Of a DNA stretch of 46,038 nt, positions 1-46,038 are shown one piece after another (the first letter of the stretch is position 1; each line of letters begins with the position of its first letter). The translations under genes were made by a program, and so were the position numbers. The notes under the pieces are model-generated. The model ran no database searches and was not told the origin of the DNA. It was given only the letters and a program-made list of their open reading frames with translations. Source of the DNA: Bodo saltans (lineage: Eukaryota; Euglenozoa; Kinetoplastea; Eubodonida; Bodonidae); the NCBI GenBank assembly GCA_001460835.1, contig CYKH01001432.1:12001-58038 (forward strand). Reading direction: 5' to 3'.

Positions 1-187
1 GGATGGGAGGAAGCGGCATTTGCCTGTGTGACGTGGGCTACGGCCTCGCAGATTAGCAGTAATTGCACAAGTGAATGCCCTGGTACTCTAGCCCCCGGAA
101 TGCCGTGCTCCGGGCACGGCGAATGCAGCAGTGGGATGGGAGGGAGTGGCATTTGCCTGTGTGACGTGGGCTACGGCCTCGCAGATT
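1..187 (+). repeat. Adjacent EGF-coding duplication, offset 133 bp
   Basis: Bases 1-54 match 134-187 with two mismatches. The copies encode the same EGF segment (GICLCDVGYGLAD) but in different frames, because the offset of 133 is not a multiple of three. Copy 1 runs into a TAG at 52-54, exactly where the match ends. Confidence 0.85.
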
Positions 188-2081
188 GCAGCGGACTCTG
201 CCCTCGAGACAACCAAGGGAATATTTGCGGAGGAACTACAAACGGCGGCAGTTGCGACATTGCCACTGCCCAGTGTCAGTGCAATGGAACCAACACTGGC
301 GTTGCATGCGACATCCCGTGCCCTATCTACAACGGACAAGTGTGTGGAGGCCGCGGAAGCTGCGTTTCGGATGGCTACTCATCTGGTTGTGCATGCTTCC
401 CGTACTTCGGCGGTGCCGCTTGTAACGAAACGTGCACTGGTCACACCGCGCAGTGCTCCGGGCACGGACAATGTGAGAAAAGTGGTTTCTGTTTGTGCGC
501 AGAGTCCAACCAGACCGGTTTCTGGGCTGGAGACGGAAACTGCTCGACGTGTTCTCAAGAGTACAATGGAGCCAATTGCATTCAACAATGTGCTCGAGGT
601 GCCAATGGCCTTCAGTGCTCTGGTCACGGTACGTGCGTGGGGACCATGTGCTTTTGCTTTAGCGGTAGCAATCCAACGGACCAGGGAGCATGGAGTGGAG
701 AAGTGTGCGATCAATGCTTTCCCGGCTACTTCGGCGCAAACTGCACGAGTGAGTGCCCCGGTGGGTGGTGCAGTCCGTGTGGTTTCCAAGGAACGTGCTC
801 CGACGGTGTCAACGGCACTGGCCTTTGTACGTGCAACACCTCCGACACTCTGGGATCATTCGGTGGAGCTGCTTGCAACGCATGCGCTTCAGGATTCTAC
901 GGTGCCGACTGCACAAGTATCTGCCCAAGGAGTCCATCTCTTACCAACGCATCGGTTCTCGTGGTCTGTGGAGGCCGAGGGACGTGCTCCGATGGCTTCA
1001 ATGGCACAGGTGTGTGCACATGCGACACTGGCTTTGCGCGGATCAACACCACTTCCCCTTGCGATCGATGCGCTGCGGTTTTTTTTTTAACTGCACAAGT
1101 ATCTGCCCAAGGAGTCCATCTCTTGCCAACGCATCGCTTCTCGTGGTCTGTGGAGGCCGAGGCACGTGCTCGGATGGCTTCAATGGCACAGGTGTGTGCA
1201 CGTGTGACACTGGCTTCGCACGGATCAACACCACTTCCCCTTGCGATCGATGCGCTGCGGTGACATGTGCTGCTTGTGTGACAGGGTTCTGGGGAGCGAA
1301 CTGCACGCAGGTGTGCCCAGCGTGCGTGTTTGGCAACTGCAGCGCATCAACCGGCACGTGCACATGTACGAGCGGTTACTGGGGAGCTTTGTGCCAAACT
1401 CAATGCTCAGGTGGCGCTGCAAACCCGTGCAGTGGCCACGGCAGCTGCAGCCTTTCTACAGGTGCCTGCACGTGTTACAACAGCTCGACTCAAGGCTACT
1501 ACACAGGAACCACATGCGATGTTTGCCAGACGTCGTACGCGTCCACAACTTGCCGACTTGCTTGCCCAATCAATACTCAAGGAGTCATTTGCAACAATCG
1601 AGGAACCTGTTTCAACGGAAGGTGCACTGGCTGCCATGCTCTCGCAAGTGAGTACTCCTCTACTGTCGCCATCTGTGGCGTTGGCTGTGAACTGCGAGAT
1701 GCTGCATGCTTCACATTTCTGAACAACTGCACGCAAGGATTCTGGGGACAAGGTTGCCCATTTACGTGTCCTGGAACTACGCCAAACGCAAGTGTGGTGT
1801 GCAACAGCAACGGTGTCTGCAACGCGGACACAGGCATTTGCATTTGCAAAGGCGGTTTCTACGGCGATGACTGCGCTTCGTCGAGCGCACGATCTGTGAT
1901 TAATGGGACCAACAGTAGCGGTTCGCCAGACAGTGACTCATTATTGCTGCCGTGCAGTGGTCAAGGCTCATGCGCCGGCAACACCTGTGAGTGCTTCACC
2001 GGCATGATGCCACTCCGTACACTCATAGTTACGGGTCCTCCACGGCTGTTGGGAACGTTGCCAGCTCCGCTTACGTCATAG
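1..2081 (+). CDS. EGF-like repeat ectodomain of a giant surface protein (5' partial, frame-broken)
   Basis: This is the N-terminal visible part of a gene that continues to 9181. It encodes about a dozen cysteine-rich EGF-like modules with repeated signatures such as CSGHGxC, CxCxxGxxGxxC and NCTxxCP, many N-glycosylation sequons, and no membrane span. That pattern fits an extracellular adhesive or recognition ectodomain. The reading frame changes several times: frame 3 for bases 3-53, frame 1 from about 55 to 1078, frame 3 from 1089 to about 2003, frame 2 to 2099, then frame 3 again. Each of the first two changes sits at a local duplication (1-54 with 134-187; 910-1079 with 1092-1261). No start codon or signal peptide is seen because the gene begins outside the window. 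The family assignment is secure at module level only; no ligand can be named. The frame breaks may be assembly errors or pseudogene lesions. Confidence 0.8.
910..1261 (+). repeat. Diverged duplication of one EGF module joined by a T10 run
   Basis: Bases 910-1079 and 1092-1261 are about 170 bp near-copies at an offset of 182. They differ at 8 sites, of which 6 are silent. The junction between them is a run of ten T (1079-1088). The offset shifts the frame from 1 to 3. Removing one copy plus the run gives an uninterrupted EGF module. Confidence 0.9.
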
Positions 2082-2099
2082 AAGCCATAAACCACGTGT

Positions 2100-5000
2100 G
2101 ATGGCACTGCGTATGGCACCGCGTGCGATCAGCCCTGCCCAGGAGGATACGAGCTGCCGTGCAACTTCCAGGGCACGTGCATGAGCAGCGGAGGTTGCTC
2201 GTGTTTCAACGACGCCATCAATGGCTATTTCAGCGGCGCTGCGTGTGAGAACTGCTACGGCACGTTCTCAGGCGCCAACTGTAACGTCACGTGCTCCGCG
2301 GGCACTGGTGTTGTTGTGGGAAGAGCGTGCGTGTGCGCGGCAGGTTTCCTCGGGAGTGACTGCAGCGTTTCATGCCCTGCATCAGGGATCGACGGCGTCT
2401 GCAATGGCCACGGCTCTTGCTCCCTTTCCGCTAATGGGACCAGCGCTGAGTGCGCTTGCCAACCTAACTACTACGGTGCCACCTGCGATGTGTTCTGCTC
2501 GGTTGCATACTGTATGTCGGAACGTCAGGGCCTTTACCGTGCTCAGTGCAACCCCAACAACGGTACTTGTGAGTGCCAGCAGACATCACTAGGAAACTTC
2601 GCTGGGGCCAACTGCAGTGTCTGTGCCCCGGAGTGGTCTGGCATTGAGTGTAACATCCCCTGCGAGTGCTCAGGCAACGGTCAATGCGACCGCTACTTGG
2701 GCACTTGCATTTGCAACTTCGCTGAAAACACTGGCTTTTGGACTGGAGCGAATTGCAGTACCTGCGCGGTCGGCTACATGGGAAGTGCTTGCACCATCAA
2801 GAATGTCGAAATCAGCGCCGCTGGGACCGCCGGAGAGGCCATTATCAACAGCGGATACCCAGCCACGGGTGTGTCACTGCAGGACGATGCATTTGGTGTT
2901 ATGTACGTCGGAGCGAACCCTATTGTTCTCGTCAACATCACTGGCCCCAACAGCTCCGCAGTGTCGGCGGGTGTGCTTCATTTGCTTCCTGCTGCGACCA
3001 CGGTAGCGGTATCGGCAAGCATTGCGAACACCACGCACGTCTTGATTTGGTGTGTTGTCGACAGCGTTGATTATGTGCGGATTTTCGTGCCGCGAGACCC
3101 GGTTGCGTTTCTTGCTTTAGGGAGTGTTCACGTGGTGAATGCGTCCTCTTCCAGAAGGCGTTTCGACACGTTAGGGACTCTCACAGCAAGTTCTGCCCTC
3201 TCCGCTACGAGTGCGCTTATTGGCTGCACGGTGACAGCTACCTCAGGACAATCCATTGCCAACGTACTATGCAACGACGGCTCCACACGTCAGATCATTC
3301 TGGTGAACACCAAAGAGATTGCAAGTATTTCATTTGCCATGAACGGGAGCATCTTCATCATCGCAGGAACACGAGTGAGCAGCAGCAGCAGCAGCACCAG
3401 CAGTTCTTCCTCCAGTAGTAGCGGAGGGACCGTGTCGACGCCCAATTCTGGGTGGTTCCGAGATGCATACGACGCTACGTCTGTGAATTGGGATATCCTT
3501 TTTACGTCAGACTATCAATCGTCTCCGTTTGATGCGTGCAAGGAGGATCCTGTGACGCTCAACGCACTGTGCCCATCTGCTTTGGGGTGCGTGACATTCC
3601 CTGACTTCACCGTCGACGAAATGGTGTGCGCTTGGACACAAGTTCTTGTGGACGTGACGACCAATGCCGTCTCATCTCGCAGCATATTATTCGCAAGGGT
3701 CTACATTGCCAACGGCTCATTTGTCGAAACATCGGCGAACGGCTCGGCCCCAAACACGCCACGCGTGATCGCAGGAGGACTCGAGGTGACCGCCATGACT
3801 GGCGATTTACTCTTTGGCATTGTCATTGCCGCTGTGCTGGATAGCACCAACACTACCATTCTCTACAAGATTGATCACCTTACACTGGCCCTCACTGGAA
3901 CCTATCAAGTCCCACGAACACTTGGCGACTCGTCGCTCGTGTCCTCCTTGTCTGTTGACTCGACGTTACGAATTCTCTACATGTCCATGTCCACATCCCT
4001 CTCTATTGAAATGGTGAGTTTGAATCTCTTTGGAGTCAAAAATGTGGTGCCCACAACTGCCGACTTGCGTGGCGGTAGAGTCGTCACTGTCCATGGTGAA
4101 GGGTTTCTTTCCACAGAAACCTATTTATGCTTCTTTGGCAGCGTTCCTTCTGAAACCAACGCAACGTTTGTTGACAACAGCACCTTGTTGTGCGTCGCGC
4201 CACCTGCCTCCGAAGACAATGAGTCTTCGGATGTGTGTATTGGCCTCAACGTCAATGTCCAAGCGGGAGGCATCCGCACCACGAACGTCAGCTACGTCCC
4301 TATTTACCGCCCACTGTCAGCAGTACTGAACTACGCGTACACCGCCGCTGGTCAAGGCATCGGAGATTCGCACGTCCCCACGGCCATCACTGTATCCGGA
4401 TTCGGGTTTATCTCATCTGACGCCCCATCGTGTAAATTTCTTGACAGCTCTGGGCCAAATGGCAGTCTCCGATTGATCTTCGAGACAACCAACGTGTCAT
4501 ATCTCAGCACCTCTGAAGTCGTCTGCAACCAACCCAACCTGACAAGCGCAGGGCCATCGGTCCCGCCAGCTGTGATTTACTATTCTCACGACTCGACTGT
4601 GTATTCCACCACGGCTGCGACCTATGCTGCGGTTGGAGTGTTTGACCACCTGCGCGCACAAGATGCTGCAGGGAACTCACTCTCCGCAACAGACACGACC
4701 GAGATTCAAGTGGTAGCACAAGTACGAGCACTACTTCCCGCCGTGGTCATGTTGGCCGCTGATACATTTGGTAACTTGATGGGATCTCTGGACACTGCGT
4801 CACGACCGATGAAATGTTCCGCGGCAAACCCCATTTCCGGAGCATCTGAGGTGAGCTACTGGTCCAATGATACCATTCTCACCATGACGATGACGGCTGG
4901 CGTGGCCAACTTCAATCAGATGATATTTTCGTCGCCACCATCGGGTCTCTTGAACCTGTACTGCTTCGACACTCGCGATCTGATCAACTTTGTCACGTTT

Positions 5001-7271
5001 CCAGTACGCGTCTTGGTTGGGGAAGCAACACTTGCACCAAACCCGAAGGTGACGGTAGCAGACATCGCAGGGAACCTGATTACTACCAGCGCCGGGCTCC
5101 CAGCTCAGGCGCGCCTGTCGTACCGCTCCAGACAACCAGATGGCATGAATGATGGGGGTATCGTTATCACAGACAACACAATTGTGGCTGCTGTCACAGA
5201 CGATGGTACCTATGAGTTTGCTGGTGTTTCTGTCCGCACTGTGTTTGACACCGCCCTGCAGCTCACTGTGTTTGCGAGCCAAACGATCAAGACGTTGGTG
5301 ACGTCACCATTGCCACAGCAGAAGTGTGTTTCAGGAACAGAATACGCTGCCACAGGGTCGTTCAATTGCGAGCCTTGTCCGCAGTACGGCATCTGCGACG
5401 GGACAAGCAATGTGATCACAGAACCCGGCCATTGGCGAGCAAATTATCAAGCGTTCACGTTCTATGCCTGTGAGCCAGCTGAGGCGTGCCCGCAGTCGAC
5501 TCAGTGTGGAAACGGATACCAAGGACCGTTGTGCGGCTCTTGTGCCGATGGATACGGGCTATCAGGCTCCGAGTGCATGCCGTGCGAAAAGGCAAGTCTC
5601 AATGCCGCCTTCATATTCCTACTTTTCATTGCTCTCTCACTGCTGATTTACTTCCTGTCCATCTTCTCGATGCCTTTCTCCACGTACGAGGACAACCTTA
5701 TCGGGATTGGTGGATCAGAGGAGCAACAGAACGCATTGCTGCCCATTTTCGTCAAGCTTATCATTTCACATTTCCAAATCGCGTCTGTGGTCCCCGTGAA
5801 AGACCTTTCTCTACCTGCATGGATCGCAAGCTTCTTCACCACATCCAAAGATTTCTCTAGTTTTAATCCCAACTTGTCGTTTTTGAGTTGTGCGGTTGCT
5901 CACGATGCAGAGAACCGCATGATCACCACCATCGTCAGCGTCCCTCTCCTGATCGGATGCCTCGCCATCGTTGCAATTGGTGTGGCGTGGTGGCAGAACC
6001 GAACGTTTGTTGCCCGCCAACTGAGAGGATCGAAGAATGCGCGAAAAAGGCAATTGGAAGCGCTGAAGAACCCGACGACGTCCCACGTGCGCGACATGAA
6101 ATACATCAAGGCAACATTTGATGCCGAAGATCGTGTCGCAGTCCTCAAACACCACACGGAACTCCTAGGCTGGACAGATGACGCCGAGGAGGTTTGGAAG
6201 ACAAACAACCCGGCTGCAAGTGGGTTCTTTGCTCCTCCAGAGCGGCTGGAAGGAATCGTCGTCGACAATCATGACATCGCCAATCTCCAGGACTCTGCGT
6301 TGCCCGCCCTTGGAGACTCATCGTTACAAGCATCTCGCACACCAAGTGCGCAGCTTGAGACAAGCATTCGTCAGGTAGTGGGCTCCACGATCCCCGCACC
6401 GCCACTCTGGCACCGCTGGCTCAACATGGTGCTGCTGGTGGCCAATGTGACATTGTTCTTTATGTACCCGTCGATCGTGGAGAACTGCGTGAACGCGATG
6501 AAATGTACCACCCTTGATGCGGGACCGAACCTGCCCCCGTTGAGCGTTCTCACTGCAGACCCCGCAATTGATTGCAATTCCGATGCGTACGAGCATAGAA
6601 CCTTACGCCTCGCCATCCTCTTTATTGCCCTGTTTGGTGCTGGAACTCCGCTCCTATCAGCGTTCTTGATTGTTGCCGTGCAGCACATTACGTGCCGTGG
6701 TGACATTTCGATCTCAAAACGCATGTTCTCGTTCATGACCAAAGGCTACCGACTATGGTTCTGGGAGGGTATTTCACTCGCACGTAAGGCGATGATTGTC
6801 GTTGTCGTGACATTGGTCCCATCTAGTGAAGTGCGAACCTTGTCGGCGGTGTGGATCATGACTGTGTTCCTGGCAGTGAGTGCACTGGTCAGTCCGTGGG
6901 CAAACAATTCCCTGGCCGTATTCGAAAACGTAAGCTTCGCGACGCTGATTGTCTCGTACTCGCTGCTCACGCTGTTCTACTTGGATTACGTGACCTCCAG
7001 CGACGGAGCAAAAATTACGATTCTGTTTTTTGTCGTCCTCGTCAACGTTCTCTGCATCTTGTTCTTCATTAAGGGGCTTTTTGACGCCGCTCGTGGCTTC
7101 TTGTTCCTTCTTGGAAAGTCTAACCCGCGCCTCATGCAACTGTATATCATGCTGTTTGACAAGTCGATTGATAGCCGCGCCATCCACAAAAAAAAAAAAA
7201 ATTACGATTCTGTTTTTTGTCGTCCTCGTCAACGTTCTTTGCATCCTGTTCTTTATCAAGGGGCTGTTTGA
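2100..7271 (+). CDS. Giant surface protein, central part: EGF modules, IPT/TIG-like domains, cysteine-rich segment, polytopic membrane region
   Basis: In-frame continuation of the EGF gene; the modules end near 2800. Next comes a beta-rich ectodomain with a serine tract (3375-3425). At about 4030-4290 is an IPT/TIG-like immunoglobulin fold, recognisable from GGRVVTVHGEGF and a following cysteine-bearing strand, with a second similar domain at about 4330-4600. A cysteine-rich segment at about 5320-5590 (CEPCPQYGICDG, CGNGYQGPLCGSC) resembles GCC2/GCC3-type juxtamembrane repeats. Eight or nine hydrophobic spans follow between about 5605 and 7080, the first LSLLIYFLSIF and the last FFVVLVNVLCILFF, so the C-terminal part is polytopic. 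Such a cysteine-rich plus polytopic ending occurs in protist TRP-like or receptor-like proteins, but that link is inference. The frame is genuine up to 7188; the stop at 7271 is an artefact of entering a duplicated copy out of frame. Confidence 0.8.
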   Translation, partial: DGTAYGTACDQPCPGGYELPCNFQGTCMSSGGCSCFNDAINGYFSGAACENCYGTFSGANCNVTCSAGTGVVVGRACVCAAGFLGSDCSVSCPASGIDGVCNGHGSCSLSANGTSAECACQPNYYGATCDVFCSVAYCMSERQGLYRAQCNPNNGTCECQQTSLGNFAGANCSVCAPEWSGIECNIPCECSGNGQCDRYLGTCICNFAENTGFWTGANCSTCAVGYMGSACTIKNVEISAAGTAGEAIINSGYPATGVSLQDDAFGVMYVGANPIVLVNITGPNSSAVSAGVLHLLPAATTVAVSASIANTTHVLIWCVVDSVDYVRIFVPRDPVAFLALGSVHVVNASSSRRRFDTLGTLTASSALSATSALIGCTVTATSGQSIANVLCNDGSTRQIILVNTKEIASISFAMNGSIFIIAGTRVSSSSSSTSSSSSSSSGGTVSTPNSGWFRDAYDATSVNWDILFTSDYQSSPFDACKEDPVTLNALCPSALGCVTFPDFTVDEMVCAWTQVLVDVTTNAVSSRSILFARVYIANGSFVETSANGSAPNTPRVIAGGLEVTAMTGDLLFGIVIAAVLDSTNTTILYKIDHLTLALTGTYQVPRTLGDSSLVSSLSVDSTLRILYMSMSTSLSIEMVSLNLFGVKNVVPTTADLRGGRVVTVHGEGFLSTETYLCFFGSVPSETNATFVDNSTLLCVAPPASEDNESSDVCIGLNVNVQAGGIRTTNVSYVPIYRPLSAVLNYAYTAAGQGIGDSHVPTAITVSGFGFISSDAPSCKFLDSSGPNGSLRLIFETTNVSYLSTSEVVCNQPNLTSAGPSVPPAVIYYSHDSTVYSTTAATYAAVGVFDHLRAQDAAGNSLSATDTTEIQVVAQVRALLPAVVMLAADTFGNLMGSLDTASRPMKCSAANPISGASEVSYWSNDTILTMTMTAGVANFNQMIFSSPPSGLLNLYCFDTRDLINFVTFPVRVLVGEATLAPNPKVTVADIAGNLITTSAGLPAQARLSYRSRQPDGMNDGGIVITDNTIVAAVTDDGTYEFAGVSVRTVFDTALQLTVFASQTIKTLVTSPLPQQKCVSGTEYAATGSFNCEPCPQYGICDGTSNVITEPGHWRANYQAFTFYACEPAEACPQSTQCGNGYQGPLCGSCADGYGLSGSECMPCEKASLNAAFIFLLFIALSLLIYFLSIFSMPFSTYEDNLIGIGGSEEQQNALLPIFVKLIISHFQIASVVPVKDLSLPAWIASFFTTSKDFSSFNPNLSFLSCAVAHDAENRMITTIVSVPLLIGCLAIVAIGVAWWQNRTFVARQLRGSKNARKRQLEALKNPTTSHVRDMKYIKATFDAEDRVAVLKHHTELLGWTDDAEEVWKTNNPAASGFFAPPERLEGIVVDNHDIANLQDSALPALGDSSLQASRTPSAQLETSIRQVVGSTIPAPPLWHRWLNMVLLVANVTLFFMYPSIVENCVNAMKCTTLDAGPNLPPLSVLTADPAIDCNSDAYEHRTLRLAILFIALFGAGTPLLSAFLIVAVQHITCRGDISISKRMFSFMTKGYRLWFWEGISLARKAMIVVVVTLVPSSEVRTLSAVWIMTVFLAVSALVSPWANNSLAVFENVSFATLIVSYSLLTLFYLDYVTSSDGAKITILFFVVLVNVLCILFFIKGLFDAARGFLFLLGKSNPRLMQLYIMLFDKSIDSRAIHKKKKNYDSVFCRPRQRSLHPVLYQGAV
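3375..3425 (+). repeat. Serine codon tract (AGC-rich microsatellite)
   Basis: A run of about 16 mostly serine codons begins with a pure AGC array and continues with mixed TCT/TCC/AGT codons. The use of both serine codon families suggests selection for polyserine rather than a fresh slippage product. It lies in the extracellular part of the giant surface protein and probably acts as a flexible linker. Confidence 0.8.
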
Positions 7272-7375
7272 CGCCGCTCGTGGCTTCTTGTTCCTTCTTG
7301 GAAAGTCAAACCCGCGCCTCATGCAACTGTACAGCATGCTGTTTGACAAGTCTATTGATAGCCGCGCCATCCACA
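7014..7375 (+). repeat. Diverged duplication of the last membrane span joined by a poly-A run
   Basis: Bases 7014-7188 and 7201-7375 are 175-bp copies with 9 differences, 8 of them silent (the other is Ile to Ser). They are joined by an A run covering 7188-7201. The offset of 187 shifts frame 3 to frame 1 and creates the stop at 7271. Excising one copy restores an open frame through the span into RKIREDLRFRREW. Confidence 0.92.
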
Positions 7376-9181
7376 ACCGAAAAATTCGTGAAGACTTGCG
7401 ATTCCGCCGTGAATGGTTGCTGCATCGCAACCCTCACGCTGTCTTCACTGCACGCACTGAGTTGCTATTAGAAATTGACGCGGACAACCCTCACCAACCC
7501 TCACGCTGTCTTCACTGCACGCACTGAGTTGCTATTAGAAATTGACGCCGAGCGTTTGTCAGAAGAGGATGGAGGCAGTAAGCAACATCACATCAAAGCA
7601 CCGATTTCAGGAGCTCGATTCGCCATTGCCAACCCAGAAGCCACAGATGAACCGTGGTCCGACATCTTTGGCAATGAAAACGAGAAGGCAGCTTCCTGGG
7701 AGTATAACGGAGAGCTTGATTTGGTGCTCGAGGCAGAGGCGTCACGTTGGTTACGGCCACAAAGTCTGTCGAGAGTATTCGAGGCGTTGATGAGCGAAGA
7801 CGATTCGCAGTGGATTGCGGTGGTGATGGAGGAGATCCGTCAGTCGAAGCGTTTCCGGGATGAAAAAGAAGATGACAATGATAGCGATGATGATCTTCGC
7901 TCGGAACAAGACGATGATGATATGGATGGTAGCCCGGCAAATAGACCGTTAGACCCGTCGTTAGCCGCAGACTCTCGAAATCCGTTGTTTGCTCCACCAC
8001 AAACGCCTGGAGGACGACCGAACACGAAAAGCAACTCCATGCGTCAGAGTTCGAGGGGGGCGATGCTAGGTGAGCAGTCAATGCGCCAGCGGCGGGGGCA
8101 AGCGGCTGTCTCCTTCATTCAACCCAAGAGGGAAAAGGCCCCGTCAACCAACAACAACGTAAGCAGCAATAATAACGGCGGAGACTCCACAACGGAGAAC
8201 AAAAGGTCGTACGACGGGGACGATTCTGGTCTGCATGCTGTTGAAGTTGCATTCGGCGGTGCAATCGCTCATGAAACCTCAGCTGTCGATGTGTTTTTCC
8301 AAGACAGCGACGATGAGCACAAACCGCCAGCGTCAGCGTCATCGGCCCTTGAGACACCAAAGACAACGACCACCGCTCCGAAAGCAGTGACGACACCCCG
8401 ATCAATCGCGGCACCACCCATCGCGATGGTTTCTGCTGCTGCTACTGCTGAGAACGACATTCTTGAGATTATTGCGGAAGATACAGTGAGAACGACGTTG
8501 CCTGTTCACGACGTTGTTGAGCACGGCAATCCACAACAACAGCAACTGGAACCGCTTGCCAGCAGCGGCGGTAGTGGACGGAAAGTGTCCATCACACGAA
8601 AAGACTCCATGGTGAATTCTTTTATGAAGGAAACGAACGAAGGCGCCATGCCCATGCACGGCAGCAACAGCAGCCTTTCTCACAGCGGCAGCCTTGCGGC
8701 AACAACTTCCGCTGCTCACGACACAACTGAATGGGGACGAAAGCGGAGACAAAAGCTTCGCGTGTTACTAACGAAGTTGGCGAACTTTAGAGCGCTTTCT
8801 CTCCTTGTGCCGGTTCAAGTTCGCGCAATGAACGACCTGTTGAATGAGTCGGCGCATCCACTGACAATGATGAAGCGAGCAATTCGAAAATACACGCCGC
8901 TCAAAATCCGTGTGACACCCGTACCACCCGTCATCGTGGAAAAGATGTCTAACGCGTTTGAAACTCTCGCAACGGCAGAACGCGAACTTTTCGAAGCGTG
9001 GGTCGACGTCCTTCAACCTGACCCTGATGCAGTTGCTCTGCAGTTGAGCAAAAGCCAAAGCATGCGACGCAACAGCAAGAAGAAGAATACGCAGTCGAAA
9101 GCGAAAGCAGCTGCATTAGCTATACGCTCTGCAGTTGCCCTTGAAGGTGCCAAGCCTCATGAAGGGGACTCAGAGCGATAG
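7201..9181 (+). CDS. Giant surface protein, C-terminal part: last membrane span copy and acidic cytoplasmic tail
   Basis: Bases 7201-7481 repeat the last membrane span in frame 1 and continue into RKIREDLRFRREW; the frame then jumps to frame 2 at a 53-base duplication (7429-7481 and 7496-7548) and stays open to the stop at 9181. The tail of about 560 residues has no membrane span. It is rich in D, E, S, T, N and Q, with an acidic run near 7870-7925, and ends in a basic lysine/serine-rich stretch. The composition fits a disordered intracellular signalling or scaffold tail. No known domain is recognised. The in-frame ATG-like start used if this is read alone (7475) lies on an ACG codon inside the duplication, so I do not accept it as a separate gene. 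I infer it belongs to the gene starting before base 1. Confidence 0.72.
7429..7548 (+). repeat. Perfect 53-bp duplication, offset 67
   Basis: Bases 7429-7481 recur exactly at 7496-7548, with 14 bases between them. The duplication encodes NPHAVFTARTELLLEIDA in both copies but in frames 1 and 2. Deleting 67 bases joins the tail into one open frame. Confidence 0.92.
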
Positions 9182-10332
9182 ATCACAACGAGTAGAAACT
9201 TCGATTTTTTAATTTTTTTATGAAGAACCCTTCCCCCCTTGTTTGAACAGTTTTCTTTTTTTTCGTTTTGGTGTGAAACTGAAGTTCATCGCGCTGCGAG
9301 CACATTTTCTGTTTTTTTTTTCCTTTTTATTTCCCGTTCACGGATTTTGTGTGCTTTCCCCTCAATGGTTCTCCACAAAAGACTCCATATTAACCAAAAG
9401 GCGAGTCAAACAACGCATTTGGACCCTCTTCATGACGTTCTTCGAAACGAATTGACTAGCAAGTAGAAAATGTGCAACAACAAGTGAGAACGCGCTCGTG
9501 TGCACATATGACTCTTTGTTGTTTTGTTTATAGTCCGTAACTGCGACGGCACATGTATCTTTGCTTTCCCTACATGTTTTCCCCCTATTTATGTGCGTGA
9601 TAGAGGGGCGCGACCGTATGTATGTGCGCATTTTTTTCTTCTTCCTTCACACTAAAATTCCCCTTTAGTTTTTTTTTGGAGCCCAAGATTTATTGTGATG
9701 AATGGTTCGCATGTCGTCATCAACCATCGCTCTTGCTCTCCTCCTACTTCCTTGTTTGACTGCTTCCCCCGCTAGCTCCTCTCGCCAAAAGATGATTTTT
9801 ATTTTGCGAGTTGAAAAACAGATGCTGGTAATAAAGAAAGCAGTCCTTCCCGACCCTCTCAGATACCGAAGCCCCCAAGTTCGTTTTTGCTTCTCGCGCG
9901 TTTGTGCACTTTCTCCCCCCTCCATTCCTAGTTCTTGTGTCACAACCCTTCTTCAACTTTAACTTGCTTCACCTTTCCCCCCCTTCCCTCTTAAGGAAAA
10001 TAAAACCACAGATTGTTGCCGAAAAAGAACTCGCTTTATGTTCTCTCGCAAAGCTTTCCCCCTTGACCGTTGTGACTTCCTCACACCGCTCCCCCCTTTC
10101 ACCTGAAATCGCGAAGTCCAAAAGAGAAATCTATCATGCACCTATCTGAGTTTCATGTCTCTGAAAAAAAAAGCTTCTCCAGAGGGATCAAAACGCCGCG
10201 TCTACGTTCATTGTCACTTCTGAACCGTCTTTTCCTTTGCGTGTATGATATTGGTCTGTTTCTCCCCTCTCCTCGTTGCATGTTTTGTGAGATAGGGTCG
10301 CAAAATCACACCACTCGGGAACTAAAAGCAGA
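9182..10332 (+). other. 1151-bp gap with no convincing gene; pyrimidine-rich
   Basis: This is the longest gene-free stretch in the window. It holds many T and C runs (for example near 9200-9240, 9247-9262, 9310-9330, 9670-9680 and 9955-9985). The open frames are short, low-complexity translations of pyrimidine tracts and lack recognisable domains. I see no tRNA-like fold, no rRNA and no inverted repeat. It probably holds the 3' UTR of the giant surface gene, the 5' leader of the glycosyltransferase gene and perhaps an undetected non-coding transcript. Confidence 0.6.
10254..10291 (+). promoter_or_regulatory. Probable trans-splice acceptor for the GT31-like gene
   Basis: A C/T-rich tract is followed by the first AG at 10290-10291, 41 nt before the ATG at 10333. 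An out-of-frame ATG at 10279 would be removed by splicing here, which supports the placement. Confidence 0.5.
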
Positions 10333-13074
10333 ATGTCGGGTGGGCGTCAATTTGCTATTGGCATCTTAACTGGAGCCATCATGATCCTGTTTTTCTCAGG
10401 ATTCTACGATCTCGACTACGCCGCGCAAAAACGAAATTTGGCGAAGCCGTTCGAGCGGTCGTTCGCGACATCGTGGCGAAACAACGGTTTTGGCGTTTCG
10501 TGGGAAGCTATTGGACCAACCTTTTCGTTATCCGCCGCCGCCGCCACAACACCATCAGCATTATCGGACAACAGAGGGGGAACTCCTAATGAGAGCGCTG
10601 CGATCAATTCTTCTTCTACTGGCGGACAAAACGATGATACCGTCGTCGAGAATAATCACCACCATCTTCTTACAGCAAAGGTATATCCTAACTCAACTGG
10701 TCCGTTGATGCTCTACGACAGCTTGCCATTCCCCGAGCACCCAGACAATTTATTTCTTGTAGCAATTGGAGTCATGTCGATAGATTCTGATTTTGGCGCG
10801 TCTCGTAGGAAGTTGTTACGCTCATCATGGATGACCTACCGCGATGTTTGGTCTCCAGAGGCGCAACGCAGTAGCAGTGCGTCGTCGACACCACCACCAC
10901 CAAGCGTCTTGGTCAAGTTTGTTGTGGGTCGGCACCACAAGAACGACTACAAGTTCACCAACCAGCTTGTTGAAGAGGCAAACAATGTCAAGATGCTGAA
11001 CGACATTGTCGCCGTGTCGCTCTTGGAAAAGCGATCGTCTTCAGGGAAGGTCAATTCCACCAAGTACGGCATATGGGGCTTAGAATCCATGTTGTCCACG
11101 GAGCTCAAGTCGTTCATTTGGAGAAGAATCGCATTGGCCAAGTACGCAGCGAGCTTCATCGCAAAAGCGGATGATGATATTTTTCTAGTCGTGCCGAATT
11201 ACGTTGCGACACTGCGAGTGCTACCACGATCCAAATCGTCCTGGGGATATCATTCGTTAGTGGAGCGTATTCCAGGGCATCGCGACACAACATTTCCGTA
11301 CAACGTTGGGCCAATTGCGACAGCATCTGCTGATATTGCTCACGTGATGGCAACCTCTCCGGTGTTGTCGTTTTTATCGGAGCCATTCACTGGCAGACCA
11401 GCGGATTATTTTATTCGTCGCTGCGATCATGAAGACTATGGGACCTACAGTAGCATTGACGAGGTCAAGACGCCGTTTCATGTCTTCCATGACTGTCGCT
11501 TTGTAGAGCCGTACATTCACGGCAAGGAGTTTTTTCGTCCACGACCCTTGGAGGCTCATGGCGAAGCTGACACGACAGCTCTTCCGTACGCACCGACACG
11601 GCTCGATCGCCGATATTTTGTGAACTTTCACAAACTAGAGCCTGATCTTTTTGCCAAAGCGTTGTCATGGTTTCCAGACGATGGCAACGTCGATTACATT
11701 TCACCGCCACCAAACTTTACAAGTGTACGCATCAAAGGAGTTCCTCCGCGTGTCAACATTCATTTCACAACCGAAGCAATGAATCACCGATGCGGTCCCA
11801 TGACCAAAGTGAACTACCATACGTACTGGAAGGAGCTCGGCGCGATGAAGTTTCGATTAACCGACAACACACACGACTACGTGCAAGAGTGTTCGTACCA
11901 AGACCTGCGTAATGTGTCAACACCGTTTGTACTGGCCCTTGGGATTCTGGATCGGCACGCAGAAAACCGAGTTCGATTTCGAGCGCTTATGAACGGCGCG
12001 CCTGACTTGTGGTCCTGGTGGAATCGGTCCCATCCTGTGCTTGTGCGATTTCCAATTTTCTTTTCGGGAAAAGGAGTCTCACGAAAACAGTTCTGGGAAT
12101 GTCACAGGTATCAAGATATGATTAGTATCCCAAAGAGTGTATTGCCTTTCGAAACGCGAGCTTCTCTGCATGCATTTTTGTGGTTGCGTAAAGCAAGAAA
12201 GCTCTATCCAACTGCTGCCTTCATTGGGACCATGTACGGAATTCCAAAGTTGTGGAATCCGTTTTTGCTCCCTTCATACTTTGCTTCGCTGCTGAATCGA
12301 ACTGTCCCTCAACTGCACAAGTTGCAGAAGAATACGGCGATTGGCAAAACGGAGCACATCATTATTCACAACTACCTTGGCGCACCTGACGCGTCATCTT
12401 CATCTCGGCACGAAAAAGATTCGGGCAAGGCGGCGACGAAGCAGCTGGTAACAACCGCCACACCAAGCAAGGCTGCGTTTACGATCATATCGGCGTCGAT
12501 TTCGTGGATGATTCCCTTTGCGTTCCCATTAGCGGGGAGCACTGAAGTCATTAACTCCGCCCTACGCAAGTCCACCGCTGCGAAGAAGAAGTCTGCACAC
12601 CCGCTCGCGCTCTTTAACGCGCTGATTTACAAAAGCGCAGCTGCAAATCGCATCACGGAGATGAAACCGACGAGGCTCATGAATGCAGCCAGTATCATAG
12701 ACGATGATGTGAAAAGTGATGATCCCGACACCCCATCAATGTCCAATGAGACTGCTGAGAGGGAGGAAGAGATGACCCCTGCCACACCCTCCTCCACCTC
12801 CTCCTTCTCATCTTCACACATTGTGAGCGTGTGCGTTTGCAACCGTGCAGCACTCACGCCGTTACATCATAGATCGTCACGATTCAAAGCTGTGGTACGC
12901 CCGTCGCTAGGGGAAGCTGCAGGCATGCGAGCACTTCCAGAACCTCCGATGGGAAGTGCATCTCACTCCTTCATCGTGGCGTGTGATGACAACACTGGCA
13001 TTGACCCAGGTCAAGAAGATAATGTTTCGCCGCTCATAGCGCGCCCCCACGCTGCCGACACATGCTGGTTTTAG
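10333..13074 (+). CDS. GT31-like glycosyltransferase, type II membrane protein with a second degenerate GT-like half
   Basis: The 913-residue product has a single N-terminal signal anchor (about residues 7-23, ending LFFSGF), so the catalytic part should lie in the Golgi lumen. Residues about 140-400 match the beta-1,3-galactosyl/N-acetylglucosaminyltransferase superfamily (GT31, kinetoplastid relatives in GT67): RRKLLRSSWMTYRDVW near the start, then KADDDIFLV with the metal-binding DDD at 280-282, and HEDYGTYS downstream. From residue 532 a second segment has the same order of elements (FVLALGILDRHAENRVRF, then VRFPIFFSGK), but FIGTMYGIPKLW at 630-641 stands where the DDD motif should be. 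The C-terminal 200 residues are low complexity. The reaction is inferred to be transfer of Gal or GlcNAc from a UDP-sugar to surface glycans; donor and acceptor cannot be read from sequence. The ATG is the first one after the splice tract. Confidence 0.85.
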   Translation: MSGGRQFAIGILTGAIMILFFSGFYDLDYAAQKRNLAKPFERSFATSWRNNGFGVSWEAIGPTFSLSAAAATTPSALSDNRGGTPNESAAINSSSTGGQNDDTVVENNHHHLLTAKVYPNSTGPLMLYDSLPFPEHPDNLFLVAIGVMSIDSDFGASRRKLLRSSWMTYRDVWSPEAQRSSSASSTPPPPSVLVKFVVGRHHKNDYKFTNQLVEEANNVKMLNDIVAVSLLEKRSSSGKVNSTKYGIWGLESMLSTELKSFIWRRIALAKYAASFIAKADDDIFLVVPNYVATLRVLPRSKSSWGYHSLVERIPGHRDTTFPYNVGPIATASADIAHVMATSPVLSFLSEPFTGRPADYFIRRCDHEDYGTYSSIDEVKTPFHVFHDCRFVEPYIHGKEFFRPRPLEAHGEADTTALPYAPTRLDRRYFVNFHKLEPDLFAKALSWFPDDGNVDYISPPPNFTSVRIKGVPPRVNIHFTTEAMNHRCGPMTKVNYHTYWKELGAMKFRLTDNTHDYVQECSYQDLRNVSTPFVLALGILDRHAENRVRFRALMNGAPDLWSWWNRSHPVLVRFPIFFSGKGVSRKQFWECHRYQDMISIPKSVLPFETRASLHAFLWLRKARKLYPTAAFIGTMYGIPKLWNPFLLPSYFASLLNRTVPQLHKLQKNTAIGKTEHIIIHNYLGAPDASSSSRHEKDSGKAATKQLVTTATPSKAAFTIISASISWMIPFAFPLAGSTEVINSALRKSTAAKKKSAHPLALFNALIYKSAAANRITEMKPTRLMNAASIIDDDVKSDDPDTPSMSNETAEREEEMTPATPSSTSSFSSSHIVSVCVCNRAALTPLHHRSSRFKAVVRPSLGEAAGMRALPEPPMGSASHSFIVACDDNTGIDPGQEDNVSPLIARPHAADTCWF

Positions 13075-13213
13075 GAATTCCCCTTCGATGTTTAAAGAAA
13101 AAGAATTTGAGCGTCACAGATGGACTGCGGTCATATGCCACACATTCAAAGCTCCATCTTTTAACATTCAAAACTCGCCTGTGACATCCAAAAGGAGATT
13201 ACGTTTGGCTCTC

Positions 13214-13279
13214 TTGAAATTCTACATTATTATTATTTTTTGCCTCAATACACTGCGTTCTTACATTGCCCCTGCGAAG
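13214..13279 (+). promoter_or_regulatory. Probable trans-splice acceptor for FAN1
   Basis: An A/T then C/T-rich stretch with ATTATTATTATTTTTTGCC ends at the first AG, 13278-13279. That is 24 nt before the ATG at 13303 and excludes the in-frame ATG at 13240 as a start. Confidence 0.5.
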
Positions 13280-13302
13280 GCTCACCTAAGATTCACAAAA
13301 TA

Positions 13303-16300
13303 ATGAGTTTTACACAGTCAGATGCCGAAGAATTACGAAGGAGTGAGTCCCTACTGATCCATCCCAACGCAACGTCATCGTCGCACAAAGATCAGTCGAG
13401 GAGAATGTACCCCAGCTACGTCATCAAGGCGTACCGGTACATGGTATCCTATGTCCTTCAATACTACGCCAACGTATTACACACCGAAGAGATTGCAATC
13501 TGGCAGTCAGTGTTAAACATGCAGCAACACGATGCAGTCGGCATGATGGAACTGGAGGAGGAAGAAGTGTGTGAGGATCGTGGTGCATCAGGGCCGCTGG
13601 TTGGCGGGCAGTACGAAACACATCATAGAAACAGACATAGCGTGGAAGATCATATCGAGCAATCGTCGTCCTCGCAAGAAAAAAGAGATACGCAGCAACA
13701 ACATCAACATCAACATCAACAACAACAACGTGATTACCACCGATGGGCAATGGAAGATCTTCTCCTTCGACTTGCGTGCCGCAAACCAGACTGGTTCTCC
13801 GTAGCGCGTTTGAACGACTCCTACGCCGATCTGATGTCATCATTAATTGCAAGGGAGGTCCAGAAAGCAACAGCTTCTGCTGGCGACGATGATGAGGACA
13901 ACCTTGTTGTGGCGGCTGCCTCAGCGTTGGAAGGGGGGACGTCGCCCCTGCCAGTGCAGGTTGTGGTGGATAGATTGGCCTCGTGTCCGGTGCACCCGAG
14001 GGGCAGCGGCAACAAGGCAATCGAGGGGCAGAATGTGGTGTGCCTGCTTACAGGAACAGACATCGCTGATATTTTTTCGCGGAAGGAGAAAGTCATGGCA
14101 ATGGAGCTCATGTCGTGCCTCAGTAAATACAGCTTGCGGGAAATAGCATTGCTGCTCGCACAAAATGTTGGATCGCATCTTCTTTCGACCGTCGTCGCGT
14201 CGCCAACGCAGCAGCAGCAGCAGCAATCGGAAGCGAACGCGGGCTCGAACGAGAAAAAGAAGTCTCGAGGCAACAAAGCAGCATCGCGTAATGTGACAAA
14301 AGGTGCATCTGGAGGAGAACGAGAGCATGACGACGTCGTATTAGCGGCAACGGCACCGCAGCAAAAAGAAGTTCGCCGAGGATCCTCCACAACACTTCCA
14401 GATACCAAATCTGGATTAATGGACTTTATTTTTGAAGCAGGTAGTCAAGACACCCAATTTCCCCACATTTGGGATGAAGCAGTTGGCCCAATCGTGCGCG
14501 TGCACCCAATGGTCAAGAAGTCTCTACGGTTGCTGATGTCGCTGTTTCACGTTGTCACAGAGTACTTTCCTGTGAGTGCTGGAGGAGGCGGTGGCGGTGC
14601 TGGTGGGTCGGAGGCGGTTGCCACCCAATCGCCGCTTCCATCGTCCAACATTGCCGTCTTAGTCACGCTTGGGAATGTTCGCCTGCCCATGATGTCCAAA
14701 CTTCCCATGTTTTCATTCCAAGATCTCGCTGAGGCTGTCACTGAGAAGTTGCTGCTGGCATCAGCAGGTGGTGGTGGTGGCAGTTCATTCGTCCTTCCTG
14801 CGATTCATCCGTCTGTATTTCGGAGCAGCGTTGGAAGTAACGAACGGCTAGTTCTGTTTTCTCATCGCGCCGATCTGGAGTTGTACATGGAGGGGCTTCA
14901 GCTGAGCGCTGAGATGTTTGACGTGTGCGAAGGATATGCACGATTCAGGATGCGCGACACAGACTGGGCTAGTACACTGATCGCTCGCTGCAAGAAGGCT
15001 TTCTCGCAAATCCGGCGACTCTCGACCAGCAGACAAATTGAGGCGGTCACTGCCGAAACGAAGCGTGCTGCCAATTACCTTCACATGCCCTCCCCTGGCT
15101 CGACTCGCAAGCGAGGGCGCGATCAGGCATCTTCCACGGTTGCAGCCAGCGGCACTTCATCGGCACCCTCTTTGCCATCGTTTATTTCAGTTCCGCAAGC
15201 ATTACAGAGGTATGGATTTCATGCGTACCATTTGACGCGATACTTACCGATGCACGTATGGATGCGCTGCGCTGAGTACTTGGTGGAAATGCTATCCATG
15301 CAGCGCCGCTACGAGGAGTGTCACATTTGGCTGAAAGTTCTCACCGAAGAGCCCGTGTATCAAGTATGCGCATCGACATCGACGAAAATGATGACGACAT
15401 CATCAACAACAGCTTCCTCCACCACTCCTGTGTTTCGTATGTGGTATCGCTACCAAGCGAGGGGTCGGTGGTTTCATCGCATCGGTCAGAATTTGGTGCA
15501 CCAAGGACACCACGCCCAAGCACTGAAGCTCATGGAGACATGTCTCGAGGAATGCAGTTCGCTATGCTGTGCCGGCTCAGCAGCTCAAGACCAACTGCGT
15601 GCTGTTTCGGAGCGAAGCTATCGGATGATGAGAGGGATGTTAGACGACTTCAACACAAGCGGCGGCGGCGGCAACAGCGCAGAGGGAGGAGCGACGACAT
15701 CAGCCACAGTAGTTGTTGGGTGGTCGCGCGATACGTGCCAGTATCACGCACTCATGCAGCGACAGCAGGAACACTTCTTACGGCGCTCCGATCGAATGAC
15801 GATGGAGCGTCTCCTCGTACGGCTGCACAAACCCCCACGTCGATGGTGCGCGTTGCCAAAGCATGTTCTTATTTCTACCGTAAAGGAAGCCCGTCCGCTG
15901 TATCTCAACGGACATAAAGATGACCTTGCCGGAGGTGGGTGGAATGACGAGTCGCTCAGCAAAACTGCTTGCTCCGTGGAGTCTCACGTACTTCGTTGGT
16001 TTGTAGACCGAGGGAGGGGGCGACGAGAAAAGGGATGGGCCGGGGTGCACTGCGAGGGGTCGTGGATTGGTGCTCTTACGCGTGTTGTGTTTGCAGAAGC
16101 GTTTGCATGGCATCCACTGTTCCTCTCATCAAATGATGATGATGACGAACGAAGGAGAAGGAACATGAACGATGCAGCAGCATCGATCGAAGAACATCAC
16201 CACAATCAGCGTGCGCCGTTTATTTGGCTTTCACCCTTCCAAGATGAGCCGCTCGATGCGCATGATATTCTCAACTTCATTGGACGGCGTCGTGAGGTGA

Positions 16301-17271
16301 TAGCGGAATGCATTCGAACACTGCGAGGGATGACCCAAGAGGCGTTCGTTGAGTTTGTGCAATCTAGAACTGTGATCCCACAGGCAGTTCAAGACGCGGA
16401 CATGAATGAGGCCGAGCGGGAGCGCCATGAGGCCGAGGAGAACGAGAACAACGCGAAACCCGGCGTTGACGGCGAGACACACCAAGCAGATGATGAGCAG
16501 GCGCCGATGAAAGGGGAACATGTGGGGGCTGCTCTAGACGAGTGCTGCGACAAGGAGGAGCTTGGTGACGCTGCTGCAGCTGCATGCAGTGAAGAACGTA
16601 TGTCAAATCTTGGCGATGTCGACGACGATGTCGCCCTCTTCGACGATGACGACTATAATAATCCTATCCATCAGCCACACGACGAAGATGTTGTTCAGCT
16701 TCACCAAGATGATCAGCGTGAGGACAATGATGTTCATTCTCATCACGACGAGGGAACTCAAAACGAACATGCGGCACGCTCGACGGTTCATCAGGTAAAT
16801 ATTTCCGGCATTCCACAGCTACGCGCAATGGCTCGATGTATTCCTATTGAACCGTTGTGCAAGCTTTACGAAGAGATGTTTCTATCTGAGCCTTCAGAAG
16901 GGCATGTCGTACGTTTCTCTGGGTGGCCTGACCTAGCCGTGTGGCGAATCGTTGAGTCAGCTTCCGCACCATCGTCGTCGTCGAAGCAGAAATACAGCAA
17001 GAATGAATTTTGCCTTGTCGAGGTGAAGTCTCCAACGGATAAGCTAAGCGACAAACAGATTGCTGTGAACGACATGCTGATTCGCGCAGGGTTTGATATC
17101 TCAGTAGCGTGTGTAGTGAACAAGAAAGTCATTGACGCCACCAAAGCACCACGGACGCGTATTGTGACGCGCCAGGGCACTGCTGCTGCTGCCGTTGCGC
17201 AAGTCCAATTGACAAGGAGAAGCTCAAGTAGCTTTGTTCGCGGAACGGCGACAAACCCTGTGGAGTTGTAG
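13303..17271 (+). CDS. FAN1: FAN1-type structure-specific nuclease (VRR-NUC domain)
   Basis: Homologue of Fanconi-associated nuclease 1, a 5' flap endonuclease and 5'-3' exonuclease for interstrand crosslink and stalled-fork repair in the nucleus. The order of FAN1 parts is visible: an N-terminal domain with LLRLACRKPDWFSVARL, a TPR-like part with WFHRIGQNLVHQGHHAQAL, then the split VRR-NUC domain. Expected catalytic residues are present: E918 in VHCEGSW, D1210 in GWPDLAVW, E1240 and K1242 in EVKSP, and Q1252 in LSDKQ. I chose the start MSFTQSDAEE because the upstream in-frame ATG (13240) precedes the likely splice acceptor. At 1322 residues it is longer than human FAN1 (about 1017), mainly from a Q/H tract, glycine/serine linkers and an acidic insert of about 140 residues before the PD motif. 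The N-terminal UBZ zinc finger of animal FAN1 is not seen. Confidence 0.93.
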   Translation: MSFTQSDAEELRRSESLLIHPNATSSSHKDQSRRMYPSYVIKAYRYMVSYVLQYYANVLHTEEIAIWQSVLNMQQHDAVGMMELEEEEVCEDRGASGPLVGGQYETHHRNRHSVEDHIEQSSSSQEKRDTQQQHQHQHQQQQRDYHRWAMEDLLLRLACRKPDWFSVARLNDSYADLMSSLIAREVQKATASAGDDDEDNLVVAAASALEGGTSPLPVQVVVDRLASCPVHPRGSGNKAIEGQNVVCLLTGTDIADIFSRKEKVMAMELMSCLSKYSLREIALLLAQNVGSHLLSTVVASPTQQQQQQSEANAGSNEKKKSRGNKAASRNVTKGASGGEREHDDVVLAATAPQQKEVRRGSSTTLPDTKSGLMDFIFEAGSQDTQFPHIWDEAVGPIVRVHPMVKKSLRLLMSLFHVVTEYFPVSAGGGGGGAGGSEAVATQSPLPSSNIAVLVTLGNVRLPMMSKLPMFSFQDLAEAVTEKLLLASAGGGGGSSFVLPAIHPSVFRSSVGSNERLVLFSHRADLELYMEGLQLSAEMFDVCEGYARFRMRDTDWASTLIARCKKAFSQIRRLSTSRQIEAVTAETKRAANYLHMPSPGSTRKRGRDQASSTVAASGTSSAPSLPSFISVPQALQRYGFHAYHLTRYLPMHVWMRCAEYLVEMLSMQRRYEECHIWLKVLTEEPVYQVCASTSTKMMTTSSTTASSTTPVFRMWYRYQARGRWFHRIGQNLVHQGHHAQALKLMETCLEECSSLCCAGSAAQDQLRAVSERSYRMMRGMLDDFNTSGGGGNSAEGGATTSATVVVGWSRDTCQYHALMQRQQEHFLRRSDRMTMERLLVRLHKPPRRWCALPKHVLISTVKEARPLYLNGHKDDLAGGGWNDESLSKTACSVESHVLRWFVDRGRGRREKGWAGVHCEGSWIGALTRVVFAEAFAWHPLFLSSNDDDDERRRRNMNDAAASIEEHHHNQRAPFIWLSPFQDEPLDAHDILNFIGRRREVIAECIRTLRGMTQEAFVEFVQSRTVIPQAVQDADMNEAERERHEAEENENNAKPGVDGETHQADDEQAPMKGEHVGAALDECCDKEELGDAAAAACSEERMSNLGDVDDDVALFDDDDYNNPIHQPHDEDVVQLHQDDQREDNDVHSHHDEGTQNEHAARSTVHQVNISGIPQLRAMARCIPIEPLCKLYEEMFLSEPSEGHVVRFSGWPDLAVWRIVESASAPSSSSKQKYSKNEFCLVEVKSPTDKLSDKQIAVNDMLIRAGFDISVACVVNKKVIDATKAPRTRIVTRQGTAAAAVAQVQLTRRSSSSFVRGTATNPVEL
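13690..13731 (+). repeat. CAA/CAT codon tract (Gln/His-rich) in FAN1
   Basis: Consecutive CAG/CAA and CAT codons give an alternating glutamine/histidine run between the conserved N-terminal FAN1 helices and the RKPDWF motif. It lies in a non-conserved loop and probably varies in length between alleles. Confidence 0.75.
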
Positions 17272-17349
17272 TGCAGAGTCGCAGAGAATTCCATTTCCCC
17301 CCCTTTTGTGTGTGTGTGTCAATACCCACACGAGCACTCTTGAAATTGC

Positions 17350-17370
17350 ACTGCTACTTTCCCCCTGAAG
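17350..17370 (+). promoter_or_regulatory. Probable trans-splice acceptor for the LRR gene
   Basis: The tract CTGCTACTTTCCCCCTGAAG ends in AG at 17369-17370, 41 nt before the ATG at 17411. A second candidate AG at 17333-17334 follows a C7-T4-(TG)n tract further upstream. Confidence 0.5.
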
Positions 17371-17410
17371 ACGCATCACCTAGCTTTTGTGATTGAATCG
17401 AGATGTGTGA

Positions 17411-18751
17411 ATGAATGAGAAAAGAATGGATAAGCGTCGACGAAGGCTGGTGCTCGAACTCAAGTGGCTTATATGCGGAGGTGATAAGTGCCGATTGTCC
17501 AATGCCGCGATCCAATTCTCTGCGACGTTGTCACAACTCACTACGTTGCAATTTCCCAACTCACGCTTGCCGATGACTGACGACGGACTTGCGCCGCTTG
17601 CTTTGTTGTCGAAGTTACGACGTGTGGATCTGCAAGGTGGAACAAATGCAACTGGTGTGGGAATGATGTACCTGACACGTCTCGACCAGTTACGCATTTG
17701 GTATTAAGTCATGGCGTTGATGATGAGGGTGCTGAGATCATTGCGTCATCTCTCGTCTACCTCAAAGCACTCAAACTGTGCAAGTGCGGTAACCTCACTG
17801 GCCTTGGCTTTGAAAAGCTTTTTGGACATCCAGGACTTGAAACTCTCCAAGTCATCGGAGCAAAGTTGGGGCAATTATCGCGTGCAGCAACTACAACAGC
17901 GACCAGGAGCATCACAGCGCTTGATTTGTCCAGGTGCAAACTCAGCGAAGGCAATTCACTACTGCAGCACATCATAACGCTTCCCCTTATCAGAATTCTA
18001 ATCCTTGAGGATTGCGCTGGTGTTGATGATCAGAGCATTGCATGCCTCGCTGCGTTGAAACATTTACAGAGATTGAGAATGGCGACATGTCGTCTGAGTG
18101 ACGCATGCTTGGTCCACTTGATGACACTGCCGATGCTCCAAGAGCTCGATCTCAGTGACAATTGGCGAATCTCAGGGTCTGGCTTCGTTCGAGTCACTGC
18201 CACTGTCACAGATGATAGCAAAAACAACGCAACAATAATACATAAGCGCCTCCTTCCCGAACTTCGAACGCTGATTTTACTTGAGTGTACGGAAGTGGTG
18301 AAGTTCAGCGGGATTTGCGCGTTTCATTGGCTTGAGGCCCTTGATTTATTTCGCTCTCGGTCGCTGCGTGATGAGGACCTGACACTCATTTCATCGTCTC
18401 TCACGGGTCTTACCACCCTTGACATTGGAGAGTGCGATCGTATCACGGATGCTGGTGTGGCTGCTTTGACATCTCTGGGATCACTCACAAATTTGCGTTT
18501 TGGCCCGACAGATGCGTTCACAGATTCTGGCATGCTTCACGTGGCGAAACTTCTCCGACTCACAGAATTGACAGTGTGGGGTTACAGAATTGACAGTGTG
18601 GGGTTGTGATATTACAGAAGTCAGTTTGCATTACATTGCTGAATCGCTACCATTGCTGACGTATGTAGACTTGAGAGGGTGCACGTACGTGAACTCGGAT
18701 GTGCGACTGTCAGTGTTTGGAGGTTTCGCAGAGCTTGAAGTGGTGTTGTGA
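17411..18751 (+). CDS. Leucine-rich-repeat protein, frame broken twice
   Basis: The product is made of LRR units of the cysteine-containing/RNI type: repeats of LxxLxLxxCxxLTDxGL form, for example LTTLDIGECDRITDAGV and LRTLILLECTEV. Such solenoids bind proteins; no enzyme domain is present and the partner is unknown. There is no signal peptide, so it is probably cytosolic. Frame 2 is open from the ATG to 17707. Frame 1 carries on from about 17700 to a stop at 18609. The last LRR (CDITEVSLHYIAESLPLLTY) lies in frame 2 up to 18751. Removing one copy of the 22-bp tandem repeat at 18562-18605 and adding one base near 17700 gives one 439-codon frame, a consistency check that supports a single gene. 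Whether it is a recent pseudogene or a sequence-error victim cannot be settled here. Confidence 0.78.
18562..18605 (+). repeat. Perfect 22-bp tandem duplication breaking the LRR frame
   Basis: The 22-base unit at 18562-18583 repeats exactly at 18584-18605. With a single copy, the codons read LTELTVWGCDITEV, a normal LRR. With both copies, the frame shifts and stops at 18609. Confidence 0.92.
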
Positions 18752-18949
18752 GAGTTTTGAAGTCATTCTCGCATCTTCGCAAACTCTTTTGTTTCGCGAA
18801 CGCGGTTTGTTTTTTATATTTTAGTTTTGTTGCTTGAAAAATGAATTGTCGCTCAGACGATTTACTGCTTAATTCGATTTTGACCGTGCGAACGCATAGT
18901 TTGTGTGTTTCTTTTCTCCTTGATACACCTCAAAGAACGACAAACAAAA

Positions 18950-20518
18950 ATGACACAATTCTTTTCGAAGATGCGTGATGTTGCACTCCTGTTGACCTTC
19001 GTGCCGTTCATAGCAGTTGTGATCGCACTCGATCGGCGATTGAGGCTACCGTGGGGGTGGCTTTTGGAACTGTCATTGCCGCGGACTATGGAAGACCTCC
19101 TCGCAAGGCCTGAGCAAATCCTTGATTGCATGAAGCGAGCTGGCTCCGCACCACCGAACGCTGTTTTTGTGTCGTTTAACGCTGGCGGTGGCTCTGAGAC
19201 TGAGCCTGGGAAAGACAAGAGCACTGTGAAGGGCATCATCAAGTTTCGCTTTGTGGATTCGGTCCAAGGGCAAAGCAACGGGACGAGCCTCGTGAGTCGG
19301 AGCGTGTTTATCAAAATTCCAACGGGGCGTGGGGTGTCAGCCTTCTTCCGCGCGATTGCCGCTACGTTTGTCCCTGTACAGAAAGAGATTGCATTTTATC
19401 AGCGTATCGTCCCAGCGCTGAAGCGCACAATTGTCGCATCTCCGTTGCCTCTAACCAGTAGCTCACAACAGCAGCTCGCAGTAGTAGTGAATGATGCAGG
19501 CGTGGAATCCTCCATGCCGCTGAACGTACCCCTTTGCTTGTACGCCGGCAGGAATCGTTGGCTGGATCGCACCCTGTTGATCTTCGAAGAAATTGACACA
19601 CGAGAGCTTGTGCCGATTCCTGACTGGAAAGGAGTCACCACCAACCAGCTATTTTCTCAGTTGCAAAACGCGTCTGTTCTGCACGCGCTTTCCTGGAACA
19701 TATGTAATGCTGTACCACTGACACCCAACAAACCATCCACATCATCGGCAACAGCATCAGTGTCGCCACTGGCAGAGGCCATCTCGTTCATTAAAGATCG
19801 AAACGGCATCAAGTGGTTAGTGGGCGTGATGGACCTTGTGCAGCATAAATTGACGCCAGCGGAGCGTAGCATTTGGAACGCGCTGATTCAAGTGTTTAGC
19901 ACTTCCTTGTACAAAGACGTACCGATGTGCTTGTCGCATGCGGATTGCCGTCCGGGAAATATGCTGTACCGCAAAGGCTCAGAGACCGCAGCAGCTCCAC
20001 TGAAAAGTAACTGTGTTGTGACGGACTGGGAAGCAGTCGCTGTGACGCCCTATCTATGGGATTGCGCATATGCCATGGTACTTGGACTGGATACAAAAAA
20101 GCGCCGAAGCGAACAGCGTGACATCGTCGCATCGTACCTAAAACTGCTGTCGGATCAGCAGCAATCTCAACCGGTTGCCGGAGGCACCGCGGTGCGTCAG
20201 ATCCCTTCGGTCGATGAAGCGATGAGCCTCTTGCCGTGGGTGTACCTCCTCGTGCAGTACTACGCTTGGATTTTAGATCAAATTGGGGGCGTCGGCGATG
20301 AGCAGGGCAACTCCTCGAATGACATGAAAGTGTGGCGTCAGCGTGTGCGAGAGATGCTTCGGTTGGATGTCTTTGGAGCAACGGAGAAGGACGAGGATGA
20401 CCATGGCACTGTTCTTCGACATGACGCTCCAGTAGTGGCTGCACTATTGAAAATGCCAGGAGTGACGGCGCAGCATTTTATCGAATACCAGCGCAAGGTG
20501 CTGAAAGAGCTCGAATAA
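18950..20518 (+). CDS. Membrane-anchored APH/choline-kinase-like phosphotransferase
   Basis: The 522-residue protein has the protein-kinase-like small-molecule phosphotransferase signature. SHADCRPGNML gives the Brenner-type catalytic loop (H330, D332, N337), and TDWEAVAVTPYLWDCAY gives the metal-binding D359, equivalent to the DFG aspartate, followed by the usual W/D context. FIKIPTGRG near residue 120 may hold the ATP-anchoring lysine. Residues about 10-28 (LLLTFVPFIAVVIAL) form a hydrophobic N-terminal anchor, unusual for this family, suggesting ER or other membrane attachment. The closest named groups are ecdysteroid-kinase-like (EcKL/DUF1679), choline kinase-like and aminoglycoside phosphotransferase-like enzymes; the substrate cannot be chosen. 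I start at 18950 rather than at 18905 because the splice-like AG at 18934-18935 follows a T/C tract and removes the earlier start. Confidence 0.82.
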   Translation: MTQFFSKMRDVALLLTFVPFIAVVIALDRRLRLPWGWLLELSLPRTMEDLLARPEQILDCMKRAGSAPPNAVFVSFNAGGGSETEPGKDKSTVKGIIKFRFVDSVQGQSNGTSLVSRSVFIKIPTGRGVSAFFRAIAATFVPVQKEIAFYQRIVPALKRTIVASPLPLTSSSQQQLAVVVNDAGVESSMPLNVPLCLYAGRNRWLDRTLLIFEEIDTRELVPIPDWKGVTTNQLFSQLQNASVLHALSWNICNAVPLTPNKPSTSSATASVSPLAEAISFIKDRNGIKWLVGVMDLVQHKLTPAERSIWNALIQVFSTSLYKDVPMCLSHADCRPGNMLYRKGSETAAAPLKSNCVVTDWEAVAVTPYLWDCAYAMVLGLDTKKRRSEQRDIVASYLKLLSDQQQSQPVAGGTAVRQIPSVDEAMSLLPWVYLLVQYYAWILDQIGGVGDEQGNSSNDMKVWRQRVREMLRLDVFGATEKDEDDHGTVLRHDAPVVAALLKMPGVTAQHFIEYQRKVLKELE

Positions 20519-20562
20519 TTCAGCTTCATTTTTGATGTGCCTCAAGCGGCAAAATGATCAAA

Positions 20563-20686
20563 CTACTTTTTTTTCTTCTTCTCGCAGCGCGTGTCCCAAA
20601 CAAGTCGGCCAAAACATGAAAGGGATCCAATTTTCCCACAGCGGACATCTGCAATTGGTTTCTGTTTTTATTTCGTTTTCGTAAAG
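20563..20686 (+). promoter_or_regulatory. Two alternative trans-splice acceptors for the deformylase gene
   Basis: The tract CTACTTTTTTTTCTTCTTCT leads to CAG at 20585-20587. A second tract (TTGGTTTCTGTTTTTATTTC and on) ends in AG at 20685-20686, 21 nt before the ATG at 20708. The second gives a clean leader, because the first leaves an upstream ATG near 20617. Confidence 0.5.
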
Positions 20687-20707
20687 AAAGGGGGAAAAAC
20701 AGTTCTA

Positions 20708-21541
20708 ATGATGAGAAAGTACGTGACGCTTTCCAGCAGCTCGTCGCCCGCATCAGTAGGATGCAGCAACAGCATTGCGATGGTCTGTGTCAGCCGTTGG
20801 AAGACTTCCTCCGCCGCCGCCAATGAAAAATTCAAGAAACGTATGGAGGAGAGGCTTCGCATTGAGTCTGAAGTCAAGAGCAAATGTGCGCAGTTTCCTC
20901 ATCGTATTCTCACGAGACCTGCGGCAGCGTTGGATGTAAAGGCCATTCGGCATCAAACATTTATGCATCATGTCGTCGCTCTGACGAAAATGGCGGCACA
21001 GGTAAATGCCATCAGTTTCTGTGGGCAGAAAGGCCACTGGGACGCTCGTGTTGTGATCATGAAGTCAAACCCAGACATGAAGGAGTTCGAGGTGTGGGTG
21101 AACCCTGAGGTTGCAGGATACGATGATCGAAACTCTGTGGCGCCAATGTACGGCATGTGGGAGAACTGTGCCAGCTGCGGGGCAGCAAGTGCGTGGGTCG
21201 TTCGGCCGCAGTCGATTCAAGTTCAGGGATATGACGAGTATGGGAATGAAAAGAAGGAAGTTCTGAATGGAATCCGTGCTCGTTTAATGATGCACGAACT
21301 TGACCATCTTCAAGGAAAGACGATCATTCAACAGGCACTTGGGCCTGATTTTGTGGTGTCCCAAAGTGCGCTGGCGCAAAAGGATTTATGGGCGGCTAAC
21401 TTTCCATCGGCAGAGGCACATATGACGGCACCGATGCAGTTCTTTGATTATGTGACGAATCAAACAATTGTGCCTCCAGGTTTTGAGTGGTACTTTCTTC
21501 ACATGATGCAGCAGCAATTCTCTGACTTACGAATCAAGTAG
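20708..21541 (+). CDS. PDF: Peptide deformylase, probably mitochondrial
   Basis: The enzyme removes the formyl group from N-formyl-methionine of organelle-made proteins. All three deformylase motifs are recognisable in the 277-residue product: motif 1 as MAAQVNA (Q98, compare GxGxAAxQ), motif 2 as WENCASCG (C154 as metal ligand, compare EGCLS), and motif 3 as HELDHLQG (H196, E197, H200). The first about 38 residues are rich in S, A, R and hydroxyl residues without acidic residues until the helix KFKKRMEERL, consistent with a mitochondrial targeting peptide. Motif 2 deviates from the canonical form (N for G, A for L) and carries an extra cysteine, C157. The start chosen is the first ATG after the closest splice-like AG; a start at 20711 is equally possible. 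Kinetoplastids are known to have two deformylases; I cannot say which one this is. Confidence 0.9.
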   Translation: MMRKYVTLSSSSSPASVGCSNSIAMVCVSRWKTSSAAANEKFKKRMEERLRIESEVKSKCAQFPHRILTRPAAALDVKAIRHQTFMHHVVALTKMAAQVNAISFCGQKGHWDARVVIMKSNPDMKEFEVWVNPEVAGYDDRNSVAPMYGMWENCASCGAASAWVVRPQSIQVQGYDEYGNEKKEVLNGIRARLMMHELDHLQGKTIIQQALGPDFVVSQSALAQKDLWAANFPSAEAHMTAPMQFFDYVTNQTIVPPGFEWYFLHMMQQQFSDLRIK

Positions 21542-21629
21542 CGATTTTTTTTTTTGCTTGCTGTGATTCCTTTTGATATGTCATGTGTTGTTTTCCTGAT
21601 GTCATTCTTTCTTGTTGTGGATCGTGCAG

Positions 21630-21665
21630 TTTTTGTTTTCTTGCCCAATTATTTTGCTTCTTGAG
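21630..21665 (+). promoter_or_regulatory. Probable trans-splice acceptor for the Dna2-like gene
   Basis: A T-rich tract with interspersed C (TTTTTGTTTTCTTGCCC, then TTTTGCTTCTTG) ends at AG 21664-21665, 41 nt before the ATG at 21706. It makes the longer in-frame start at 21583 unlikely. Confidence 0.5.
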
Positions 21666-21705
21666 AAAGGATTATCGCGAGCAGAGGGGAACCCCCTACG
21701 TTATT

Positions 21706-24700
21706 ATGTCCACCGAGCGCTCTATTTCTGTATGTGACATGTCAGAGCAGACGGTGCTGACACCGTGGAAGCTTCACGCCAGCTTCGTCCTTGGCAAACA
21801 CGACCTGAGTAACAAGACACCCTACGTGCAGTTTCTTCTGGGAGATGAAACTGGCACTCTTTCGTGTGTCGCGTTTGGTGCAGCTGCACACTCTATCGTC
21901 GCTCACCACAACAACCAAGCTGATGCCAGCGCGCGGTCAACACCTTGCACCTTCCGTGTACTACAACCCAGCAGGCAAGTCACGGTGAAGGATCGTGATA
22001 CCAAGTTTGCGATTTACGTTCCCGCGTCACTGCCTTCTCAACGATTATCGAATTTGCAATTGCAAATCGGAAATTTTGCAAAGGTTGGCATCGATGTTGT
22101 GATACATTTCTCGCGGACGACAAGAGTCAACAACGATGTAGCCATTCAGCAACTTGAGCGTGGCGTTCAGGAGCTCCGCGTCCAGCAGCTGGAAGGATCT
22201 CTTCGCCCCCGTTTTGACCCTTTGTCCGTTTCCAACATTTCTGATACGTCAGCAGGCCGCCCATGGGAAGTGATTGCACAGTTTGTGCATCGTGGTGACA
22301 ACTTCGCCGGCCCTAAAGTTCCCTACGTTCAATTCCTCCTCGAGGACTCCACCGCAACCATCTCGTGTGTTGCGTATGGGCAACCGGCAAAGTCGATTTT
22401 CGACATGTTCCTCGGCGTTGTTTCTTCACAAGGTGGGGCCTCGCGGCCGCTGCCGCAGTGCTCTCTGCGTATCGCAAATCCAAAGCAAGTCATTGTGAAG
22501 CAACGAAATCCGCGGTTTGCGATGACTCCACTCAATCCCCACAGCAACATGTCGGCCTATGAGCTTCAGATCAAGGACACTGCTAAGGTGGGAGAGGACG
22601 TACTGATCGAACTGACCCGTGGTAGCCGCGATGCGGTCATGGGAGACCTTGAGCGGGGTGTTGCGGGGCTGCAAGTGAGGAGCAGCAGCCAGGACAAACC
22701 AGCACCAACCGCTCAACCGACCGCCCATCAACCAGCTCCTCCAGCGCAAGCCGCCACGGTGGCATTGCCAGCACGCAGCTCCCATAGTGACCCGCAGCAT
22801 GCCGTAGGAACTCCTCATGAAGTTCCCCAAACTACGGATGCCGCATCAAACGTCGTTGGGGGTCGGTGGGAGTACATTTTCAAACCCAGCTGCTTTGGGG
22901 GGCACCACATGTTCAAGTGCTCCATTCGCCTTCGCCGCGAAAATCTCCGCTGGGTGCCGAGCGGAGGCCACTCCTCCACACGTATTTCCGATGCTGCCCC
23001 AGAACCGTCGTTGTCCCACTCGAAACTCATTACTGGGCGAGGTGACGTGTTCGAGGCAAAAGTCCTCGAGCAGCTGCATGCCGTTGGTCAAGCAGTCGAC
23101 TATGTAGGCGGCATCGACAAGCAAGTGCTTAAGGACAAGTCCGAAACGGAACTTATTGGTTTCCTTCGCGACAGCTTAAAAGCATGCTCTGATCGCTTGC
23201 AACGCCAACCGCCATTGTCGTCAGTGGTTCTCGCGCAGGTATGTCTTCCCGTGCCACCTGCCCTTCAAGCTCATTTCAACGCCATTCTTGTGTCAGGCTG
23301 CGGCGCCAACCTAGTGACGTTAATATTCCCTCGGTGCTTCCCGGACTTCATAGTCGTCACCCGCAATGCCAATGGTGTTCTCACCCTACGCGTGGCCGAC
23401 TGCAAGTCGTCCGCCAAGCGCAAGAAGTGCCACGAACTTCAGATTTCGTTTTACGTGGCGTGCCTTCAGGAGTGGTTTAAGGATGACCCGATGGTCAATA
23501 TCGATGCAGTTATCGGTGAAGTATGGCTGCCTCCTACTGTTCACAATGAGCCTTACCATGCAGACTCGTTTGCGCTCGGCAACCCATTGCTTGCGGGGTT
23601 AGATGAATTCTTTTCGTCTGATCTGGTGAGAGCGCTCAAGCAGCTACCGACACAACAAGGCACGGGCGAGAGTTCCGCGCTGACTGGTATCGAAGATGCG
23701 TGGCTTGCGAAGCGCACTACGTGCGAGGGCTGCTCGTTTTTGAGCAACTGCAAGAACAATTATTCGACTCGCCACATCCTTGGCGCACACGCTGCTGCTG
23801 CTGTCACAGGTGACACCGCGGCACATCATCTGCAGAACCGACTTTGGGAGGCGTGGCCGCAGCATTGCCGCAGCTATGACGTCGCTCAGCGTGAACATGA
23901 CACAACTCACGTCCTCCAAGGCACCCCTCGCATGAAGCTGGAAAAAGAGCACGCCAACGCCGTCGATTTCGTTTATCTTCGTAAAGGAGACGTCACGACG
24001 AGGAAGAAGATCTTCGTGTTTCTTTCTCGAGGGAATCCAAGCACCGCTCCAAGCAACCATGACAACGAATTGCTGAACTCTCACGTCGACGACGACGTCG
24101 TATCGTTCACGTTCGAGGAGAGTCGAGGTGCTCTTTTGCACACGAATACGACGCAGCTGCTCGATCGGCTCTTTGTTGACAACGTGCTGAGCGCATCTGT
24201 TGATTTGGTGTGCTGGAGTGAAGATCAACGGCGCCTCTTGCGGCGTGTGGTGGTCGAGGGTGCACGAGCACACCCGAACCGATCCGACTGCCTTCGACTT
24301 GCCGCAGCGATTTTCGAAGACTTTTCTTTGCTGCACAACCATGGCACATTCAACCCTCGTGCACTGGAGTCCGCCAGCATCTGCGCGGTCATCAAGGAAT
24401 CCTTTGAAGCTCTCTTAGATTTGTCAGAGCCGCTTCCACTTCGTTTTGGTGACGCAGTAGGGATCAAGATTGGGAGCGATGGGCCTGTTGCCACCCCTTC
24501 GTCGTATTCCATCGACGATCTTTTTGCGTCGCACTTTTCCTCATCGCCTCGACAAGACGCAACCACTCCTTCTCCGTCCCCGATTCAGATTCTTCAGTGC
24601 CTAGGAGCGCAGTGGAACCACTTTTTGCAGATCATCGCTGACTCTCAGTTTGTTCTTGAGCCGCCTCCTCAGTTTACAAGCGATGGAGTTCCCTCCACCC

Positions 24701-26868
24701 TTGGTGAATTGGTTCGGCAAAATGTTGTACCTCGCAATGCACTTGGTCGTTTTCTGACTCGCGTCACGAAATTTAGTGCCTTTGGAAGCCTGGAGGAATG
24801 CCTTCAGTCCTTCCGGCAACCTGTGCTACTGTCAAGCGCCATCGGAGATGACATTGAGCGGATGACCCCCTCCCAGGAAAAAATAGCTTCCGGGGAACAG
24901 ACGGCCCCAACATTTGTTCGGCGCCTGACGTGGTCAGAAAGAGACCAGTCTCGACTCTCTGTGGCGGCGGGATCAGGACTTCTCGGGTCGTACCGCTACT
25001 TTGTGAGTATCGATGACGTTACTGGCGTTGAGCAAATATGGGATTCCTATGGTTCCTATTTTGGTAGCGGCCGCTGCGATGTCGTGTGCACTTTACCGTC
25101 CGAGGACGCAGCAGCTCCTGGCACAATTGTTGGCATTCATCCAGCGTCGAACAAAGCGTCGAGGCAGCCGCTCCTGCTGACCAATCGGTTTTTGGATTAC
25201 AACACTGGCAAAGTGCTTGCAGCACTCGACGCGGAGAGTGAGAATGAACCGTCCGCAATCTTGGCGATGCTGCTGAATGATAGAAGTTCACATGCTCCAG
25301 AACGACCTGACGTCGACGATGTTGTTGACAAGTGGGTGACAAGCCGCGGACAACAGCGAACGCCATCGGCAGACCAACTTCCAGTCTTGAAGCATTTGAT
25401 GAAGGCGCCCCTCACTTTACTGTGGGGCCCTCCTGGGACTGGGAAAACGACGACTATCTCGCACCTGCTGAAGTGCGTGGGTGAGTTGGGACTTCCCGAA
25501 TTTGCAGGAACTGAGCGTAAGCCTCGCATTCTCATTACCGCCACGACGAAAGACGCTCTGCACGCCATCATGCTGTCACTGTGGAAGCTTTTTGGTGGTG
25601 CCACAACAACAGCGGCGAACAAGGAGGATGACGTCGCGACGAACCTATACGAAGCGCCCGCCTCTTCGGTGCTTGGTGCACACCTGTCATCTGTGGTGTA
25701 TCTTGATGGAGATGACCTCAAGTCGTCGGCAGCAGGAAACAAGACCCATAGAGCTCTGACGGCAGAGGGAGTTGTCGTGCTGACCACCCCGTGGCAGGCA
25801 CACAAGCTATTGACCGATAAAAAGCATTGCAACAAGTTCAAGCCGTTTGACGTGCTCATCATTGACGAGGCGTCGCAAATGCCCGTGGCACATTCACTTG
25901 TCGTGAGTCGCTTGCTACGGGGAGCGACTTCGTCGACGGAGTTTCCTCGAGTGCTGTGTGCGGGCGACTTGCTGCAACTACCTCCGATTCTCCCTGAAAA
26001 CATCAGCGCGAGCATTGCGCAACTTACAAAGGAGCTGCTCGGGAGGGGAGCTGCTACCGCAGCACCGCAGTCCCCGCTACTGGCACTGCTAGCGTCATGC
26101 TCTGGGTCTATCCTTCAAGCACTCATGCGGAAGTGTGATGGGACTAGACTGGTGGATGCGAGTGACTTCATCGAACGCCGTGGTGCGGGGCAAGGGCTCC
26201 CATGGGAGAACTTGATCCAACTGAAGACATCACGGCGCTCTGTTCCATCCATCGTCGCGTTCGTCGCCGAGATCTATCCTGCGGGATTGCTCCATGGTGG
26301 CCCGTCACTCGACGTCGGGCGTGCCTTTTTACAGTCGCCGAAGCTTCTACAGCCTCAACATCAACAGCGTGCAAGTCCCCACCACACCTTGTCCCTCCAT
26401 GAAACGCTCAACGAGACCAACACAGTTGTGGAGCTTATCTATGGGCTTCTCCACCGCTTGGAAAGGGATACCACGGTCCACATTGTCACACCCCACCGCC
26501 GGCAGCGACAGTCCATTCAACTAGCACTGGAGCGTACGGTTGGTGGTTTGACGGCCACATCAAAGGGTGGCGCTGGAACGTTGACGATCGCGGTGTCGAC
26601 CACGGAGAAGAGCCAAGGCTTAGAGGCCGACATTGTCGTGCTTGCAATGGCCGATGGTATTTCGTATGACTCGCCGTTTCCCTTCAACTTGTTCCGTTTG
26701 AACGTTGCCGTCTCGCGCGCAAAGCATCAAGTCGTTTTGCTGGTGAAGTCGAAGACCAAGATCCTTGAGGCACTGGACAACGTTGCGGAGCTGACGACGG
26801 CCCCGAAAGCGAGCGTGGCGGGAACCAAACTGCTGAAGCGCCTCGTCGAAAGCAGTGTAGCATGGTAG
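21706..26868 (+). CDS. Dna2-like nuclease-helicase with two N-terminal RPA-like OB folds
   Basis: A 1720-residue protein. Two tandem OB-type domains open it (about residues 20-168 and 186-325). Each starts with PW, carries PYVQFLLxDxTxTxSCVA and ends in LERGV, and each resembles the RPA70 ssDNA-binding fold. A Pro/Ala/Gln linker follows. Next is a RecB/Dna2-type PD-(D/E)xK nuclease: PDF (D547), VADCK (D565, K567), QISFY (Q579, Y583), and a Fe-S motif CEGCSFLSNC (C673, C676, C682) whose fourth cysteine is probably upstream (MFKCS). A middle region of about 450 residues is unassigned. The SF1B helicase has Walker A GPPGTGKT (K1247), DEASQ (1387-1391), GDLLQLPP, SQGLEAD (Q1637) and NVAVSRAK. The expected role is ssDNA flap or end processing in replication and repair. 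It may be a relative of bacterial RecB-nuclease/helicase fusions rather than the Dna2 orthologue. Confidence 0.87.
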   Translation: MSTERSISVCDMSEQTVLTPWKLHASFVLGKHDLSNKTPYVQFLLGDETGTLSCVAFGAAAHSIVAHHNNQADASARSTPCTFRVLQPSRQVTVKDRDTKFAIYVPASLPSQRLSNLQLQIGNFAKVGIDVVIHFSRTTRVNNDVAIQQLERGVQELRVQQLEGSLRPRFDPLSVSNISDTSAGRPWEVIAQFVHRGDNFAGPKVPYVQFLLEDSTATISCVAYGQPAKSIFDMFLGVVSSQGGASRPLPQCSLRIANPKQVIVKQRNPRFAMTPLNPHSNMSAYELQIKDTAKVGEDVLIELTRGSRDAVMGDLERGVAGLQVRSSSQDKPAPTAQPTAHQPAPPAQAATVALPARSSHSDPQHAVGTPHEVPQTTDAASNVVGGRWEYIFKPSCFGGHHMFKCSIRLRRENLRWVPSGGHSSTRISDAAPEPSLSHSKLITGRGDVFEAKVLEQLHAVGQAVDYVGGIDKQVLKDKSETELIGFLRDSLKACSDRLQRQPPLSSVVLAQVCLPVPPALQAHFNAILVSGCGANLVTLIFPRCFPDFIVVTRNANGVLTLRVADCKSSAKRKKCHELQISFYVACLQEWFKDDPMVNIDAVIGEVWLPPTVHNEPYHADSFALGNPLLAGLDEFFSSDLVRALKQLPTQQGTGESSALTGIEDAWLAKRTTCEGCSFLSNCKNNYSTRHILGAHAAAAVTGDTAAHHLQNRLWEAWPQHCRSYDVAQREHDTTHVLQGTPRMKLEKEHANAVDFVYLRKGDVTTRKKIFVFLSRGNPSTAPSNHDNELLNSHVDDDVVSFTFEESRGALLHTNTTQLLDRLFVDNVLSASVDLVCWSEDQRRLLRRVVVEGARAHPNRSDCLRLAAAIFEDFSLLHNHGTFNPRALESASICAVIKESFEALLDLSEPLPLRFGDAVGIKIGSDGPVATPSSYSIDDLFASHFSSSPRQDATTPSPSPIQILQCLGAQWNHFLQIIADSQFVLEPPPQFTSDGVPSTLGELVRQNVVPRNALGRFLTRVTKFSAFGSLEECLQSFRQPVLLSSAIGDDIERMTPSQEKIASGEQTAPTFVRRLTWSERDQSRLSVAAGSGLLGSYRYFVSIDDVTGVEQIWDSYGSYFGSGRCDVVCTLPSEDAAAPGTIVGIHPASNKASRQPLLLTNRFLDYNTGKVLAALDAESENEPSAILAMLLNDRSSHAPERPDVDDVVDKWVTSRGQQRTPSADQLPVLKHLMKAPLTLLWGPPGTGKTTTISHLLKCVGELGLPEFAGTERKPRILITATTKDALHAIMLSLWKLFGGATTTAANKEDDVATNLYEAPASSVLGAHLSSVVYLDGDDLKSSAAGNKTHRALTAEGVVVLTTPWQAHKLLTDKKHCNKFKPFDVLIIDEASQMPVAHSLVVSRLLRGATSSTEFPRVLCAGDLLQLPPILPENISASIAQLTKELLGRGAATAAPQSPLLALLASCSGSILQALMRKCDGTRLVDASDFIERRGAGQGLPWENLIQLKTSRRSVPSIVAFVAEIYPAGLLHGGPSLDVGRAFLQSPKLLQPQHQQRASPHHTLSLHETLNETNTVVELIYGLLHRLERDTTVHIVTPHRRQRQSIQLALERTVGGLTATSKGGAGTLTIAVSTTEKSQGLEADIVVLAMADGISYDSPFPFNLFRLNVAVSRAKHQVVLLVKSKTKILEALDNVAELTTAPKASVAGTKLLKRLVESSVAW

Positions 26869-27081
26869 CTTTGATCTTTAGAAAAAAGGAAAAAAAAAGG
26901 ATTATCGCACGGATACTGATTTTGTTTGGGTGTTCGAGACCCACTTGCTTTTGGAACGTGCTGAGAGACATTTTGATGATGGCCGTTCCCGGGTCTCAAC
27001 GCTTCGTTTCGTTCCTGAAGAAATAGCCAACACACTGTCGCTACGTCTAAATCACAAAAATTATTGCATTAGTCCACTTAC

Positions 27082-27107
27082 ATTATCTTTTTGCGTTATT
27101 GTGTCAG
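27082..27107 (+). promoter_or_regulatory. Probable trans-splice acceptor for FPGS
   Basis: The sequence ATTATCTTTTTGCGTTATTG is followed by TGTCAG, with AG at 27106-27107, 30 nt upstream of the ATG at 27138. It removes an earlier in-frame start at 27099. Confidence 0.5.
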
Positions 27108-27137
27108 ATCTCAACGAAAGGAAAAAAAGAGTCAAGG

Positions 27138-28574
27138 ATGGCAATGAAACGAGGGTACAGTGAAATGCTCGAGGTAGTGAACCGCGTCACCGCGTCACGA
27201 CCTCAGCGTGCGCTTGACAACCTTGAAATCACTGGTCGCCTTGTACAACGCCTTGGACTAGATGACGTGTTTTCCCGGTTGAAATTTGTTCACATTGCTG
27301 GCACCAAAGGAAAGGGAACCTGCGCGGCGTACACCAGCTCGTTGCTGATGAGCCACGGTTTGCGCGTTGGACTGTTTACTTCCCCACATCTGGTCGACAT
27401 TCGCGAGCGTATTATCATCGACGGCAAAATGCTTTCTCGTGAGCTTTTCGCCAAATATTTCTTTGACGTGTACGAAGCACAACAAAACTTGATGAATTCA
27501 GACAGTGAGTTGGATCGTGAAACGGCAAGCCGAGCGAATTTTTTCCGCTTGATGTTCCTCATGTCCCTTCATGCGTTTGCCTCTGAGGGCGTCGAGGTTG
27601 GTGTGATGGAGGTGGGCATTGGTGGCAGGATCGACGCGACCAACGTAATCCCCTCGACCGTGTGCGGCATCACGTCACTTGGGATGGACCACATGGAGAT
27701 TCTTGGCAATACAGTTGAGGAAATTGCATTCGAGAAGGCGGGTATCATGAAGAAAGGTGTGCCGTGCTTTTCTGGGCCGCAGCTCGAGCACCCCTCCACC
27801 CGACGTGTGCTGCAGGAACATTCTCTCAAGGTAGAGTGTCCGCTTGTATTTGTAGACCCGGGTGTCATCCCAATTCGGCAGTGGCCGCAGCTGTCCATTG
27901 GTGGGGAGCATGCAGTCAACAACAGTAAAATTGCGTTTCTCTTAGCACGTTCTGCCGCCGAAATTTCACCAATGATGCCCATGACGGAGGGTGAACGGAT
28001 TGCGCTCACCACCACTGTGTTTCCTGGCCGCTCTCAGATTATTCCAGCAACTGCGGTCCCTGGGGGGAAGATCACGTTATTTCTCGATGGTGCGCATACA
28101 CCAGAGAGCTTGCACGTGGCCACTCAATGGTTTCTTGACGAAGCGAAACGGAGGAAGGGTGGAAACGCTCGTAACGTCATTCTTTTCTACTCCACTCGTG
28201 AAGCGTCATTGTTGTTTCGATCGATGCTCCCCGCAATTTCAAAAGGTCGAGGAGATGGCCAAGTGTTTGTCAAGTGCATTCTGGCCTCGATCCGCTTTCC
28301 CAGGACACCGGTGAATGGTGTGCAAGAAGATCACAAAGCACACTTACTGCCGTACGTGGAGGCGTGGAGGAAGTTGTACCCAGAGACGCCGTGCTTGCCG
28401 TGCGCCGCGCCCTTTGAGAAATGGGAGGACTTGCAGGAATTGGTGTGCGGGTCAACAGGAGAGCTGGAGGACGAGACGGCGCCTGTGAATGTGTTTATCA
28501 CGGGATCCTTTTTCCTCGTGGGTGAAATGTTGGAGTTGCTCCACAAGGCTTCAGGTGGCGCTCCCAACGAGTAG
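27138..28574 (+). CDS. FPGS: Folylpolyglutamate synthase
   Basis: ATP-dependent ligase of the Mur ligase superfamily that adds gamma-linked glutamates to folates, keeping them in the cell and improving their use by folate enzymes. At 478 residues it has the usual family length. Diagnostic motifs are the P-loop HIAGTKGKGTC (G55-T61), the folate/Mg loop TSPHLVDIRERI, EVGIGGRIDATN in the central domain, GMDHMEILGNTVEEIAFEKAGI, and DGAHTPES (D317-S324) in the glutamate ligase C-terminal domain. The eukaryotic-style SPHLVDIRERI and HTPES favour FPGS over bacterial FolC. No clear targeting peptide is present, so the cytosol is likely. The start MAMKRGY follows a splice-like AG; M at 27144 is an alternative. 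It has no functional relation to its neighbours that I can see. Confidence 0.95.
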   Translation: MAMKRGYSEMLEVVNRVTASRPQRALDNLEITGRLVQRLGLDDVFSRLKFVHIAGTKGKGTCAAYTSSLLMSHGLRVGLFTSPHLVDIRERIIIDGKMLSRELFAKYFFDVYEAQQNLMNSDSELDRETASRANFFRLMFLMSLHAFASEGVEVGVMEVGIGGRIDATNVIPSTVCGITSLGMDHMEILGNTVEEIAFEKAGIMKKGVPCFSGPQLEHPSTRRVLQEHSLKVECPLVFVDPGVIPIRQWPQLSIGGEHAVNNSKIAFLLARSAAEISPMMPMTEGERIALTTTVFPGRSQIIPATAVPGGKITLFLDGAHTPESLHVATQWFLDEAKRRKGGNARNVILFYSTREASLLFRSMLPAISKGRGDGQVFVKCILASIRFPRTPVNGVQEDHKAHLLPYVEAWRKLYPETPCLPCAAPFEKWEDLQELVCGSTGELEDETAPVNVFITGSFFLVGEMLELLHKASGGAPNE

Positions 28575-28928
28575 CACGACACAAGCGCGCGTTTTTTCTT
28601 GTTGCTTTTTTTTTTTTCCTCAAAGCTCTGCTTCGTTTCGTTGCCACACACAAAAATGGCGCTGTCGTTGGACGTGGGACGAAGACGCGTCTCGGTCAAA
28701 TTCGATTTGCCGCGCGTTCGCCTTGTTTTTGTGGTGCCAACAATTCCATGCAACATTTAATGGGGGGGTTACAACTCTTCGGGGTGCTTGTGTTTTGTGG
28801 CCCGACAACGAAGTAAAACGAAAGCGCACAGTCCCAGTGCTTTGCGTCTTCCTTTTCCTTTCCTTCTTGTAGTCTTTTTTTCCTCCCTTCTTTACGTCGT
28901 AGTTTCACATAGAATTTTTGCGCCCAAG
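28575..28928 (+). other. 354-bp intergenic region
   Basis: It holds two long pyrimidine blocks (28592-28622, T-rich; 28843-28895, C/T-rich) and no convincing gene. The longer frames crossing it are extensions of the flanking genes or read T runs as phenylalanine. Confidence 0.6.
28843..28902 (+). promoter_or_regulatory. Probable trans-splice acceptor for the IMPACT-like gene
   Basis: A 50-base C/T tract carries AG at 28871-28872 and again at 28901-28902, the latter 26 nt before the ATG at 28929. It is one of the strongest polypyrimidine tracts in the window. Confidence 0.55.
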
Positions 28929-30035
28929 ATGTCAACAGAAGACTCTCGGAAAACGATAGAGGTTGTGGACTTGACACAAGATGACGATGATGTTTTTGAC
29001 GTGACCCCCTCGCCCCCATCTCCTATGGTGTCCGCTCATTCGTTCTCAAGAAAACGCAGCCGCTCACCAAAGCCGCCGTCGCTTCCAACGTCGCAAACAC
29101 GCACATCCACCTCGCTTGCGAAGAGCGACGGAATCGTTTTTGTTGACGTTAGCTCTGATGATGATGATGACGAAGTGACTGCAAACCAGGCACCAGCGAA
29201 AGGTCCGCAGCCGTGGGAGCTTGTCCTCGCGCATGTTCCCGGAGTATCAGTGTTTGACAAATTAGCGTTGCAAAACGCTTCCAGGAGTGAGCAAGTTGCC
29301 GGGTCAAGTGAAACTGCTGTCGGCGTCAGCAATGATAGAGGAGCCGCTACGGATGAGAGAGCAATCCCGCCGACAACCGATGGCGTCGCTCTGCTGCGTT
29401 CCACTGCATTTGTTCGCGCATCTGCGGTGATGTTGGCCTCATCATCGAAACAGCAACAACAGCAGTCATCACCTTCGTCGCTATCTTCCACCTCGATCGC
29501 TGCTCCTGCTGCTGCGTCCTTTGTCCCGAACACGGCAGGATCCTCGTCGCCGTTCTTTCGTGCCCCGTCACAAGCTGTGCAGCTGCGGCAGCGGCGGATC
29601 GCCTTGGCCGGACTTGCCATTCTCCGACTTCCTTCGGCAGATGTGATTAGTGACAATGGGAGCATCTTTGACTCGTTTGTCGTGAAGCATGCAGGGCTTA
29701 CCACCGAACTTATTCATGATTGCCTCGCTGAAATTCGGTCAGATGCGAAAGTAAGTTTGGCAGCTCACCCTGGAATTTTTGCGTATCGTCTCCGCAATCC
29801 CCAAGGAACGGGGCAGCCTATTGAATATAGCGATGACAATGGCGAAGATTACGCAGGAAAAAAGATTCTTGATGTCCTCCGCACGTATCGGTGCGAAGAT
29901 TGTTTGGTAGTCGTCGTGCGGTGGTTCGGAGGAAAGTTGCTTGGACCTCGCAGATTCACACACATTTCAAATGTGACACGACGAGTTCTAGAACGGCATT
30001 CCATTATTGCTTCGCCTGCGTCTTTACAGTCGTGA
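28929..30035 (+). CDS. IMPACT/UPF0029-domain protein with SUMO-interaction-like N terminus
   Basis: The C-terminal about 120 of 368 residues match the IMPACT (UPF0029/YigZ) fold: FVVKHAGLTTELIHDCLAEI at the start and VVVVRWFGGKLLGPRRFTHI as the signature, with DNGEDYAGKKIL between. In fungi and animals this domain sits in regulators of the GCN2 eIF2-alpha kinase, preceded by an RWD domain; no RWD is seen here. Instead the N terminus has two hydrophobic cores followed by acidic runs, IEVVDLTQDDDD (residues 10-21) and IVFVDVSSDDDD (69-80), typical of SUMO-interacting motifs, and between them a basic RKRSRSPK stretch resembling a nuclear localisation signal. A polyserine/glutamine linker joins the halves. 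The IMPACT call is firm; a role in SUMO reading or translation control is inference. The ATG at 28929 follows the splice tract. Confidence 0.87.
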   Translation: MSTEDSRKTIEVVDLTQDDDDVFDVTPSPPSPMVSAHSFSRKRSRSPKPPSLPTSQTRTSTSLAKSDGIVFVDVSSDDDDDEVTANQAPAKGPQPWELVLAHVPGVSVFDKLALQNASRSEQVAGSSETAVGVSNDRGAATDERAIPPTTDGVALLRSTAFVRASAVMLASSSKQQQQQSSPSSLSSTSIAAPAAASFVPNTAGSSSPFFRAPSQAVQLRQRRIALAGLAILRLPSADVISDNGSIFDSFVVKHAGLTTELIHDCLAEIRSDAKVSLAAHPGIFAYRLRNPQGTGQPIEYSDDNGEDYAGKKILDVLRTYRCEDCLVVVVRWFGGKLLGPRRFTHISNVTRRVLERHSIIASPASLQS

Positions 30036-30251
30036 TGCAAGACTCTTTGCAACTTCGCGATATTTGTCTTTTTGTTGCGCGTTTTTTTCCCTCTCACGGA
30101 ACTGTGCTTCTGCCCCTGCCCAAGGACACAGAAACTCACCTTGATTGAGGTTCTCTTTGAACCGAAAAAAGACGTTGTTTTCCCTGAACTCTTCGCTGAA
30201 GTTGTTGGCACGTCGCTCTTTCTATTGCACGTGTATGTGAAAGGAAGGAGA

Positions 30252-32192
30252 ATGTTTCGCAATGAGGGTTCTGGGTCAGTGCTATTTGGCCCACGTCATA
30301 GCGACCAAGCTCCATCTTGCACAGGACTCACCTTGCAGTTTACAAGAGATGATGTTGATGAGCTATCCCCTGTGAACAAAGGACAGGGCGACCTAAGGTC
30401 TTCCGCACACTCCTCCTTTGAGGTGACACTTGAACACTTTTGGTGGGAGTGCGTGCCTCTTTCCGTCGATGAAGATGAGGCGACAAGTGCTTTACCTGAA
30501 TCTCGCAGGGAATCTTTGACGTGGCTGCGCAATTTACGTTGTGTGGTTCCCCCATTGTCGTCTCGCTGCACGACGACGACGACGACGACGACGACGAGCG
30601 CCGAGAATACCAACAAGGGCCCTGCTGCTGCTGTTGAAGTGGATCGTAACGGCTCTTGCTGCTGGTCTCCAGGAGATTACTTGACCGCTTGTGACGGAAG
30701 TCGTGGTCATGACGACGACGCTAACATGGCAGCGCTGGCGTCACCGGTGACAAGCGGCGGTTTTTGGGCGTTGGATCGGTTGCCTGCAGGTCGTGTCGTT
30801 CTCCTTTGGATTCCCTTAGGGGGTGGAAAAGATGCTGTTTGGATGTGCAACACTGTGTTTCGTCTCACTGTCGTTGTGCCGCCCGTCATTCACGTCAAGG
30901 AGTTGCTGCGGAGTCGCGCAAGACAATCGTGTGGCAACAACAGCAGCAGCAACCGCAGCAGCAGTGAGAAAAATGAGGGTGATGCTTACAACGATGTGTC
31001 ACAACAGCTGTGTGTGATGCAGTGTGTGCTTGACGCCGCGCAGGACGTTGGATACTTTTTCGTTGTTACCCGTGATGACAAGGACCTCGACGAGGAGGAC
31101 CCTATCTTGTTAGGAAACCGATGCATCGTTGAGTTGCAGAAGGCGGTCGATGGAGCGCGTCTTTCCGCAATAGCTCGAGAATATTCGGGCCGCGCCGCTG
31201 CAGATTGCCCCGTTGCTGTTGCTGCTGCGTTCTCGGAGCGCAATACTCGCTCAACGCAACAACACCATGTGGCTGCAGGTTCGCCCCTTGCGGCGGCGGT
31301 GCATCATCAGCACGACAACACATCAGGCTCCCTCACCAGCAACAGTGCGGCGCTCCCTCCCCTTGTAGCACCACAGGTCTGCAAGTACACGATCTACTCC
31401 TCTACAGGATCGGTCAAGGTGTCATCGAATCCGCTGCGATACCAGCAGATTGTCCCTCCCGCATGGCTCACCAATGAGCAAGTGAGCCTTGCCGTGTTGC
31501 CATACTATCGCGGCGCCAAAGAGTTGGCGATGGTATTGATGGAGGCGTTAGCGCAGGATTCCGTGAGCGAGGATCAGTTGTATTTGCTCCTGCGCGCAGT
31601 TGTGTACCCGCCCTCTTTGCCATCACCACCATCAACGTCATTATCTGCTGCAGCTGTAAATGATGTGCACGCCAGCCCGACCACGCCAGGTGGCGAGGAG
31701 GCTGCGTGCATCGCAACGGTAACGACCTCCCTCTCGTCGTCGGCGAAATCGCCTTCAGGGCAGCCTACCACTACTCTCGATGTTCACACAGATAAATCGT
31801 GGATCACGTTGCTCCTTGCCACGACGTTTCACGGGCTGATGTTTCAAAGTTCTGATGGTTTGTCGTTTGATCCGGTCGTTGCGCCATGTGTGGATGAGAT
31901 TCTTATCATCCATCAGGAGGATTCTTCTACTTCATCGTTCTCTCAATCGCCCACCACAGTACTGCGCATGGACGAGGATGTTATGGCGGTGAATATTGGG
32001 GACGCGTTTCAAATGTCGTCACGAGGCGCCTTTTTATCGCGACCACATATGGCTATGTATCATCCCGCCAAGAAGAACATCGTATCAGTTGGGGAGCATT
32101 GCAGAGTGTCTCTTCCGTTGTTTGTGGAGCCAGGTGTTGGATTTTGGCCCGCACCCTACGAATCACAAGAAGTGGTGACGATTGCCCTTTGA
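30252..32192 (+). CDS. Hypothetical protein of 646 residues, no recognised domain
   Basis: The product is a mostly soluble-looking protein without signal peptide or membrane span. Ordered-looking blocks (FEVTLEHFWWECVPLSV, GGFWALDRLPAGRVVLLW, VWMCNTVFRLTVVVPPVI, KYTIYSSTGSVKVSS, and the C-terminal GDAFQMSSRGAFLSRPHMAM) are separated by low-complexity inserts rich in S, T, N, Q and H, including a nine-threonine run. The blocks look beta-rich. I recognise no family. The frame is open upstream to 30072, but that start is a TTG; the first ATG is 30252, just after AG at 30242-30243. An ATG-TGA minimal upstream frame lies at about 30235 if the splice site is instead the AG at 30123-30124. Confidence 0.7.
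   Translation: MFRNEGSGSVLFGPRHSDQAPSCTGLTLQFTRDDVDELSPVNKGQGDLRSSAHSSFEVTLEHFWWECVPLSVDEDEATSALPESRRESLTWLRNLRCVVPPLSSRCTTTTTTTTTSAENTNKGPAAAVEVDRNGSCCWSPGDYLTACDGSRGHDDDANMAALASPVTSGGFWALDRLPAGRVVLLWIPLGGGKDAVWMCNTVFRLTVVVPPVIHVKELLRSRARQSCGNNSSSNRSSSEKNEGDAYNDVSQQLCVMQCVLDAAQDVGYFFVVTRDDKDLDEEDPILLGNRCIVELQKAVDGARLSAIAREYSGRAAADCPVAVAAAFSERNTRSTQQHHVAAGSPLAAAVHHQHDNTSGSLTSNSAALPPLVAPQVCKYTIYSSTGSVKVSSNPLRYQQIVPPAWLTNEQVSLAVLPYYRGAKELAMVLMEALAQDSVSEDQLYLLLRAVVYPPSLPSPPSTSLSAAAVNDVHASPTTPGGEEAACIATVTTSLSSSAKSPSGQPTTTLDVHTDKSWITLLLATTFHGLMFQSSDGLSFDPVVAPCVDEILIIHQEDSSTSSFSQSPTTVLRMDEDVMAVNIGDAFQMSSRGAFLSRPHMAMYHPAKKNIVSVGEHCRVSLPLFVEPGVGFWPAPYESQEVVTIAL
30570..30596 (+). repeat. (ACG)9 microsatellite encoding nine threonines
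   Basis: Nine perfect ACG codons in a row in the hypothetical protein gene. Unlike the serine tract near 3400 this is codon-pure, so it is probably a young slippage array and polymorphic. Confidence 0.9.
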
Positions 32193-32376
32193 CGAACGCA
32201 GTTTCATCTTCAAAAACGCCATTTTCCTTTTCTTGAAATTGCCTTCTTTTAAAAAAAATATTTTTAACAATTGTTGAACGCCGTGATGCATACCTTTCGC
32301 TTCACTTGCTCGAATTGTTATTCTGTTGACGTTGTTGATCGATAACAGACAATAAATAAATAACGCGACGCACCGC

Positions 32377-33849
32377 ATGGAGTTCGCTTGCCTCCCGGGA
32401 TGTGGCCGCTCTGTTGTTGCAACGCGTGATTTCTTGCCTGGCGAGGTTGTGCACGAAGAAACTGCATACGTGATGACGCCATGCAATTTTGTTGCTGTGG
32501 GTGGTAGTGGTAGCGTCAACAAATCAACGGTGAAGCAAAAGGTACGCCGAAGCGCAACGACGAAAGACGACGACGTCGCAACCGCAGCGCTCGGTGTTGT
32601 TTCTGATTCACAGGAAACAGCATCGCCGTCTCCACCACTGTTGTCAGTGCAACCAATCACCAACGTGTGCATTGCGTGCTTCGTTCCCATCAAGCAGCTC
32701 GCCAATGGTGCGACTTCGCAGAAGAATTCGGAAGGAGCGCTGTTGCAGCTCTTGTGTGGCGGCTGCGGTTCTCAATTTTGCTCGACGACGTGTGTGGAGG
32801 CATACAGTGAGGAGCATCGGGTGACGGGTGAGTGCTCTGTGCTGCGACAGGTCACCACGTCAGCTGTCCGCCACAAGATTCCCAAGGAGGACTTCAACAC
32901 GTTCGTGGTTGCATGCCTTGTGTGCGCAAAGGCGCAATGCGAAGGTGTTTCCGACCAGTTGCTTCGTTCCGTTTCGTGCAATTCCGCGTTGGCCAAAGAG
33001 CACACGGCTGAGGAGGCGTCGGGGGTGAGCTCCTCAACGGCACCAATGAACATAGTTGATTACGGTGTGGAAACCGTTGGGCTTGGTGCGGAGCCACCGT
33101 TGGGATCGTTTCGCGATACTTGCGCAACACCGACGTTGTCGACGTTTGAGCACTTGGCGCACCTTGTGACAAACCGCAGTTCGATGGATGTTGAAATTCG
33201 AGGTGACTTTGAAAAACTACACGGTTTGTATGACAAGCTGCGAGCTGCTGCGGCCGCATCAGTTGTACCACAGCCGCCGCCATCGTCGTCGCCCATAAGA
33301 AAACAAAGCGAAGGGGAGAGCACATCAGCAGAACACGACGCAGTAGCTTGTGCAACACTATCGTCAACGACGCAGCACGACGTCGTTGTGTCGCTACCTC
33401 CTGTTTCCTTTGATGTCTTTGTGTCCATATGTAGTGCATTTCTTGCCAACGGCTTTGGACTATGGAACGCGAAAGGAAATGGGGTTGCAACAGGCTTCTT
33501 TCCACGGAGCAGTTTTTTCAACCACAGCTGTGCTCCCAACATTGGACGCGAGATGGTTGGGCGTCGTGCTGTGTTCTTTGCAGCGAAACACATTCGTACC
33601 GGTGAAGCGGTTTGCCTTTCGTACATTGATTTTAAGCTGCACCGCGATGAACGAAGAATGAAGTTAAAAGCGACCTACACGTTTGATTGCGCCTGCCCTA
33701 GGTGCAGCGATCCAGATGCAATTGATCATCGAGAACGCTACGACTTGGCATTATGTCAAGACTGCAAATCAAAAGTATTGCGCCCGGAGATTTCTGAGAA
33801 TCCATCAGTGGCGCACTGCCCGTGTTGCAAACAAACCTTCGCTTTGTGA
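32377..33849 (+). CDS. SMYD-like SET/MYND lysine methyltransferase
   Basis: The architecture follows SMYD proteins: an N-terminal SET segment (GRSVVATRDFLPGEVVHEE), a zinc-binding MYND-like insert with C98/C101 (CIAC), C127/C130 (CGGC) and further Cys/His residues, then the SET core with NHSCAPN (382-388) and SYID (Y416), and a post-SET cysteine cluster CACPRC (C438, C440, C443). These residues form the S-adenosylmethionine pocket and catalytic tyrosine site, so activity is plausible. The length of 490 residues is normal for the family. Substrates may be histone or non-histone lysines; sequence does not decide. A second CxxC pair (CQDC, CPCC) close to the C-terminus could bind another zinc ion. 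The ATG is preceded by AG at 32347-32348 and an A/T-rich leader. Confidence 0.9.
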   Translation: MEFACLPGCGRSVVATRDFLPGEVVHEETAYVMTPCNFVAVGGSGSVNKSTVKQKVRRSATTKDDDVATAALGVVSDSQETASPSPPLLSVQPITNVCIACFVPIKQLANGATSQKNSEGALLQLLCGGCGSQFCSTTCVEAYSEEHRVTGECSVLRQVTTSAVRHKIPKEDFNTFVVACLVCAKAQCEGVSDQLLRSVSCNSALAKEHTAEEASGVSSSTAPMNIVDYGVETVGLGAEPPLGSFRDTCATPTLSTFEHLAHLVTNRSSMDVEIRGDFEKLHGLYDKLRAAAAASVVPQPPPSSSPIRKQSEGESTSAEHDAVACATLSSTTQHDVVVSLPPVSFDVFVSICSAFLANGFGLWNAKGNGVATGFFPRSSFFNHSCAPNIGREMVGRRAVFFAAKHIRTGEAVCLSYIDFKLHRDERRMKLKATYTFDCACPRCSDPDAIDHRERYDLALCQDCKSKVLRPEISENPSVAHCPCCKQTFAL

Positions 33850-34030
33850 TGGTAGTGACCACACTTGTTTCTCAATTGGTGTATTTTCTCCTTAAGAAAG
33901 AGCAACCGTTGCGATTAATCGTAGCTCTCAAGCACGACTGATTTTTCTTCTGAAAAGAAAATGATAAGTTTGCTTGCGTGTTTCTTAAAGTGCACGCGCC
34001 GTGGAAGATAGGGAAGTCAGAGAAGGGGAA

Positions 34031-37000
34031 ATGAGCATCGCGCGAAAACTGTTTGCACTGGGAGTGTGCGCTGTCATCTACTACATCCTGATGGGCGGCG
34101 TTACGACCTTTTGGATGGAGCAACAACAGCCCTCGTTGCCGACAACACAAAACGATGACGATGGCAGCGATGTGAGTGGTCACTCGAGCCACAATAGAGG
34201 AGGCTCGTTAATTGATGCTGACGTTGAATCTGGTTCCCCTGGCAGGAGACGCAACCTTCATCAAGTAGTTCCACTTAGCTTAGGTGGCGGCGCCTCAGAA
34301 TCTCCAGACAATGCTTCTCAATGGCTTCCCACCGGAGCGAAGTTGTTTTGCCCGAGCTTCGATAACGAGAGTTACATGTGGCTCAAACCCGAGCAACCCT
34401 TTGCAAACGAAGTATCCTTGTTTCACGTGCACATTAACGAATGTCCGGCGCCGGTGGTGTTTTATCACATCCCTCATTTTCCTAGCGCATTGAAAGCCCC
34501 AGTGACCCTTAGACGCAAACAGATGCGAGCGTATTTCAGGCACCATGACAAATCATCTGGTCACCACGACGACATATTTTCTCCCTCTCTCAATTTCACT
34601 GCCGGTTTTAGTACATCTGCAACGCCGCAGTCCTCACGCAGTGCACTTTTCGTGTTCGATACGTTCCTGTGGCGTTCTATTAGGGAAGTGACTGCAACGT
34701 CGCTGTTAGATTGTCCAAAACGAGTGAGCAGCCGCGATGATACTGTCGAGACGTGCCCTGCACACACGCGACAATGCGTTCGGCATTGCCTGCAGTCGCT
34801 GTGCTGCACAGGTATACAGATCGTCAACAGCGCTACCCATCGGCAATGCGATCTGATCGCTGCTCGGCTGGATGAAACCCGAAGTGATGCACCGTACCCA
34901 CTCACAAAGAAGCCGCTATTTCTCCTCGCTCAACGACGAGAGTTTCGCCCATCACTCAACACAGATCACTTGAGACTCGTGGTGCTCAGTGGTCCGCAAA
35001 CAACGATGCGGCTCTACGGAGATCGACAAGGCAGGAGGGAGCTCTTAGGTGGGGGTTCTGCAATGGTCGTCGCATTGCATGGGATATTTGGCTCTACTTC
35101 TTCCTCCGCCACCTACAGTCAGTCGATGTCCGGGAAGCCACTGAAGGTAACGATGGTGATTGTGGATGACAAGAGCGGGTTTGACGTGGCATCGGGCTGG
35201 TTCGGCCAAACAGACGCCAGCATTCGGGAGCAAGTACAAACCTTGATCATGGCAAAGGGCCTTCGGGAGGATTCGCACGACAACTCCACCACCACCATCG
35301 TCATGACCCCAAGTGTGCAGGGCCTCAAAATCGTACTTGGCAGCGATGGGAAGAGCTTGGTTCACTGGAACGATGTGATCACTGCCATCATGAAAGATAA
35401 ACCTGCGGGTTTCTGGGCCCTGCACGTTGGAAAAACGTGGTGCCTTGTCGTCAGTGTTGACGACCTGAACGTCCCCAACGTGGAGCCTGCAGTTGCTTGC
35501 GCGTTGATTGTGAGGCCACCCAAGACCTTTACGATGCAATATGTGCCAGTGGAACTAGCCGGCAATAGAAAGGTGATCTCTGGGCTTCAACGTGCCATAG
35601 CAACCACAAACCACAACAACTACAGTTCGCCGATGACGTCGCCGCCACAGGTTGCCAGCAGCAGCGTAGTGGATCGTTGGGTGAGCATCGACCCCGTGAC
35701 ATGTGCACCAAACCTTCGCCGCAATGAATGTTGCCTCCCACCGGTTGCACTTCGGCTGGTGGACAGTGCAGGATTGTTGTCGGCACCGATTGCAGGCAGT
35801 GCTGAGTTCCAAGAGCTGCTCACGGACTCGTATTATGCGCCCAGAGTGGAGCTGGTTCTGACAGAGGCTTCGAAAAGCGACAGCGGCATCATTTTTAGCG
35901 CTGAAACGATTGCCGCATCGAAGGCGTTATTGCAATGTGTGCGTGTTGTAGGGGGAAGCTTTGTCTTTCTCGACAATGTCGCTCGTGGCGTGACGCGTCA
36001 TGTCGTTGTTGAGGTTTCGTGCTCTCCTCACGATCTTCAACACTGGGCATCATTGTCAACCAACTCAGCTGAGTCCGTCGTGGGACTGGTGCTGCAGCCG
36101 CATCTCAACGAGGCTATCTTGAGTGAAGGGATTCACTTGCCTGTCACTGCACTTTTAGCGTGTCTTCATTTACATGACACTGTCGAACGAAACGAAGTTC
36201 CTTCGGCCCTTAAAACCTTCCATTCTTCCCCAGCACGCCGCCGCTTGCCAAATGATCATGAAAACCACCAGAACAACGATGACGCTGCCCCGGTCGCATT
36301 CTCGCATCGCGCGCATGGTCAGTTACCATTCCTCGAAACACAGCTAAGACTCATCGCAGCCTTTGCTCCAAATAGCTTGATGGTCCTTCACATCTCTGCT
36401 CAATGGAAGTTACGGTTGCGTGATTGGGGAACGTTAAAGAAGTTCAACGAAACGGTCCATCCTCGAACTCACATCAACCCCACGAGGCTTTCAGTTCCAC
36501 CATCGCGTGCGGCTCACGTTCACGCCTGCAACTTCCAGTTCCTGCTGGATGCCGGGATCTCATTCTCCCACGTGATCATTTGGGCTTCGAATGAATTGCT
36601 TGTACGAGCAGGGATCGAGACGTATGTGAAACAGTTTGACATGAGCCACCCTGGTCGAGTAGATCCCCGTGACGGCGTTGCGCACGACAACATTAACATT
36701 CCACTCACGTGGCTTCACGATGAGGAGCACCGGCGTTATTCTCATCGACTTTGGGAGTTTATGCCATGGGACGGCGTATCGCAGGAACCAGCACTGGCGG
36801 CAACATTCCGACGCCGATTCGGAGGTGACAACGGCACGACAAACCATCATGATAGATTCGGATTCCCAACAACGCCGCGATACCCTTTGCACCAAGTCTA
36901 CCTTGAAGGTGCATTCTTTTCAAGGGAGGTCGCACGCGAATTTGTCAATGTTGTATCGATGTTAAAGCCCGGTACATTTTGCACTACGTCTGGTCAGTAC

Positions 37001-37426
37001 GCGAACAACGAAATTTTTCCGTTCCTTTTGTCGAAATACCGATGCATGGGAGATGACGCGGATGCCTCAGTGCAACACAGCAATTTAGGGCCTGCTCGTG
37101 ATCCTATTTTGTTAAATTCATTTCCACCGTATGCAGTCGGCGTTTCGTGCGGCGGCCGTGTTTCTGCGATGTTGTGGCGAGAATTTTTTTATTTCGGCAC
37201 TCCCATCACGCTACAAGAGACGCGATGCAGTCCCTTCTCAAATCCTTTCGGCTGGAAGCGCGTCAAGAAAGGGTTGTACCCTTTGACCCTTGAACTCCAA
37301 GAGATTGCTGCCGACCCTCATCGTCGATTGCTGAATCGGGATCTGCCGATGCATTGTAATCTCACGCGGGAGTCGGCGGCGGCGTATCGCGTGAAACAGA
37401 GAAAATATGTGTTGTCGCAACTTTGA
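34031..37426 (+). CDS. Large type II membrane protein, possible glycosyltransferase-like C-terminal domain
   Basis: An 1131-residue protein with a single hydrophobic signal anchor (residues about 8-28, LFALGVCAVIYYILMGGV), giving a short cytosolic N terminus and a large lumenal part. The lumenal part has two cysteine-rich clusters (for example CPAHTRQCVRHCLQSLCC) and a C-terminal region of about 350 residues with HACNFQFLLDAGISFSHVII, WASNELLVRAGIETYV, and later YLEGAFFSREVAREF. The order of a donor-like strand, a landmark segment and an acceptor-like loop recalls core-2/I-branching-type glycosyltransferases, but I do not see a decisive motif, so this is low confidence. Gene context (type II proteins at 37836 and 45340, surface protein at 41423) agrees with a secretory-pathway job. 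The longer frame to 34001 begins with GTG; the ATG at 34031 places the anchor correctly. Confidence 0.72.
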   Translation: MSIARKLFALGVCAVIYYILMGGVTTFWMEQQQPSLPTTQNDDDGSDVSGHSSHNRGGSLIDADVESGSPGRRRNLHQVVPLSLGGGASESPDNASQWLPTGAKLFCPSFDNESYMWLKPEQPFANEVSLFHVHINECPAPVVFYHIPHFPSALKAPVTLRRKQMRAYFRHHDKSSGHHDDIFSPSLNFTAGFSTSATPQSSRSALFVFDTFLWRSIREVTATSLLDCPKRVSSRDDTVETCPAHTRQCVRHCLQSLCCTGIQIVNSATHRQCDLIAARLDETRSDAPYPLTKKPLFLLAQRREFRPSLNTDHLRLVVLSGPQTTMRLYGDRQGRRELLGGGSAMVVALHGIFGSTSSSATYSQSMSGKPLKVTMVIVDDKSGFDVASGWFGQTDASIREQVQTLIMAKGLREDSHDNSTTTIVMTPSVQGLKIVLGSDGKSLVHWNDVITAIMKDKPAGFWALHVGKTWCLVVSVDDLNVPNVEPAVACALIVRPPKTFTMQYVPVELAGNRKVISGLQRAIATTNHNNYSSPMTSPPQVASSSVVDRWVSIDPVTCAPNLRRNECCLPPVALRLVDSAGLLSAPIAGSAEFQELLTDSYYAPRVELVLTEASKSDSGIIFSAETIAASKALLQCVRVVGGSFVFLDNVARGVTRHVVVEVSCSPHDLQHWASLSTNSAESVVGLVLQPHLNEAILSEGIHLPVTALLACLHLHDTVERNEVPSALKTFHSSPARRRLPNDHENHQNNDDAAPVAFSHRAHGQLPFLETQLRLIAAFAPNSLMVLHISAQWKLRLRDWGTLKKFNETVHPRTHINPTRLSVPPSRAAHVHACNFQFLLDAGISFSHVIIWASNELLVRAGIETYVKQFDMSHPGRVDPRDGVAHDNINIPLTWLHDEEHRRYSHRLWEFMPWDGVSQEPALAATFRRRFGGDNGTTNHHDRFGFPTTPRYPLHQVYLEGAFFSREVAREFVNVVSMLKPGTFCTTSGQYANNEIFPFLLSKYRCMGDDADASVQHSNLGPARDPILLNSFPPYAVGVSCGGRVSAMLWREFFYFGTPITLQETRCSPFSNPFGWKRVKKGLYPLTLELQEIAADPHRRLLNRDLPMHCNLTRESAAAYRVKQRKYVLSQL

Positions 37427-37835
37427 ATTCCTACAACACGCACACACATGGTTCAAAGCCTCGAGAGGGGACAAATGAAAAGATGAATTCTCAATCGTGC
37501 TGTAAACATCGGTCCTCCTTCTTTTATACACACCAAGAAGAGCAGGAACGGGAAAAAAAACACAAAAACACGCGCTTGTGTGGGAGACGTTTTGTACCTT
37601 TTAAATATCCCTTTTTTCCAACAGCACTTTGATTTCATGTGTTACTTTTGTTTTCCTGTGCCATTGCAACGATATCTTTTCAAAGCGTTGGCATTGCAAC
37701 CTGTTTCGTATTCATCTGTTTACATTTCGTATGACGTTGGAGTATTCAGAACAATCAAAGCACAAAATTAAGACAACGCAGGAGGTGTCGATTGAACAGA
37801 AATAACACACTCCGCTCCGACCCCCCGATGTCCCT
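37427..37835 (+). other. 409-bp intergenic region with a minimal upstream ORF
   Basis: No gene is seen. A T-rich block lies at about 37600-37640 and another at 37655-37720. The last AG before the gene at 37836 is at 37798-37799. Between it and the start codon is ATG TCC CTA TGA (37828-37839), which overlaps the main ATG in an ATGA-like arrangement. Confidence 0.55.
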
Positions 37836-40800
37836 ATGAAAAGACGGCGTGTGGCTTGGTACTTGGCTGCAGTCGTACTTGCGGCGCTGCTGGTGAGTTT
37901 TTGTTCTCCAGACTCCTTGAGTGGAGCATCAGAGAGTTCCGTATCACCGCCAGCGAACACAGCGCCGCTCACGGGCGTGAATCATCATCAACCACCAGCA
38001 CCTCTTACTCGACGTATTCGTTCGTCTTTTGGATTACCTTTGGAAGTGGAGGCGCCACACGTTGAGGCACCGCCACTACGACGCGTGTTGCTAGGGACAT
38101 TTGATGTCCAACGGGTGAAGCATTTTCCCTTCTCATGGCGTGGTTCTATCGCCCTGATGACATATGCTGCAAAAGCCCAACAACAACACCACCACCAACA
38201 ACAAAAAGAAGAAGAAGTAGACGAAGTATGGCTGGAAATTGTTTTACAACGGGAACTCGCAATCGATGAATTGACGGAGGACAGCAAAGCGTCACGAGAG
38301 CTTGATGGGAGTCTTTCTTGCCCGCATGTCCCGAAGCCTTATGATGGGGTCGTCAATCATGGAATAATGGATTCACAACCGTCATCATCGTTGAATGCAG
38401 TGAACTGGACAGATGTCTTGCGGAACACTGCAGGTCCAGATGGTTTCTTCGCCATGCTGGTCGGACCTGATATCATTCCATTCACAGCACAGCGGCGACG
38501 CTCGGTGGTGAAGCAAGATGCAGGTGCTGCTGGAATCGTCTTAAACGAGGACACCAGGAGCACGTTGATGCAATATGTGCTTACCTCATCTCGACCCCTA
38601 TGGAGGGGTCCCCGTATTGTCGATGGGCAACAGCATCGTAGCAACGAGACGTATGTTGCTGCCGGGGACACGCCAGCAACTACTACATGTACGTATGTGC
38701 TCCAACTTCAGCAACACCACTACAACTACGGAGCTGTTCACGACCGTGATGTCTTTGGTGCACCGCACCGTCCCATGTGGGTGGTGGGGAAGACTGACGG
38801 TTTCGGTCGTGCGGGTGCGATCAAACTGCAACGGCAAAAGCTGAAAGTGTCTCGACTTCTGCACCAAAACAAAAAGAAGCGGAGTGGTGTCGATGATGGT
38901 GAGGGTGCCCACCACAATTCGACCGTGATGGATGAGTTTTTCTCCGCGGTTGACGTCGCAATCACATCAGACTCGGTGCTTGAGATCACTTTGCCCATAC
39001 TACCGTCACCTCCACCATCTTCAGCTCAATCGCTTCCCCGTCGAAGAGCGTGCTCGCTGAAGACGGAGTTGCAACGTCTTCAACAACACGGAGCCAACAA
39101 TGTTGCTGCTCGTGGTCGCTATGTTGCAGTCTCTGCAATCGGCACAGGAACATCAAACCAACACAAGGAAAGGATGCGTGTCGCTTCGAAAATAGAGCGC
39201 ACTTCAGAATTTCTGGATGTGCGTGGGTGGACGTACGACAAGGAGCACCCAATCCGCGGCAAGCAGTACATATGGGAGGCTGATAGCTGTGATGTGATGC
39301 CACTTGTTGACGTTGTCGTCGACACGGACGGTGACGATGATGATGATGGCGTCGCAGCGAAGGCTTCAGGGAAGAGTCAACAACAACGTATTCCTTCTAC
39401 CAACGCCGCTTCATCACTCCAAAATAGTGGCGCTGCTTCTAGTGAGAGGGACACCACCACCACCACCACAAAACGGAGTCGCCGCAATTCGTCACCCTCG
39501 GTGTTAGCTTCCTGCTTCGCGAACCATGGTCACAAGGTATTGTTTCTTGGAGACTCACAGCTGCGGACGTTGTTTCACACCACGGTATCACTATTGACCC
39601 TTCGGAAAGCGATGCAAGGCAAGCTATCGTACGGCCGCCTCTTGATTACCCCACCACCACTCCTGGCCGCCACCGGAAATGAAAGCACACGAACAACGTT
39701 CTCACCGTCCCTCCTGTGTCGTAACAGCAACAACAACAACACAAAGACTGCATTGGAACGTGCTCCCAATACAAACCCAAATCAGTGGAGGTTGTGTACT
39801 ACTGATCATGATGTGACTGCCGGACAGTTGCGGCCTTTGTGTCCCCCTTCAAAGGTCCAAACGGTGGATGAGTGCCTCAGCACCTCTTCACCTGAACACT
39901 CTTCTTCATCGGTGCTGGACAGTTGCGGCCTTTGTGTCCCCCTTCAAAGGTCCAAACGGTGGATGAGTGCCTCAGCACCTCTTCACCTGAACACTCTTCT
40001 TCATCGGTGCTACCGATGTTCCAAAAGGATGGGGCCTTTTTCGGCGAGGTGTCCACCGCCACAACGACAGCAGACAGCGTCACGGCAGCCGCAAGCAGCG
40101 GTGCTTCATCACAACACAGCATCAGCAGCAGTGACATCAGTGCAAGTTTTGTAGAGATGATATGGGATCCATTGCTCCTCAATTTGAGTTATTTCTCTAG
40201 AGCGTCGCATCGGCGTCGTCAGAGGCGTTGGAAGAATCGCCAAGACTCGATGCAACGATGTGCTGGTAAGAGCGATAGGTTGCATCTTCACGTCGATGCC
40301 GATGATAAACGTAACGACGATCAGGCGATGCCACCCCTCCACCAAGCACTTGCTCAGGAGGAAGAAGAAGAGTCCAACACCCGACTTCGTGCACTAGAGG
40401 AGGAGTACAACTTGTACGGCCCCGACGCAGCACTCTTGTCATCCAACGCTACCTTTGCGGCTGGAGGCCCGTCCTCCGGAGCGAGCACATTGCACCGAGC
40501 GTTACTGGGGCCAAACAGTGTGGACACGATTGTGTTGGGCTTTGGCGGGTGGTTTGGCCTCCACCTGTGGCGTTACAGTGACATTGAGCCTCACTTGGCT
40601 GACATAGTGGATGCCCTGTCGCATGTCGCCCAGATCCGGCGATCGTTGCGCAAGAAGCGTCTGGTGGTGTTGGTGGCTGGCACACCGGCGTGGCCTTCGT
40701 ATGTGACATGGGATGGTCACCGACGCAACACGAATTATCGTCTGGGCATCATCACGCAGCTGATCCGCGCCGCCCTTCCCTCATCGTCATCATCATCATC

Positions 40801-40963
40801 TCCTCCACATGCACGTCTTCCATTCGACGTGGTGCATCTCCCGTACTTTGAGATGTCGTATCCCATGAGCCACCTCAGATTTCACGTAAAGGACATTCAC
40901 TACGATCGATCCATGGTGCCGTACGCAATGGTGGAGGTGATTGGAACATTGCTCTGCCAATAG
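37836..40963 (+). CDS. SGNH/PC-esterase-like type II membrane protein, frame broken by a 95-bp duplication
   Basis: The N terminus is a signal anchor (WYLAAVVLAALLVSF). The catalytic-looking part begins with KVLFLGDSQLRTLFHT, the nucleophile block I of SGNH hydrolases (G572, D573, S574 in the first frame). It continues in the second frame with VLGFGGWFGLHLW, LVVLVAGTPAWPSY and a C-terminal HVKDIHYD that should supply the Asp and His. This order matches PC-esterase/TBL/CAS1-like enzymes, which add or remove acetyl groups on glycans in the Golgi. Frame 3 is open to 40154 and frame 2 from about 39917 to 40963. The shift is caused by an exact 95-bp tandem duplication (39822-40011). Deleting one copy gives a single 1010-residue protein. 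The large N-terminal half has low-complexity inserts and no named domain. Confidence 0.78.
39822..40011 (+). repeat. Perfect 95-bp tandem duplication breaking the SGNH gene
   Basis: Bases 39822-39916 are repeated exactly and immediately at 39917-40011. Ninety-five is not a multiple of three. Both copies read GQLRPLCPPSKVQTVDECLS, one in frame 3 and one in frame 2, and the flanking frames fuse correctly if one copy is removed. Confidence 0.95.
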
Positions 40964-41422
40964 AAAATTATTTGATGGCCAAGTCGTACACAAAAACAAA
41001 CATGATATTTGGCAGCGTGGTAAGTGACGCGTTGATACCCCCTTATCAATTTGGTCCAGGAGTGAGAGGCTTTCATAATGATGAGGTGCTTTAATGCATC
41101 ACACAAATGCAACTGAGGTGGGTTGTTCTTGTTGAATACGTAGGACGACCTAGAATACCTTCAAGCCACTCGATAACTTTCGGACCCGAGGGTGATACTG
41201 CCTTGCCACTTCGATGACTTTCTTGCTGCATTGCGTTCCTTTCTACTTTTGTGATTTTCCCCCCAAATTTTGACCACAATTGTTCACTCTATCCCCCTGC
41301 TCGTTGTGTTCAAACGCAGGTCAGATGCGTTGAGAGGGTTGAACAAAGGATTTGAAAATTGGCATACACAATAACAATTGCCCAAGGTATTCTGAGGCTG
41401 GCTTGCGACGAAACGAAAATAT
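40964..41422 (+). other. 459-bp intergenic region
   Basis: No convincing gene, tRNA-like fold or long repeat. It contains a T/C-rich stretch at about 41218-41302 with C-runs (CCCCCC near 41258) that may serve as polypyrimidine tract, followed by AG dinucleotides near 41321-41335. Confidence 0.55.
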
Positions 41423-44400
41423 ATGAGGACTGCGCTTCTTCGCATCTGCGCAACAGCATTTTTTCAGCTGCTGTTGCTTTTGATGTGCGTAGCATCAGAG
41501 TTTACTTTCGAGGCGACCAACGTATTATTTTTCCCACAAACAATCATGACTGCAGGCTCGTACAGCATTAGTTGCAGCGATCCTTCTGAGAGACTGATTG
41601 TTATTGGTTGCTCCCCCCCTGTGAACAATTCATTTCCAGGTGGAGCAGCTTCTCCTACTGATCCTGGTGTTGTGTCGATTCAAGTGCTCAGATCGCCGAG
41701 CCAGTTGACCGTTTCAGATTCTTCAGTATATACCTATTTGAATAATAGTAAGAGTACTCTTGCTGGGTGTTCTATTCACATCACGTACCTTGCCCCAGTC
41801 CCATCAGCCGTGAATCTCTCTGGTAATGTACTTGTTGCTCTGAAAACCTCTCTTGCTGAGCTGCGCATTCTCTTGCATTCCCGACTCACGCTTGGTGGGA
41901 GTTTTGTGTGGATACAAGGCTTGGATGACCCAAACGCGTCGATTGGCTTGGTTTCAGTGGTTGCTGGACCAAAATCGTCGTTCGTGTGCGGTGGCTCGCA
42001 TAGCAGTGCGCCGCGTTGCAGTGTTTCGTTGGGTGCCAGCTTCGTGAGGTTTTCGAAAAGCCCTCCGATTACGAAACTTTTAGTTGTTCTGAACGGAACA
42101 GACGTCACAATGGCAACGTGGCGGTGGCCCTTCAATATCTCATCATTTGCCCTCGTGCTGATCGATAACGTCACAATCACAAGCAGGTGGAGCTATCCAG
42201 TGCCAGACAGCCACTCGATTATCCTCGTGGATGTCATTGGCGCCATTGCAGGCAGCCGCCTTCTGGCACTGCTGAATCCGTATCAACAGTACGACAGAGT
42301 GTCGGTAAGCTACCCGCAGTTTGCAGGCGACATTTCAGCACGCAATTGTTCGTTTGTCGGAGAGGATGACTTCGTTGCTATTTTTGATTTCAGTGATCTC
42401 AAACGCACAACCATCGCGTTGGAATCGGTTTCTGTACTCAGTTTTCTCTTGAATGTTGTGAGAGTCAACACTTTGTCCTTCGATATTAGCGAAATAACTG
42501 CCGTACCACGTTCGCTCACGATCTCCCGAAGCTACCTAGCGAGCGCGAGTTCGCTAATCACTTTCGGAATTGTGGACACTCCAAACTACCGTGACGTGTG
42601 GAACACAGTCGTTATTCGTCACAGCAATATCACAATTCCCGCACTGCGCGAGTTGCTATCCATAGAAATCGACGGAAGTGCCGTATCCCTTGTTGCACCA
42701 CCGTTGGGATCACATCTTGTACACCTTGCAATGAATTTTACCTTGCACCGCTGCGTTGTGTCGCTGGCAAGCAACACGGCTAGTCTCCTTGCTGTGCTTG
42801 GTCCTGAAGGCAGCGCAACCCAAGCGCCATTCCCAATCATCTCGAACTCAACAGTACGCTTTGAGGGTGTTGTCATTGAGCAACTGTGGCAAGCAAAGTT
42901 GTACATGGGGTATGTATTTCCTGCAGTGTCAGTCATACACTTGAAGAACGTTTCCAACACAACGATTGCTTTTATTGCGTGTGATGTCAGCGTGCGTCAG
43001 GTATCACCGGCATCTGCGGTCTTACGTACTGCGTTGCTGCTGGAGATTCATGGGATGTTTCTGCACTCCAGCATTGTATTTGAACGTTCATCGTTCGCAG
43101 TTGACACACGAGGGAATTTCACGGCCCCTTCTGCTCTTCAAATGCCGATTATTGCCTTTAGCAGCGATGTCATATCGACAACAATAGGCATCGTGGCCTC
43201 CAACTTCACAAATATACCAATCATTACAAGCGGCGCGCAGCTGGCAAACTTACATCGCTCAACGTCTGCTGTTTTTATGGTTGGCTGTCACAATCGATGG
43301 TGCCCGAAACAACAGCCCTCGTCAAGCAACTGCATGGGCTTATCCATTGATAATGTTTACAATAAAACGGAGTTTGTGGGATCCTCTGCCGTCGTAACAC
43401 ACTGCACGTCGACATCATACACGTTCACACAACCAAAATCGAATACCTCGATGGTCACCTTAACGCCCTCTGTAAGTCATTCGTTGGAGTTTGTTTTAGC
43501 CACTCCTGTGCCAATACTATCACGCACTCTCGCCGCTGCTCCGGCGGCAACACAAATTTTTACAGTCGCCATCGCAGCGCCGTTGGCGAGTGCAGTACTT
43601 GCTACCTCGGTCGCCGGTGTAATTCAGCGTAGCACGGTGGTGTTGCAGTTCAGCACGTGCACTCTTGACGGCGACGAGACCAGGGTCTACGCATTGCCCC
43701 CACGCGGCCAGCAGCTGGCCATAAACGAGAACCCCACACGACTGTCGTTCGGTTATGCAACGGGCTCGATGTACCGCGGCGGGGCTGTGGGCAACAGCGC
43801 CCTCCTCGTTGGTGTGTGCGTGGCAGTAATTCCAGCTGTGGCGCTTTACCATCGCTTTTCCCAATCCAACGACGACTCGCCAAAGTCCATCAGCTGTTCT
43901 CTCGCTCGCCTTCGACTGCCCAGCCGCGTGTTTGTTGTGCTCTCTGTTCTGCTTCAGCCGACTGCCACAGCGTGTGCGGGCTTGCTATTTCTTGCTCTTT
44001 CTGCTGGTGACGTCGTGCTTGCCGTGGCGGCGGCGCTCCTGTGGTTTTGTGTGATCCTGTGGTTTGTGTGGGCGGTGCAACACGGTTGCAGTAAGCTCGT
44101 GGTGGCATGTATGAAGCCGCCGCGTGATGATGGTGCTTTCGATTTTATTCTTGAGCGGCCTAACGATTGGGTCCCACAGCCCCACCTTACGGATGCGACG
44201 GCGCCATCTACCAAACTGAAGTGGATTATGGACGCGAGCGAGAAGGGAGCAAAACACTTCGCGCTTCAGTTTTCTGTTCTGATAGCGCCTGTCGGCAAAG
44301 GAACATATCGGCAACAGTACTATTGTTTCGGGTGCCTTTGGTCGGTGATTACTGGTGTTGTTGGTGCGCTGGATCCAAGTGCGGCGTCGTCGTGCCAATT

Positions 44401-44929
44401 AGCGCAGGTCACTCTCGTTGCTGTTGCTGCGCTTTCCCTCGTGTCCCTGGTGGCCATCCGGCCGTACACATCGAAGTTTGACCAAGGATTTCAGATCCTA
44501 CTCGAACTGCTGAGTTTGATCGCCGCCGTGCTGATTCTGACGGGAGCCGGCGCGAGTGGTGGCGCGATGAGCATCTCCTACGCGCAGATTGGCATCTCTT
44601 TCATCGTCTCGTTACTGCGCGGTGCTAACCGCGTTCTTTTGTGGTGCACCGACCTTCAATGGACAAACCACAGCGTGGATAAGAAGAAGAAAGTGAGGCA
44701 ATTGAATCCCACTTGTTCAGTGGTGCAACATTTGAACCTATCTTACTCTAGTGCCGGCGAATCGGTTGTTGCGGGCTCGTTCACACACAACAGCATCAGA
44801 AACAGCAGTTTTCATCCTCCCTGCGATCACGATTACACTTCTGCACTGCAACGCCGCGTTCATCGAGAAATGGAACAACGGCGCGACCAGTTGAAGTATC
44901 TCATAGAATTTATCACGTCCACGAGGTAA
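41423..44929 (+). CDS. Large surface protein: signal peptide, N-glycosylated ectodomain, polytopic C terminus
   Basis: The 1168-residue product starts with a clear signal peptide (LLRICATAFFQLLLLLMCVA). The ectodomain of about 770 residues is beta-rich, with many NxS/T sequons and recurring short units of the type FxSSxFxV, VVIRHSNITI and TISRSYLASASS, which suggests a right-handed helix or adhesin-like repeat. A block of five to six hydrophobic spans follows from about 43795 (SALLVGVCVAVIPAVAL, VFVVLSVLL, AALLWFCVILWFVWAV, VTLVAVAALSLVSLVAI, LIAAVLILTGAGA), and then a basic cytoplasmic tail with KKKKVR. The large ectodomain with a multi-span ending recalls the trypanosomatid dispersed gene family 1 (DGF-1), a resemblance of layout rather than a proven relationship. 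It shares layout, not obvious sequence, with the giant EGF protein at the other end of the window. Confidence 0.8.
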   Translation: MRTALLRICATAFFQLLLLLMCVASEFTFEATNVLFFPQTIMTAGSYSISCSDPSERLIVIGCSPPVNNSFPGGAASPTDPGVVSIQVLRSPSQLTVSDSSVYTYLNNSKSTLAGCSIHITYLAPVPSAVNLSGNVLVALKTSLAELRILLHSRLTLGGSFVWIQGLDDPNASIGLVSVVAGPKSSFVCGGSHSSAPRCSVSLGASFVRFSKSPPITKLLVVLNGTDVTMATWRWPFNISSFALVLIDNVTITSRWSYPVPDSHSIILVDVIGAIAGSRLLALLNPYQQYDRVSVSYPQFAGDISARNCSFVGEDDFVAIFDFSDLKRTTIALESVSVLSFLLNVVRVNTLSFDISEITAVPRSLTISRSYLASASSLITFGIVDTPNYRDVWNTVVIRHSNITIPALRELLSIEIDGSAVSLVAPPLGSHLVHLAMNFTLHRCVVSLASNTASLLAVLGPEGSATQAPFPIISNSTVRFEGVVIEQLWQAKLYMGYVFPAVSVIHLKNVSNTTIAFIACDVSVRQVSPASAVLRTALLLEIHGMFLHSSIVFERSSFAVDTRGNFTAPSALQMPIIAFSSDVISTTIGIVASNFTNIPIITSGAQLANLHRSTSAVFMVGCHNRWCPKQQPSSSNCMGLSIDNVYNKTEFVGSSAVVTHCTSTSYTFTQPKSNTSMVTLTPSVSHSLEFVLATPVPILSRTLAAAPAATQIFTVAIAAPLASAVLATSVAGVIQRSTVVLQFSTCTLDGDETRVYALPPRGQQLAINENPTRLSFGYATGSMYRGGAVGNSALLVGVCVAVIPAVALYHRFSQSNDDSPKSISCSLARLRLPSRVFVVLSVLLQPTATACAGLLFLALSAGDVVLAVAAALLWFCVILWFVWAVQHGCSKLVVACMKPPRDDGAFDFILERPNDWVPQPHLTDATAPSTKLKWIMDASEKGAKHFALQFSVLIAPVGKGTYRQQYYCFGCLWSVITGVVGALDPSAASSCQLAQVTLVAVAALSLVSLVAIRPYTSKFDQGFQILLELLSLIAAVLILTGAGASGGAMSISYAQIGISFIVSLLRGANRVLLWCTDLQWTNHSVDKKKKVRQLNPTCSVVQHLNLSYSSAGESVVAGSFTHNSIRNSSFHPPCDHDYTSALQRRVHREMEQRRDQLKYLIEFITSTR

Positions 44930-45339
44930 GTTTGCGACCAAACAACGCGGTTCTGCGTTGTAGCAAAGACCACAATGACGCTCAAACTATTAATCCCAAT
45001 AGGTCTCTATCCCTGCCCTGAGACCTTCGCAATCTATTTAGGAACCAAAAAAAATGAACCGCCTTTCATCAAAGAAACGACACCTCTCCCCGCCCCCCGT
45101 GCTATTAACTCGAACAATGTGAACAAGAAAGACACAGAACAGTTAGCGATATTTTTTTCCCCCTTCGCCTGTCTTTTTTTCTTCTTCGTCTTCGCGATTT
45201 TTTGTCTACTCCTTGCGTTTACTCCTTGAGTGAATGTGAAGTGCAATATCGAAGTGTTCCGTCGTTGGGTCATCGAAGAAAAGAAAGAGAACAGAAACTA
45301 CGTAGTTTTTTTTTTTTTTTTTTTATCAAGAAGAAAGGA
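44930..45339 (+). other. 410-bp intergenic region
   Basis: No gene accepted. An 84-codon frame at 44975-45229 has an ATG, but its C-terminal half is a translated T/C tract (45150-45200), so it is most likely leader or UTR sequence. A T19 run at 45306-45324 lies just before the next gene. Confidence 0.55.
45306..45330 (+). promoter_or_regulatory. Probable trans-splice acceptor for the last gene
   Basis: A pure T19 run is followed by ATCAAG, with AG at 45329-45330, nine bases before the ATG at 45340. It is the cleanest acceptor-like signal in the window. Confidence 0.58.
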
Positions 45340-46038
45340 ATGACTTCATTAGCAGGCCGTTCCGTTGGGGTGATTGCGCTTCTTGGTTGTTTGATTCTCT
45401 TCGCGGTGTGTTTTTCATCAACAACCAAGAATCGTGGTGCTCTTCTTGCGTCAGCCAATTCTTCAGCAACTACAGCAGCCGAGGAGGCGGATTCCCCTTC
45501 GCCCCTACTTCTTTCAAGCGTCGAGCAGCCAACGCATGCTGTGGATGCTGACAACCTCCCTTTAGCGCTGCCATCAGGAACCAGCAGTGTATCAGATGGC
45601 ACAGACCGACAAGAGTATCCGTATCGTTTTGCTGAAGGTGTGAACGGAACGTATTCCTTCAAAAAAATAACTGGCCCAGCCCAACCAGCTCCTGTGGCAC
45701 CGGGCCCGTCGCAAGCGGCAATGTTTGTGCCCTTGCTGACTGTGAAGCGCCCGCCATCGCCGTCCGAGGATCCGGGGTACGCAGCACACGCAGCCTCTCG
45801 GCCAGTAATTGGTGGCGTGTACCGGTCGCCTTACCACGAAGCGACGTGCGACGTGAATCTTGACCCTTGTGAAACAATGCGTGACACATCGCTGCTGCAC
45901 ATCGCCGATGACGACGCGAATAGGCCGCCAATCAACTTCTTGCATTGCGCGTCTCATGATGCGGCAAAGCAGCGACACTGTGGCAACCCAATGCATCACG
46001 GGTACACAGTGATGTACAGACATCGATTCCCGAAAGCC
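45340..46038 (+). CDS. Signal-anchored membrane protein, 3' partial
   Basis: A frame opens at ATG 45340 and stays open to the window end (233 codons seen). The N terminus has a hydrophobic anchor (VGVIALLGCLILFAVCF) after a short positive-inside segment (SLAGRS), followed by a low-complexity Ser/Ala/Pro stalk with N-glycosylation sequons (NSS, NGT). The last 70 residues contain several cysteines and histidines (TCDVNLDPCE, FLHCASH, HCGNPMHHG) and look like the start of a folded lumenal domain. This is the layout of the type II proteins at 10333, 34031 and 37836, so a Golgi-resident or surface role is likely. No family is recognised in the visible part. Confidence 0.75.
   Translation, partial: MTSLAGRSVGVIALLGCLILFAVCFSSTTKNRGALLASANSSATTAAEEADSPSPLLLSSVEQPTHAVDADNLPLALPSGTSSVSDGTDRQEYPYRFAEGVNGTYSFKKITGPAQPAPVAPGPSQAAMFVPLLTVKRPPSPSEDPGYAAHAASRPVIGGVYRSPYHEATCDVNLDPCETMRDTSLLHIADDDANRPPINFLHCASHDAAKQRHCGNPMHHGYTVMYRHRFPKA

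Follow-up and report, generated by a model that had tools for sequence, protein, structure and literature searches.

A probable eukaryotic member of a prokaryotic nuclease-helicase class, with a duplicated N-terminal domain, encoded by Bodo saltans

Introduction

Is a single-chain nuclease-helicase of the kinetoplastid Bodo saltans a Dna2 with its RPA-like partner built in, as proposed by an initial annotation of the locus, or does it belong to a class of enzymes known from prokaryotes? The question bears on DNA replication and repair, as Dna2 has been characterized as an essential protein present throughout eukaryotes (PMC7430649, excerpt), and Leishmania is stated to encode DNA2 (PMC4912120, excerpt). 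The gene lies in a 46,038-nucleotide stretch of contig CYKH01001432.1, here called the window, from an assembly of 29.3 Mb in 934 contigs. No description of the protein was found among the literature matches listed, judged by title or abstract opening.

The gene and its surroundings

The open frame extends from 21583 to 26868 on the + strand. The in-frame ATG at 21583 sits inside a T-rich stretch, and ATG 21706 is the likely start, preferred because of the T/pyrimidine-rich bases just before it, in agreement with the start given in the initial annotation. The short gap ahead of this ATG probably contains the trans-splice acceptor and 5' UTR. The features are as follows.

21542..21705 (+): short T/pyrimidine-rich gap, 3' of the upstream deformylase gene
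21706..26868 (+): whole gene, reading frame of 1,720 aa
21763..22206 (+): N-terminal tandem copy 1, possible OB fold, residues 20-167
22261..22680 (+): N-terminal tandem copy 2, possible OB fold, residues 186-325
22681..22857 (+): Pro/Ala/Gln-rich linker, residues 326-384, by reading of the sequence
22858..23775 (+): RecB/Cas4-type PD-(D/E)XK nuclease domain, residues 385-690
Within the nuclease: catalytic residues by alignment, G446, E450, D547, D565-x-K567, Q579, Y583
22918..22920 (+): C405, candidate first Fe-S ligand, opposite the N-terminal cysteine of prokaryotic nucleases in the alignment
23722..23751 (+): CX2CX5C (C673, C676, C682), the other three candidate Fe-S ligands
23776..25317 (+): central region, residues 691-1204, no homology detected, placed as the central region of prokaryotic relatives
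25318..26805 (+): SF1B (Upf1-like) helicase domain, residues 1205-1700
25426: Walker A, residue 1241
25864: DEASQ, residue 1387
26695: motif VI RLNVAVSRAK, residue 1664

The surroundings are a dense, apparently intron-free array of long ORFs, mostly on the + strand, which is consistent with a kinetoplastid origin. Peptide deformylase and Mur-ligase-type genes flank the gene, and VRR-NUC, SET and UPF0029 genes occur in the same array. The VRR-NUC domain (PF08774, E 3e-10) is C-terminal in a 1,322-aa ORF (13303-17271) about 4.4 kb upstream, which we take to be a FAN1-like nuclease candidate; an Ecdysteroid-kinase-like (EcKL) gene (18950-20518, E 1e-8) adjoins the peptide deformylase gene. The GC content (0.54-0.57) and GC3 (0.55-0.62) of the gene are close to, and slightly higher than, those of the neighbors measured (0.50-0.53 and 0.54-0.59). 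Codon usage did not tell the true frame apart from shifted frames and lends no support.

The nuclease-helicase core

The catalytic residues of the nuclease are intact in the aligned positions. In an alignment of 26 rows, the window protein and 25 prokaryotic rows, C405, G446, E450, D547, D565, K567, Y583, C673, C676 and C682 are the same in every row, and Q579 in almost every one; in a 24-row alignment C405 is "nearly invariant". The CX2CX5C Fe-S-type pattern of the initial annotation is indeed present as C673-x2-C676-x5-C682, together with a fourth cysteine, C405, that was absent from it; two prokaryotic rows (L056 Rhizobium, L057 Bradyrhizobium) have a cysteine spacing other than CX2CX5C. 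By its aligned residues the domain is therefore a PD-(D/E)XK nuclease with four candidate Fe-S cysteines. Profile comparison (hhalign) gave 98% with alphaproteobacterial nucleases that adjoin DpdJ-type helicases. The Dna2 family PF08696 gave no match to the nuclease at E 10, and the window was unlisted at E 10 for TIGR03491 and RNase_H_2 (PF13482), in searches whose filters drop most matches above E 0.1.

The helicase in the same chain, called Dna2/Upf1-type from the outset, is confirmed as such (SF1B) by AAA_11 (E 9.9e-14) and AAA_12 (E 2.8e-13), both over Pfam cut-offs, and by its Walker A, DEASQ and motif VI sequences. UPF1 chains are the best PDB matches of the whole protein. PADLOC and NCBIfam name other helicase families only (best MkoA, E 3e-17; PLuB_AAA, E 1.6e-14, below cut-off); NCBIfam gave no DpdJ match in the window, and the PADLOC DpdJ model matches the SF1 helicase part only, at 29 bits. 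Among 38 other helicase segments the best scores were with a split Methylorubrum protein (62 bits) and the DpdJ-linked helicases (59-35 bits), compared to 26 bits with mouse DNA2, 25.9 with one TM0106 fusion and 25.2 with the UPF1 of the same genome; mouse DNA2 as query scored 145 bits with this UPF1 and 28 with the window.

In trees of 20 and 22 rows, each with one DNA2 sequence (mouse), the window helicase groups with prokaryotic nuclease-linked helicases with support of 86/78 and 90/73, not starred, and it forms the longest end branch and has an odd residue make-up. A clade of window and mouse DNA2 is rejected (AU p 0.029 and 0.036, with a single DNA2 sequence and a long branch), and one of the window and L017 (Methylorubrum) alone is not rejected (AU p 0.24). 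The helicases of four prokaryotic fusions (L056-L059) fall on the window's side of the tree, and the UPF1 and two other Upf1-like genes of the same genome group apart from it; placement in an unrelated RNA helicase family, an outcome contemplated in the initial annotation, was thus not seen with these three genes. With a mixed profile of the window and eight prokaryotic helicases, mouse DNA2 came out top in the PDB by a narrow margin, in keeping with a wider group common to them.

C682 and the Walker A lysine, K1247, lie 565 residues apart, and no sequence homology of the stretch between the two domains to the prokaryotic relatives compared was detected. In mouse Dna2 the nuclease ends at residue 412 (PMC4716839, excerpt) and the Walker A lysine is residue 655, a distance of only ~240 residues, so that, judged by length, the window protein does not appear to have the short beta-barrel and stalk spacer of Dna2. 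The D-x-K aspartate and the Walker A lysine are separated by 682 residues in the window protein, by 740-852 in the fusions L056-L059, and by 594 and 610 in two TM0106 fusions; in Bad, the bacterial DNA2-like helicase-nuclease of Geobacillus, which has a central domain that eukaryotic DNA2 is without, the spacing from motif III to Walker A is 665 (PMC7430649, excerpt). By length, the region suits Bad better than Dna2. An RNase H-like middle domain as in TM0106 was suspected by reading and found no support by search.

Relatives in prokaryotes

Single-chain relatives of 1,326-1,510 aa with the nuclease first are found in Rhizobium (L056), Bradyrhizobium (L057), Chlorohelix (L058) and Haladaptatus (L059). 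A two-gene version, in which a DpdJ-type helicase gene comes after the nuclease gene, also occurs in prokaryotes (L013, L016, L019 and further loci); the label "DpdJ-linked" rests on L019, the one pair scanned, where the helicase gene also encodes a DpdJ part (PADLOC DpdJ 1,738 bits; NCBIfam DpdJ 329 bits, short of the cut-off of 800). At L016:4680-6968, L019:1985-4309 and further loci a TIGR03491-like nuclease precedes the large helicase gene; it is annotated "hypothetical protein" in L016 and L019, and that of L016 matches TIGR03491 at E 8e-10, under the cut-off, and no Pfam family at E 0.01. On a megaplasmid of Methylorubrum extorquens AM1 (L017:1485-5946) the nuclease-helicase gene is split over two overlapping frames, and its single-frame relatives in Rhizobium and Bradyrhizobium lie beside DNA methyltransferases. 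The L017 helicase piece had three matches in 372 genomes of the class of genome G001 at E 1e-10; a search for the core in 385 genomes of this class at E 1e-6 found none, but the scan missed L022, a relative in G001 itself, and so carries no information. No viral relatives were confirmed in two scans; phages gave one weak helicase match (E 2e-3).

The duplicated N-terminal domain

The tandem N-terminal duplication is borne out: copies 1 and 2 share 44% identity across ~150 residues, with a local alignment score of 302 against a shuffled mean of 41 (0/500 shuffles as high). A search of the same genome with the pair found only itself and one match at E 0.66 at the sensitivity used, and plasmids gave none at E 1.

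The claim that the copies resemble the RPA70 DNA-binding domains found no support. No PDB chain matched the two-copy query at E 10, and a two-row profile of the copies matched a ribosomal protein and two Robo1 chains (E 0.8-1.2), none of the three an OB chain. In hhalign comparisons with DBD-A and DBD-B, represented by the RPA1 of the same genome and those of human and Ustilago, shuffled columns scored as high in 34/100 and 21/100 cases. The best of 14 Smith-Waterman comparisons with RPA-type sequences, copy 2 against DBD-A of the genome's own RPA1, was equaled by 4 of 500 shuffles, which is non-significant given 14 tries. Kinship of the copies to RPA70 thus failed to reach significance by any of these four methods.

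An OB fold nevertheless seems somewhat the better reading of the copies, as two Pfam OB families match them, each, like every OB and Ig_3 match here, below its curated cut-off. On the pair, the best weak matches were PF01336 (an OB family, E 0.006), Ig_3 (E 0.012) and OB_POT1A (E 0.07); of three cuts of copy 1 alone, one matched PF01336 (E 0.18) and two matched no OB family, and copy 2 alone matched OB_POT1A in all three of its cuts (E 0.026-0.034). Less probable, though to be taken seriously, is that the core is as preferred here and the copies are some other beta-rich domain, e.g. Ig-like, that makes protein contacts only. The Ig_3 match and the non-significant RPA similarity speak for this, as does Foldseek with the AlphaFold2 model of the pair, a model of low confidence (pLDDT 40.7), which recognized no OB chain among the matches listed. 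Against it, the matches of the two distinct OB families to the copies fall in the region of the VQFLLxDxTxTxSCVA motif, and the order of elements, W..., hairpin, helix and further strands, is by reading that expected of an OB fold.

As for RPA itself, the main RPA1 gene of the genome (L011, 462 aa, contig G000:C564) is without the 70N domain, as its alignment with human RPA70 starts at residue 182. A second, divergent RPA1-like gene (L076:1674-3731, contig C933) has a weak REPA_OB_2 match and a Rep-A_N (70N) match that scored 28 bits, over the cut-off, in one scan and 24.1 bits, just under it, in another; L076 is a candidate carrier of the 70N domain that trypanosomatid RPA-1 is without.

Relationship to Dna2 and alternative explanations

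The description of the protein as Dna2-like stands for its layout, its Fe-S-type nuclease and its SF1B helicase, and falls for sequence kinship; three defining features of Dna2 (a PF08696 nuclease, a helicase that groups with DNA2 and a short spacer) were tested and none appears to be present. A conventional Dna2 elsewhere in the genome, which would weigh against the initial reading, was searched for with PF08696, AAA_11, AAA_12 and mouse DNA2, and none was found in this assembly, which may be incomplete. PF08696 gave nothing in the genome at E 1; as a control it matched 6 of 14 genomes, all six prokaryotes, one over the cut-off. AAA_12 finds seven genes, the window gene included, and AAA_11 adds two, which on inspection of their sequences look like an L004-type fragment and an RFC subunit. 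A search with the mouse DNA2 helicase yields four genes, with UPF1 at the top, and the window gene is unlisted at E 0.001. The names UPF1, MOV10-like and ZNFX1-like given to helicases of this genome are readings of their sequences. Other helicase genes include L007 (G000:C683), an open frame of 1,441 aa whose SF1 helicase is unusual (AAA_12 E 1e-16), and the similar L004 and L071 (G000:C227 and C228, neighboring contig numbers), by reading CCCH fingers with a Upf1-like helicase, the open frame of L071 stopping soon after Walker A.

A true but very fast-evolving Dna2 orthologue, with its N-terminal OB domain duplicated and its middle enlarged, is unlikely: PF08696 is without a match, mouse DNA2 finds UPF1 and three other genes rather than the window, the AU tests reject the joint clade, the nuclease is close to DpdJ-linked nucleases, and the spacer is more than twice that of the mouse protein. 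Kinetoplastids depend on post-transcriptional control, and this reliance, the Upf1-like helicase signatures and the UPF1 chains in the PDB would suit an RNA-directed Upf1-type helicase that carries a nuclease and serves RNA decay or the removal of R-loops; this appears quite improbable, as the nuclease, RecB/Cas4-type with conserved cysteines, is of a kind familiar from enzymes acting on DNA, and the Upf1-like genes of the genome group apart. Bacterial contamination or an assembly artefact is suggested by the prokaryotic origin of the closest relatives among the sequences compared, and is made extremely improbable by the embedding of the gene, flanked by peptide deformylase and Mur-ligase-type genes, in the dense + strand array with its VRR-NUC, SET and UPF0029 genes, by GC and GC3 near those of the neighbors measured, and by identities to prokaryotic proteins of only ~14-34%.

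The explanation preferred here, at a probability of roughly 0.65, is that the gene encodes a eukaryotic member of the prokaryotic class of Fe-S RecB-type nuclease and SF1B helicase, extended at its N-terminus by a tandem, probably OB-like domain. This class holds Bad, the TM0106-type fusions and the nuclease/helicase pairs with a DpdJ-type helicase. The domain order, the conserved catalytic and cysteine residues and the kinship of nuclease and helicase sequences place the protein there.

Proposed function

By analogy to Bad and Dna2, from which we infer the Fe-S cluster, the activities, the polarity and the threading, the protein probably works like one or the other. Single-stranded DNA with a free 5' end would thread through the Fe-S-stapled nuclease, drawn by an SF1B motor translocating 5' to 3', and the nuclease would cut the threaded strand, with the N-terminal pair perhaps holding ssDNA or RPA at the entrance. 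Binding of DNA or RPA by this pair is a guess, as is a cellular role in flap trimming or end resection as for Dna2. The single N-terminal OB domain of mouse Dna2 binds RPA, and DNA binding by it was not seen (PMC4716839, excerpt); by analogy, the pair may likewise bind RPA rather than ssDNA.

It is a doubtful further step that conventional Dna2 has been lost in this lineage and replaced by a prokaryote-derived helicase-nuclease with its own tandem OB ssDNA-binding module, bringing RPA's control of loading and polarity into cis. Use of a Bad-like enzyme instead of Dna2 would mean that Okazaki-fragment maturation and resection have undergone a non-orthologous replacement at their core. With an ssDNA-binding pair acting in cis, one could test directly how RPA determines the polarity of cutting by Dna2-like nucleases, and in this organism RPA may be coupled to such a nuclease in a different way.

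Comparison with known systems

The N-terminal pair resembles RPA70 DBD-A/DBD-B in being a tandem pair and, by reading, at the motif level around D.[ST]..[IL]...A[FY], but not significantly in sequence. Eukaryotic Dna2 shares with the window protein its domain order, Fe-S-type nuclease and SF1B helicase, and differs in sequence kinship, PF08696 and the length of the middle part. Because mouse Dna2 also has an OB domain ahead of its nuclease, at residues 21-122 (PMC4716839, excerpt), the view that an OB domain in front of such a core is unprecedented is weakened; mouse Dna2 has one such domain and the window protein two N-terminal copies, and the doubled domain on such a core in a eukaryote remains new. 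The TM0106 family (TIGR03491) has in common with the window the D-x-K nuclease, CX2CX5C and a Upf1-like helicase, although neither TIGR03491 nor RNase_H_2 matches the latter. In the DpdJ-linked pairs the nuclease profile matches that of the window and the helicases are among its best-scoring relatives, but the two are separate genes rather than fused. The fusions L056-L059 are single chains in the same order, Chlorohelix L058 matching the window in both nuclease and helicase, and those of Rhizobium and Bradyrhizobium adjoin DNA methyltransferases; unlike the window protein, they start at the nuclease, without the N-terminal tandem domain.

Bad, likened here by its published description, has a four-cysteine iron-staple RecB-type nuclease, a large central region and a C-terminal SF1B helicase in one chain (PMC7430649, excerpt). 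The window protein shares this layout, with four candidate Fe-S cysteines, and the spacing from motif III to Walker A is similar (665 residues in Bad, 682 in the window protein). With 1,245 aa and its nuclease N-terminal (motif III D150), Bad has no room for the 340-residue front part, and its genes in Geobacilli adjoin a predicted DNA methyltransferase (PMC7430649, excerpt), whereas none is among the neighbors of the window gene scanned.
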